DNA of 64,000 bases from Neonectria sp. B-13 (taxonomy: Eukaryota > Ascomycota > Sordariomycetes > Hypocreales > Nectriaceae): NCBI GenBank assembly GCA_002682825.1, contig NOKP01000009.1, positions 372,001 through 436,000 of the forward strand. Reading direction: 5' to 3'. The notes below the pieces were generated by a model that saw only the letters and a program-made list of their open reading frames with translations, searched no databases and had not been told where the DNA came from. The stretch's first letter is position 1, and each line of letters begins with the position of its first letter. Shown piece by piece: positions 1 to 64,000 of the stretch. A program made the translations under genes and the position numbers.

Positions 1-1373
1 CAGCCCGCCAAGCCAAACCGTCGGCCGAGAAATGCGTTCGTTAATCCCGCGTCTGCTGGGTTGTGAAACGACGCAGAGACTAGACGAAAGCTTGCAGGCC
101 ACGCGTTTCCGCTTGTTCGTTTTCTATCTTTGGAACTGAACCGCCTCGCCTAGACCGCAGACGGGTGTCGAGTGCGCCTCGTGATGGAGGCGTTTTCTTC
201 TTGGTCGATGAGGAAGGATGAGGATGGTTTTGCCAAGTCTGCAAGATTGTCGATCGATCAGGCTTTTGTTGGGCCGAGGGAGGAGGCCGCGTAACGTCGA
301 GCAAGGCGATGGCTTCGGATCGGCTCCGATGAGTTTCATGTTTTGTGAGTTGGCAGCAGATTGGTCCAGGTGAGGCTGGTGTTTGTGAGGATGTGCCCAA
401 ACACAGTAGATCAACGGATTCAAAGTTCACAGGTACGACACGTAAGCGACATTACGTTTTCGTTCAGTATATCCCTCTCATCAATGCGTCAAGGACAGAA
501 GGTGAATAGAAGCATGAATAAAGAAACAAGCATGAAAATAGAGTTTCCTCCATACCAGACCTCCAGACCTTAGCAGACGGGGTGCCAAGTGCGTACGCGC
601 ACGGATTCTCATGCCTTTCATTCATCCAACAAGACGGGTCGAACAATTAACGTGTGCATGACTCGCCGTGGCGTTCGGCCCCACCGCAGGAGTCATTGAC
701 GCAGGGCTGTGTGGCAGATCGATTGGGATGCGATCGGAAGAGCGGATGCAGTAGTTCCGCGAGAAACGATAAGATACGAGATGTTCGATTGATCCGTCGT
801 TGTTGGGTCTAAGTTGAAGTCTGGATTGTAAACTACTCCGTACTACGTGTGGAGATGTTGAATGGGCGATGATTATATCCTGTAAATTCGGTTAGAAAAT
901 CCATAGCCAACACAAGAGAAAAGAAAAATGAACAAAGAAAAAGAGAATAGAGTTACAGAAGCTGATTCACATAAACTCGTTCAATTAATCCTGAATGCCT
1001 GCATTGATAGAAAAACAGACCCATCTCCTTGGTGAAGCCGCACCCATCTCCTCGCCACCTCACTTACCCTACATCCCGTCCCCATGAATCGAACCGTTAC
1101 GAAAACGGTCGACTCATACCACCGTTTTGTCCTCCCCACATTCGGGATCTCCGTGTAACCGAAACGGACCAAAACTCCACCAACCTCACACTACACCTCT
1201 AACGTACCTTGGGATAGGCCGCCTGGTTACGGGCGCAGGGTGACACCATCCATGGCTTGGGAGGGAGGTATGGGGCCGCTTACCTGCATCCATCGCCCTA
1301 TCCGAGCCTCGCTTTAGTCTCGTCTCGTGCTGGCTGTCGTGCATTTGCTCCCGTCTCAACCCCATCCATTCCG
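1..1373. other. intergenic, no gene seen
   Basis: Only short, low-complexity open frames on either strand. None has a recognisable domain or coherent splicing. The right part is presumably the upstream region of the bZIP gene. A 3' untranslated end of a gene outside the window cannot be excluded at the left edge. Confidence 0.5.
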
Positions 1374-1380
1374 TATAAAA
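1374..1380 (+). promoter_or_regulatory. TATA box of the bZIP gene
   Basis: A TATAAAA element followed by a long C/T-rich tract, the usual look of a strong fungal core promoter and leader. The first ATG downstream is at 1544, which gives a leader of roughly 130-150 nt without upstream ATGs. Confidence 0.5.
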
Positions 1381-1543
1381 CCTCCCCGCCTCACGCCTCA
1401 CCTCCTCCTCCTCCTCTCTTTCTCCTTCACCCCAAACCCATAAGGCTGGACGCACTCATCCGCCTTTTCCCTCCTCCTCCCCCCTTAGCCTTACCGGCCT
1501 CCTAATTCCATAGGGGAGGCCGCAGCCCCCTTACTCTGAATCA

Positions 1544-2360
1544 ATGGACGCATCGTGCTCAGCCGCAAGCGCCTGCGTCCGGTACGCCATGGGTTTCTTC
1601 CAGCCGCAGCAACTCTGCGACTCCGTCAAGCCGCCCTGGTAATAGTCACCAAGATGCCCTGGGGCTTCTCTGCCTGCTCCCCTCCCAGCACGACAACAAC
1701 GACAACGACTTCTTTAACCCCCACAACTCCGACTTTGACCTCTTCGACTTTAATGCTGCGTCCTTGGACTTTGGCGCCGACCCCGACTTGCTGCTTGCGG
1801 GTGATGGCCACGACGACAATTGGCTCGCCCAGGGCTGTCTCTTGGATCCCACGCTTGATCTCTCGCCCGCCGGCGTTCTGATTCCCGAAATGGGGACCCA
1901 GAACACGCCGCCGCTGGGCATGAGTGGCGAGATGGCTCTCCCGCTTCAAGACAACTTCCTGTCGCAAGACCAGGAGATAACAGACCTCCTGGCCTCAACC
2001 TCCGTCACCCATCTTCTCTCCGCGCCCGCCACCACCACTACCAACTCACCCAATCCCCCGTCCTACGCCGCGGGCCTCTCCACCTTCAGCCTCAACAACT
2101 CGCCCGACAGCAGCAGCAGCAACAGCTCCAAGCGCAAGGCCGACTCCTCGCCCGAGGACGAAGCCGTCGCCGCCAATGTCAAGCGCCAGCGCAACACCAT
2201 GGCCGCTCGCAAGTACCGCCAGAAGCGCCTCGATCGCATCTCCGAGCTGGAGCAGGCCCTCGCCGACATGACCGGCGACCGCGACGATCTGCGCATGAAG
2301 CTGGTCCGCCGCGAGGCCGAGGTCGATGCCCTGCGGGAGATGCTGGGTAGCAAGAAGTGA
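1544..2360 (+). CDS. bZIP transcription factor, GCN4/CPC1-like
   Basis: Nuclear DNA-binding regulator. The last 65 residues form a basic region (NTMAARKYRQKR, matching the N-x7-R bZIP signature) followed directly by a leucine-zipper heptad array ending about seven residues before the stop. The basic region resembles GCN4/CPC1, the activators of general amino-acid control, but has Tyr where GCN4 has Ser. The N-terminal part is acidic and aromatic (DFF, DFDLFDF, LDFG), as expected of an activation domain, followed by a Ser/Thr/Pro-rich linker. The frame is unambiguous from about 1630 to 2360. The 5' end is not: no ATG lies in frame between the stop at 1503 and the conserved part. One consistent model is ATG 1544, exon 1544-1581, a 49-nt GT-AG intron and exon 1631-2360 (255 aa). 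An upstream first exon is the alternative. Family certain, role in amino-acid control inferred. Confidence 0.8.
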
Positions 2361-2372
2361 GAACCAACTACA

Positions 2373-2393
2373 CACAACACACACACACACACA
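2373..2393. repeat. (AC)n microsatellite
   Basis: A short AC dinucleotide run just after the bZIP stop codon, within the presumed 3' untranslated region. Confidence 0.7.
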
Positions 2394-5300
2394 GCTCTAT
2401 GTCGTCACATCATCAACTCTTTGTTAAAAACTTTGTCCGTCTCATGGGAGTGAGAAGGTGGGATTCCCCGCCAAAAACCCTGTCAATTGCATCTTGTACA
2501 CCTATCTACCCATCAATCCATCATACCTAGAGATGATTGAAACGGAGTCGCGAATGAAAGCGCTTGGAAGGAAACCTATGTGGAATGCGAACGCAGTTAG
2601 CATAACCATTCTATTATTTTTCTGTATATATAGCGAATTCGAATTGATTTCTTTTGTTGCCAAATATGACTTTGCCCTCTTGGTGTCTCGGACGATGTCG
2701 TTTCTTCCTGTTTTATTCGGCTCATGCGACTCATGGTGATGTCGTCGGATTCCGTTTCTTCTTCATGGACCCGTACGAGCTTGGCTGGGGTAGGTGAAGT
2801 GCAGTGCTTACATGGGTGGTGCTTCCTTGATCATGGATACTTGCCAATTGTGACTGATGATGACTCTGATGATGATCCTGATGATGACTCTAATGATGGT
2901 TTCATCCTTGCTCTTATCGATCAATGGATTTACATATATTCGACGTGGTCGCACAACCGGACTCCCGTTGTCCTCCGCATCTCCGTAACCAATTCCCCTC
3001 CATGATTACCAACACCACTCATCAAGAGTAGAAATGAATCATTCTGACGCCTTATGATACCCTCCGCTGCCCATCATGAGATCCATGTCCGATCATGATA
3101 TCCGTGTCCCATCATCAACTCCGCCGCATCCGTCTTCAAAACGGTGAACCCCTCCCAAACGGTGCATCCCGCCCTTGTCGCCCTAGCGCCCAGAGTGGAT
3201 CCCTTGCACTGTGATTCAGGATGAGCCAGAATGACTCATTCCTTGGCGGTCCCGATGAGGAAAGACGACGATCATCACCCCCCAAGTGGATAAAGGCCCG
3301 CGCATCCGTCGACGGTGTCACTAACAGGAGCGACTTGCAGAGTCGGGATGTGCTGTAAATGCAACCCGATTTCCGGTGTATGCTCATTGGACACGGTATA
3401 TCTGCTGAACCACCAACCGAACAGAAATGCTCATATATATGCTACACGCTGCGATTCTAGCAAAACCCTCTCTGTTGTGCGATCAGAGTACGATGCGGGA
3501 GCGCTAGAACACGGCCCTCCAACCGACCACTAGATGTGGATCATCGGCGACTCTGACGCCATAACCCCGTGAGTTGTGATGAATATCGCCAGAGGCAACG
3601 CTACGGGCTTTGAAGACTGAACCGTACCGTTCTAGAAACAAGACCGCGCGACACAATGCCTCACATCCAGCGTGAGTGTCGGTTGAGAAATGGAGCAACT
3701 TGAGGATTGCGGGGGCCAGCCAAGGTTCGAGCACCTACATACACACTCAGCCCACATCTAGTCGAGACCCAACAACCACTCCGTCGGTAAACCTACCAGC
3801 CACGCACAACAACGAACCAGATCCCGACATTTACGGCAAACAACTTCCCTTGCCCATGACACCGAAGTTGTTTACGCCCATCGTTACACAAGCCGCATTA
3901 GACTTTCCAGAGCGCCATCGCAGACCAACGAACAGCGTTGCAACCGCTCCCATGATCCCGGGCGACATCATCTTGCCTGAGCCTCACCCAGCCCGAGTGC
4001 CTGGGCCTTCCATGGAACATCTTCAGGTGTCCTAACCTCTACCCATCAGGGCACTTGACCAGCGCGCCTCACCGCTCCGTATCTCACCGATGCCGACCTC
4101 CCCCAAGCTCTCACCCAACTACGTCAGAGTATGCTCGTGACCTCACCTTGACCCCAAAGTGGCTAGACAGCCTTCATAGTCTAGACTCACCTCAGCGGGT
4201 ATCGTATTATCAGTACGGCCCTCGCGGCACGGTCGGTGGGAGCGGCCCGCGGATCGCGCCTGGCTTTCCTCTCTAATTGTCGACTCTCCCGCCCGCTAGC
4301 CGCCGGCGAGAGTTCCAGCTATCCAGGAGCCAAGTCTGGGCCGCCTTCAAGACTCGTAGTGTTTTAAACAACCGTTGTGTGAAGGGGGCGCAGCAAGAAC
4401 ACCGGTTTTCTTGGAACCATAAAAGACATGCCAAACACGCCACAAACCCGTCATCCCGTTTGATGGCGTAGGAAGGAAGTGCCAGTAGGTTGCCTGGGTG
4501 TGCACGAGTTGTCCCGGTCCCGAACGACTCGTTTGCATTCCGGTTTCCACACACACCGGCAGATACCAGATCTGCCACTGCGTTGCTCAACCGGGCACCC
4601 TCGTGTAGTTGCCCACCACAACGTGTGAAGGAAACCTGCGTGGCGATGAGTCTTGGAAAGACACGGCCCGTCACGCGTCCATAGTCTCCGCAATGGATAC
4701 CCTATAACTTATTCATTTCACTAGTGAAGCCTTGCCCCCATTCGTCATCCTCACACACACCGTGATACGAGTTCGCGACGCCCGTTTCTGCCCCAGGTCG
4801 ACTCGGGATTCCAGCCGGCCCAGACACCTGCACACCACCCCCAGGTCACATGCCTGGTCATCCGCCCGCTCTCAACTGATGGCAGTGCTGGATGAAACCG
4901 GCCTGGGCCAAGTAATGCGATTGGGCCCTAGTGGGATGTGGCTTAGCCTTTCCAAGTCTCGACGATGCCTGACTGGTTGGCAGCTTTGTGAGGTCTCCGA
5001 CGCATACCTGGTTAACCAAGACACAAATATTTCAGCTGGTTCCTTCAACACCTCGTGAGACACTCTCAAACCGGAGCCGAGTGAAAGAGCGGAGTTCTTG
5101 TCGTCGCCAACTCGTAATGATTGTGTCATGAACGCATCATTACACACCGACCTAGCCACTTGATCGCTTTCGAGCGGTGTTGCCATGTCCATCGACTAGA
5201 TCAGATGGGCCATGCGGGGACCTGTCAAGATCTCGGCACCTTGCCGCCTTTACCATGATAATTAAGATGTGGAGATCATCGGGAAGTAAAATATCAACGG

Positions 5301-6224
5301 TCCTTTTGATCTGGGGTCGTTCCGGACGAGGGTCTCACCACCAGAAGATGGGGATGACGATGGTCTCTCGACAAACCGCCAAGGACATATCGTGTCACAC
5401 CTTTCGGAGGTTTCTCACCGGCACTTCTATCTAGATGCTGGGAAAAGGCGGCCACTAGCCAGTGACAGTGGTGTCAACGTGGATCTCACTGAGACGCGCC
5501 GAGGGGCAAAGACACCAGTCCCGGGGCGCGACGAAGGTGTGGACTATGAAGGGACTGATGACTCCGCCAGCTCCCGGTCGGATGATGTGGGGCAGGGATC
5601 ATGAGATTCTGTGAGATGCTAGTCCGGGCTATGGAAGAGGCCAATCTCAAAGTTGAGGGTGTGAAGGCCAGGGTTGACAGTTGAGTGGCCCTTGCTGCTC
5701 AAGAGCCAAGGCTGGCAGTTTGGGTGTCAAACTAGTTGGTACAAGTACAACAGTTGATGAAGGCTTAGGCGGGTGAACAGGAGGACCCGCATAGTGGGCT
5801 TGGGTTTGGTGTCAGCAGGATGCGTTGAAGAAGGGCCTGGGCTCGAATAGAAGATGGAGACATGGGAGAAGGCAGAGACACAGCGAATCCAGGAGCCCGG
5901 TGAAGATGTGCAGTAGAATCTTCCACAGGACCGCCACGCATGTGGCAGCAGGAGTCAAACTCTGGGGACGCCAAGTAAGCCACTGGACCGGCGGTCAGTG
6001 CTCAGTGCAGTGACAGTGCTCACCGCGGAGACAAGGAGATCCGCAGGTGAGGTTTAAGGCTGGAGGCGTCATGTAAGCTGGGCCGAGCTGGAGTCCAGCC
6101 ATGGGGTTGTCAGGCGGTCACGGCAGTGGACATACATAACACGAGGGCATGTCAATGAGAGGTGGCTGGGGAGTGCAGGCACTGGATCGCACTAGCACGC
6201 GGCCGGGAGAAGAGTGGGCTTCAG

Positions 6225-6258
6225 ATGGTGGTGGTGATGGTGGTGATGGTGGTGATGA
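6225..6258. repeat. GGTGAT hexamer repeat
   Basis: Tandem GGTGGTGAT/GGTGAT units in non-coding sequence. Confidence 0.7.
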
Positions 6259-7124
6259 GGGTTGTGGTGTGGTCATCCGCCTGAGACACTCCAGGCTGAG
6301 GATGGCTTGGATGGGTGCACCTGGTCGGGACCGTGGCGCTTGCCGACCAGACCATTTTCGGGGACGGGTGCGTTGTTGACATGTACCGGCATGCTTCTCT
6401 CGCGGTTGTTGACGTGGGGTTCGGATTCGTGGTTGCTGAAAGGAGCGGATAGGACTAGTAGGGACGTTATTTACCTGCAGGGTCGAAGATCGCAGGCCGA
6501 TCATTCCATCTCATAAAGTGCGAACTCCTGCGGGCCGTGGAAGCCCGGGGCGAATTAGGAGAGAGGAGAGAGATGCGAAGTAACAGAGTATCCTGGGTGG
6601 TTTCGATGGGATGTGGAGCTACGCCCAGTGGCCATCGAGCTAGAGAGCAGCCTGCCGACCTGCTTCGGCCAACAGGATGGAGAATGTGATTATCGAGGGC
6701 ATATCCGAACGAAGACTCGACAGTTAGCACTGGTTAGTGGCCAGCTTGGTAGCCTCGTAGCCAACCTCGTAGACAGAACAGATAAGACGCACGGCGGCTA
6801 TCCCTATCCCAAAGATCAAGAGTTGGAGGGCGAGAAATGACCGGGAGGGAATGAGCCGCGAGTGGAAGAGACGAGAAGAAGAGAAGCTGGGCATGGTGGG
6901 TGTGAGTGGAGGAGAAGGCAGAGCCGACAGACATACGAATGCCCAGTGCAGGTTTCTCAAAAGCCCGAAGCCCCAGTCCAAGCCCAAGCCCAAGCCGCAA
7001 CTTCGCAAGGTCCAAAGCTGCCTCCGCGGAAGCTGGCACACCTAGCCCGCACGGAGAGGGAGGCTCCAATGGTTGAGGGGATGCTGGGTGGGTAAGCAGC
7101 GTGTTGGTGGGCATGTTGGAGCGT

Positions 7125-7250
7125 GTGCGTGGGTGGTAGCTTGTGTGGGTGCTTGTGTGGGTGCTTGTGACGACGTGATTTCGTGTGTGCGTGTGTGTGT
7201 GGTGCGTGTGTGTATGCATGTATGTGCGCGCGTATGTGTCTGTCGTGGAC
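7125..7250. repeat. GT-rich microsatellite tract
   Basis: Imperfect GT/GTGC runs containing repeated TGTGTGGGTGCT units (about 7141-7170) and (GT)n near 7185-7220. Reverse-strand translation produces His/Thr repeats, which explains spurious long open frames here. Confidence 0.75.
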
Positions 7251-8050
7251 ATCTGTAGAATGAGCAATGTAAGGAGGGAGTTGGAGTTGGAGTTGTTGAA
7301 AGTAAGGTGGAGGCACAAAATACGTCGAGCTCTCTGCACTGTAGAGCACACGAACTGAAGGCAGGAGGTTGCTTGGTTGCTGAGGTCAATTCCCATGCGG
7401 GGGCTATTTCTGGCAGACGCAAAGGGAAGCGCACGGACTACATACCAAGATGGACCCCGGCGATGGTCATCGATCCCTGTAACTCCAGTGGTCCCAGTGG
7501 TCCCAGGCGTCCCTTGCGCACGTCCAGGGCACGTCCAGGGCACGTCCAGCCTCCCAGGCGGCGTCAGCGGGCGCTGGGGGCGACGGTTCAGTGGACGACC
7601 CGCGCGAGGCGCACCCTCCAGCGCACTAGGCTGCCCCGTATCGGGTATGCTGCGTTCCCGGCGCCTTGCAGTTGCTGATCCCCAGGACATCCTTGCATGG
7701 AATTGGAACCCATGGCGCGCTGCTGCCAGTGGGTAGTGTGGTTTCTGCACCAAGCTTGATTGCTGCAGAATGGCGTCAGTCGACGTACAGCAGGTATCGA
7801 TCGAGCGAGAGTTGCTTTTTCGGCCGGGCTGTCTTTGTCTTTGTTTTGATTGAAGCGGCGGCATTGGCGATTTGGCGTTTCAGTATCGTCAATGCGGAGG
7901 TATACTCCTCACGACGAATGGGGTCGCGGATCGGGTTTGTGTGAGGCAATGCTACGCCAGACGATAAGCCGCCAGCACTAGCTCACTCAGATGGGATTCT
8001 ACTGCAGGAGTCCAGGATACACAGGCAGGCTCATGGGCTAGCTATGGGCC

Positions 8051-8180
8051 ATGGTAGTGATGGGCCACCGTGGTAGTGATGGGCCGTGGTAGTGATGGGT
8101 CACGGTAGCGATGGGTCACGGTAGTGATGGGTTATGGTAGTGATGAGCCACGGCACTGATGACTGTGGTACGGATGGGCC
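8051..8180. repeat. 16-bp minisatellite
   Basis: About seven to eight head-to-tail copies of a 16-bp unit with consensus close to RYGGTAGTGATGGGYC. One copy carries a 3-bp insertion and the last copies are more diverged. No spacers, so not a CRISPR-type array. Confidence 0.8.
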
Positions 8181-11100
8181 ATGGCAACCTACGGATGGAG
8201 ATCTACCGAGCGACGGAGTTATCGAGTGATGGCCTGATGGAGTGCATCGCCACGGTAAGCTGCGCAAGCTCGAGTGCGTCGCGCTTCCGAATCGGGCACG
8301 CGTTGTTGGGCTGAGCAGGGCAAGGCTGGGCAGGTCGACCGTCGAAGACTGGCAAGACACTATCGATCATGCATGCATGGTTGCACAAGCATGGAGCAGA
8401 GGAGCGCGCGCAGAAGCGACAAGGGCCTGGGTCGGCCAAGTTGGGGATAGTGGCCGACATCTGCCTTGATCGTCGAGACGGCGGCGACGGTTGGCCATGG
8501 TGGGCATGAGACAGGCATGGGGGGGTATGGGGCACGCAAGACAAGGGCAAGCCAAGGAAGGCAAGGCAGCAGGGATGTGCTCGGATGCAATGGGACGCGA
8601 TTCTCTCGGATGCAGAGTGTGCGATGCTCTCGTCCGCGGACGTTACGGAGTGAGACGGGACGAGAGGCGGGCAAAGACATTCTGGACTCACGATGCATGG
8701 CTCTCGTGAGTCGTGACCCTGAGTCCTGGGCCTACCTCGGAGCGGAGAGGTCCAAGTCGAACGAATCCGGTGAACACGGCAGACAGGAAACAGGGTCAGA
8801 CGAGAGACCTTCTGCTCTGAATATCCCGGCGCTCGCCTCGTAGATAGCACCAGTTGCTGGTTTACGAACCAGACCAGGGTTTGGAAGACGAGGATCAAGG
8901 CGGGATGCCGAGCGAGGCTCAGGGAACGTGGTTCCCTTGCCCCAGGTTTTCTTCCTTACTTTCCGTTTCTTGCGTCTGCGTCTGCGTCTGCGTCCGCGTC
9001 CGTGTCTGACCCCGGGATGAAATGAGTTGTGGAGGTTGCGCACGGCATTGGGATGTACCGGAAGTGAATGGGGATAGCATCGTCATGGATGGATGGGCCA
9101 AGGGGGGGACTGGTGACCATTCATCGAATGCACCCATCCCAAGGTCCAGCCAGCCATGAGGCGGGGAAGAGGGAGTGAAACAGTGGAACCGTGGACGGCG
9201 AGGAGGAGGAGGAGGGGCGGGAGCATGTAATGTGAGTGACATGGGGTCATGCATCAGCGAGTCCGTCCATCTGTCGTCGTGGAGGACATCCCACCCAGAC
9301 TTACCTACTCTGTATTCGTCCAAAGAACGGAGTAGAAGGAGAAAGGAATGGTAGCCAGAGTGGAAGAAGATGGCCTTGCTTATTGCTTACACATTGGACT
9401 TATTGACCTCCAACTCCTTCGCTAGAGAGTGAGACTGGTGCGGCTTGCAATGGAGGCATCTGGAGGCAGAGTGACAAACGACTCTTGATACTATCCAGCC
9501 TGGCCGAGATTCATCCCATGAACCCCAAAATGGCCAAAAACACCCCTCCACCCAACCCAAAGAGTGTGTGACCAGCTAGACGCCCGACATGGAGTCTGAC
9601 ATGACATGACCTGATTCGAGGATGGCTCGCTCCCATTTGGGCATCACCACCTCTCGTGTGAGAGAGCAAGCCAAGCAAGCAAGCAAATGGCAAACTGCAG
9701 CTACCCAACACGCCAGAAGTCTATTTTCCCCCGCCGACGAAACAATCCAGATGTTGTCCCCAAAGAGAGAAAACAGCACCAACGGTAGTTGGGTGTGGAT
9801 TTGTAAATCTACATCGGCCGTCCGTCCGCATCACGCCGCCCCTCGTAGTGGATACCTGGCACGCCGGCTCCGAGCGACCAGGCAGATGGGCAGAACCATG
9901 GGGGTCTCACGGGTCTCTGCGACCAGGGGTCTGGGTTCCTGGGCCTTGTGCTACCGTGCTGGTTGTGCTTGTTTCCTTGTACCAACGGCCGGGAAGCAGG
10001 GAAGATACTTCATACACGGGCAACAAGAGAAGAGGACAGACCCACCGCAGCCTTGAGTCTGGCTGTGATGTTTCAACTTTTGATATCTCGTCCATCCCAT
10101 GGCACACCAACTAGACTGCCAAGTTGCTCCGTAGGCCACCACCACAACCACCACCATCGACAGACCCGCCAACCACCCATCGACCAACCAACAGGCACAC
10201 GAGGCGGCTTCCATTCACTTGCCTCTCTGTCTGCCTTCTCTACTAGCAGTTCTCTTAGGTTCTCTCTGTCTCTCGCCGTCTCTCCGTCTAAGCCCCAGGC
10301 AAATAAAAGGCCCCTGGTGCCCCCGGCCGAGAACCGTCTAGGACGAACAGCATAACATGGCTCATGTGCCCCCTTCGTTAACTTTTGGTTTCCTCTTCTT
10401 CATTTTCATCATTCGTCCATCTCGCCCGCCTCCTTTTTATCGATGACGAACATATCCGGTCGCGTGCCAAACAAGCTCCCACCATCTCCCCAACTCATCT
10501 CACATCAGTTGCGGTTGCGGTTGCTGCACCTCGCTTCCCTCTTACACACATCATCCGTTTCTTCCGCCTGTCTTGATAATCAAGCCTCGCTACGGCTGTC
10601 CCGCGAATAAAAAACGGTCGCTCTCACTCTAACCCAGGATAACACACGACTTATAAGCACACGACTTACACAGACAACCCAAGTCGAACCCGGGTTTCCC
10701 CTGCACAGCTTTCAATCTCACCATCGCGGATATACCCGGAACCAATCCTGAATGCCCGCCCAAGGTCCAGCGGACCTCTAGCACTTCCACCCCTACCCTC
10801 AGGGCATCAATCCACTGACTCGCCCGCAACCCGCTCAAGGCCGACGAACTAGCTGGTCGACCCCTCCAATCCCCCCACCGAGTGCCCTGACGCTCTGCAA
10901 CAGCACTCCGGGTTACAGTGGCCGGCTCGGCATAGGGAGTGACCGAATCGTGCAGTTAGGTATGCCAGCTGACTGGCAGTTGATGCAAGCGACGTCCTCT
11001 GTTGGCACCATCGTGCCTGCCACTTTCTCTCCGGTGCAGGATCAGGCCTTTCCATCTCGGGTCCTTTCATCCCAAGTCGTCTCTTCTCTTTCTGCAACTG

Positions 11101-11633
11101 CAACAACACCAAGAATTCTTTCATCTCCAACATCATCATCAACATCCTCATCCTCATCATCAACGCCATACGGACAAGACCCTGGTCAACCATCTAACTG
11201 GGGGTTGACTCGCGACTACTACACTACGGCCGCTATACCACCACCACTAATACCTATTCGTACCACGCCCGGATCGCTCAGGCCTGTCGCTCACTCATCG
11301 CTCATCTATCGCTCGTTCGCCCGCCCGCCCAGAACAGACACCCAGGCCGCGCCCGAACAAGCCCGGCGCCCGCCATTTACCCCCACCTTGCGCCCACCAA
11401 CGCCCTCGACGAGTCCTCCGACGAGCCCTTCCAGGACCGAACCAGAGAGGGACCCTCTTTGCCGCCCGCTCCGCCGCCGCGTTCACGCAAGCATTCGCGC
11501 AACCCTCACCTCAGCCTCCGCCTTCCGATTCTGCTCCCCTTCCGCTTCTGCTGCTTCCGCTTCTCCTTCTCTCCTCTACACCACCTCGCCTCGGCGCCTC
11601 CCACTCTCCCAGACGTCGCCCTCGCTTCCCACG

Positions 11634-13590
11634 ATGCCCGAATATCGTCACGCCCGGAGCGGCAGCCTGAACAACGTTTCGTCCTCGTCCAACGGCAACG
11701 CCAACGGAGCCCAGGCCACTCCCATGACTCCCGCGTCCACTACCCCCCGCTTCGACGGGCCCCGAAGCCCTCCGAGTATGTTGCACACGACCCCCGCGCG
11801 ACGAGCCATCACTCTCCGTCGCATATTTTGTCCCACTCCCAACTGACCCAGCTCATCATGACAGACACCGCTCACGTCCCGTGCAAGTTCTTTCGCCAGG
11901 GCGCTTGCCAGGCTGGCAATGCCTGTCCATTTAGCCATGACCTCGGCGCTGCGGCCGAGAACGTCTGCAAATACTTCGCCAAGGTGCGTGCGCCATATCA
12001 CCGTCGCCTTCATGCCACCTGCGGCCACCTGCGACCGGCCCAAGTCCCCTCCCCCCGACGCGTCAAATCTAACAATTGTCTTTCGCCACACAGGGAAACT
12101 GCAAATTCGGCCCCAAATGCGCCAACATCCACGTCCTCCCCGACGGCCGACGCATCAATTACGGCAAGAATGGCGTCACGATAGGTACCTCGCCCATCAG
12201 TCTCGCCGGCCGGGCCAACCCCGCCTCCGCACAGAACCAGCCCTCCACCAGCGCCCTCACCACCTCTCTCTACCGCGCCGATGTCCCCTCGTACACCACG
12301 GCCTACCCCTACGATGACCCGCAGCATAGTCTGGCAAGCCAGCCCAGCCTCGAAAATGGTCTGCCCACCATCGACATGTCATACACCAGCTCCGCCTACG
12401 GCTCGCCCCGGGATGAGGATTCCCGTTTTGGTCTTGCTCTGTCTCCTGTTAACAACAAGGGACTGTCGGTCCTAGATGCTCCTCTCCCCGCCTCGTTCGA
12501 CTCCAATGGCATCTCCAACGCCGCCCGGTTCCCTGCGGCTCCATGGCCCTCTTCAGTCCCTTCCAAGTTCGGCCTCGAGTCACCTTCCCAGTCCCTCAGC
12601 AACGCCAAGGATTCTCGCACCTCGGAAACCCTCAAGCTGCTGCACACCTCCGCCTTTGGTTCCTCGGAGCACCTCGTCGCCCCCATGCCCAACAGCCCGC
12701 CCAGCTCTCAGCAGAGCAACGTGGATGAGTACTTTGGAAAACGAGCTATGCACTCATCCCGGTTCTCCAAGCCACGAATGCTCAGCTCCAGCATGCCCAA
12801 GACATCCGTTGACAGAGACTGGGAGGCCGAGTTCGCCTTTGGCGACGACGACGACAACCTCCCCGAGAACTATGTGCCCGAGAACCTGCAGGATCTCTTG
12901 ACCCCTGCCGAAAAGGCCCGGAGAGGCTCGATGCGAGCCGACAGCAGCGACGCTGGCTTGGACGGCCTCAGCAAGTACGGCAGCCCTATTGGATCGAGCC
13001 CAAGTCGATGGGGACCCATGTTCCAGCGACAGAAGGAAGAGGAGGATTCGACTCGATCGGCGCGAGGTGCCGCCTCGGCCTTTGGTCATGTCGGCAGCCC
13101 ATTGCGAAACTCAATTCTCGCCCAAGAGATGAACAACTCCAACGGCCTCATCCGTCCCTCCTCGTTGCGCAGCGGCAGCGACTCCATGTCAATGCTCTCT
13201 CAGCAACTCCAGCGTAACCACCTGGAGGATAGTGCGGGGGGTTCCAGCCCGCTGCTCCACCCCTCGGCTGCTCGAGGTCCCGGAAGTGCCATCAGCTCCA
13301 TCAGCCCGATAGGAAAGGAGCGCGGTATGGAGCGCCACGTTTCGAGCGGCAGCATCAGCTCGGCAATGAACGGACGGTTCACAACGCCCATCAACGAGGA
13401 TGATGAGATGTTCCACATGGAGGGCATGGAGGAGGATGGCGAGACGTCCACGGCCGCCAAAACCCCGAAACGGTCTTCGGCCGGCCTGAGCATGGGTGCC
13501 TGGAGCAGCTACGCCGGGGTTGTGTCGGGCAAGAGCCAGACCAACGGAACCAAGGGACCAAGGGACTCGGTGCCAGTCAGCGGGCGATGA
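11634..13590 (+). CDS. CCCH zinc-finger protein (Lee1/Cps3-like)
   Basis: Putative RNA- or DNA-binding regulator. Three exons (11634-11775, 11865-11983, 12094-13590) give 585 aa with phases that fit. The two introns (89 and 110 nt) have GTATGT and GTGCGT donors. A Ser/Asn-rich leader of about 48 residues precedes two closely spaced fingers, both C-x7-C-x5-C-x3-H (CKFFRQGAC..CPFSH and CKYFAKGNC..CANIH). The second intron falls between the two halves of finger 2. The rest is a long, disordered Ser/Pro-rich tail with an acidic patch near FGDDDDNLPENY. The architecture of two N-terminal CCCH fingers plus a disordered tail resembles fungal Lee1/Cps3 proteins, whose biochemical role is poorly defined. 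Many short upstream frames in a long leader suggest translational control, which is inference. Confidence 0.85.
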
Positions 13591-15081
13591 TGAATTGTTC
13601 TCTCGTCTCGAATTGATGACGAACCAAAACCGAGTCATGCTTTGGATGGCAACTGACAGACGGCTCATGTCACCAGCCATAACCACGTGGACAACCACCA
13701 TCAACTGCTATACGACACCGTTGCATTTCCTCGGACACAGAGCACACAGATTTGCGTCACCCTCAGGTGACTCTTCATTTTGCAGCATTGGCCTTTTACG
13801 GAAAGAGAAAATCAGGTGTTTTTATTGCAAGTCTTTAGCTCCGGACTCCAAAAGGATATAGGATACACGGCATGGAGTTTTGTCTTTTTTCTTCATTTCC
13901 ATTTTAGGAACGGGGGAGTTTCCCTTTTCTTCGTTTTTGATTCATTACATGGGGTGGCCATCTATGCGAGGGCGGACGGACTGGTTTGCTGCATTTCATA
14001 AACCTAGTATTGGTATTGGGCTTTGTTACGTGGAATCCCTGGTATACATCGTACCGGGGGTTGCACGGCAAGGGATGCGTGCAGCGACGGTCGTTGACTC
14101 AACGATGCGAGCTGGGTCTGGGTTATGGTGTTTGGGGGGTTTCTGGATTCCCAAAAATGCAAACGTTTTGAGACAACAGGGGAGAGGGAGAAATAGTTTG
14201 CTTTGAAGCAGGAGCGAAACGACTCGCTGAAAATGAAGTCGAGAGCATGTATGGCACGTATATATGTACAGAGGAAGCAGACTTGAAGAGACCTCGATTA
14301 TCTACTCAGAGGCACATGGCACATGGACTGGGAAGTGAGGGAAATGAACATTGGGTGCAGCATGTTTTAGTACACGTATCTGATGCTCAACGGGATTACA
14401 TGATTCCGAGAACAGGTTGTCCCACGGAATACAATGATGCAACTCCAAGTCTCTAGCGATGGATGATTGGGTGAGAAAGCTGATGGGCTTTGCCGAATAG
14501 GGTCAACGGATGTTGTCGGATCCGTCCTTAAGGCCTCTGATATACGTGTATGGTAGTTTCCACGATAAAGTGACGACCTCGTTACAGTCAGACATGGAAG
14601 AGGTGAGCAAAAGATTCTATACACTAGTACAACGTAGCCAGCCACAGCGGTGAGTGACAGCCATCAAATCCCTAAGACACAAAAACCCGGGGTCAAGGGC
14701 CACGACGACGTCACGATTCCCCCGAGGCCGCGCACCAGCTTCAACTCGGGACTGTTCGTTTCAACATATTGCTGGAGGGGGGAGAAATTGGGTCCATCCC
14801 GCCCAAAAAAAAAACACAGATCCCCCTTTCCCTTCAACTACTCCGTCCGCCCTGTCGTCGCTCTCTTCTTAAATTCTGTCGGAAAAAAAACCCCGCTCGG
14901 TTGTGAGTCCAGCCCGAGAGAATAGTGACGCGCCGGCAGCCCCTCCCCTGTCGACGCCTTTGCACAAGAGGGGATTTTCTTTTTTTTGGGTTCCCAACAT
15001 GTCTAAGATGCAAAGAGGGGGGTTTTCCTGGTTCGGGGGGTTTAATTGTACAAGGGGGAGGTTTATGGGGGTGGAGAGAAT
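13591..15081. other. intergenic, convergent 3' regions
   Basis: Lies between the ends of the CCCH gene (+) and the acyl carrier protein gene (-). T-rich stretches after 13,780 fit a 3' untranslated region. No gene seen. Confidence 0.5.
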
Positions 15082-15856
15082 TTAGTTGGCATCGGGCTGC
15101 TTGAGGATGTACTCGACGGCGTGCTCGACTGGAAGGCGGGGTTAGTTTCGGTTTGTTGATGGGGAGAGAGGACGGAACGTACCGGAGTGGATGGTGTCGG
15201 CATCCTTATCGGGGATCTCGATGCTGAACTCCTCCTCAATGGCCATGACGACCTCAACGGTGTCCAGGCTGTCGAGGCCGAGGTCGTTGGCGAAGTGGGC
15301 GGTGGGCTTGATCTGTTGCGGGTGTTAGACAGGTTCCTCGGTTCTCGGTGCGGGAGGGCGACTAGAGGGGATGCTATCGGGGACGTACGTTGGTGACATC
15401 GTTGACCTGTGACGGGGAGTGGTTAGCTTCGATATCCAAGGATAATAGATGGTGAGGAGCGACGTGGGAGAGGGCGGGTAAGGTATATAGTAGTTGGAGA
15501 CGGGCACACCGAGACACTTGGAATAGTGCTTCAATGCTCCTGTCTGCATCCATCCACGCAACCCGTAGTGGCCGAATTGACCGGCCACATCCCGCAAGTC
15601 CCCCTCACTGATGCCTCTTCCTCGGGGAAAGGCGGCTCACCTTGTCAAAGCCTTGCAACAAGCTAATGATGCGGCCCTCGACCTCCTCCTTGTTGAGAGA
15701 ACCGCCGGCGCTGTACATGCGCACGGCCTGGAAGCTCTGGATCTTGGGCATGACAGCCCTCGGCGCGACGGCGAAGACGGCCCTTTGCGCGACGGCGGGT
15801 CGGAGGGCGGCACGGGCGGCGGCCGAGGCGGAGCGGAGGACGGCGGAGCGGAACAT
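15082..15856 (-). CDS. Mitochondrial acyl carrier protein (NDUFAB1)
   Basis: Carries the 4'-phosphopantetheine-bound acyl chain for mitochondrial fatty-acid synthesis, is a subunit of respiratory complex I, and in yeast and animals supports Fe-S cluster assembly. Four exons on the minus strand (15641-15856, 15389-15406, 15183-15312, 15082-15128) encode 136 aa. The first 50 or so residues are an Ala/Arg-rich mitochondrial presequence. The carrier domain follows, with the prosthetic-group serine in [11 protein letters not shown]. Length and DSL motif match the family. Exon 2 is only 18 nt (six codons, V-N-D-V-T-N) and is flanked by good splice sites. Without it the helix before the DSL loop would be shortened. 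It lies 3 kb from the complex I subunit NDUFS8 on the same strand, with an unrelated carboxypeptidase gene on the other strand between them. Confidence 0.93.
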
Positions 15857-17132
15857 GGTTGCGAAGGTGTGTGTTTTCCGAGGCGGGGAGATGCTCAATT
15901 GCTGGCGAGGGGGGGGATTGGGCGGGTGAGATGAGGTTCGGGAGGCGGAAGTGGTGATGATAAATTTCTCGTTGCTGGTCGGGTCACGGAGAGTCGGAGG
16001 GAGCTAGCTGGGGGTGGACGGTCACGTGCCGGGAGGTACGTACCTAGTGATCAACGTCAGTGAGATGCTGCACTGTCATTGGCTGCTGATTCCCGAGGGT
16101 AATTCTCGAGTAGGCGTTGGCAGTGTGGACATGGGTTTTGGAGGTTCTGGCTATTAAATGTGATGGAAAAGTGCAAGATAAGAAAACGACTATATAATTG
16201 ATGTCCTTGGTCTTTTTTCCGTGTTTCTCAAGCAAGTTTTGGGCGCTCAATTGTTGTGCAAGGTACTGGTTATTGGTCCCTCCCCCATGTTTCGCCAAAG
16301 TCAGCATAATCGACTCGGCCCTCATTGGTCCCGCTTCTCAGGAGCATGCGTCTATCTTCTGAAGTCCTTGCTACTGGAGATTCCACTTCTAGCCATATAG
16401 TGTTGATTGAGCTTAGGAACTTTACCCTTAAGAAGAGGTAGGAAGTAGAGAATAAAAGCAGACATAGTTACTTTAATATTATTTATATGAGAACTTCTAT
16501 GGTTCATTATAGTAGGGACTAACACTCATCTTCTATTTATAAAGTGATCAATATATCTACTCTAAAGAGAGACAAATAACGTGGGAGCAACTCACTGCCT
16601 TAATAAGCTCGTAGGCTCTATATTGCATGTAAAAACCATAACCTTTCAGCAACAGTAAGCGCATCAACCCCTGTCAAGCACCGTTAACCTTTAGGTATCA
16701 CCATCTCCTCCCCAAGTTTGCCGATCCTGTACAGCCTCGCGTGTTCACCCCGCCAGCGCCCCGGGTGTCCCGTCTAACAGGACAATCAATCACAAACCAC
16801 TTGAGACTCCACGTTTCAATATCCGATGGACAGGACGGGCTTGTATCACGGCAGAGGGAGGTTTAGCTCTCGAGGCAAACTGGTGGTGCCGTGGACACTT
16901 GCACGCGAGCGGACTTACACGGGCACTGACATCTGAGCAGGAGCGATGGGTCGTTGTGATGAGGTTGGCTGTGATTCATGGCGCCTTCCTAAGCCATCTC
17001 TAACACGGGAGCTGCCTTAGGCAGGTGGATAAACAACAACGATGCTATGCCCTTGTCAACTCTCCCACATCACGCAGCCAACCCACCGGGACAGAACATC
17101 ACCAACAGACCCGTATCCTCGCCAACTCCACC
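15857..17132. other. intergenic with AT-rich patch
   Basis: Divergent promoter region of the acyl carrier protein (-) and carboxypeptidase (+) genes. About 16,430-16,600 is strikingly AT-rich and TpA-rich compared with its surroundings, perhaps a repeat relic. No gene seen. Confidence 0.5.
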
Positions 17133-18449
17133 ATGAAGCTCTACTTCATCCTCGCCGTCACGGCCATGCTCACAGGCGTCTCGCCCTGCCTCCTCCCCTC
17201 CGATCTCAACCCCCACGTCGATGGCGCCTACCAGCTCCTGCAGGCTCCCCGCAGCGATATTCCCGTCGGCGCCGGTGACCGCTTCGTCAACGGCTCCCTT
17301 CCCCCCGCGGGCCTGGGCATACGAGATCGCGACCTCGAGAGCATTCTCAACCCCCGCGAGATCACCTCAGCCCTGCGCGGCCTCGCCCGCACCTTCAAGG
17401 ACGTCACACTCTTCACAAGCCCCCACACCACGTTCGAGAACGCCTCCCTTGAGGGCGCCCGCGTCGGCGACAACCCTCGTGTTCTCATCATGGCTGGCAT
17501 CCACGCCCGCGAGCGCGGCGGCCCCGACGATGTCGTTTACTTCCTGGCCGACCTACTGCACGCCCGCGTCGCCCGCTCTGGCGTCCGCTACGGCAACCGG
17601 AGCTACTCGCACGCCCAGGTCCGAGCCGCGCTGTCGGCCGGCGTCGTCGTCCTGCCGCTGGTGAACCCCGATGGCGTGGCCCATGACCAGGCGACGGACT
17701 CGTGCTGGCGCAAGAATCGGAACCCGGCAAGCGCCAAGGGTGACTTTGACGTCGGTGTCGATCTTAACCGCAACTTCGACTTCCTCTGGGACTACACCCA
17801 CGCCTTCAGCCCTAACGCTGACCTGTGGGCTGCGGCGTCGGACGAGCCTGCCAGCGAAGTCTTCCACGGCGCTGCGCCGTTCTCCGAGCCCGAGACGCAG
17901 AGCGTTGCGTGGGTGATGGATTCGTTCCCTAGCCTGTCGTGGTTTCTCGACCTGCACTCGTTTGGCGGGACTATCCTATATGGCTGGGGCGACGACAACA
18001 TCCAGACAACGGATCGCAGCCAAAACTTCAGCAACACCGCATACGACGGCAAACGAGGAATCGTAGGCACCGACCCTGAAGACAGCATGTACAGAGAGTT
18101 CCTCGACGCGTCGGACCTCGCCGCCCAGCACACGCTGGCCAAACGCATGAAGAAGGCGATGGCCTCGGCCGGCCGCACGCCCTACAAGGTCGAGGAGTCG
18201 GTCGCCATGTACCCGACGTCGGGCATCAGCACTGACTACGCCCTGGGCCGGTACTACGGCCGGCAATGCGGCGCCGGCAAGGTGCGCGGGCTGACGCTCG
18301 AGTTCGGGGCCACGAGTGACGCGGGGCCGTGTCCGTTCTACCCCAGCGGCGAGCAGTACCATCAGTGGATGAGGGAGGTGGGCGCCGGCCTGATGGAGCT
18401 GTTGTTGAGCGCGGCCGAGGAGGGCGAGGTGGAGAGGTGGGAGTGCTAA
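17133..18449 (+). CDS. Secreted M14 zinc carboxypeptidase
   Basis: Removes C-terminal residues from peptides outside the cell. Single exon, 438 aa. I start at 17133 because MKLYFILAVTAMLTGV is a clean signal peptide. An in-frame ATG at 17025 would bury it. M14 landmarks in order: zinc ligands in GIHARE (His124, Glu127), substrate-binding NPDG, DLNRNF (Arg213), third zinc ligand in DLHSFGG (His275) and the catalytic Glu in LTLEFG (Glu391). All are present, so the enzyme should be active. The stretch before GIHARE is too short and divergent to call a classical inhibitory propeptide with confidence. A/B subtype not assigned. It may serve nutrient acquisition or processing of host proteins, which is inference. 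Confidence 0.92.
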   Translation: MKLYFILAVTAMLTGVSPCLLPSDLNPHVDGAYQLLQAPRSDIPVGAGDRFVNGSLPPAGLGIRDRDLESILNPREITSALRGLARTFKDVTLFTSPHTTFENASLEGARVGDNPRVLIMAGIHARERGGPDDVVYFLADLLHARVARSGVRYGNRSYSHAQVRAALSAGVVVLPLVNPDGVAHDQATDSCWRKNRNPASAKGDFDVGVDLNRNFDFLWDYTHAFSPNADLWAAASDEPASEVFHGAAPFSEPETQSVAWVMDSFPSLSWFLDLHSFGGTILYGWGDDNIQTTDRSQNFSNTAYDGKRGIVGTDPEDSMYREFLDASDLAAQHTLAKRMKKAMASAGRTPYKVEESVAMYPTSGISTDYALGRYYGRQCGAGKVRGLTLEFGATSDAGPCPFYPSGEQYHQWMREVGAGLMELLLSAAEEGEVERWEC

Positions 18450-18939
18450 GTTGCTGGGTTGATGTTGTTCAAAGACAGAGTGAGATGAGTCTTGGCTGTG
18501 AGTCGGGCCACTTTGAGAAACTAGTCTTGACTGTGGTGCTGGACGATTAGCCAGTTGAATGGCATGAGCCTGGACTCACCAAATCGTCATTGATATCCGA
18601 CATCCACTGCCAGCTACTTATCAAGGATTAGCACATTTAGCAGCACGCACCCTATTCATCAGCAGACAACCGCACTTCCCGCACCCTCACGGACCAAACC
18701 CAGCAATGATATGACCAGTGACAAAGGGCATTTTGGAGCTCTAGATTATATACACTCTGCACCTCCCGTCCAGATGCCGCCCACTGTCCGCCGTCATGTA
18801 TCCGCTGCCCATGGAACAAGACTAAAACATGTTTGGTGCCCCTTCCCCTAAAGTCCTACAACAGATACAAATAACCCAAGGGAAACAAAAACAGATGATG
18901 TGGTCGTCGTGATTTTTTTGTGTACGTCCGTTTCTTTGT
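18450..18939. other. intergenic, convergent 3' regions
   Basis: Between the ends of the carboxypeptidase (+) and NDUFS8 (-) genes. No gene seen. Confidence 0.6.
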
Positions 18940-19979
<1,040 letters not shown>

Positions 19980-20494
19980 GGCGAGGAGAGTCGGCGGGGA
20001 GGCGAGGGCAGTTGACGGGAGGCCAATTGGGCGGGTTGCGGTCGAGGCGGAGGCGTGAGGGCGAGCGGCGAGGATTTGACGTGGTTCGTGATGTGTCGGC
20101 TCGGAAAGTTGCTCAGGCCCGGGGGGGTGGGATTACATTGCTGGGCAGTTGATTGGTGGTTGGCTTCCGCGTGACATGTCACGTGCACCTGTTGTCTCGA
20201 CTGACCAAAGGATTACGTCGATAGGATGGACGTCCACTAGTTGAGTCGTACTAGTAGTGACAACACTGTGACTCTCCGTGCCCACCTTGGAATCATGACG
20301 AATTGTTAAAGCGCACTTGAAACACTCAATCGGTGATGGTGACTATTACTCTTAAAAAGGCAAAGTGCCAATCATTATCCGTGATCCCATATAGTCGTTA
20401 TGACGTGCCTGCCTCGCGGGTATACATGTCTATCCTAACATCGCAAACGCCAGTGCACTTAGATATTATGCCAGTCCAACTCATTCGCCCCAGA
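19980..20494. other. intergenic
   Basis: Upstream region of NDUFS8 and downstream of the 578-aa gene, both on the minus strand. No gene seen. Confidence 0.6.
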
Positions 20495-22287
20495 TTAGAA
20501 ACTCTTCTCCCAAGCTCTCCACCAAAGGCCCATGTTGGCCGCCACAACCAGATCCAGCATTTTCATCCCGTCGGGGTAGATGATTAGTTTCCCCATCTTG
20601 GCTCGCTTTCCGCGGTTGCCACCCCCGGCCTTTTCCTTGCCCAGGTTTACATCAAATGGCGACACCATGCCGTCGTCCTCATCGCTATCGTTGCGCCCGT
20701 CCAGTTTCTGTAGGAGCTTGTTGAAGTGCCCCTGGAGTTGCGCCTTGACTTCCTCGCGTCCTTCGGGGGACTTGAAGAGCTCCGCGCTGGGTAGGTTGAA
20801 GCGCAGCTCACTGAGGGCCATGGCTCCCCCCAACTGCTGCACGGGTACTCCCTGCTCAATTAGAGCGTTCAGTGCCGGCTTCTCGTCGTGCAAGATATGG
20901 TAGCATCGGAGGCTGCGGCCGGTGGTTCCCGTCCGGAACTCGCATCTGCCGTTCCACGGGCTGGTGAAGACGTATCCGCGGGGTCTCATTCCAGGACCCG
21001 GTTGTCCCAGAGCAGTCTGCGGTTCAGGAGCCAGCTCTCCCGAGGCGACCGAGTTGACCGAAGTTACGCTTCCATGTCGACTGTGCTCCCGTGGCTCTTG
21101 GTTCCACTTCTCCCGGAAATTGCTGGACCAAGATTTCGCGTAACCCATCAGGACCTGTCTCGAGAGCACAGCACCTTCGCTTCGAGGTACTCTCTCGTCT
21201 GCCGGGATTCCGTCGCCTGGACCAATATCGAAGCTCCTTCTCGTGGGCATGTTGCGGAATCTGCCGTATCCCAATGTCTCGATCTGGATGTTGATGGGTG
21301 GGTTTGCGGCAGGAGTCTGCGACTGGGCGACAGGTGGCACGCTGGGTAGGAACGGGCCGCACTCGTCCTGGCCGGGTTGTAGTGTTTCCGACTGGTAGGA
21401 TGAGACGTGGCCGACGTTCCACTGGTTTCCCGTGCTCGGATCCCGGCGAATCAGAGCTAGGGTGAATGGGTTGGTGAAAGTAGAGTCTGCTTGTTTCCTC
21501 GGTGATAGAGACCGGCTTGTGTAGCTTCCTCGCTTCGGGTTGGGTGCTTGAAAAGGTACTCGGTCTCCGTCATCCATTTCCACGCGCGACTCCGGGAACG
21601 CAGGGAGTGACTTGTCGGTTAGAGGCGTGGGAGGAGTCCTCATGGTCCTGGGGCCCATGTTCCTAGGGCCGTTGGGCCTGCGAGAGACGGTGTTCTGGCG
21701 ACGGAGAGGCGAAGACTGTGGCTTTTGTTCGATCGGGCGCCCGTCAAGGCTCAGCCGGGGATCTCGGTCATAGCTAGACGGGGTGGAGCTCGCGGCGTCG
21801 AAGGAAGAGCTGACGGTATGGCCACGAGGTCGCATGGGGTTCTGGTTCTCGTTGCCAGGGACGGGAAGGAACTGATCGCGGTTCGAGGGCGTCATGGGCT
21901 TTGCGGACTCGGGCAGAGGCTTTCGGGGGATGTTCCTGGCGGAGGAACCCTCGTCGCTGGATGATCGGAAGCCGTCATCACGAATCGGGGCAGGGTTGGA
22001 GAGGTCGGAGGAAGGTCGCTCTAGGTGGATGTAGTAGAGGCAGCTGGCAATATCCTCGGAGGAGACGATTTTAAGTTGGGGTTTGAAAGGGGAGAGGATG
22101 ACATCTGCATGGTGGTTAGCTACGAGGCGGGGCATTCTGGAATTGCGGGAAGCATCCTACCTCGAGTGCCGGGAACGCGGGAGATGTACAGAGTCAGTGG
22201 ATCTTGGCGCTCGTCGGTCGGGTTGACGGGATACTGCGGCGGGTTGGCCGCGAGGTTGTTGACGGAGGTGAGGGAGCGCGCCTCCAT
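20495..22287 (-). CDS. Conserved fungal protein of unknown function
   Basis: Two exons on the minus strand (22161-22287 and 20495-22104), joined across a 56-nt intron, give 578 aa. I do not recognise a named domain. The first 85 residues look folded (LTLYISRVPGTRDVILSPFKPQ and an SSEDIASCLYYIHLE stretch). About residues 90-330 are Ser/Pro/Arg-rich and probably disordered. Residues from about 410 onward again look folded, with Cys residues in SPWNGRCEF and SLRCYHILHD and a downstream SELRFNLPSAELF segment. No signal peptide or membrane span is evident. The two-block architecture with a long disordered middle suggests a scaffold or regulatory role, but that is a guess. The gene itself is well supported by open frame, splice sites and codon use. 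Confidence 0.8.
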
Positions 22288-24076
22288 CTTTGGGGGTGGT
22301 TCCGTTGCAAGTGTAAGAAGACGTGGGGTGGTTTTTTTGTTGGTGGAGTCGATCGTTTGTAGGTGAGGGGGGAAGTAAAGGCGCGGAATGGGGGATAACT
22401 CGAGGGAAAATAGAATCAACTACCGTCACGCGGATTTCTCTCTGGTATTTATAGAATAAATTCCCGGGGACAAGAGGTGTTCGTATTTTGTTTGGCTTGT
22501 GACTTGAGGGAGAAAGGAACAAAGATTAGGAGCGAAGGATTAAGAGCATGAGCGAGTGCGAGGCGGGTTGGCTGGGTCCTTGCTTCCGGGGAACGGGCGA
22601 CAGATATTCAAACAACGAGCGAAACCGCCGACGTGGCCGATGTTCTTGGCGGAAAGGGGGGGGCAGGGAGGTAGGGAGAGAAAATAGACGCCTGGAAGAC
22701 ACAAACGCAGCAGCAATGATAGAAAAAGAGGCCGCAGCACAAGCGCAGGGCCCAAGAGAGGCGGGACGCGGAAGAGGGCGAAAATTCAACGTCAGCCCGC
22801 GGGGGCTGTGCCTGGGCCTTTTTTATTATTATGGCGTCGACGACAGGACAGGGTGCTCTGTTGATGCGGACGATACAGTAGTACGGCGCAGTAGTACAGC
22901 AGCAAATAGCCGCAGTACATACAGTAGTACGGTAGTAGCGCAGGAACTCTCTCGCTCTCGGGGTTTGTTTTCGCTGTTAGAGGAGGCTTCTGGCGAGCTG
23001 AGCTCAAGTCAGCTCAGCACAGCAAGCATCAGCGGCCTTTTGCGACGATGCGCGCGCCCGCGTCAGACAGCCGGGCGCCGAGAAGACACAACAAAGCGAA
23101 AGGCCGAACTTGGTGCCAAGAGGTTTCGCGATGGGGCATCGTGGCCGTCCTGGTGACGTATCATCCCACTTCGTTCACTGCCCTCAGAAGGGGGGCTGTC
23201 CTCTGAATGACTGATCGAGGGCGTCTTCCCCAGCGTCGGACGCGCACTGCCGACGTCACTTGGCGAAGCAGGGGTCCATCCCCCATCCCGGCGTCCCATG
23301 TGTGGCGGGTTGCAGGTGTCACGGGCACTGTGCGAGCCACATTGCCCCCTTGTAACCGGGTGCCTAAACCCCAAGACCCAAGGGTGTCTGTGCTGAAATA
23401 CAGTGCGAGCGGCGCCACGCGGACCGTCCCCGGGGACTGTGGTCCGGCCCGTCACGTCGGTTGTGAGCCCATTCCCAATCTTCACTTGCCCGCAGCCGTA
23501 GGGCGGATTGTTCAGGCATATACCTGGACCTCAAGGACAAACCTAAGCAAACTAAGGACAAACATCTTGGTTCTTCCTCTTCATTCTTTGCTTCCACTGA
23601 TTCCACTACTCTTGGATTGCCTCGTTGTCAAAATTGCAGGCAAGACCCTTGTACGTGTTCAGCTGTTCATCCCGATTATAGTCCCAACCTCGTTTTGATT
23701 TCAGCAACAGAGATAGCGCCATGGGACACTTCACAGCCTCGGCATGAATGTCAATTTAATCTCATTAATCCTTCTGAAAGTCTAAAAGAGCTCCCATGTC
23801 ATGCGCTTTGAACTACCGGCCTCGGAGTGAGGCGGTGGCCCGTGGCATCTGGAACTTTATTCGCAACCCTGCTGTGACTAGACAACGCACCGACTCTTCT
23901 CCTCGGTGACGACGCCTTTGCCAGCACTTTTCACTAAAGCCCTCCAGCTCCGCCATGACGTCCAAGTAACTCGCAAGGCTGAATCGGAACATCCAAGAAG
24001 CAGCTGATGCCCAATTGACCCCACAGCCGACGTGGAGGGCTTCAATGCGACTGACTGCGTCACGGCCTTGCCCCCA
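22288..24076. other. intergenic
   Basis: Promoter side of the 578-aa gene, then 1.5 kb with no supportable gene. Several open frames overlap on both strands, but none shows domains or consistent splice structure. Around 22,870-22,940 there is a GTAGTA/CAGTAGTAC-rich short repeat. Confidence 0.5.
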
Positions 24077-24659
24077 TCAGTACGGCGCCGGCTCCGTGTT
24101 GCACACCGGCTTGGCCGTCTCGTAGACGTACTGGGTGGCCGCGCACCCGCCGACGCACCGCGTGCCGCAGGCGTAGGTCGTCGTCACCGTCGGCACCTCG
24201 GTCGGACACCCGCACACGGACCGGACCGTCTTGAAGGCCATGCACTGGGGCATGGGGCAAGTGGAGCAGTAGCCCTGGACGGACGTGACGGTGGGGCACG
24301 GCGTCGCTGTGGTGGTGGTGACGCCGTAGCTCGAGGCGTAGACGTACGACGTGCTCGCGCACCCGCTGGGGCACGTCTTCTTGCCGCATGGGTAGGACGC
24401 GGTGACGGTCGGGATCTTGGGCCCGCATTTGGACGGGTTGGAGATGGTCGAGATGGAGAGACACTCCTTGACGACGCAGGTTGAGCAGACGGCCGCCGTG
24501 GTTGTGACGGTGGGACAGGCCGGTTTGTTTGCCCAGGAGAGGTTGGCTCTGCAGAAGACTTGTTAGTCATGGCTGTTCTATGTTTGAGGTGTTGTTGAGT
24601 TCTGAGTTGGAGACCTACGCAGCCAGCAGAGTGGTGAGGATGAAGCGAGTAGACCACAT
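24077..24659 (-). CDS. Small secreted Cys-rich protein, duplicated domain
   Basis: Exon 24619-24659 and exon 24077-24548 on the minus strand, separated by a 70-nt intron with GTAGGT donor and CTGCAG acceptor, encode 170 aa. A signal peptide (MWSTRFILTTLLAAA) is followed by two homologous repeats of about 60-75 residues. Each starts with CPTVT, has a CSTC pair, then PTVT..Y.CG, a C..GC..T.YVY block, and ends in a Thr/Lys/Pro linker. Each carries seven or eight Cys. No GPI signal or membrane segment. The protein is outside named families I know. Size, secretion and Cys density fit effector-like or wall-associated proteins, but no specific function can be claimed. The intron falls at the signal-peptide boundary. 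Confidence 0.82.
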
Positions 24660-24762
24660 GGTAAGGTACGGGATGAGAGTCGATCAATGTTCCAGTTGAT
24701 ACAAGTAGATCAAGGTGTCATGTCAAGTCTTTCCTTAACCTTGAGGCGAGGATCCCGCTCCT

Positions 24763-24770
24763 CTATATAC
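24763..24770 (-). promoter_or_regulatory. TATA box of the Cys-rich protein gene
   Basis: GTATATAG on the minus strand about 105 nt upstream of the start codon, the expected position for a fungal core promoter. Confidence 0.45.
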
Positions 24771-25762
24771 CCATTCCAACTACACGGGTCCGGTCTTCTC
24801 TGCCGTTCGGGTCAAACAGCAACCAGAGCACAGTGGTCTTCCATCGCCATGTCCGTGTCTAACCGGCAGCCAAGCCAACAGCGCGAACATATGCCTCATT
24901 CTCGGCGACGATCGCCCTTGTAAAAGCAGGAAAAATTCCACGGTGGCTGCTGATTTCACATGCCTCTCAGCTAATATATCCTCTGGGCTGCCGTTAACGG
25001 TTCGGGCGGGGTGTTATACGAGCAGTCCGGCAAGGGAGACGACCAAAATGCGTGACAGAGAAGAGACGGGAAGAACTTCTGCAAGACAGAAAATGCAGAT
25101 ATGACAGAAAAGAATACGATCATGTCTTGGCTGATGAGAGCTTGTGGTCGATCATTCCTGTCACCGTCCAATCACGGAGGTGGGAGTCCTGTCCTTGCAG
25201 CTGTCGATGAGGAGTGCCGAGAGGAATGCAACCCCACAATTTCGGAACTCGGTACTTTGCATGCTCGCCTGTTGCCGTGTGGCCAGGAATAGAAATGGCA
25301 TGGAACGGGAGAGGTCGAACTGCTGATGTTGGATTTGGAGGGCTTTGCCTAAAGGGTCAGAAAAACATGCATGTAAGCCGGCTGGCTTCGTCAGTGGCTT
25401 TGACGTCGACGGGAGCGAAGCCACTTTGGAGCGGGAGGAGGAAATGATGACCCGATGCGCCCCAGATGGAGGAAAGCTGGAAACACAAAGGAATGGCGGA
25501 GGAGACTGTTGATCTGATACCAGTTTCGATTGTGACGCATGATCGTTTATGTTTATAAGGTTCTATGGCTAGTCTATCAAACTTGAAGGTGACCCGACTT
25601 GATTGCTTTCAGGTGTCCGTTCTACACGGCCCCGTCACGGGCACAACGTCTATCAAATGGGTAATGTTGACAGCGAACTCACGATTTACATAATCGAATG
25701 CTGACAATCTAACCACTGCGTACGTACGGGATCAACCCTGCCTGGTGACACACGGAAATTGG
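24771..25762. other. intergenic
   Basis: Upstream of the Cys-rich gene and downstream of the NmrA-like gene. No gene seen. Confidence 0.6.
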
Positions 25763-26683
25763 CTAGTCCTGCTTCCCCATGCCGGCCACCACCTCGGCCA
25801 CCACCTGATCAAGATCCTCATCCTCCAGCCCCAGCAACTCCATGGCGAAGCCCTCTTCCTTGGTCCAGTCCGCCTCCAGCGCGCCCAGCACAAACACAAT
25901 CTCCTCCATGGTGTGCTTGGTCCACTCGGCCTCGAGCTTGCGCGCCGCCTCCTCGATGAACGCCTTGGAGTCCACCGTCCGCCGCGTCCATGTCACCCCG
26001 GTCACCCGCTCCAGCGCCGCCAGCACCTCGGGCTGCGACCGGCAGAAGCTCTGGATGTACAGCGTGCGGTTGCGCGTGGGCTCCGGCCGGCGGAGGACCG
26101 CGACGGTGCCCTCGGCCACGCGGCGCAGCGTCGATGCCGAGGCCCGCACGGAGCCGTCGTCGAGGATATCCGCCGTCTTGTGCTCGAGGTCGAAGTGCAG
26201 CAGGCCGTCGTGCACGCCGTAGTCGAAGAAGTGCCCGCACACCAGCGCCGACCATGAGAAACCCGGGTTCTCGGCCGCCAGCTCCTCGCACCGGTGGCGC
26301 ACCAGGTCCTTGTCGCGGTACAGCTTCAGCAGCCGGCGCGCGTTGGGGCTCGCGGCGTCGCAGCTGCCGAAGTCGGCCGGCACGAAGCGCTTGACACCGG
26401 CGCGGGATGCGGCCTCGGCGAGCCGGAGGTGTTGCGATACGTCGACGAGCGGGAAGCAGGCGATGACGGCGTCCTGGCCGCGGAGGGCGGCGGTCAGGCC
26501 GTCCAGCGACATGTCGTCGGGAATGGTGATTTGCGTGATCGAGTCGCTGTGCGCCGGCGACGACTTGGACGAGGCGCGCTTGGCCACGCTGACGGTGAAG
26601 TCGCCCGCGTTGACGAGGCCGTTGAGAAGGATGGTGCCGAGGTTGCCATTGCCGCCGACGAGGCAGACCTTGTTGAGGGACAT
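25763..26683 (-). CDS. NmrA-like / isoflavone-reductase-type NAD(P) protein
   Basis: Single exon, 306 aa, the usual size for the atypical short-chain dehydrogenase group that contains NmrA, PCBER and isoflavone reductase. The N-terminus has the dinucleotide-binding fold with LVGGNGNLG (GxxGxxG, residues about 8-16) after a short first strand, and an RFVPADFG block near residue 104, typical of the NmrA-like/PCBER group where classical SDRs have their catalytic region. Members either reduce small aromatic or isoprenoid substrates with NADPH or act as redox-sensing regulators. The sequence does not decide which. Cytosolic, no targeting signal. No pathway partners are adjacent. The short-chain YxxxK motif is not evident at its classical position, as is common in this subgroup. 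Confidence 0.85.
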   Translation of the reverse strand: MSLNKVCLVGGNGNLGTILLNGLVNAGDFTVSVAKRASSKSSPAHSDSITQITIPDDMSLDGLTAALRGQDAVIACFPLVDVSQHLRLAEAASRAGVKRFVPADFGSCDAASPNARRLLKLYRDKDLVRHRCEELAAENPGFSWSALVCGHFFDYGVHDGLLHFDLEHKTADILDDGSVRASASTLRRVAEGTVAVLRRPEPTRNRTLYIQSFCRSQPEVLAALERVTGVTWTRRTVDSKAFIEEAARKLEAEWTKHTMEEIVFVLGALEADWTKEEGFAMELLGLEDEDLDQVVAEVVAGMGKQD

Positions 26684-27232
26684 GACGACGTTGTTACTGT
26701 GAGATTATTAGGTGCCTTGTCTAAGCCGTAGGAGAGGTAAGAGTCGTCTGTAGTCGTGAACTCGTGATGTCTTGGTGTTGTCCAGTCCTCTATCTAACAC
26801 GCCTCCAAACGGGCCATGACCACATTATCTATCTTCCTACGCCATGGCGGGGTAATCCAGCAGTGCGGGGCAACACAGCATTGTAAGCATCTGCTCCTCA
26901 TCTCGCTGACAATACCCTCAATCTCCATCAATCACCTTCTTGCATCTCGACCGATCTGTCGGTTTCAGCTTCCGATTGTCGGCGTCGGTGTCAGCTTCCG
27001 CCGGGAACTAGCTACACAAGATAGGAACAAAAAAGAGAAAACTGGGGAAGGTAACCGCGGGCCCAAGGCGTCGCGCCTGCCCACATCTGTCCGTCCGCTA
27101 GTCAGGGCTAATTGTCGCGGCTCTTGCCTTCCTGCTGAGGAACTCGGCCCCGTCTCCTCCGCCAAACCTCCGCAGCCCCAGTTTTCTCACCGGCCGCAAC
27201 GGCGCCTCCAATCAACTGTCACTTGTACGGTA
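26684..27232. other. intergenic
   Basis: Upstream of the NmrA-like gene and downstream of the tandem peptidase gene. No gene seen. Confidence 0.6.
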
Positions 27233-30200
27233 TTAATCCAATCGTTGTTTCTTAGTCTTCAGGCTAGAGCTCTGCTCGGTTGGAGTCTTTGCAGCCCTCT
27301 TGGATGATTGCGACGAGTTGACATCCTCGTGTAAGCCCCTCGTTGGTGTGGCCATCACCGACGTCGTTGTGTACATCATCATGGAGCGTAGTGGGTCGCG
27401 TGGACTGCGTTTTGGATCGACAACGGTGTGTGAGTCGTAGCAACGCCTACAGCTGGGATAGGGGATAATCTGGTCCTCTTTGTCATGGTATTGCGGCAGC
27501 CCGGGGCGTTGCCGCTCCAGGTACTTTTCCTCTATGTCGTCAAAGACGTCATTAATGGCAGTGAAGAAGGTTAGACGAGGCCCGGGCCCGAAGCGTCGGT
27601 TGTGGCCCCAGAGTTGGCCGACGAGAGCGTGGGACTTAACCTCGACGACGACAGCGCCGCTGTCGCCATACGCACCGCAGATACCGGCATTCTCGTCATC
27701 GTAGGGGGTGAAATCCTCAATAAACCACTCTCGCGTAGGCATATCGGTGCCGTTCCCGGCAGCACTTACATACGCGGGGATCTCGCACACTTGACCACGC
27801 CTGTGGCCTGATGTGCGACCAGTAGAGACAACGGTGGCACCTGAGAAAATGACGTTGGTAGTTCTCACAATCAGTTCCTTGTGGGATGGCATGGTGTCGG
27901 ATGGGAGGCGGCGGAGAATATTTGCCTTGCAAGTCTCCGAAGTCATGAGGGTCCAGTCCGTTACGATGCGGGGCGACAGCAGGTGACAATATTCCCAATA
28001 GGGGTTCCTTGAGATGCGGGTTGTTTTGAGGTTTACGCCTGAGGCTGCGGTGATAGTGCCAAGTACACACTTAGCCGAGTCGGGAATGGCATTGTCGTGT
28101 CCTTCGTCGATGCAGCGTGAGCGGTCACTAGGGGAAGGGTGTTGAATAATGACTTTGTCATGATGCTGGCGTGCGTTGACAAAGGGGTGCAGGTTTCCTA
28201 GCCGGAAAGACTTGCCGTCGATGACTAGGCAAGGGCCGAGAGTGGCGGTGCGATCATGCTTCGTACCGCTACGGTTGCCGGCGATGCCGATGCTGTCGCC
28301 CATGCGAGGGTCCGCGAAGTAGTACGGGTTATTGGGGACGCATGTCGTATCGAATATCTCCATGCTGGAGTTCCGGGTCGGAGTGACGCGGTCGACAACA
28401 CCCGCGGCGAAGAAAAAAGTGGTGGTCTGAAGGAACTGCTTGGGTAGGAGATCTCTGACGTGGGCGGCGATGATGAGGCGCCGGGGAAATGTGAGCTTGG
28501 TGTCGGTCATGATGTATATCCGGCGGGAGCCTGGGGTAATGCCGCGGATGATGCTGATGACATGGTGAGGCCCGCACCATCTGGGCAGGAACTCGACGAT
28601 GAAGGGGAGCACGCCGTGCTCCCAGACAATTGGGAAGCTGGTATCTCTGCCCATGATGTCCGCGAGGGCATCTTCTCCTTGCAGCGAGTGGTCTGGTAGA
28701 AATGTCGGATGAGACCACTCGTAGACCGAATCAGGTTTAGAATACATACGGAGTTGCCACTTGAACTTCTCCTTGAAAATATTCATCAGCCGTTCACGAC
28801 ATTTCATCTTGGAGATCGCGGCAGCTAGGACCTCGTGGGTTGCCCGACCCCCCACGGTATTCTCCTGTAAGGAAGCAATGCTGGCAGCACTGCTCTGCGC
28901 CGTGTTCCGGGTGGTCAAATAGAGATTGTCAACGGATTCCTTTCCTGGCGGTTTTTTTGCATCTAGGCTGTACTCTCCTTTAAAGTACCCCAGCAACTCA
29001 GTTGCAATGTCGCTTTGGCGCACTTCAATATGGAACGATATTAGTTTAGATAAAGTCGGCATTGGTTTTGGTAAAGACACGACTGAGTTCCGGAAGCGAT
29101 TCTCTATCTGGTCTATCACGGACGCGAGCGGGCTGATGTAGACCTCTCCGAGAGGATTCAAGGCAACAACAAGGCCGTAAGGAGCGTAACTCTGTGCATC
29201 GACCACGATAGATCCAGAGTCACCCTTCTTCAAACCTTTCATTCATTAGAATACTAAACAGTGAGAGCCGGACGAGTACTTACTGTGCCTTCCCGAGAGA
29301 ATAACAGTCCAAGCATCCGCTGTGCAATTCCCGTTGATGCCGCCGAGAACCGAAGCACCTCGTTGAAGCATCCCCCTCTTTGGCGGCTGTTCCCTTGTGA
29401 GGATGAGGACCGGGGTCTCTTCATTTGGGCAATCCGCAGCTATCGTTGAGAGAAATATAGGGTCCGACGACTTGTTGGGATCAACGAAAGCATTAGGCCG
29501 CCAGTCCCCTGGATCTATCAACTTGATAAGTGCCCAATCCAAGTCTGATTCGCCGCATGATGCAAGTTCGTTTTGTGATGGGAATACTGCGAGCATTTCC
29601 TTGACTTCTGCTGGGATTTTGACTCCGCCTACGTCTCCATATCCAGTTGTTGAGATACTGGCGGGACTGAGTTTGAAAACGTCGCTAGTTTCGTGCTCGT
29701 CATCGGTGTCCTCGTCATTGGTGTCCTCGTCTGTCAAGCTATCATACTCCACATCGTCCATTATATAGTCGTCTTCTTCGGGAGGGTAGCCCAAGGAATC
29801 GTTGTAGAAGTGGGGAATAATTTCTTGGTGCTGGAGAGCACTTGTCGTAGCTTCGAACTCGTCTGACGACTCGGTGGAAACCAAGTTGTTTCGGACAAGC
29901 CCGGTTCCTTCTTGAGACTCAGGTCCTTGGGAGCCACTCCGCCGTAGCTCCAAAGGTCTCACTGCGTGTGATGCTGTTATTCCATAGAACTCCAGGCCTA
30001 TCTGGATAACACAGCCTAGGGTCGAGGACCTGGCGTCACTTCCCACAAGTTCGATGACCGAACCACACATTGTCAAATGAGACAATTTGCTGGAGTATGA
30101 GTCTGACCCAGCTTGCCTTGCTTCAGAGCGAACACAGACCCTCGATGTCGCACCCCACAATAGACTTTTGGGCCTCCGATGGCGCCAGAAATAGAGGTTG

Positions 30201-30913
30201 AATAAAGGCTTGCAAGTCCCTGTCGAGTCTGATGGCTGGTTACCCTGCCAGGGATTCCAGAAACTTTTCCGAGAAGATCGCTGAAGGCAATACTGGAACC
30301 TAAGCTTTTTGCTGGTGAGGAGGTTTCTCAAATAACTGAACTCGCTCTGACGACAGAAAACGAGAATTGACGGGTAGGATGCCTCGGGCGACGGACCGCA
30401 CATTCTTAGGGCATAATCGACATGTTGGACGTATTCTCTCAAACGAGGGTGCTCCTCAGTATTCTCTCTGAAGATGTTGACGACAGCTCGGAACCTCGAG
30501 TGGAACTCATTGTCGATGACCTCACTGCTGTGCGGATAGACGAGCATTGCTGGCGAACATTTGGGAATCGGAGTTGGGTCACGGAATGGGCCGTCGGCGG
30601 GTTCAGCTCCTGGCGAGGCGGTTGCAAGTGTGGTCTGAGATGTGCTGGAGACGGCCTCTATCCCCGTCTGTCCACTAGATGGTGGGCCACTGTTGGAGCT
30701 GGAGTTGGTAGTGGTGGGTGGCGAGAGTGTTGAGTCTGGATTTGGCAATGCGGTGGTTGTAAGTGCTTCTTGGAGAGGGTCACTACTCCGCAAGTCCGTG
30801 GGTACGGGTGATTGTGGAGGGTAACAAGGTGTTATATCTTGTGTACTTTGACCGGCTGGGGAAGCATCTCGAGGACTGGCAAAAGAACGCAACAAGATGG
30901 CATACTTTTGCAT
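27233..30913 (-). CDS. Large protein with two trypsin-like peptidase units
   Basis: Two exons on the minus strand (29284-30913 and 27233-29235), joined by a 48-nt GTAAGT...AAAG intron, give 1210 aa. The intron lies six codons before a GDSG serine motif, so either exon alone would be a broken enzyme. Residues 1-115 are Ser/Thr/Pro-rich. About 120-300 is a folded fungal-specific region (a SILVFCRQSEF strand and a LYFWRHRRPKSLLWG block). The first peptidase unit has GITASHAV (His316), an acidic insert rich in D/E, DLDWALIKL (Asp459) and GDSGSIVV (Ser550). A helical region follows. The second unit shows GNLHPF (His893), TDWTLM (Asp970) and AYGDSGAVVVE (Ser1069). The C-terminus is Lys/Arg-rich, possibly a nuclear signal. 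No signal peptide, so probably intracellular. Trypsin fold is inferred from motif order and spacing. Substrate unknown. Divergent from the 31.5-kb gene. Confidence 0.82.
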
Positions 30914-31532
30914 CTCCGTTTGAAATGTAGTCCCGAGGTCAGGCTTCTCGCAACGATCTGCGGGACAAAGCTGGGAAGACCTGGCTAGGGTTAGCAGTTC
31001 ATATTGCTTGTAGGCAGGTCACTGAATACGCACATCCTTCTAGGTGCCGGGCTGGTTGATTTGTTTTCTGGGGGCATTCTTGCGACGGAGAACTCGAGGT
31101 GGATGAGGGAAAAGAGGCCGCGAACCTGCGGCTTCAAGGTTGCGCAGCCTGGTCGTATTTTGATAGCGCTTGGAGCCGAACACCCTGTTTCATATCATCC
31201 AATAGCAATACTGCACTTGACGCAATGCCCTGCTCAACGTGCATTTAGCCAATCTTTGAGCTTCAGCTGAGCCACAAGTTGCCGCCGTGGTGGCTATGCA
31301 GCTCTGTAGCAGCATAAGATGCTCAAGGTACTGCAAGGCTTGCTACGAGGCTCTCTTGGGGGTATTTGAGCCCCGTAGGTGCCGTACATAGTCTCTTATT
31401 ATCTCTAAACCTGACCACTGTGACCATGGAGTGTGCATTCCCTCTTTGCCAGTGGTATAACATCAAGTCATCGACCACGCAAAGCCCACCATAACCTCTG
31501 GATTCTCTCTCATGGGTATCGAAATCTAGGCA
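30914..31532. promoter_or_regulatory. Bidirectional promoter region
   Basis: 619 bp between the divergent start codons of the tandem peptidase and the membrane protein. It must contain both 5' leaders. No clear TATA element or repeated operator is visible, so shared control is only inferred from the arrangement. Confidence 0.4.
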
Positions 31533-32723
31533 ATGCTGCCACCGAACGATACTGAGCGTCGACAGATAGCCGAAGAAATTTTCGGTGGGACATTCACCAG
31601 TCACGCCAGCGGACCCGAGTTGAAGGCATATTTCCATCACTACATCTCTGTGGTCTGCCCAGCCACCACCCCAGAAGATGTCGTGGTCGACGTCGATACT
31701 TCAACGGTGAAATGCCACTCCGACGTCCTCCGATGCGTGAGAATACTCCGCAAAAACACGAAACTTTGCTTGAACGAATTCATCGCCAAGGCTGTCCACT
31801 CTGACGATGCGAGCCTCAAGGAGAAGGAACACATTGCTAGGATGACAGTCGACATTGCTTTCATGATCAACTGCGGGTTAAAAGACTACCATTCGGATGG
31901 GTTCAAGTGCAGTGATCTAGGGATTGTCAAATGGCAAGGGGATACAACTTTTGTTGGCTTTGTCAAGCAAGCCTTCACGCCGCAACTCACTCCTACAACC
32001 GAGCAGCAACAGAGTAGCCTTGAGGCCATCAAACACAAAAAGGCCCTCAAGGCCTGGAAACTGGGAAAAAGATATGGCATCGAAATCAGGGCCACAAACA
32101 ACTTGCTGGAGCACCTTGCCTACGACCCTACTACGAGGACCCTCAAAGTGTTCCACCAAATGTCCTTTTTGCGAGCGCACTTGCAGCGGACCCGGGACAA
32201 GTCTCTGGACCTCAGCTTCGAGGAGAGCCTAGAACTGCAAGTGATAGTTCCTAGCAGACTGACGATTGCAACGATTGGCTAACGATTTTAACGAGGTAGG
32301 GGAACTCTTCCACCAAGACTGCTCCTCGAGACGCTTCTGACTTTCCACACTATTTTGTTTCCCATAGCTAGCGTAGGAGACAAAAGGTCGCATTCCCTGC
32401 TCAAAAGAATGATTCGGAAGCAAGGATTTGACCAAGAGGGAAAATGGATCGAATATGTCCGGCCTCTCCCATCGGATATGACTTATACGTACTGGGGCGA
32501 CCGTCTAGCCAAACTGTACGAGGTGGTGAAATGCCCACCACCAACAAACTCGGCTGTTGCTTGGTTTGAACGACACACTTCGGAGCGAAATGCGCTTACA
32601 GTAGCTATCGTGGGCCTCTTCCTGGCAGTGCTGTTGGGACTTTTGAGTTTCATTGTTGGGCTTTTGCAGCTAATCGTAGCCTGGATGGCATGGAAGTATC
32701 CTGTGTCGCAGGGGTCTTCATAA
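31533..32723 (+). CDS. Fungal-specific protein with C-terminal membrane hairpin
   Basis: Two exons (31533-32236 and 32300-32723) give 375 aa. The junction restores a continuous SLELGTLPPRLLLETL segment only if the intron starts with GCAAGT and ends in TAG, i.e. a GC-AG intron of 63 nt. No GT donor gives a consistent frame. The N-terminal 240 residues look globular and carry CPATTPEDVVVDVDTSTVKC near residue 45. The C-terminus has WFERHTSERNALTVAIVGLFL followed by a second hydrophobic segment, i.e. two membrane spans in the last 45 residues and a short tail. This matches a widespread filamentous-fungal hypothetical family. Function not known. Topology suggests a cytosolic domain anchored to an internal or plasma membrane. 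Confidence 0.82.
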
Positions 32724-33540
32724 TCCTTCAGTCGACTCAATACCCCTGAGTGCACGCGACGAGCGTTATGGGGGCTGGTGGCGGGAGTGGAGGCTGGAGA
32801 ACCCTGATGTGAAGACATTCCAGAGTTGAATCTAGAATTAGGGTATTATGGGGATTAGAGACATACCGTCTGAGAATGACCTGTTGTTCAAACTGGATTT
32901 TAGTCAGGATATTCAGCTTGTCAGCTCAAGCATAGAGTTAAGCCCGTCGCTGTTGGTTCTATACTTGAACTTGACAAGTGAGCTGAACATGACCGTTGTG
33001 ACAATGGAGTTGCAGTTTATATGTCAGAACTATGCCATCTTCAATTCTCAGGACCAAAAACCCGACGACCCGCATGACTAAAAGAAAAACAGGTAACGAG
33101 GCGGAATGCTTGTCGGCCGCGCTCAAAATCCTATCGGGCCTGACAGAAACCCCGGCATTCCTCACGAAGCATCCACAGCCAGGTCGGTGAGACATCAACT
33201 TAAGCATCTAGACCTCCACCAGAGCGACGTTTTCATGTCTCAACCAATGTCGAAGACTTGGCATCTGGAACGCTATGCTCGCTGGCTTTCGGCTAAATAC
33301 AATTGCCTCCATCGTCCTATTACTTATTATGTGTTCTGTGAGACATCTTCGAACTAGGTTTGAATCAGTCGGATCACAGCCGATGTTTTCCATACCTTAA
33401 GATGCCGCAGTTATAGTGAGAGGCTGGTGATTCTTGAATAGATATAAGGGAGACCCGTTGCCAGCCCTCGACCAGAGTAGGCAGATCACACTCCTTACAT
33501 CTTCTCTCCCTTCTTACACTCATTTATAACTTCTTCAACC
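32724..33540. other. intergenic
   Basis: No gene seen. A TATA-like GATATAAG at about 33,440 lies 100 nt before the WSC-protein start codon and is a likely core promoter. Confidence 0.5.
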
Positions 33541-34524
33541 ATGTCTCGCTCCATTCTCATCACCGGCCTGCTAGCCGCCGTCGCCGTGGCCCAGGCCGAC
33601 TTCGCTACCGCCGGATACGAGTACGTCGGCTGCGCCGAGATCGACCTGGCAGAGTTCCCCTTCTCGCCCGCCTTCATCAACAACTTCCTCCCGCAGGTGT
33701 GCGAGAAAGCGTGTGCAGACACGTTCAAGTCCGACCATGTGGCTATTGGCGGTGGATGCCACTGCGACGATGCCACCAGCGACATCGCCGTTACGTATAC
33801 CGTTGTTGACGAGGCGCGGTGTAATATCCGATGCATCAGCAACGACACCAAGTCCGGCCTCTGTGGAGGTGGTGGGTTCGGTGGCGGCCCTATTGTCTTC
33901 AACCTGTACCAGAAGGCCGATAACCGTGAAGACCCCGATGACGACGAGGAGGACTGCCTGGATGAGGACGAGGACGAGGACGAGGATGAAGAGTCCGTCG
34001 TCTCAGAGGAGCCGGCTGGATGCCCGCCTGAAGTCGTCGACTGTCCGTTCCGCAACAAGGCCAGCGAGTGCCCCGGCGAGGGCTGCAACGAGCACTTGCT
34101 GCCCATCGTCAAGGGAGTTTACCCTTCCAACATGACCTATCATGGTTGCCCGTCTGGCGGTTGCGCTCCGTCTAAGCCGCCGCCTGTGTGTGATGGCGAC
34201 TGCGAGTCGAGCGAGGGGCACGTCGAGATCATCGAGACTCCCCCTTGTGAAGACTGCGAGACCGGCAACGAGCATATCACAGTCGTTACTCCTACGGCAT
34301 GCGAGGGCAAACACTGCAAGGTCGTTACCCCCCCTGCTTGCTCAGGTGAGGGTTGCGGCGACAAGGTCAAGGCTGAGAAGCCCGTGGAGACTCCCGCTGG
34401 ACAGGATGAGAACTGCGTCGACTCGGCTTGCAACCATGTCATCACCAGCGGTGCTGCGAAGACGATCGCTGGTGGCGTTCTTTCTGCGGTGGTGGCTGTT
34501 GTTGTTCTTGTGTACATCATGTAA
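33541..34524 (+). CDS. WSC-domain, probably GPI-anchored surface protein
   Basis: Single exon, 327 aa. A signal peptide (about residues 1-19) is followed by a WSC-like Cys-rich domain at about 25-125 (YVGCAEIDL, CEKACADTF, GGGCHCDDA, CNIRC, then a Gly run and FNLYQKA). WSC domains bind carbohydrate in wall-stress sensors and related surface proteins. Next comes an acidic stretch (about 130-155), then a low-complexity region with repeated CPxxxCD, CxGEGC and VVTPxAC units. The C-terminus (SGAAKTIAGGVLSAVVAVVVLVYIM) is a classical GPI-attachment signal, with the likely omega site near the Ser-Gly-Ala. There is no cytosolic tail, so it is not itself a Wsc1-type signalling sensor. Expected location is plasma membrane or wall. 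Confidence 0.85.
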   Translation: MSRSILITGLLAAVAVAQADFATAGYEYVGCAEIDLAEFPFSPAFINNFLPQVCEKACADTFKSDHVAIGGGCHCDDATSDIAVTYTVVDEARCNIRCISNDTKSGLCGGGGFGGGPIVFNLYQKADNREDPDDDEEDCLDEDEDEDEDEESVVSEEPAGCPPEVVDCPFRNKASECPGEGCNEHLLPIVKGVYPSNMTYHGCPSGGCAPSKPPPVCDGDCESSEGHVEIIETPPCEDCETGNEHITVVTPTACEGKHCKVVTPPACSGEGCGDKVKAEKPVETPAGQDENCVDSACNHVITSGAAKTIAGGVLSAVVAVVVLVYIM

Positions 34525-34870
34525 TGACAAGTTTGGAAGAAGCCAGTATACAATTAGGAGAGAGAAATTAGGGGTTGTTTGGTGAAAGGACCCGAGAACT
34601 AAGTGCTGGGCATATTGAACGAAGTTGTGTATGTCAAATTGGTTTCTTTGTTAATATCTGATCTAAGCAAGCCAACTTCAGATTCATTAGCTGCTGACTG
34701 GTTCGTCAGAAACGAGAAACCTTATGGAACGTGATGCGTGTAAAGAATGAGTCTATTCCTTCGATGAAAGGTTATTGGGTTGTGAATTAAGCCTGGTATC
34801 ATCTGTCAAACTGGTCATAATTATATGCTGCCGTGTCCATGTCCCATCCTTTCTCCGACCCCAAGTCGCA
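34525..34870. other. short convergent 3' spacer
   Basis: Separates the ends of the WSC gene (+) and the isoaspartate methyltransferase gene (-). No gene seen. Confidence 0.6.
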
Positions 34871-35692
34871 TCATCTCCTTGGTGCATCCGTCAAAGGAAC
34901 GTATCGCACTCCAAACAACTTCTTCTTGGTAATCTCCCCATTGCCATCCTTCTCGATCCGCCAGACATGTTGGCTATAACCGTCCTCGTCGTCGTCCACG
35001 GGGATGAACATGCTGCGATAGCGTTAGCATTGTGCCTCTGGGAAGCTTCCTGGTGACTTACCAACCCGGAGCCTTCATCTGCTCCAGCAACTGCGGATGG
35101 ACCTCTACAGCCGATGCACCAACATGGATGACATCCCACCCTCCTCCCAGCGCATCCTCCCCCTCCCTCGCCGGCTCATTCCACCCCTTGCGCCCATCAC
35201 CAACCCGGAACCGCACCTTTTCGCTCATCAGAAACCTCCTCCCCTCGGCACTCTTGCTCATGTTAGTCTCGCCCAGCATCTTCAGTGCCTCAATGTGCTC
35301 CAGGCCGACGACGAGCCCACGGTCGCCGACGAGCTCGGCCAGCACGTGCGTCAGGTACCCCGAGCCAGAGCCGACGTCGAGAATGCGCGGGGCGGGCGAC
35401 GCGCTCGAGGGCAGCACGTAGGAGAGCATGTGCTCGATGGCGGCGGCGTGCATGTGTGGTGCTGAGATGGTGGCGTCGTGGCCGATGGGCTGAGGGGAGT
35501 CTTGATACGGCATGCCGGGAGAATAGTGGGCGCGGTCGACCTGGAGGCGTCAGAGGTGAAGGTTCAATACGATAGTAAAGGGAAAAGTACCTTGAGGAAA
35601 GCTTCTTTGACACGGGGATCCGTAATCAGCCCATTCTTCCACATGTTGTCGATGAGCGCCGCGTTGGACGCTCCAGAGGACCTCCACGCCAT
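34871..35692 (-). CDS. Protein-L-isoaspartate O-methyltransferase
   Basis: Repairs age-damaged proteins by S-adenosylmethionine-dependent methylation of isoaspartyl residues, in the cytosol. Three exons on the minus strand (35591-35692, 35062-35540, 34871-35012) encode 240 aa, the normal family length. I start at the ATG giving [10 protein letters not shown] because eukaryotic members begin close to this point. An in-frame ATG at 35770 would add 26 residues unlike the family. Motifs: [30 protein letters not shown] region (substrate and fold), [18 protein letters not shown] (SAM motif I), YDVIHVGA equivalent as [10 protein letters not shown], and the C-terminal MFIPV block. Identification secure. 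Confidence 0.95.
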
Positions 35693-36519
35693 GTCTAAAT
35701 GCCGTCGAAACTGGGTCTTAGTTGTCGAGACGATAGATCGGCCGTGCCGAGGTGTGAGTAGTCTATTCAAGGGAAGACACCAAACAAAACGTCTAGTTGT
35801 TGGCGCCAGATTGGAACGACTTCAAAGAGTTGATGATATGGGGAAGAAGCGCTTTATCTCTTGGTGGAGTGAGTGCGGGGTGATAGCTCGGGAGAATGAC
35901 ATGCGAGAGCAGCGACTGGAGAAAGGCTGGGTTTGACTTGGGACGGAAAGAGCACAGATGGGAAATGAATCACGCGCTGATCTTGAATTACCGCGTTGTG
36001 AGATGTGTGTCTCGGACGGATGATGATTGATGCTCCTGAGTTGACGTTGACGTTGACCTGACGGAGCTTGTGCGGGGCCGCTTTCCGATCCGCGGCTCGG
36101 ACTGTCGGCAACTCCACAGTTCATATATGCGCATACACGGCGTGATTGGCGCCCTACCGGAGTCAATCACGAATATACATGCTCTCTACGGCTTTGGTAT
36201 CATGTTAGATGATATGGCCGGGCCCTTAGCTGTTGTCATGGATCAGATAGTAGTCACAAGAGAAAGCCTGCTGTATTGCTGAAGTGATTTTTATTAACAA
36301 CCCTGCTAAGAAAACTTGGTCGTTTGACCGTGAGTTCGTCTCTGCGAGACAGAACGTGCGACTGACATGTATAGAAAACCCAGAAATCCAGCCCTCCATC
36401 ATCCAACCCAGGAAACCTCCCAAACGCCCATGAGTGCAACGTCGTGTCTCAGCAAAAAGACTTAATAATGTACAAACAGCGGTAACGCCAATGCGTGTCG
36501 CATCTACACCGAATCCCAG
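35693..36519. other. intergenic
   Basis: Upstream of the methyltransferase and downstream of the BSD2-like gene, both minus strand. No gene seen. Confidence 0.6.
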
Positions 36520-37651
36520 TTACACCACCCGCTCCGTTGACTCGCCGTCTGCGATGATAGGAACGCCTAGCCCTCGGTCGGGGCTCGCCAGGACCAGCTG
36601 CTCGTGTCGGCGCACCCGCAGGAACTCGGCCACGCTCTTAATCAGGAGGAACCATCCGACCACCATGAGTACATATCCAAGCCACTCGCCGCCGCTGACG
36701 CTGCCCCATTCGCCGTCCGTCACATCGCCCTCAGTGAAGTTGTGCGAGTTGGGGTCGGGGGGCGCGGCATATCCGTCGGGGCCGTTCATCGTTGGTGGTT
36801 CGTCTTCAGAAACGCCCTTCATTTCGAAGCCGAATTGGATAAGGGTGACGCCAAGACCGGCACGGGATCCGTTCTTGGCGGCGTGAGTCGAGTGTAGGAG
36901 ATAGGTGAGGAGGAAGCCGACGAGTTTGAAGGCCGTCGAGATCATGAAGTTCCAGACAAAGGAGAAAAAGGTACCGACGGGCATGCCGTCGACGTAGACT
37001 TCGTCGGGGCCACCCATGCCGGGAGCGAGAATAGTCGTCTCCCAGTAGGGAGGAGCAGCATCGGCGGCGGCCTGCTCATAGGACTGTAACAGAGTTAGCG
37101 TGCGTTCGTAGACTTGGATATTAGGGATCCCGGGGACATACAGGTGGCATTTCATCCTTTTCCTTCTCAGGGTCGCCGCTTTCGGGTCTTGCGGATAAGT
37201 TGGCAAAGACTCCGTCGGACCCAACACCGCCGCCGACGACTCGGGGCCGTGATCCTGAGGGCGTAGGGACAGGCTGTGCCGGGGGCTGAACTGGGGGTTG
37301 CCAGGTGCTCACGTTCTCTGACGATGAGGCATCCGGAGTTGAGTTCTGGCGCACCAGGCGCTGGCGGTCGTCGCCTTCGTCGTCGCTGTCGTCATCGTCG
37401 TCAAAGGCATCGGCGAGGTCGGTGTCGACGTTGCGGCGGTTGGGAGAGGAGGCGCGAGAGTGAAATGAGGGAGGCGGCGAGTTGGGGACGGGGTGGAGGC
37501 TTCGAGAGTCGACGGGGCTGCTGACGTCGTCGTCGTCTTGAGCGTTGACCTGAAGATGTCGGCGGTTAGAAGAGAGGCCTAGAGGGAGGAACACGTCAAG
37601 TGCGACGAGATGCGATGCGCGGGTACGTACTCGTTCGTATCGTCCAGCCAT
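36520..37651 (-). CDS. BSD2/NDFIP-like ubiquitin-ligase adaptor
   Basis: Membrane adaptor that recruits Rsp5/NEDD4-type ubiquitin ligases to sort metal transporters and other membrane proteins to the vacuole. Exons 37631-37651, 37142-37549 and 36520-37083 on the minus strand give 330 aa. The first exon is seven codons. The following 81-nt intron is in frame and stop-free, so an unspliced transcript would still be translatable with 27 extra residues. The N-terminal half is disordered with an acidic run (DAFDDDDDSDDEGDD). The motif before the first span reads APPYWET, where homologues normally have PPxY. Three hydrophobic segments follow (about 207-232, 235-255 and 282-304). The short luminal loop between spans 2 and 3 is Asn/Pro/Gly-rich. 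The fold fits the DUF2370/NDFIP family. Confidence 0.87.
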
Positions 37652-38665
37652 GATGGATTGTGGATGGGGTTGAAGATGGAGATGGACGGGGAATGGTTGT
37701 TTGGCGGTGTCGGCGTTGGTGTTGGCTGCCTCCGAGATTGGCCTCGTGATTCCGCAAGTATCCGGACAGGTACTCTCCGGCAAAGATTCACAGACGCAGG
37801 GCAGCGCGGGCTCTCGCTGGACAAAGGCGTCGACGAGGGGGGACAGGAAATAAAAGTATCGAGCAGAAGAAATGAGAAACAAAGAAATCAGATAAGGAAC
37901 GGAGTGTTCAATGCAAGCAAACCCGCAGTGGCGACCCAGGAGAACAGAAATCAAGGGAACGTCGGAGACGGGATGGTCAGAGGGACTGAGGGGGATTCGC
38001 CTTAGTCAGGTAACGGGATGCGACCGGTTAGCGGGCGGCAGCCTGTAGGATAGGCGGCAGCGGTAGGTTCCAGGGGGCAGTTGGCGTCGCAGCGGGCGTT
38101 TTAGGGGGTGCCAAGGTGCGTAGCTGAGGCTGTAACTTAGGGTCTGGGTCAACCTCGAACCGAAGGCGACGGAACGGGAATGGACGGATGGTAGGTTGCG
38201 GAGAAGATTACGGAGCACGAGACGGAGCACGCGGCCGTCGACTCAGACGACCTCAGCCATGTTATGTTCCCCCAGGCTTGTCCGCTCTTGGAGTCTTGAA
38301 TCTTTGATTACGTATTCTCGGGCGTGGCGGCGCGTCAAGGACTCCAAACGCAGGGTCTCTCGGCGGGCTGACTCCACTGCGTCCACATCTCCGCAAGCAC
38401 TGCCCGTCGGGTGATGAGGCAATCGCATTCGTACGACAAGGGTCCAGACCAATTAGTGCCTAAGGCAGGGAACTTACCACAGCACAGACCCCCGTCCAAT
38501 CGGGTGCTACCTAGAAACAGTCCCAATTCGGCCACGCACTGTCCGCGATACACTGTCCTATGGAATTTCTTCACATGGTTTGGCGGATTTCGTTGACGTC
38601 GTGGATAACCGCTCCTCAGCGCAGTCCCCGTCTACCCCACGCACGACCCTCAGCCTCAATTCACC
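37652..38665. promoter_or_regulatory. Divergent promoter region
   Basis: About 1 kb between the divergent BSD2-like (-) and CBP6-like (+) genes. C/T-rich leader on the BSD2 side. No gene seen. Confidence 0.45.
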
Positions 38666-39122
38666 ATGTCGCGCTCAGTATCAGTACGGACCGATTCGCC
38701 TGCCAAGATAGAACCTCTCAGCTAACCAATGCTCCAGTACAAAATCTACCAGGAGGTCTTCGCCCGGTGGCCCCAGCAGGCCCTCCGTCCGGACCACCAG
38801 CTGCAGGATGTCCTCGGCAAGGCCGTCGCCGAGCGATACCAGAACTACCAGCCCTCGATGGAGGTGGAGGAGTTGTCCAAGGCCAAGGCGCTGCAGTTTC
38901 TCCTGCAGGACCGGTACAGCGATCGGGTTAGTCACTTTCGCTGAAAACGGGAACCTCGGTTTACTGACGATTGCATAGTTTGAGCTCAAGGGCCCCATGC
39001 TGCAGCCCAAGAGCCAGCCCTCATACTTCGAGGACCTGGTGAGGGAGATTGACGAGGCCCCCAACCGGTCTTGGCTCGAGCGATTGGGCAAGAGGCTCTC
39101 TGGCATGATCAGATTCCAGTAA
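38666..39122 (+). CDS. CBP6/UQCC2-like complex III assembly factor
   Basis: Mitochondrial protein expected to act with a CBP3/UQCC1-type partner in translation and early assembly of cytochrome b. Three exons (38666-38677, 38738-38926, 38979-39122) encode 114 aa. Exon 1 is only four codons (MSRS), and the junction gives MSRSYKIYQEVFARWP, a typical start for this family. The pattern of a WP motif near residue 15, a LRPDHQLQDVL helix, LLQDRYSDRFELK and a C-terminal LQPKSQPSYFEDLVREIDEAP block fits UQCC2/CBP6 proteins. No classical cleavable presequence is obvious, as in this family. Family call is from remembered pattern, not an alignment, so I hold it as probable. The citrate carrier gene lies convergently 267 nt downstream. 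Confidence 0.68.
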
Positions 39123-39389
39123 TGCCAGCAACCAGCAAGCGAACGAGTCGAGAACACACGAACGAGACGGGACACACAATGAAGATCGTCACGAGAAGGC
39201 GGCAAAAGAGGATAGAAAATCGAGTCGTCACTATAAGACGACAAACGAGCCATGGTTTGCCGGCGCGCAAAGGATACCCATGATACGACGCCGGATTATG
39301 TATTTTATATCTACATGCCTGTATATTAGCTGTATCAACCCGAGTTTTACACCTGTACTAGCGCCAGAACATCCCATCCGGGCATCCAC

Positions 39390-40568
39390 CTAGATGTACT
39401 TCATCTCGGGGTCCAGCTGGGCCATCATCTCCATGCTCTTCTCGTACATCGTAAAGACAATTCCTCCGCTCAGCACCAGCCTCGCCAGCCGCGGCAGCGC
39501 ACCGCTCCAGAAGGTCAGGACGCCCTCCTGCTTGAAGATCATGCTGGCGCACTTGAACGAGTTGCCGTACATGCTGCGGGCCTCGATGCTCTGCATGCGC
39601 GTCTTGATGGTGTCCAGCGGCTGTGTCACGTAGACGGTGATGACGCCCGCGAGCCCGCCCATGGCAAAGGTGCCCACCGCGCCCAGCTTCTCGCCCGGTG
39701 CCGTGTACGATTCGGCCAGCTGCTTGAGGAAGGTGTACGAGGTGAAGCGCGTGGCGCTGTTGGCCGCCTGGCGCGCCGTCGTGGGGACCAGGCCCTGGAA
39801 GAAGCCGCGGAGGCCGCGCTCGCGCGCGATGATGGGCACGGCGTGGAGGAAGCCGCGGAGCCGGGGCTTGGGCAGCTTGCGGTCGTCGATGCTGGGGCGT
39901 GTTAGTGGGCTGCGTGGTGGTAAGCAGGGGCAACTCACAGAGTCGTCTTGATGCTCTCCGTTGGCGTCACGGCGAGCAGCGACTCGGTGACGCCAGCGCC
40001 GAAGCCGGCGAGGACGGTGCGAGGTCCGGAGAGCTTACCGTCGGCATCGACGAGCATGCTCTTGTACTGATCAAAGGCGACGAATCCTACGCAGTGTTAG
40101 CCTGCCACCTGCCCAGCAGCACGAGACTCAGCAGACGAGCTCCACGTACGGATACCAGCCTTGGCCGAGTTGCCAATGATCAGCGTGGTGCAGCCGGCGT
40201 ACCACTGCTTGCCAAAGGGCGGCCATGGCAGCTTCTGGCCCGCTGCCAACCGGCGGTTCAACTGCGACCTGGTCTTTGCGACTAGAGTCTCCAATCAGTT
40301 CCTGATACATCCTATACGTCCTCTCTTGTCGTAGCTCGACCGGTTTCTGTGTGGAGGTGCATTCGCAGCGACGTACATTCGGCGGGATATGTGATGGCTA
40401 GGTACAAGTCAGTCTTCCGAGGTTATGACGCCAGGACAATCCATGGATGAAGAGCTTACAGATTTCCAGGGCGCCGGCGGTCGAACCAGCCAAGATGGAG
40501 CGCATGGCACTGGGGGTCTTCTTCTTCTCGGGCGCCCCCTCGCCCTGGGGAGCGGAAGCCGTTGCCAT
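39390..40568 (-). CDS. ctp1: Mitochondrial tricarboxylate (citrate) carrier
   Basis: Inner-membrane exchanger that exports citrate or isocitrate for malate or another tricarboxylate, feeding cytosolic acetyl-CoA and NADPH. Five exons on the minus strand (40460-40568, 40377-40397, 40150-40281, 39939-40086, 39390-39891) give 303 aa, the normal size of the carrier. Exon 2 is just 21 nt and, with its neighbours, encodes the first signature ISITYPAEFAKTR. The other two repeats carry TPTESIKTTL and TQPLDTIKTRMQ, so all three PX[DE]XX[KR] signatures of the mitochondrial carrier family are intact. The Ala/Lys-rich N-terminus and the SQLNRRL segment after repeat 1 are typical of CTP1 rather than other carriers. 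Six membrane helices expected. Confidence 0.93.
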
Positions 40569-41035
40569 GGTGGAGTGGAGAGGGTTTCGGTCGCGGGTTG
40601 GGGAGCACGATGAACTTTTTGGAGTTGGAAAACGTGGGGGATGGATGTGGATGATGGACTAGTATTTCGTCACCTCACAGATGCAGCTGCGCTGGACGTG
40701 CATTCGTTTAGCTGCCGATGTCGCTGTAGCGCAGCGCCCTTGCAGTGGTCTCACCAAGCTGCCGATACACCGAGGTTATAGCACTTATCAAGGGCGCGTG
40801 TCATTCAGCATGGAAAAGATCCCTGGTGCGTAAACTGAGTAGTGTTGGCTTTATTACCTAGTCTATGTATTTGCTCTAATCTATGCAAGCACGTAAACTA
40901 CCTATACAATCGAGTCGTCAATAGCCGAGGTAGAGCTCAGTTGAAAGACAGCTCTCAGCGCACGGCCTCAGGCTCATCGACATGACCCCGTCTCTCCCAT
41001 CATGGTATCATCGCCAGCTTCTATCTGCACCTCAT
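40569..41035. other. intergenic
   Basis: Upstream of the citrate carrier and downstream of the NLR-like gene. No gene seen. Confidence 0.6.
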
Positions 41036-44000
41036 TCACCAGCTCCATCGCTGCTGCAACGCACTCTTCCACTCGGCAAAACTCGCAATTCCGCCATTGA
41101 CAAGCAGAATCTCTCCTCGATGCAAGACCCGAGTCAGCGGCGGCACCGTAAACCACACGTGGTCGCCCCGACAGATCAGGTCCGACCGGTGGTCGCTCGT
41201 CTTGTTGCCGTCCTTCTTGGTCGCCTCTAGACACCGCTTGCAGTAGCTCTCCATGCAGTACTCGCACATGCTGTACTCCTCCGACGGCGAGATGTAGTCG
41301 AGACACTGCGCGCAACTGTGCTGCATCGACTGGATCTCCGGCAGCTTCGGCTCCAGGCGCTGTACGACTGGGGAGTCGGCTGGTGTGCTGATGAGCGCGT
41401 GGACGTCGAGCTTGCGCATGGATTGGCTCAGCGCCCGCGCGTTCTCGATATCGTCGGCGGCGATCAGGAGACAGAGGAGGTTTTCGAGTGCGTACTCGTC
41501 GTTCTGGGCGTCCTCGTCTGAGAGAATCTCTAAGCTGTCCATGATGAGTGTCCTCAGCAACGGGTCGGCCTCCTCCTTTCGTCCCAAGAGCCGATAGAAC
41601 AGAGCGAGGTAGATGGCCGCGACGTTGATGTCCGATCCCACCATGTTCAGCGGCATGTCCTGGTTCTGGTGCTTGCTCTGCTGGATCTGGACCCTCTCCA
41701 GCTTCTTGATCCAACCGCCCGCCTCCGGCGTCTTGAGCCCGGCGTGGAGGATCTCGACCTTGTACAAGGACGCTAGCTTCTGGAAGGCCAAGGCGTACGC
41801 TTGCCGTGTGGGTACGTTTCCTCGCGGCCGATATTCGAGGAATGAAATCTGCTCAAAGAGAGAAATAGCCCTCTGAACGTCGCGGCTGTATGCGTACGTT
41901 GCGCCGAGAGAGTGTCGGAGGTACAAGGCCTTGAGCGGATCTCGGATCTCGTGGGCGAGCTCAATGGATGACTGGAGCTGCTCGATTAGGAAATCGGCCT
42001 CGCCTGCTTTGCTCGCGGCCCTTGGCATCCAGTCGATAACCAGGGGCTTGTTGTGCTCCTCCAAGAGGATGTCGACCAGTCGCGTTCTATCGCTCTGGGC
42101 ATCGGTGACTTGACCAGCCAGCTCGTGGAGGAACTTCATCACATCTCCGTGGCGGTTCTCAACGGCCAGCAGCTCGAGATACCCAATCTCCGAATCAAAC
42201 GACTCCACCTTGCCGAGGAACGCCTCCTTCGAGCTCTTGATGGCCTTTTGGAAGTACTTCAAGGCGTTTTCCGACTGTCCGATTTCACCGTAGCACTCGG
42301 CAATCAAGATGTGGTCTTTGTACAGACGCCACTTGGTGCTTGCAAGCCCTGGTCCGTCGAGTTTCCCCCCGGCAATGCTCGCCTCCTCGATCGACTCGCA
42401 CTTGAGCGCCTGCTCCAGAGCCTCCTTGAAGCGACCGTCCTTGGACAGACAGAATGCAATGCGGCCACACGTCTCGACGCTGTTGTGGTCCAGAGCCAGA
42501 GCCTGGTCGTAATGCGAGAGCGCCTTGCTGTGCATCCCGTTCGTCAAGTAAGTGCTTCCCAAGCGTCGGTGGTAGTGCGCCGTTTCTTTTATCTTGGCCC
42601 AGTCCGCTGCGTTAGCAATCCTCTCGCCGACTGGGATATCCGTCCAGTGCGTGTTGGTGTGAGACCACGAATAGCCCTCTTGCATGAAGGCGATGGCGTG
42701 GACGATCTTGAAGCAGAAGAGGGTGGGGATGTACTTGTGAAACTCATCCGATAGCCATGCCCTCGCGTAAAGGGCACCCAGTGGCTTGAAGATTCCGGGC
42801 GACTCGGAAACACCCTTTGTAGTCCAGTCTCTGGCTTCGGGGGTGAGAGACGACAGAACGTCCGGGTCGCTCATCCACTTCCGGAGACCCTTGATGTTGT
42901 GATCGGTTAGAACCTCCAGTCCTTCGTTGTTCTTTTCGTACAGTATGCTCCAGTCGAGGATGACGTCGTCGTCAGTAAGTATTTTGTATATTTGTGGTCC
43001 GAGAAGGCGCTTATCGACAGAGGGGATCGTGGCCGGGTCGATAGCCGCGAGATGTTCCTGCCAGTACCACGCGGCGTACTCCTTGATACCTTGACGTCCC
43101 TCGCCCAGATCATACTTTTCAAACCAAGCCTTGTCTGTGAAGATCGACAGACATGTTTTGAGGATGTGGACCCGAGCAGCTGTAGGATCAAACCCGATCG
43201 CCGGGCTGTCCGCCTCAGACCGGACCGTGGTGGAGTTTTCCTTGCTGAAGAACTCCTTGACCGATGTGTGGAAGAAGGAGACCCACGTGGTTGATTTGTT
43301 GGATCGAAACTCCATCTCGTTGACCGGGTCGAAGAGGTCGGGGCTTGCTGTCGGGCTGTACGGTCGCGCTGGGCTGTACGGCCGAGCCGGACTGCGGCCG
43401 GGGCTGTGGTTCGGAGACAGCTGTGACGCCGGGCTGCGACGCCGGCCGGGAGACAGGTTCCTGATGAGATCAAGCTGTCCGTCGGAGCTGGCAAAGACGC
43501 TTGGTCGCCTCGGGCTGCCATTGTTGCCTGAGCTTGGACGCCTGGTCGAGCTGGAACTCGGGCGTCTGGCAGAGCTAGATCGTCTGCCCGAGCCATCGGG
43601 GCTCTTGCGGTGCTTCCTCTCGTGCTCCTTGATCAGGTCGTCGGTCGTCAAGCCGTCCTCTCGCTCGAGCTCGAAAAAGCAGGCATACTGGCCCCGCACC
43701 GTCTCCTCCAGACGAATAGGAGGATCCCCAAACTTGAGAATGAGGACGGCCTCGAGCTGCTCCAGAGTCAGCACCTCCTCCGCGCAAGCCACCCAGCCCA
43801 GCATCTCGTTGAGGTCCTTGGCCTCGTCGTCGGACATGGTTGCGGAAAGACTCTTGAGCGACCGCATCAACATGCCGTTGATCTCCTTGGGGTAGGACTG
43901 GAGACTTTGCAGAATCGACCGAGGGTGTCGCTTTCGGCTGAGCTCGGCCAGCATAAACTTGGCGAGGATAAACAGCCCGTCGACCTGCGACTCCATGGCT

Positions 44001-45611
44001 TCGATCACGTCGTACTTGAAGTCGATGGGCATCCGGCTGAGGATTCGCGAGTGGAAGACACCCTCCGCGATGAAAGAGCTGACGTCTTTGGCGTTGCGGT
44101 CAGGAGTAACGTGTAGCGTCGTAACCACCTGTCCCTCGGCGAACGGATCCAACGCAAACGTCACAGTCTCGGTCAGATGCGGTCTTCCGATGAGTGCGAC
44201 CTGGACCTTGCAGTGGTCTGGCCGTCGATCCGTGTCGTCGTCGGTGGAAAGCTGGTCAAGCAGCTCCTGCACCTCGCCCTGGTCGGCCTCGTCGATGCCG
44301 TCGAGGAAGATGAAGATGGTCTTCTCGCGCAGGTCGTCCTGGAACGGCTGCACGAGGAGCTTCCGGAAGGCGCTGGGGATGGTCTTGATCTCGTCGCCGC
44401 TATGCAGGAGCTTGAGCAGCTGCTTTGCGTAGAAGGCGTCGCTCTCGCTGATTTGGTAGGCGACGTCCCGTAGCGCTTGGAGGACCGATCTCGTCTCGGG
44501 GTTGTTGTCTCGGAAGTAGAAGTATGCTAGGTGGGAGAGGTTCTCGGAGCCCCAGGTGATCAGCCGGGTCGTCAGGAAAGACTTTCCAGTCCCCGCCGCT
44601 CCGCAGATCCAGAGGAACTGGGTTTCCGTCTGGAGCCAGGACTGCAGTCCTTCGTCCTTGAGGATCCAGTCGCCGGTGCCTTCTACCCTCGACTTGTTGA
44701 AGAGGGAGAAGAAGTCCTCGGGGAACGGAGACGGCTCCAGGATCTCCTTTAGTTTATCCTTGTGCGCAGCGTTGGTCCGCTCGCGAGCCTCGGCCCGCAG
44801 CGACGTCACGTTCTGGTCGACTTGGTTGACGAGGGCTTCCATGCGATCCGTCTTAACTTCCACGCGGTCCGTCGTGTCTCCGATACGGTCCGTCTTGACA
44901 TTGAGCTGAGACACGCCGCCGTACGTCTCGGCGATGACCTGTCTCTCCTCGCCGACGGTGAGGGCCTTGAGCTTCTCGAGGGCGGGTTGGACCTGGCTTT
45001 CGGTGCCGAAGATGCTCTTGAAGTAGGCCTTGACGCGGCCGCGTTTGACTTCCTTGGTGGCCAGCACGAGAACCTCGAATAGAGTAGCCAGAATGGAGAT
45101 GAGTTTCTCCCGCAGAGAGATGGACATTTCGTGCTTTACGTATACCTCGAGTCTTGAGGTGAAGTCCTGCGATAGTTAGCCTGGGTTCTTCCACGAAGCG
45201 TGCGGGGCTCACCTTCAACTGCTCAAACAACTCGACGATGGAGTCGTAGACGGACGACACATTGCGAGCGCCGTTGATCAGATACGCCACGGCGCCGAAG
45301 ATGCCCTCGGCCGGCTCAAAGGCCTCGGACGCGGCGCCGGCGACGATGCCGCCGATGATCTCGACGGGCGACAGCGCGGCGGCCAGGACGCTGAAGATTT
45401 TCTGCCGCCTGGCGCGGAACTCGGCGAAGCTGCCGTTCTGCACGTCCAGCTGGCGCGTCAGGTCGGCGACCGACTTCATCGGCGGGTTGAGGAAGTCGTC
45501 GAGCTTCGCGCCGGACGAGTCGGAGAAGCGTTTGGCGGCGTCGTCGACGATGGCGCTGAACTGGGCCTGCATGCTGCCCGGCTCTTTGGCGCTGTCGGGC
45601 TTGCCCGCCAT
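41036..45611 (-). CDS. NLR-like STAND protein: Goodbye-NACHT-TPR-zinc finger
   Basis: Putative ligand-activated switch of the fungal STAND class, some members of which act in allorecognition and programmed cell death. Exons 45213-45611 and 41036-45166 (46-nt intron) give 1509 aa. The start at 45611 has a good context. Residues about 15-205 match the fungal Goodbye N-terminal domain (FAEFRARRQKIFSVLAAALSPVE, then LISILATLFEVLVLATKEVKRGR). A short coiled-coil with KTDR repeats follows. The NTPase has Walker A GAAGTGKS (about 322-329) and Walker B IFIFLDGIDEAD (about 417-428). A winged-helix region is interrupted by about 100 residues rich in SR and SP (around 650-750) and resumes with VSFFHTSVKEFF. 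Helical TPR-like repeats occupy about 880-1350. A Cys/His cluster at about 1416-1470 (CAQC, CEYCMESYCKRC, CRGDHVWF) resembles a ZZ or RING-like finger. Goodbye and NACHT calls are firm, the finger type is not. Confidence 0.9.
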
Positions 45612-46949
45612 GATGTCTGTGTCACCAGTTTTTTTTTCGGGGATCGCGGACAAGAGGAGGGCTATGTTGTGAGTAAGTATTCGTAGATGTCTGGGTTGGA
45701 TGAGTTGAGAATTCTTGTTGGCGTTTCAACTTTCAAGAGGGGAAGCGCTTAAGTTATTCGTACGAGGCATCCGTAGTTAAAGAGCCGTGGGGGCCAAAAG
45801 AAACAGATGAGGCATCAGCGCCACAAGAGAAAAGACGTGTCGATCTGGAGCCTGACCTGAAGCGTCCCTTTTATTTTCTTATTTTTATTTCATAATCGCG
45901 CAGGCGGTCTACTGCTTATACCATCCCTCAGACGGCAAGGCCTGCGAGAGGCGCGAGGTTTGTCGATCATTTTTGTGTGTGATATTCTCGGCCCGGGATT
46001 CTATGGATCGGATCGTCTTGGCTTCGCGAGCCTTGTGTCATGATTGATCACCTGAGCCCCTGCGCAGGGCTGTGATCCGTAGCCCTGCAGGGTTGTTGAT
46101 GAGGCGGTGGTTTCGAGGGTGTGTCTAGGTCTTGGCGGAAGCTTCACTGCGTTGCCACCGGTTGCGTAGATTAGTACAGAGGACAAAAGCTGTTTCCTTT
46201 ACTTGAGAGAGACTCACTCACAGAAGATGCGTAGTAGTTCCCGACGCCGCAACTGTCTCATAAAGCCCGTTGTTCCGGCTCCTCGTCGCCAGGACATGGG
46301 GTGATCAATTTCCCCAGCTGACGGACCAGCCCCCGCAACGATTTGTCTGTGACTCCACAGCGGCCTAACCCATGCAGTTGGGTCGTCAAGGTGGCTTGGT
46401 CGCTAAGCCGTGGAGACTTGCGTGGGCGTTACGGAGTAACTCTTCAAGTTGGTGATGGTCGCCTTGAGGTTGATACAAATCGGGAGACACGTAGTCTAAC
46501 ATGTCAGGTGCTACTTCACTAGGCGCAGCCTTGTACGTCATATTTCTCTTTATTTATTTTATCGCTGGGTTAACTGCAGTTATCCGACTCAGGTCAGAGG
46601 TTTAGTAAAGGGGACTTCCAAACACCAACTGTCTATTGAATGTCTAAGCGTGAGCACAGAACAGTCTGGGGCATACCACAGGGATGCCTGCAGATTAATT
46701 TAAACTGTGTTCCATGTCACGTTATAATCAACTGCTGTAATCCTGGGGTTAGTTTGCTAGGTTCGGCCATCCCATTGATGGAAAAACAACCCGTCAACCC
46801 CGCTCGGCTGAGTGAACTGATCTCGGCCGGGACTCGTACAAACAACCGAATCGAAGCATAAAACGAACGACAAACCAACCTTTCAGTCTTGATACTCGGG
46901 ACTGACATATTTTGATATTTTAACTCGTCTAAAATACAATCCCTCAGAT
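45612..46949. other. intergenic, GH43 upstream region
   Basis: Divergent interval between the NLR-like gene (-) and the GH43 gene (+). Two CTGGGG elements, at about 46,667 and 46,744, fit the CreA carbon-repression consensus SYGGRG, but such short matches are common. No clear GGCTAA xylan-regulator site seen close to the gene. No gene seen. Confidence 0.4.
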
Positions 46950-48862
46950 ATGACGACCGAAACCTCCACTGTGACCTTCAGGAACCCGGTGATCCGAGGC
47001 TTCAACCCTGACCCAACCGTCTGTGTCGTACCGGCCTCAGACACGGCTCCTACGACCTACTTCCTCAGTACATCGACATTCGAGCTCTTTCCAGGATGCG
47101 CAGTCTACACATCCACCAACCTGGTCAACTGGAAACTCATCGGCCACGCTCTCACACGACGCAGCCAGATTGAGATGCGCACAGTGGAGCCTGGGGCCGG
47201 AAGCTGGGCTAGTACGTTGAGATATCGGCCTCAAGAGAAGCGATGGTATCTAGCGAATGGTCTTTTCCAGAGATATAGACCTACTGTTGACGTGGGCTTT
47301 AAACCCCTGCACAAGTGATTATAATGCCAGCAAGACTGATTGGAACGTATAGGAACGGATATTTCCTCGTGGATTTTACGTCTGGACTGACAACATCTGG
47401 GATGAGAATGCATGGTCTGATCCAGTGTACTTTGATAACCCTGGATTCGATCAAGATGTAAGAATTTCTCCTGATTTACAGGCTGGGAACTCACGCCTCT
47501 TAGCTATTCTGGGACGATGACGGAAAGGCATATCTTTCGACAACCATGAGATTGGCATGGCGCTCCCCCGACTCCAAAGTCAAGGATTTCGCCATTCACA
47601 TCTCAGAAATCGACGTACCAACCGGAAGAACGCTTACCGCTCCTCGGGTAATCCGTCAATCTCCGGGGGGACTCGCAGAAGGCTCGCACATTATCAAACG
47701 CGGAGACTACTACTACCTCTTCACCGCCGAGGGAGGCACCGAAGCCGGACACCAGGAATGGGTCCTCCGAAGCCACCAAGGCCCGTATGGTCCCTGGGAA
47801 TCCCAAGGAAAGCCGCTCTGGTACAACGGACCTGACGAGGAGGTTCAGCGGACCGGCCACGCTGATGTTTTTGAGGATGGAGATGGGCAGTGGTGGGCTG
47901 TCTTTCTGGGAGTGCGACCCGTGAAACACGGGGGAGCTTTCTTGGAACCACAACTTGGTAAATACGCTGGCTTCCAGATATTACTATGCTAAGCTAACAT
48001 TGCTAGGTCGTGAAACATTCTTAGTAACAGTTGAGTGGCACGAAGACTGGCCGGTATTTAATGACGGAAAGAACATTACCCTGGAGACCACGGGAAGATC
48101 GTCTTTGGCCTCTGTGGAGAAAGTTAGCCCCCAAGTTTGGCGAGCTGATCTATCCAAAGAGTCCCTCGAACTGGGATGGTATCAAAAGAGTAAGAGACCC
48201 CTTACAAGCTCAAAACTTGTCTAACAGACCCAGACACCCCTCTTAAGCAGTCCTTCAGCCTAACAGAAAGGCCCGGCTTCTTGCGACTGTTTGGAAACTG
48301 TTACGACCTCTCTAGCCCCGAGGCCCCTGCCATGCTCCTGAGGAAGCAGACCACGTACAGCCAGCGATTCTCCGCAAAGATGGATTTCAACCCCACCGCT
48401 CGCGGCTATGAAGCTGGTGTGGTGGTATGGTGGAATCAGTTCTCCTACGCAGCGGTGGGCATCGTTGCTGCAGAGGATGATGACGGCAACATCGTAAGAA
48501 AGGCCGTCTTTCGAGAGCCAGGGAAGCCTAACAAGGAGGTACATATTGTCCGTAGTGAAAGCGGAGAAGTGAAAAGCGAGGTGAACAGGCCTTGTATGCT
48601 GAGCCGACTCCTGGACATCGAACTAGTCGGGGACCGCGTCGAGTTCGAAATCCACGCGGCTCCGAGTTCGTACGGGCTTTCGATCTTAGCAGGGGGGACT
48701 TCGCTGCCACTGCATGTGCAGGCCGAAGATCTGACAGTTGCGCCGCCGATTGGCGGTGCTTTTACGGGCGTCACGTTTGGGGTTTACTCGTTCGGAAAGG
48801 GGGAGCCGGTGCTTGATCCGGCGGACTTTACGGATATTGAGATGGAAGAGCATGAGGTTTGA
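46950..48862 (+). CDS. GH43 beta-xylosidase/arabinofuranosidase
   Basis: Releases xylose or arabinose from xylan-derived oligosaccharides. Five exons (46950-47291, 47353-47457, 47504-47957, 48007-48189, 48228-48862) give 572 aa with all phases consistent. The five-bladed propeller shows the catalytic base Asp in GFNPDPT near residue 20, the pKa-modulating Asp in GFDQDLFWDDDGKAYL, and the general-acid Glu in GLAEGSHIIKRGDYYYLF. The last 200 residues form the beta-sandwich domain typical of GH43 beta-xylosidases (SFSLTERPGFLRLFG). No signal peptide, so it is probably an intracellular enzyme acting on imported oligosaccharides. A usual WAPTLRY segment reads WASTLRY here. Xylosidase versus arabinofuranosidase activity cannot be separated by eye. 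Confidence 0.9.
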
Positions 48863-50207
48863 TAGCAGAGGAATATCAACAAAGATGGTATTCACATGAA
48901 TGTCGTGATAGGAAATTCATTCATCGTTCGTCTTGGGGATTCCCGGTTTATCCCTTTGGCTTAGAAGCCATGCCTCGGGCGGCCCTCATATCCTCCCCTT
49001 TGTAATCCAATTTTCACCCCAGCCGATTTTCAATTGCCTTGAAAACATGTTTCTACCCTACTAGGCTCTTAATATCTTTTCGGTGAATTTTCCGTCAAGA
49101 ACTGGTTCATAGATGCCACCTCGCAGAATTTCTTTTTCTGGATGAAAGAGAAGCAGCACTTTATACTGCTAGGAAGCTTGTTTCGCATTCTTCTACGGTG
49201 AGCTTAGATATAATGATGGTGGAATTAGGCAGTCAATCTCTCCAAAGGCCGAGAAAAAGAATCCCCTAAAAGGTACCCCTTTTTGGATGTTCCGTTCCAG
49301 CACCGCATCGAGATGGCTGGTTATCATCTAGTGCTACAGGCGCAACAGTGGACTGAATGGACTCTTAATTGCCAAGTTAGCTCTTGATAACCTTGCGCAT
49401 CTATTTGGTATCGTCACTGCATCCACAACCTCACCGGCCTCAAGCTTGTGCTGCTTCTTGTTTAGTCAACCAACGGAGAGTAAACAACCATTACCTAACG
49501 AGGGGCTTTGTCTTTCTCGGATCATTAAGGACTGAAAACCTCGAGTTGGATCTGAGACGTCGCTTAGACTGTGCCAAATGCCCTAGCTCAGGGGGTTATT
49601 GAGCAATATCTGCCGTGATTTAAGTGACGTCTAAATAATACGAGTAGAGATATCGTCCAGGCTGTTTCCGGTAGAGTTTACCAACTTTCGAACATAAACC
49701 GTTCGACAATTGCCGTTGTAGAGGCTCTTCAATAAGTCGAAAGGGTGATATTTAAACTGAAAATCTACTCCATGGCTGTCTTGAAATTTGTTGACTTGTT
49801 AAAAGCCTTCTTAGTGGTGTGGAAATTGAAAAGACCATTGGACTTGACCCCGAGATCTGACGCTCACTTCTGGTAAGAATAATTGTTCCGTTAGAGGGAT
49901 GCTCTCAGAGCACTGCCACACGGTTCGCCGGTTGCTGGGCTCAACGTAATGACGTAAGTGCCAGCCATTTGTCTTCTCTTGCGTATTTCCATCTTCACTA
50001 TTTCTGGATTAGAAGATTATTTGGACAAAGCATAAATAGGAAAACGGAGGAGGCCTGAGTCAGCCGAAGCCCAGAGTTGGGTCAAGGGCCGATAAGAAAA
50101 AGACATAAGCAACTCCACTCTCAGCGGACTAGGAATATATCCCTCAATAATTCTCCTCCACCACATCAAGGAGCTGATCCACCTACACGGGCGCAAAACG
50201 CCTGACA
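48863..50207. other. intergenic, moderately AT-rich
   Basis: Between the GH43 gene and the tRNA. Lower GC than the flanking genes. No gene or recognisable repeat. Confidence 0.5.
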
Positions 50208-50279
50208 TCTTCCGTAGTATAGTGGTCAGTATGCGAGCTTGTCACGCTCGAGACCCGGGTTCAATTCCCGGCGGGAGAG
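50208..50279 (+). tRNA. tRNA-Asp (GTC)
   Basis: A 72-nt cloverleaf. The acceptor stem TCTTCCG pairs with CGGGAGA including one G-T wobble, D arm GTATAGTGGTCAGTAT, anticodon stem CGAGC/GCTCG with loop TTGTCAC giving anticodon GTC, TPsiC stem CCGGG/CCCGG with loop TTCAATT, and discriminator G. B box GGGTTCAATTCC is perfect. No intron. A short T-run (TTTTTTTTTT-like) at about 50,315 probably ends RNA polymerase III transcription. Confidence 0.95.
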
Positions 50280-50634
50280 ATCCAGCCACCTGTGAAACAC
50301 AGGTTATTGAATATTTTTTTTTGCATTTTTTGCTAATTCCACACATATATCAAATAAGGCTTGGCTACTTTTACCGCTTCCCATTGTCTTTAACTGACTT
50401 GCCAATTCGATACTATGATTATTTGCTCACCCAAGGATTAATAGTGAAGGCGGATGTGTTTACCGCTCATCACCAAGTTCGATGTAACTATCAGAGACTG
50501 GAGTGTTTTCACAATGTCAATCCATATCTACCAACAACCCGGCTCAAACTCATTACCTAAAACGAGGGTAGTTCAAAGGCAAATCGTCCAACATTCAACA
50601 TTACAAAACTTGCGGCTCACTTAATTATAGACAA
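50280..50634. other. short spacer after tRNA
   Basis: Contains a T-rich run (about 50,314-50,330) that could act as the polymerase III terminator. Nothing else seen. Confidence 0.5.
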
Positions 50635-51955
50635 TCAAGGCTCGCCCCAGATCTCATCAGCGATCTCCCTGACAAGAGAAAGCTTGGCCTTCTCCTCGTC
50701 TAGTCCCAGGGGGTATCCAGTCTCGTGAGTGCTGAAGCCACACTGGGGGCTAACGCACACCCTCTTAAGAACCTCTTCTCGGCTCTCACCGGTTCCCTTG
50801 GCCACCCACTCGGCAGCGTTGAGCACACGCTTCTTCATTTCTTCCTTGTCCTCGATTTGGGGCAGCTTGGTGCTGATAACACCGACTACGACGAACTTGT
50901 TCTTGGGCAGGTACTGCAGGGGCTCGAAGCCGCCGGAGCGCTCGTTGTCGTACTCGAGGTAGAAGGTGTTGACGTTGAGGTTCTTGAACAGCTTCTCGGC
51001 GATGATGTCATATGATCCCTCGGCGAAGTGGCGGCCGCCGATCTACATCATTAGATATCGGATATTTATAGCAGGGTCGGCCGTACTTACAAAGTTGCCA
51101 CGGCAAAGGTGGATTCCGGTGTGCATGTCCGGGGGGCACTTGGAAATGGAATCGTTGTACAGAGCGATATAGGCATCGAGAAGGTCATCAACAGAACCAA
51201 TGTTGTTGGAGTCGGCAGCCCAGCCGTCCCGGAACTTCTGAGAACAAAAGTCTGATAAAAGTAATCAGCATTTTGTGTTGAAAGGGATTTTAACAGAGTC
51301 ACTTACAGGCCATTCCGGGGTCATCGAATTGAACGTTGCGCAGACCCGCCTTGTAGAGCTGATCCAACTCGGCCTGGTACACCTTTGCGACATCCTTGAA
51401 GTACTCGGCATCGTTGGCGTAGGCCTCTGGCGTGTAAGCCTTGCCCTGGCTGTATCTCTGGTGGAACCATGCAGGAGTAATCATGGTGAGCTTGATTGCT
51501 CCCCAGTCCTCCTTGGGCACGGATTGCTGGACCAGACGAAGCTCGTGGAGGTTAGACACAGACTTCTCGGGGCTGTGAGACAGCTTGCCGCCCGCGATGA
51601 CAGAGTCGCCGGGCATGACCTGACGATCCTTCTCAATCAAGCTCACGACATCCGGGTGATACAGGCGGAAAAGGCTGGCGTCGGCGTCCTGGAGTCGGGT
51701 AGTGCCCTGGAACTCATCCCACATGAGGCCCCAGAAGCGGGTGCGGTTGTACTCGCCGCTGGTGACGGCCTTGAAGCCCAGATCGCGCTGCAGCTTGACG
51801 ACATCAGCCACGGCCTTCTTCTCGACCTCGGGCAGTCCGGCGTCCTCGGGGGACACGCCCTTCTCGCGGATCAGCTCTCTGACGTCGAGGAGCTGTTGCG
51901 GCCGCAGCAGGGAGCCCATGTGCTCGGCCCGGAAGGGAGCGGCGGTGGTGGACAT
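50635..51955 (-). CDS. MetE C-terminal-like (methionine-synthase-like) protein
   Basis: Belongs to the UROD/MetE-like group related to the catalytic half of cobalamin-independent methionine synthase. Exons 51307-51955, 51091-51251 and 50635-51042 on the minus strand give 405 aa, about half the length of true MetE, and no N-terminal repeat is present. Zinc-site candidates are HTGIHLCRGNF (His and Cys) near residue 260 and the Cys in SPQCGFST near residue 375, matching the His/Cys zinc ligands of the MetE barrel. TSGEYNRTRFW and QFDDPGMAYFC segments are typical of stand-alone fungal members. These are often annotated as methionine synthase II-like, but the methyl donor and acceptor are not established. 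Cytosolic, no targeting signal. A GC-rich divergent region lies upstream. Confidence 0.87.
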
Positions 51956-53775
51956 GATGGCGATGAAGTTGACGATATTAATATTCTGCGATGCGGATTT
52001 TCCGTGTGAATACCCACAGATGGTGTTTTGATGACAAGGCGAGTGGTCAGCAAAGAGGGGTGTTGCCGTTGGCGTTGCCGCGTCGCTTGGATTTTACCGA
52101 TAGTTTGGCCGATGCGATGCGGGGCTCGATGAGCAGCGGGGTCTTGTTGATGATTGACCCATCTTGTCCATCTGATCACGATTTACCCCGTCATCTCGAC
52201 AGGGGGAGAGGATCCAAGGACCCGAGCACGGCAGTTGGTCGAGAGAGAGTCGGAGCACCGGACATAGTCTTCGGAACCTCGGGAGGTGTAGCTGCGAGGA
52301 GTTTGGCCGTCGGCTGAAGGTATCGTCACCAGATCTGAAGTGATAGAATCGCAGATGACTTCATCTTTCCACGTCGACGGCGTTGCTTCAAGTCGGAGGC
52401 AGCATTTCGGATGCTGGCAAGAAAGAAAACTCCGCCAAGCTGAGAAGGTCTCAGTATTGCGGTGGTAGCGATTGTCAAGGCTCGAGGCTGCCTCACTGTG
52501 CTGCTAAATGCCTCAATTCCCTCTCATACTGTGAGCCTCTGGATGAAAATAGAGGGGGTATTGACATTTTCAAAAAGCGAAGAGACTCCTAAATATACGA
52601 ACGTCAAGAAATTTGGATCTATCCGAGAACCTTGAGGTCCAGCCACTGGTGGCAGCTAGGCCGGGGTGGTTCCTTGTGAAACGCGTGGATGCGGGTATGT
52701 GCATTAGTTCTGATGAGACTTGGATACAGCTAAATGTTTCGTATACTACCTGCATATGAAAATTGTTCACATTAATCTCATCCCATTGTCCAATTATTAA
52801 TATCTTCAAAAAGTTCAAGTTAGTTTGTGACAGTCACAGTTCAGTACAAGGACTCCACGACTTCCCACTGGCTAGGCTGGTTATTGCTTTCAACAGGAAC
52901 TGTTGAGGGCTGTCATCCCTGCCGGTATTGCATCCTACATATTAGAAACCACCGATATAATATCGTACTATTAAAAGGCTCAGGCTATATTTAATTTAAA
53001 GAGAATTAGAGGCTCTGAAGATAGGAGAGACCGCGTGTTTATATGGATCTTAAACTGACATATTTTATAAGAATACACTCTAGTAATACTCTAAGCACTC
53101 TGATAATAATATTTAAACTCCTAAGGATCATTCGCTCAATATAACTAGATATATATATATGTGTGTGTGTATGAGAGTGTGTGTGTCTAATGATGGCTTT
53201 CTCTTCTTCGTGTTCGGTGTTCTTGATTGGACGGACAGTAAGCGTCTCTGCATCTTTTAAAAAGAAGTTAGACTCCGACGAAGGAATTGCAGCCGTTATA
53301 TGACCGGGCCAGACAGTTCCACACGTTTACCTTGTATTCGTAAGCAACCGAGGAAAACGTGTCGACTTCAAAACGAGGCTACCTTGGCATCGGGAACTCG
53401 GCCAACCGGCGGCAGAAGTAGACACCCAGCCAGCCAGCCACCACCAGAAGCTGATCCTTCCAGCTGCAGTCGAAATACCATTTGGGGCCAAAGAAACCAT
53501 CCCTACACTCCTTATCCTCCAATTAACTGGATCCACGTACCGACCCGACTACAGCCTGCGCATGCCGAGAGTGTTACATGTGGGAGGCCGCCCTGCCCAG
53601 TCAGGCTGTAACCACCGAGTCACTGGCACCAACAGTCTATTACATCAATTGACCGTCACTTTCTAAAGATCAGGATATGATCGGATTTCCTCAGTTGAAG
53701 CTGCGGAAGGTCGTACCTCTACAAGCATGAGCTCTTACGAGGATATCGAAAAGACGGGTGGCCTTACACCAATAA
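51956..53775. other. intergenic, low-GC with repeat scars
   Basis: No gene seen. About 52,930-53,200 is very AT-rich with many TpA steps, ending in an (AT)n(GT)n microsatellite. It resembles DNA altered by repeat-induced C-to-T mutation, but no element boundary can be drawn. Confidence 0.5.
53149..53186. repeat. (AT)n(GT)n microsatellite
   Basis: Compound dinucleotide run at the right border of the AT-rich patch. Confidence 0.8.
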
Positions 53776-54429
53776 CTAAGGCTGGTAAGCAACCTAGTCG
53801 TCTTCATACAATCCTCTCGCTTCCGACGATACATTTCATCATTATCCAAGGAAAATGACGATGGTTCAGCCAGCTTCCGGTCCCGCGCAACCAGCCTTTC
53901 TGATGTCCGTTTGTTTGCAGAGTCCCGCCGCGTAGATAGCAACCAGCCTCAACAGCGCAGCGATTCTCCCAGAAGTGTATGCAGCCGCGCTCCGACTCCT
54001 CCAGCAGAGCCAGGAGTCAACCAGACACCGCCAGTTGGACATGGCCAAGGGCTGAATGCAATACGGAAACATTTTGATCGGGACCAGCCCTGTGACTGGG
54101 TCATAGGTCATCACCGCAATAGCCTAATCACAGAAATAAAACTCAAGGCTCGCTACCTCCAGGCGGCATTCGACGCACTATGAATGAAGCGTGAGAAAAC
54201 CGCCAGAGCTTCGCCAACCGGTGATGAAAGGCGATTTCGCATCGTTCGCCGAGTTGCAGCGAATGCGGATCTGAAAGCTGCAATGCCAGCTAGTGAGGCA
54301 CGTCATTAAGATGCGGCTCGAAGGCTACGAGTCGTCCGGCTAGGAGCAGACGCTCGAGCAGCACAGTATGCGGCTTGTACTGGTTGTCTTTATAGGAATG
54401 AGCAACCAATGAGTGGTTGTGGGTGACAA
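53776..54429 (+). pseudogene. Possible decayed gene fragment
   Basis: One reading frame stays coding-like for about 215 codons and is broken only by TGA at 54,181 and TAA at about 54,307, each a C-to-T change away from a sense codon (CGA, CAA). The first part is Ser/Arg/Pro-rich (SLSKENDDG, RSVCSRAPTPPAEPG), then a basic and helical part (HRNSLITEIKLKARYLQAAFDAL, RRVAANADLKAAMPASEAR). No family recognised. It may simply be a chance open frame. Confidence 0.3.
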
Positions 54430-54804
54430 AAAAGAAGCGCACTCAATCTGCAAATCAACGTAGCATTATAGTTCAACCGTTCAGCACGTGTCACTTCGCC
54501 AGTGCTAGCCAAGCGTTTTCCTTGAAAGGTTTAGTGTGCGATGGAGATTATTTCGTTGCCAAGTAGCTTTTGCTTGAGTTCTGCCTCTCATCTTACGGCC
54601 TGCGACCACGTTTCTTGGCTGACCAGTCACGGCTGTCGCCACCATGTACCCAATTTGACGTCCACGATAACCATCTCTTTATGGCCTCATCTCCGCTCTT
54701 AGTATTGGCCGTGTAGATATAAAAGTCTTTTATTTTATTTTATTTCATCAGCTCCGAATTCCGACATAAACATCAACAACAGGTCACTCCAAGCTCTGGC
54801 AGAT
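54430..54804. other. intergenic, promoter of first MFS gene
   Basis: Contains a TTTTATTTTATTTTATTTCAT tract about 65 nt upstream of the start codon, probably in or near the leader. No gene seen. Confidence 0.4.
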
Positions 54805-56526
54805 ATGGCTTCTGGAAACATAAAGAACACAGCACAGCTGGAGCGGGATAGCGAGGATCTAGACCCTGGCAGTCCTGATTACTCTGTTGCTATTGGCAGC
54901 CAGGATATCCTTGACCTGCAGGATGTTGACCCGGCGCTGAACCTAAAGATGCACCTTGTCAACAACGTAAGCAACTCCAGCCCAAGCACGTCGCTGATCT
55001 AATCGTGGAGTCTAGGCTATTGACGAGATTGGTTGGACTCCCTACCATGGCAAGCTCTTCTTCCTTAATGGCTTTGGGTGAGGAGCGATGAACCTTTACT
55101 TGGGTCGCAATTGCTGATGATTCTCAAGGTACGCGGTGGATTCTATGATTACTCTCTTCCAATCCATCATCGCCAAACAAGCCTTCACCGAGTTCGGCGC
55201 AAACGGCTATGCAAACGGCCTGACCATCGCAACATACGTCGGCATGCTATTTGGAGCCCTATTCTGGGGCTTGAGCGCCGACATCATCGGCCGCAAGCAC
55301 GCCTTTAACATCTCCCTCTTCATCTGCTCCGGAAGCTGCATCATCGCCGGCGCCATGCCGAGCTGGGCCTCTCTCGGCTTCTTCGTCTCGCTGCTCAGCT
55401 TCGGAGCCGGCGGCAACCTCATCATGGACACGGCCGTCTTCCTCGAGTACCTCCCCAGCAACAAGCAGTGGCTGCTGACCCTTCTCGCATGCTGGTGGGG
55501 TATCGGCCAGGCGGTGACGGGATTTATTGCCTGGGGATTCATGGTCCCCGAGAAGTGGAACTGCGCCGATGTTGAGACGTGCACCAGGGAGAACAACTGG
55601 GGATGGCGATACGTCATGTTCACTGGCGGCGCTGTTGTGTTCGTCATGTCTGTGCTCCGCATCACGGTTGTGCGGCTGCGCGAGACTCCAAAGTACCTCT
55701 TGGGCGTTGGCGACGAGGCTCAGCTGATCGAGACGCTCCAATACCTGGCCACCAAGTACAACCGTCCTTGTTCCCTGACACTGGAAAAGCTCGAGGCTTG
55801 CGGCACCATTAAATCTGCCCACAGCAAGAACCGATTCTCCGTCGGTGAGACCTTGGTTCATTTTCGAGGTCTCTTTTCAAACAAGTCGATGACCAGGTCG
55901 ACAACACTCATTTTCCTGTCGTGGACACTGATTGGACTTGCGTACCCTCTGTTCTACGTTTTCTTACCGTGAGTTTCTTCGACTTAACTTACTCGTTGCA
56001 ATATTCAGGATGTTTGATATTGACCCTCTTTAGCACTTACCTGGCAAACAACGGCAGGATCTTTGACCGCACAGTATTCGAGACATGGCGCAACTACACT
56101 CTGACCAACATCAGCGGAATTCCAGGGCCCATCGTCGCAGGTATTATGTGCAACACGAAGCTTGGCCGCAAATACACCATGGCCATCGGCGCCCTCATCA
56201 CCATGGCCTTCTTCTTCGCGTACACCGCCGTCAAGACATCTGCCCAAGACATAGCCTTTACCTGCCTGATCGCCTTTTTTATCAACATCTACTACGGAAC
56301 TCTGTACGCATACACACCCGAGGTGCTCCCCAGCGCCCATCGTGCCACCGGCAACGGTATCGCGGTGGCCTGCAACCGAGTGATGGGTATTGTTTCGGCC
56401 ATTGTCGCGACAGAAGCTGATACCAATACCCCGGCTCCGCTGTACATCTGCGCGGCTCTTTTCATTGCCATGGCAGGCGTGGCTGTGGTATTCCCGTTTG
56501 AGCCGTACGGACACCGGAGTTCCTAG
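54805..56526 (+). CDS. MFS transporter, sugar/organic-acid porter type (copy 1)
   Basis: Plasma-membrane secondary transporter. Exons 54805-54966, 55016-55077, 55129-55968 and 56034-56526 give 518 aa with about 12 membrane spans. The N-terminal tail of about 75 residues is hydrophilic. MFS motif A appears as GLSADIIGRKHAF between spans 2 and 3, a SFGAGGNLIMDTAVFLEYLP stretch marks spans 4-5, and the C-terminal half has NTKLGRKYTMAIG and YTPEVLPSAHRATGNG, as in SV2/sugar-porter relatives. The loop CADVETCTREN holds a possible disulphide pair shared with copy 2. Substrate cannot be read from sequence. The two short introns near the start are consistent. The next gene, an alpha/beta-hydrolase, has its start codon 631 bp downstream of this stop. 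Confidence 0.9.
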
Positions 56527-57157
56527 AGGCGGCAGCAAGTACTTCAATGATACCAGGTGGGTGGCGAGTAAATGCTTCAACATGCATATGGGTGCTTTGT
56601 GATCAAGGAGGCGTTGCGATGCTGTGCTCGTGTTACGACACGGGTTGTTGATGACGGCGATGACGATGAAAATCAAAAGAGCGATGAGCCTCACGGCATA
56701 TCATTACTATATTTCTAATAAATGAATTTCAACAATAGACTTGCTAATGATTTCATCATATTTCATGTGCAATAGAGCAGCACATAGTTGCGAGCCGCCT
56801 TGGTAGGCCATGTAGTGGAATGATTCAGGGTTCTCACTGCATGCGAGGTAATCAACGAACCATTACTAGACCTATTCCACCACGCACCCATAAGGCAAAT
56901 GTAACTTCCTACACCTGCAGTAGCTTCAGCCTCCTCGGCCCGTCTCCGCTATCGGTATTGTCAGAAACTCGGTCCAACCTGACAGGCTAACCGGGTCGCT
57001 ACTCCACCGTTGTTAGCCGAAGCTTCCATTCGTTCCCTCGATCCGCGGCAACGAGTCTGACAAATGCAACACTGGAGCTGACAACCGCCGACGGTCCCGT
57101 CAAGGAGCTGCAAAGAGATCAGCTGTATATTTGTCCTTCCAGCATTCTGAAGTCGAA
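56527..57157. other. intergenic
   Basis: Between the first MFS gene and the hydrolase, same strand. No gene seen. Confidence 0.6.
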
Positions 57158-58264
57158 ATGTGTGACTTTTCCAATTATGCAGGGACGAGCGACGAGTGGC
57201 TTGCTCTGGAGGCAAGCCTACCGCCCCCAGCGGGACAAGAAATGTCGCTATCTGAGCTTCGAAGGATAACAAACCAAGAACGAGAGGCCCAGTCGGCAAG
57301 CGCAATGAGGTACCTGGCACATCGGGTCCATACTCGTGACTACCTCATCCCAACCCGAGACGGAAGCTTCATCGAGGCTCGCAGTTATCGGCCCCTCAGC
57401 ATCCGCAACGAAACGCGTCTCCCCGTCTACGTCCACTTGCAAGGCGGAGGCTTCATGTTTGGGACTTTGGACGGAGAAGACGCTGTATGCGCTCGAATCG
57501 CCAGCGGGTCTCAGGTCGCCGTACTCAACGTCAACTACAGGCACACACCCGAGCACACATATCCCGTCCCGTGGAATGACGCCGAAGACGCGTTTGAGTG
57601 GGCTCATGATAACATGGACAAGTTCGCCGGTGATCCCGAAAAGGTCATTATTGGCGGGATTTCTGCTGGAGCTTGGGTTGCTGCGTCGCTGACCCTCCAG
57701 AGACACCTCGCGAGGGGAACAGATGCACGCCCACCTATCGCAGGACAGGTGCTGATGATCCCGTGTCTGGCCTACCCTGACTGCTACGAGCCTCAACTGA
57801 AGAAGATGAAACACCACTCTATATCTTCGTACAAGCAGAACGAGAAAGCGCCGTTGATGTCTGTTTCAGACCTGCGCTTCTTCTCGGATTTGTTGAAGGT
57901 TACGAACCCTGACGCTAAGGACACCAAGCTAAACCCCGGCAATGCGTCGCCAGCGCAGGTGAAGGGAATGCCGCCGACAGTTCTCGGGATCGTGGGATTG
58001 GACCCGTTGCGGGACGAAGCTCTTCTGTACGCCAAGATGTTGACAGAGGCTGGGTGAGTACACATTCCTTGATGTGGAGAACGGTGGCTGATGCTGTGCA
58101 GAGTGCCTACGGATGTCAACCTCTTTCTTGGACTTCCGCATGGGTTTCGGTGGTATGACGAGAAGATATCCGCGTCCAGACGATGGGACAAGGTGGTGGA
58201 AGAAGGGATTCTCTGGGCGCTGACAGAGCCTCTTCCGAATAATGAGTTGCACATAAAAACATAA
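57158..58264 (+). CDS. Alpha/beta-hydrolase, HSL-type esterase
   Basis: Likely hydrolyses short acyl or aryl esters. Exons 57158-58053 and 58102-58264 give 352 aa. I start at the ATG of MCDFSNYAG because nothing upstream in frame has an ATG. The fold is of the hormone-sensitive-lipase group: nucleophile elbow GISAG (Ser about 175), acid in GLDPLRDE (Asp about 285), and base His in LPHGF (about 325). The oxyanion motif that is normally HGGG is QGGG here (HLQGGGFMFG, about residue 100), a real substitution of the first His. The catalytic triad is complete, so activity is likely. No signal peptide, so cytosolic. It sits between two MFS transporters and may act on what they import, which is inference. 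Confidence 0.88.
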
Positions 58265-58961
58265 GGAATTGCTGAGAGGATTAATTTCTGATTTTCCCAG
58301 AGTCGGATGGGTGACTGGAATGGTGCGTTGTAACTGAGACAATGCTGTTGGCCTGTGGAGTGATGTGTAATTGTCGAATTTTGATTTGTATTCGGATGCA
58401 CGGCGTGGGGTTTAGACTTGTTTCTGCTCGCTTAGGCCTTGTCGCCACCGATCCTTCGGGCTTCTAGCATGTAAGATCCAACCTTCGTAGCTTTGGCCAT
58501 GCAACAACCCGCGCAGTGTAACCTTGGCTCGGCTGGTAAATTGACCATTGCCAATTACGTGACCAGAACAGTCATAAACACGGGCTCAACTTACGACTCC
58601 GGGCTCTAAACTCGCCGTATGAAATTGTCATTGCACCTTCATGACGCAGTCGCCGGGTTAGCTGTCAGCTCGGGCAAGGCGATGCCGTCCACTTGCCTCT
58701 CCGGCTCATAGCGTTGCAGATCCATGTACAACCCGAAGACGGGGAAATCCAGCAACCCAATCACCACCTGCGCCGAAGGGTTCACAACATATTGCACCAT
58801 CGCACCCCGCGCAGACGCAACAAGGGACAAAGCGTGGGAATGGGCTGTCCCCGCCTTCACATAAAACACCCCCCATATTTATGTGCAGATCTCCCGTTCG
58901 GATACAGCTTCCGACAAGAAACGCGTCCAGGACTCCGGCGAGACTTTCACGATACCGAGCA
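58265..58961. other. intergenic
   Basis: Between the hydrolase and the second MFS gene. No gene seen. Confidence 0.6.
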
Positions 58962-60653
58962 ATGGCTTCGTCATACAAAGGTCCGGATTTAGGCGCTGAC
59001 CCTGATCACAAGGTCGATAGCCCCGTCACCCACGATGGCCGTCGGGATAGCATCGAGTCCAGTACAGACGATGAAGCCATCATCCCCAAGGGCGCCCTGG
59101 ACCCAGTCTATGAGGCCAAGGCGAGGGTCCTCAACCGAGCTGTATGTGCAAACACCACATGCCCAAATTCCATCTCTAACCAAGCTCTGAACCTAGATCC
59201 GAGACATCGGTATGGGGAAATACCAATGGGAACTATTCGTAGTCATCGGCTTCGGCTGGGCCAGCGACAACCTGTGGCCCATCGTCACCTCCCTCATCTT
59301 CACCCCCGTGGCCAACGAGTTCAAGCCCTCGCGCCCACCTCTGCTCACCCTGGCCCAGAACATTGGCCTTCTCGGCGGCGCCATGTTCTGGGGATTCGGC
59401 TGCGACATCTTCGGGCGCAAGTTGGCCTTCAACCTGACACTTGGGCTGACGGCCGTCTGGGGTCTCATTGCAGCCGGGTCTCCGAATTTCGCCGCCGTGG
59501 GTGTCTTCGCCGCGCTCTGGTCGTTTGGCGTTGGCGGAAACTTGCCCGTGGACTCGGCCATCTTCCTCGAGTTCTTGCCGTCGACGCATCAGTATCTTCT
59601 TACCGTCCTCTCCGTTGACTGGGCCATCGCACAAGTCATTGCTACGTTGATCGCTTGGCCCTTACTGGGAAACCTCACCTGCGAGCAAGACGAGATCTGC
59701 ACCCGGAAGAAGAACATGGGCTGGAGATATTTCGTGATTGCCGTTGGTGGCCTCACGCTGCTCATGTTCGTCATCCGCTTCGGCTTCTTTACGATTTATG
59801 AGTCGCCCAAGTTTCTCATGGGCAAGGGCCGCGACGAAGAGGCTGTTGCAGTCGTTCACAAGGTGGCCAAGCGCAACGGGACAACGAGCCCTCTTACCAT
59901 CGACGATCTGAGAGCTTGCGAGCCCGAAGGGTACGTTGCCCAGACTGACGCCACCGCAGTCCTGAAGAGACACCTCGAGAAAGTTGACCTCAGCCACATC
60001 CGATTGTTGTTCTCCTCGAGGTCACTTGGTCTCAGCACCGGGCTTATAATGGCCATCTGGGCTCTGATCGGCCTGGGATACCCACTGTACAACGCATTCT
60101 TGCCGTATATCCAGGCGACCAGAGGCGCAGACTTTGGAGATGGTAGCACGTACCTGACGTATCGCAACAGCCTCATCATCGCGACTCTCGGTGTTCCCGG
60201 GGCATTGCTGGGGGGTTACCTCGTGGAGGTGCCGCGGCTGGGACGCAAGGGCACACTATCGCTGAGCACCGTGCTCACGGGCGTGTTTCTCTACTGCTCG
60301 ACGACGGCTTTGAATAGCGAATCCCTGCTGGGATGGAACTGCGCCTTTAGCTTCTTCAGCAACATCATGTACGCGGTTCTTTACGGATTCACGCCTGAAC
60401 TATTTCCCACTCCGCAACGAGGAACGGGCAACGCTCTGGCCGCAACGTGCAACCGCATATTTGGAATCATGGCGGTAAGTACACTCAGCAGTTCTATTCG
60501 ACTAAGATTACTAACGGAGTACAGCCCATAATTGCAATGTTTGCCAACTTGGAGACCGCGGCTCCCGTGTATACAAGCGGGGCACTGTTCATCGCGGCAG
60601 GAATTATGGTTCTTTTTCTTCCGTTCGAGTCAAGAGGAAAGGCAGCGCTGTGA
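58962..60653 (+). CDS. MFS transporter, sugar/organic-acid porter type (copy 2)
   Basis: Paralogue of the transporter at 54.8 kb. Exons 58962-59141, 59197-60474 and 60525-60653 give 528 aa with about 12 spans. A hydrophilic tail of about 60 residues precedes IRDIGMGKYQWELF. Shared landmarks with copy 1 include GFGCDIFGRKLAF, SFGVGGNLPVDSAIFLEFLP, the loop CEQDEICTRK and YGFTPELFPTPQRGTGN. The SV2/SLC22-like placement of these motifs points to organic ions or sugar acids rather than glucose, but this is weak. It lacks the first intron pattern of copy 1, and only the intron near residue 60 is in an equivalent place. Convergent with the dehydrogenase gene, only 55 bp apart. Confidence 0.9.
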
Positions 60654-60708
60654 GACGCAGTTGAAATAATTCTAGTAATATGATCAAATATGCTTGGTGG
60701 TCTTAGGA

Positions 60709-61778
60709 TCACTTCTCTTTCTCTTCGTCCCTCTTCTTCACGTATTCGGTTTCAAAAGGCAATCCCGCCTGCGTTCGCAACACGCCGTACATAGAAGAAG
60801 AATCTAGAGGTCGTCCTTCAGCAGCGGAAAACTCGCTAGCCTCCTTGAGATGCTTCAATGCTACATCGGCAACCTCGAGCTTCAACCCAGCTTGATCAGC
60901 GCACTTGATCCCGTGCCCGACGTCTTTCAACGCCAGGTTTAAATCAGACCACGGCCTTTCACCGCGGGCAGGCATGTAGGCTCCGGTTGTAAGCCGCTTG
61001 GACATGGAGAGAGCAAGAGGGCCGTATTGCTGCTCGATGAGGGCTTCTAGGTTCTGGCTGCCCAGGCCGGTCTTCTCCGCCAAGACGTGTGCTTCAGCGA
61101 CGAGTTCCATCATTCCGGCCGTGATGAAGTTTCTATTGATATGATGAGCTTTGCCATTCTTGATGCTCCAGTGGACTTACCCTGCTGTTTTCATCATACT
61201 AGACTGCCGAACATCTTGGCCAACGCGAATGACTCCCCTGCCCATCACGCCGACCAGGAAAGGACTAATTGACTGGACCGCATCATCAGGACCGGCCACA
61301 ATCCATAGAAGCTGGCCTTGAGCAGCAACGGGACTTGCACCAAATACAGGGGAAGCGATGAATTTGGCGCCCTTTGCTGAAAGCCGGGCTTCAGCATCGG
61401 CTGAGGAGTCAGGGTGAACTGTGGAGGTGTCGACGACGAGCTTCCCTGAGAGGGCATCTCCAGCCTCGAGTACAGAGTCTAAGGTGGATTTCAAAGCCGA
61501 GTCGTCGCTCAATGACATGAACACAATATCGGTGTCTGCAACCAGGTCTTTAACGGACGTGGACGGTACGCCGCCGAGGCTTTGAAGAGGCTCTCCGCGA
61601 GACATGGTACGATTATAGTATTGCAGATGCGGCGCCCCGATTTGAGACAGGTGCTTCTGGAGATTGGTCGCCATGGGCAATCCCATTGACCCGAGTCCTA
61701 AACGGTTATGAGATCAGCAGGAAGCATCATCCAGGCAGTATGAAACGCACCAATCCATCCTAGCTTTGGGGTTGCCAT
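60709..61778 (-). CDS. 3-hydroxyisobutyrate-dehydrogenase-like enzyme
   Basis: NAD(P)-dependent beta-hydroxyacid dehydrogenase of the 6-phosphogluconate/3-HIBDH superfamily. Exons 61751-61778, 61181-61697 and 60709-61132 on the minus strand give 322 aa, normal for the family. The cofactor motif WIGLGSMGLPMA is split by the first intron. A DTSTVHPDSS stretch follows where the family carries its substrate-binding DxSTxxP element, then ASPVFGASPVAAQGQLLWIVAG. The C-terminal helical domain starts with KTAGNFITAGMMELVAEA, holding the catalytic Lys and the Asn of the family. It ends with a charged tail KKRDEEKEK and no peroxisomal signal. Substrate could be 3-hydroxyisobutyrate, tartronate semialdehyde or an unnatural beta-hydroxyacid. 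Stops 55 bp from the MFS gene on the other strand. Confidence 0.88.
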
Positions 61779-62963
61779 GGTGAAATATTTATCTGATTGT
61801 GGTGGAGGCAATCGTGATGTTTGAAGATGCTATAAATGTTGGCCGTTGAAACGATCTGAAATGCAGAGGATAATGCCCATGGATGAGTCAGAGATGACGG
61901 GAACGGATGCCGTGTCGGAATGCGGGTCCGCTTGGTTTGCTGACAGGGCGTCGTTTGTGTAGAGACCAGTCTAATGATTGAAGTCGTGAAATGGCAACAC
62001 GGATGTCGGTAGATTATCTTTAGGGTGAGTAATGATCGGTGCACCAGACCAGTTGATCTCTTGGGCAATCGACAGGTTGAGCCAACACTCCTGTCCGTGC
62101 TGGCGGTGCCTAAGATTCTAATACCTGGAGCTTTGTCTAGTTGACTCTAAGATAAAGACTGAGCATGAGTTATTCGCGCGATTGGCTAAGGCATAAGAGC
62201 GAACTATACATATTCACAAGAAACCACGAATGGAATTGCCTAGGGTGGAATATGTTAGGCATAGCTTGTCGTAGCCTACGGACTGATAGTATGCACCCGT
62301 GCTCCCTTCTCTTTGGTATCCAAAGGCGTGCCCGGACCAATCCAAGCTACTATGTCTGAGATAGATCACACGGGAATGACCCACTAAAGTTGTAGAACAT
62401 GGTGAAGGAGAAGGTAGAAATACATATATATAGAGAGTAAAACCACCAATGCCCTCCTCTAGCCCTCTTTCTACTGCTCTTGGCGTTGTTTGGGGATTCT
62501 TCGACATCCTCCAAGCCAGAGCCCTATTGACTACCCAGACACTGCAAGTGAGATCCCTTCTCTTTGTTGACTTCAACACTAATCGAAATTGCAAACGTTT
62601 ATACCAATTCCCCTTCATCTCTTGATAATTTCGTTTGTGACTCCAAAACATAATCAGCCTTGCAATCATAAAAGTAGCCCTGAATGGACGCGTTCCCGCC
62701 AGCCAAAACGGGCAAACATGGCCTTCGACTCATCATGAGAGAGACGCTAGACTCCACAGTGGCGCCCCAAACAGCAGGGGATGTTGATCACTACTGGACT
62801 GCATAATGCGGGGCTGTCTTGCTCGCCGGATACAAATACAGGCCCCAGAGTCCGAAGCTTTATATCAGCCATCATAAACGAGAGCACGTTCATTCTACAG
62901 ACTCAATCAATCAAGCATATCCAGCAAGAGAAAATTTGTTCTACAAGAAGTAACTACTCACGC
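61779..62963. promoter_or_regulatory. Divergent promoter region
   Basis: 1.2 kb between the divergent dehydrogenase (-) and acyltransferase (+) genes. A TTATATCAG element at about 62,861 is a plausible TATA box about 100 nt upstream of the acyltransferase ATG. No gene seen. Confidence 0.4.
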
Positions 62964-64000
62964 ATGCCCGACTCCATCATGGATGCAACCACCACCACCG
63001 CCACCACCGATGCGCTAGACGTCGAGCTGGACATCCTCGGCCAACAACCCCTCATGAGGATCTACACCCAAATCTGCTTCTGCTTCCCTGTCCCCGATCC
63101 TTCAGCCTATCCCACCATCATCAAAACCCTAGAAAATGGCCTCGAGCGCCTATCGGAGAGTTTTCCGTGGGTGGCTGGCCAAGTAGTCAACGAGCCTACA
63201 AACGACGGCGGTTCTGGCATATTCAAGATCAAGGCCCTGGACAGGACGCCTCGCCTAGTCACCAAGGACCTCCGCGACGACCCTTCAGCACCGACTTGGG
63301 ATGGCCTCAAGAGCGCGGATTTTCCCATGCGCATGCTCGATGAGAACGTCATTGCGCCTCGGAACACGCTCCCTGGAGGCCCAGGCTACAACGCTTCCGA
63401 TCCAGAGCCCGTCTTGCTCCTGCAGGCAAACTACATCGACGGGGGCCTCATTCTCACAGTCAACGGCCAGCACAGCACCATGGACATGACCGGTCAGGGC
63501 GAAGTGATCCGCCTGCTTTCCAAGGCCTGCACGAACGAACCCTTTACTGAGGAAGAGCTGGTTGTCGGAAACTTCCCACGCAAGACTGTTATTCCTCTCC
63601 TAGACGAGTCTTACACACCCGGTAGCGAACTTGACGCCCAGATCATCCGACCCCCTCCACCGCAGCCACCGTCACCAGACAGCAAGCCCAGTCCTCCACC
63701 GACTCCCCCGAAAGCGACCTGGGAGTACTTCTCCTTCAGCGCAAACTCCCTCTCTGCCTTGAAGTCCGAGGCGTCAAAATCGGTGGATGCCACCAAGGGG
63801 TTCATCTCCACCGACGATGCCCTCAGCGCCTTGATCTGGCAGTGTGTCACCCGAGCGCGCCTCCCGCGCTTCAACCCTACCGACGAGACCAAGTTTGCCC
63901 GGGCAGTCGATGCGCGAGGCCTCGTGGGAGCTCCCAAGGCCTACCCAGGCCTGCTCCAGAACATGACCTACAATAAAAGCACGCTTCAGCAACTCGTCGA
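62964..64000 (+). CDS. HxxxD acyltransferase, TRI101-like family (5' part)
   Basis: Acyl-CoA-dependent O-acyltransferase of the BAHD-type superfamily, which includes trichothecene 3-O-acetyltransferase and many secondary-metabolite acyltransferases. The frame opens at ATG 62964 and runs without stop or obvious intron to the window edge, so only the first 345 codons are seen. The complete family is about 450-500 aa. The catalytic HxxxD motif is present as GQHSTMDMTG (near residue 170). The LERLSESFPWVAGQV block near residue 65 is typical of the family. A Pro-rich segment (about 232-252) separates the two halves, and the second DFGWG-like motif lies beyond the edge. Whether it acetylates a toxin, a wall component or something else cannot be said. 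No other secondary-metabolism core gene is in the window. Confidence 0.85.
   Translation, partial: MPDSIMDATTTTATTDALDVELDILGQQPLMRIYTQICFCFPVPDPSAYPTIIKTLENGLERLSESFPWVAGQVVNEPTNDGGSGIFKIKALDRTPRLVTKDLRDDPSAPTWDGLKSADFPMRMLDENVIAPRNTLPGGPGYNASDPEPVLLLQANYIDGGLILTVNGQHSTMDMTGQGEVIRLLSKACTNEPFTEEELVVGNFPRKTVIPLLDESYTPGSELDAQIIRPPPPQPPSPDSKPSPPPTPPKATWEYFSFSANSLSALKSEASKSVDATKGFISTDDALSALIWQCVTRARLPRFNPTDETKFARAVDARGLVGAPKAYPGLLQNMTYNKSTLQQLV

What the first reader, a model, noticed from the sequence alone, without database searches (positions are those of the whole stretch)
27233..30913. One protein with two complete trypsin-like catalytic units
Both halves carry His, Asp and GDSG motifs in the correct order (residues about 316/459/550 and 893/970/1069). 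No signal peptide is present and a Lys/Arg-rich tail is, so these would be intracellular peptidases. A tandem, non-secreted double-trypsin with a fungal-specific N-terminal domain is not a standard annotated family. Trypsin-like domains occur as effectors in some fungal immune-type proteins, so a regulated cytosolic protease is a plausible role.
Basis: partly seen in the sequence, partly recalled or inferred. Interest (0 to 1): 0.75.

Follow-up and report, generated by a model that had tools for sequence, protein, structure and literature searches.

The report
Double protease paired with membrane protein
This fungal gene encodes one protein made of two fused, apparently intact chymotrypsin-type proteases, and it sits head-to-head with a gene for a predicted membrane-anchored protein; the same kind of protease-partner gene pair recurs in this genome and in other fungi, sometimes with immune-receptor-like parts attached, which suggests an undescribed protease-based signalling or defence module.

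The parts
29284..30913 (-). Exon 1 of the double-protease gene (residues 1-543 and first base of codon 544)
29236..29283 (-). 48-bp intron (GTAAGT...CTAAT...AG), just before the first GDSG
   Evidence: in relatives L016 and L017 the open frame is also interrupted shortly before this motif
27233..29235 (-). Exon 2: catalytic Ser of the first protease, linker and the whole second protease, to the stop codon
30098..30595 (-). First-half pre-domain, residues about 107-272 (72% identical to Ilyonectria P0001)
29909..30097 (-). First protease, His side, residues 273-335; His316 codon 29968-29966
29579..29908 (-). Acidic insert, residues 336-445 (28 Asp/Glu, 4 Lys/Arg of 110)
29030..29578 (-). First protease, Asp-Ser side, residues 446-612; Asp459 codon 29539-29537, Ser550 codon 29218-29216
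28361..28699 (-). Second-half pre-domain, residues about 723-835; most of it lies inside the span of the NAL1 match
27482..28360 (-). Second protease, residues about 836-1128; codons His893 28189-28187, Asp970 27958-27956, Ser1069 27661-27659
27236..27481 (-). C-terminal tail, residues 1129-1210, ending in a bipartite nuclear-signal-like KR...KKQR
30914..31532 (.). 619-bp space between the two divergent start codons
31533..32236 (+). Partner gene, exon 1
32237..32299 (+). Proposed partner gene intron, GC-AG type (GCAAGT...GGTAG), at the place where the L016 and L017 partners have GT-AG introns
32300..32723 (+). Partner gene, exon 2; juxtamembrane ERHTSERNALT motif and predicted C-terminal membrane helix at about 32568-32696

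Best explanation
The gene encodes an intracellular protein with two NAL1-type (PA-clan, chymotrypsin-fold) serine proteases. It arose by fusing a 'module' protease (first half) to a copy of a C2H2-zinc-finger-associated, probably nuclear protease (second half), which took the C-terminal position where relatives carry sensor-like or regulatory domains. The first half works as one arm of a two-gene module with the head-to-head gene, which encodes a helical protein held in a membrane by one C-terminal helix. Most likely a signal read by the variable C-terminal part (here the second protease) releases the first protease, which then cuts or otherwise acts on its membrane partner, giving a membrane-linked response such as defence signalling or regulated cell death. 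Shown here by sequence or model: the fusion, catalytic residues present in both halves, fold of the second half, homology of the halves, linkage with the partner. Inferred: proteolytic activity, partner as substrate, activation by the C-terminal part, membrane insertion, and the immune or death outcome.
Confidence: 0.45

Rival explanations
1. The partner is a membrane anchor or inhibitor that holds the protease inactive (antitoxin- or scaffold-like), rather than its substrate. Loss of the partner, not its cleavage, would set the protease free.
For: Head-to-head pairing with a shared intergenic region could keep the two products in balance; the partner is membrane-anchored by prediction.
Against: At C57 a protease gene stays open although only a fragment of its neighbour partner was found; at C42 a partner relic stands without a protease detected in the 9.9 kb searched. 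Other partner copies could cover for these, so this is weak.
Confidence: 0.25
2. It is a nuclear gene regulator that works as plant NAL1 does: it degrades co-repressors or other nuclear proteins, and the partner is only co-regulated.
For: Closest fold is NAL1; maize and rice NAL1 degrade TOPLESS-type co-repressors (PMC12915138, abstract and passages); the second half comes from a C2H2-protease family with nuclear-signal-like tails; another relative is fused to a GATA finger.
Against: The partner has a predicted membrane helix, and no second-type protease was seen on a partner's contig (0 of 30). Several first-type relatives carry NB-ARC, ankyrin or TPR modules, which are not typical of gene regulators.
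Confidence: 0.25
3. One half is a pseudo-protease that only regulates the other.
For: Second halves of the fused proteins sit on longer branches than most stand-alone relatives.
Against: All three catalytic residues of both halves are kept in the Ilyonectria relative at 53% overall identity and those of the second half in 32 of 32 second-type proteins.
Confidence: 0.12
4. Two separate genes wrongly joined by the gene model or the assembly.
For: Of the 37 relatives, 35 match only one half.
Against: The first GDSG and the second half share one open exon of 669 codons; fused models exist in two other genera and the fused halves are monophyletic in both trees.
Confidence: 0.02

Closest known systems
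Rice NAL1 (NARROW LEAF 1), PDB 8pmi, 8pn2, 7y77, 8hau
   Same: Chymotrypsin-fold serine protease with a preceding domain; the match spans model 51-441 and NAL1 88-452.
   Different: Only 14% identity; no NAL1 chain found by sequence. Here two proteases in one chain and a paired gene; NAL1 is called plant-specific in PMC12915138 (passage).
Fungal protease-gasdermin two-gene clusters (HET-Q2/HET-Q1 and CHAT types)
   Same: Protease gene beside one partner gene; proteases fused to NLR, TPR or ankyrin parts (PMC10197012 and PMC12881547, passages).
   Different: Those proteases are mostly S8 subtilisins or CHAT caspase-like; here PA-clan, NAL1-like. The partner model is helical with three short strands, not the beta-rich gasdermin fold (gasdermin fold recalled).
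Fungal NLRs with enzymatic N-terminal domains
   Same: The first-half protease occurs N-terminal to NB-ARC in Annulohypoxylon (P0055).
   Different: The window protein has no nucleotide-binding domain. The 2014 and 2022 surveys list Peptidase_S8, not a trypsin-like domain, in the passages seen.
HtrA/Nma111 nuclear double protease of yeast (recalled)
   Same: Intracellular protein with two chymotrypsin-fold domains (recalled).
   Different: No PDZ or Trypsin_2 hit at E<=5 here; the two own-genome loci found over the Pfam Trypsin_2 cut-off are elsewhere, on C32 and C39.
Bacterial conflict systems with trypsin-like peptidases and Trypco partners (PMC7159879)
   Same: Trypsin-like peptidase with a frequently co-occurring neighbour gene; peptidase cascades proposed (passages).
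   Different: Described for bacteria, in systems with NTPases; no sequence link was tested here.

Membership tests
PA-clan chymotrypsin-fold serine proteases (second half) | Double beta-barrel fold | tested here: met
PA-clan chymotrypsin-fold serine proteases (second half) | His-Asp-Ser in order, conserved | tested here: met
   32 of 32 relatives for each residue; whether they converge in space could not be measured
PA-clan chymotrypsin-fold serine proteases (first half) | Double beta-barrel fold | tested here: inconclusive
   Not modelled; profile homology to the second half 97.8% global, 96.8% local
PA-clan chymotrypsin-fold serine proteases (first half) | His-Asp-Ser in order, conserved | tested here: met
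   40/41, 41/41 and 26/41 (13 models end early, 2 other letters)
PA-clan proteases | Proteolytic activity | not testable with these tools
   Needs biochemistry
NAL1 | Protease fold with the NAL1 pre-domain | tested here: met
NAL1 | Sequence-level membership | tested here: inconclusive
   Query and second-half family profile list no NAL1 chain among PDB sequences at E<=10 and E<=1
Pfam Trypsin_2 / HtrA | Score over the curated cut-off; PDZ domain | tested here: not met
   No family at E<=5 for the window protein; the best of the relatives scanned reaches 19.1 bits against 27.6
Fungal NLR | NACHT or NB-ARC domain | tested here: not met
   None in the window protein; present in the relative P0055
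Protease-gasdermin gene pair | Partner adjacent to the protease gene | tested here: met
   Window and four further own-genome pairs
Protease-gasdermin gene pair | Partner with gasdermin fold (beta-rich pore-forming domain) | tested here: not met
   Model of the Ilyonectria partner P0073 is helical with three short strands, pLDDT 87; the missing structure match alone would not show this
Two-gene sensor/effector module of fungi | Conserved linkage across species and paralogues | tested here: met
Two-gene sensor/effector module of fungi | Cell death or defence phenotype | not testable with these tools
   Needs genetics

The most novel reading that the evidence does not exclude
Ascomycete fungi have an undescribed immune-type module in which a NAL1-like serine (sometimes cysteine) protease, regulated by interchangeable sensor domains (NB-ARC, ankyrin, TPR, kinase, RRM, GATA), controls a dedicated tail-anchored membrane protein of new fold; in the window the sensor position has been taken by a second, nuclear-type protease that serves as bait or as first step of a built-in protease cascade.
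Probability: 0.3. Interest if true: 0.9.

Novelty: new variant of a known kind. Interest (0 to 1): 0.74.

Why it matters
If the pairing is functional, fungi have a further class of protease-plus-partner module beside the S8 and CHAT proteases with gasdermins, built on a fold so far described as plant NAL1, with a partner for which neither Pfam nor solved structures gave a match here. It gives a set of 'hypothetical' fungal genes a testable role and a direct experiment: does the protease cut its neighbour's product? The fused double protease would be a natural case of one protease used as the control domain of another.

Tried and rejected

Counts and rows: P0001 and P0002 were counted as first-type only; P0037 was left out of the second-half tree and P0071 out of the first-half tree; both trees are quick searches with SH-aLRT only, and P0036 and the Pyricularia rows are long branches. 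Homologue searches scored only about 8,000 candidates each and cluster at 90%, so counts of relatives are lower bounds and contig sharing depends on which contig heads a cluster. The Poisson figures assume one randomly placed partner per genome of 30-60 Mb. 'Stop-free' partner means no stop inside the matched exons; the exon model of the second C52 partner was not worked out, and some distances start from non-ATG ORF starts.

Full report
What is there. On the - strand, ORFs 30913..29246 and 29242..27233 join through a 48-bp intron with good fungal signals into a 1210-aa protein. The first GDSG lies in exon 2, in the same open frame as the whole second half, so the junction needs no splicing. 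The order along the protein is: low-complexity N-terminus (1-106), pre-domain (107-272), protease with an acidic insert (273-612; 28 of 110 insert residues are Asp/Glu), variable linker (613-722, 35% identical to Ilyonectria), second pre-domain (723-835), second protease (836-1128) and a basic tail; boundaries are mine.

Where the protein comes from. Of the 37 proteins found, two reach across both halves (Ilyonectria P0001, Neonectria punicea P0002); of the other 35, 5 match the first half and 30 the second. Stand-alone second-type proteins can have C2H2 fingers N-terminally, as in the own-genome copy on C2 (L015; zf-C2H2 just under the cut-off in the upstream exon) and by eye in Colletotrichum P0004. 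The fused second halves form one clade (SH-aLRT 98) inside a supported group (98) with the own C2 copy plus its Cylindrodendrum relative and eight Colletotrichum proteins; the order among these three is not resolved. The fused first halves form one clade (100). One fusion in an ancestor of these three fungi, with loss of the fingers, is the simplest reading. The basic tail is shared with the second-type family (21 of 32 tails match a bipartite pattern), which points to the nucleus.

The first-type family. With a profile, 40 proteins were listed, six of them seen before; this makes 41. Their other parts include NB-ARC (P0055), ankyrin repeats (P0062), RRM (P0045), zinc knuckles (P0042) and protein kinase (P0032, P0034; P0035 by the precomputed annotation); many have no further Pfam domain. 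In this genome relatives carry TPRs (C53), a GATA finger (C57) or ankyrin plus RRM (C38). A more distant relative on C1 joins by one intron with good signals to a HeLo-domain frame. Several own-genome relatives have Cys in place of the catalytic Ser (GECG on C53; GDCG on C57, C38 and the second C52 locus), with a His and an Asp in the expected places by eye. Cysteine nucleophiles are known among PA-clan proteases (recalled); activity is not shown.

The partner. The + strand gene at 31533-32723, 619 bp from the protease start and head-to-head with it, encodes 375 aa if a GC-AG intron is accepted at the place where two paralogues have GT-AG introns. Genes homologous to it (E 3e-56 and 2e-37) stand head-to-head with the proteases on C53 and C52. 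A wider search brought two more stop-free pairs, on C52:714-718k and C38. Thus all five stop-free partner genes found are paired, about 224-816 bp apart. Degraded copies: C57 has an open GATA-protease beside a partner fragment; C39 has fragments of both, head-to-head; C42 has a partner relic with no protease found in 9.9 kb; the surroundings of C51 were not looked at. The C2 second-type protease and the C1 HeLo-protease have no partner in the 7-kb stretches searched. Between loci, proteases are 15-27% and partners 17-37% identical. C114, C38 and C57 are mirrored contigs, so doubled hits were counted once. Own-genome searches score only the best candidates, so further copies may exist.

Outside this genome, 85 partner relatives were listed; most names are of Sordariomycetes (class recalled), with Aspergillus, Alternaria, Bipolaris, Oculimacula and others. 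Under a simple assumption chance would give about 0.6-1.2 for the first set and 0.9-1.9 for the second, so the excess in the first set is the evidence and the zero in the second is only a modest control. Locus tags are consecutive in Ilyonectria (597531/597532), Neonectria punicea (008708/008707), Fusarium decemcellulare (g2256/g2257) and F. fujikuroi (13313/13314). Shared contigs alone do not prove adjacency, and the searches were capped, so the true fraction is unknown.

How it may work. A protease with exchangeable sensor-like parts, linked to one partner gene, is the layout of the fungal protease-gasdermin clusters, where S8 or CHAT proteases, some with NLR, TPR or ankyrin parts, control an adjacent gasdermin (PMC10197012 and PMC12881547, passages read). 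By analogy the first half would act on the tail-anchored partner when its C-terminal part gives leave. In the window that part is a second protease from a zinc-finger family. It could cut the first half free (a cascade in one chain) or be a bait for something that attacks nuclear proteases. A NAL1-like role in the nucleus is the main rival: NAL1 degrades TOPLESS-type co-repressors (PMC12915138, abstract and passages). Nothing here tests activity, cleavage or phenotype.

What is known. The 2014 and 2022 surveys of fungal NLRs list Peptidase_S8 and no trypsin-like effector in the passages seen. Two conflict-system papers discuss bacterial trypsin-like peptidases in the passages seen. Ten searches of the open-access library listed no description of this family or pair that I could recognise. 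I therefore call it a new variant of a known kind: known fold class, known style of gene pair, but a combination and a partner that I did not find described.

Noticed in passing
G000 contigs C114, C57, C38: Matches on each of these contigs occur twice at mirror positions that sum to contig length plus one (for example 402097+1174096=1576193 on C114), so the contigs look like exact inverted duplications, probably an assembly artefact.
   Followed up: partly
L019:304-3953 (C1, about 1061.8-1065.5k): A HeLo (prion-inhibition) frame and a NAL1-like protease frame join by one 56-bp intron into a single frame of 1197 residues, with a kinase-like stretch by eye.
   Followed up: partly
L018:2312-5110 (C57): One ORF holds a protease of this family with GDCG (cysteine) and a GATA zinc finger; a HET-domain ORF lies downstream and a partner fragment upstream.
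   Followed up: partly
L049:1697-4312 and L048:4402-8333: Cysteine-variant proteases (GDCG), one fused to ankyrin repeats and an RRM, the other followed by a stretch that by eye resembles the kinase/vWA-like tails of Fusarium relatives (no Pfam hit), each head-to-head with a partner gene.
   Followed up: partly
C39:5553718-5554484, C42:67978-68808, C51:279521-279721: Degraded copies: protease and partner fragments head-to-head on C39, partner relics on C42 and C51; turnover of the module.
   Followed up: no
P0003, P0006, P0014: Second-type protease relatives are named 'DNA polymerase epsilon subunit 1' in public databases; they have no precomputed Pfam domain and match the protease half, so the names look misassigned.
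   Followed up: no
window 32237-32299: The partner gene's intron appears to use a GC-AG site (GCAAGT) where two paralogues use GT-AG.
   Followed up: partly
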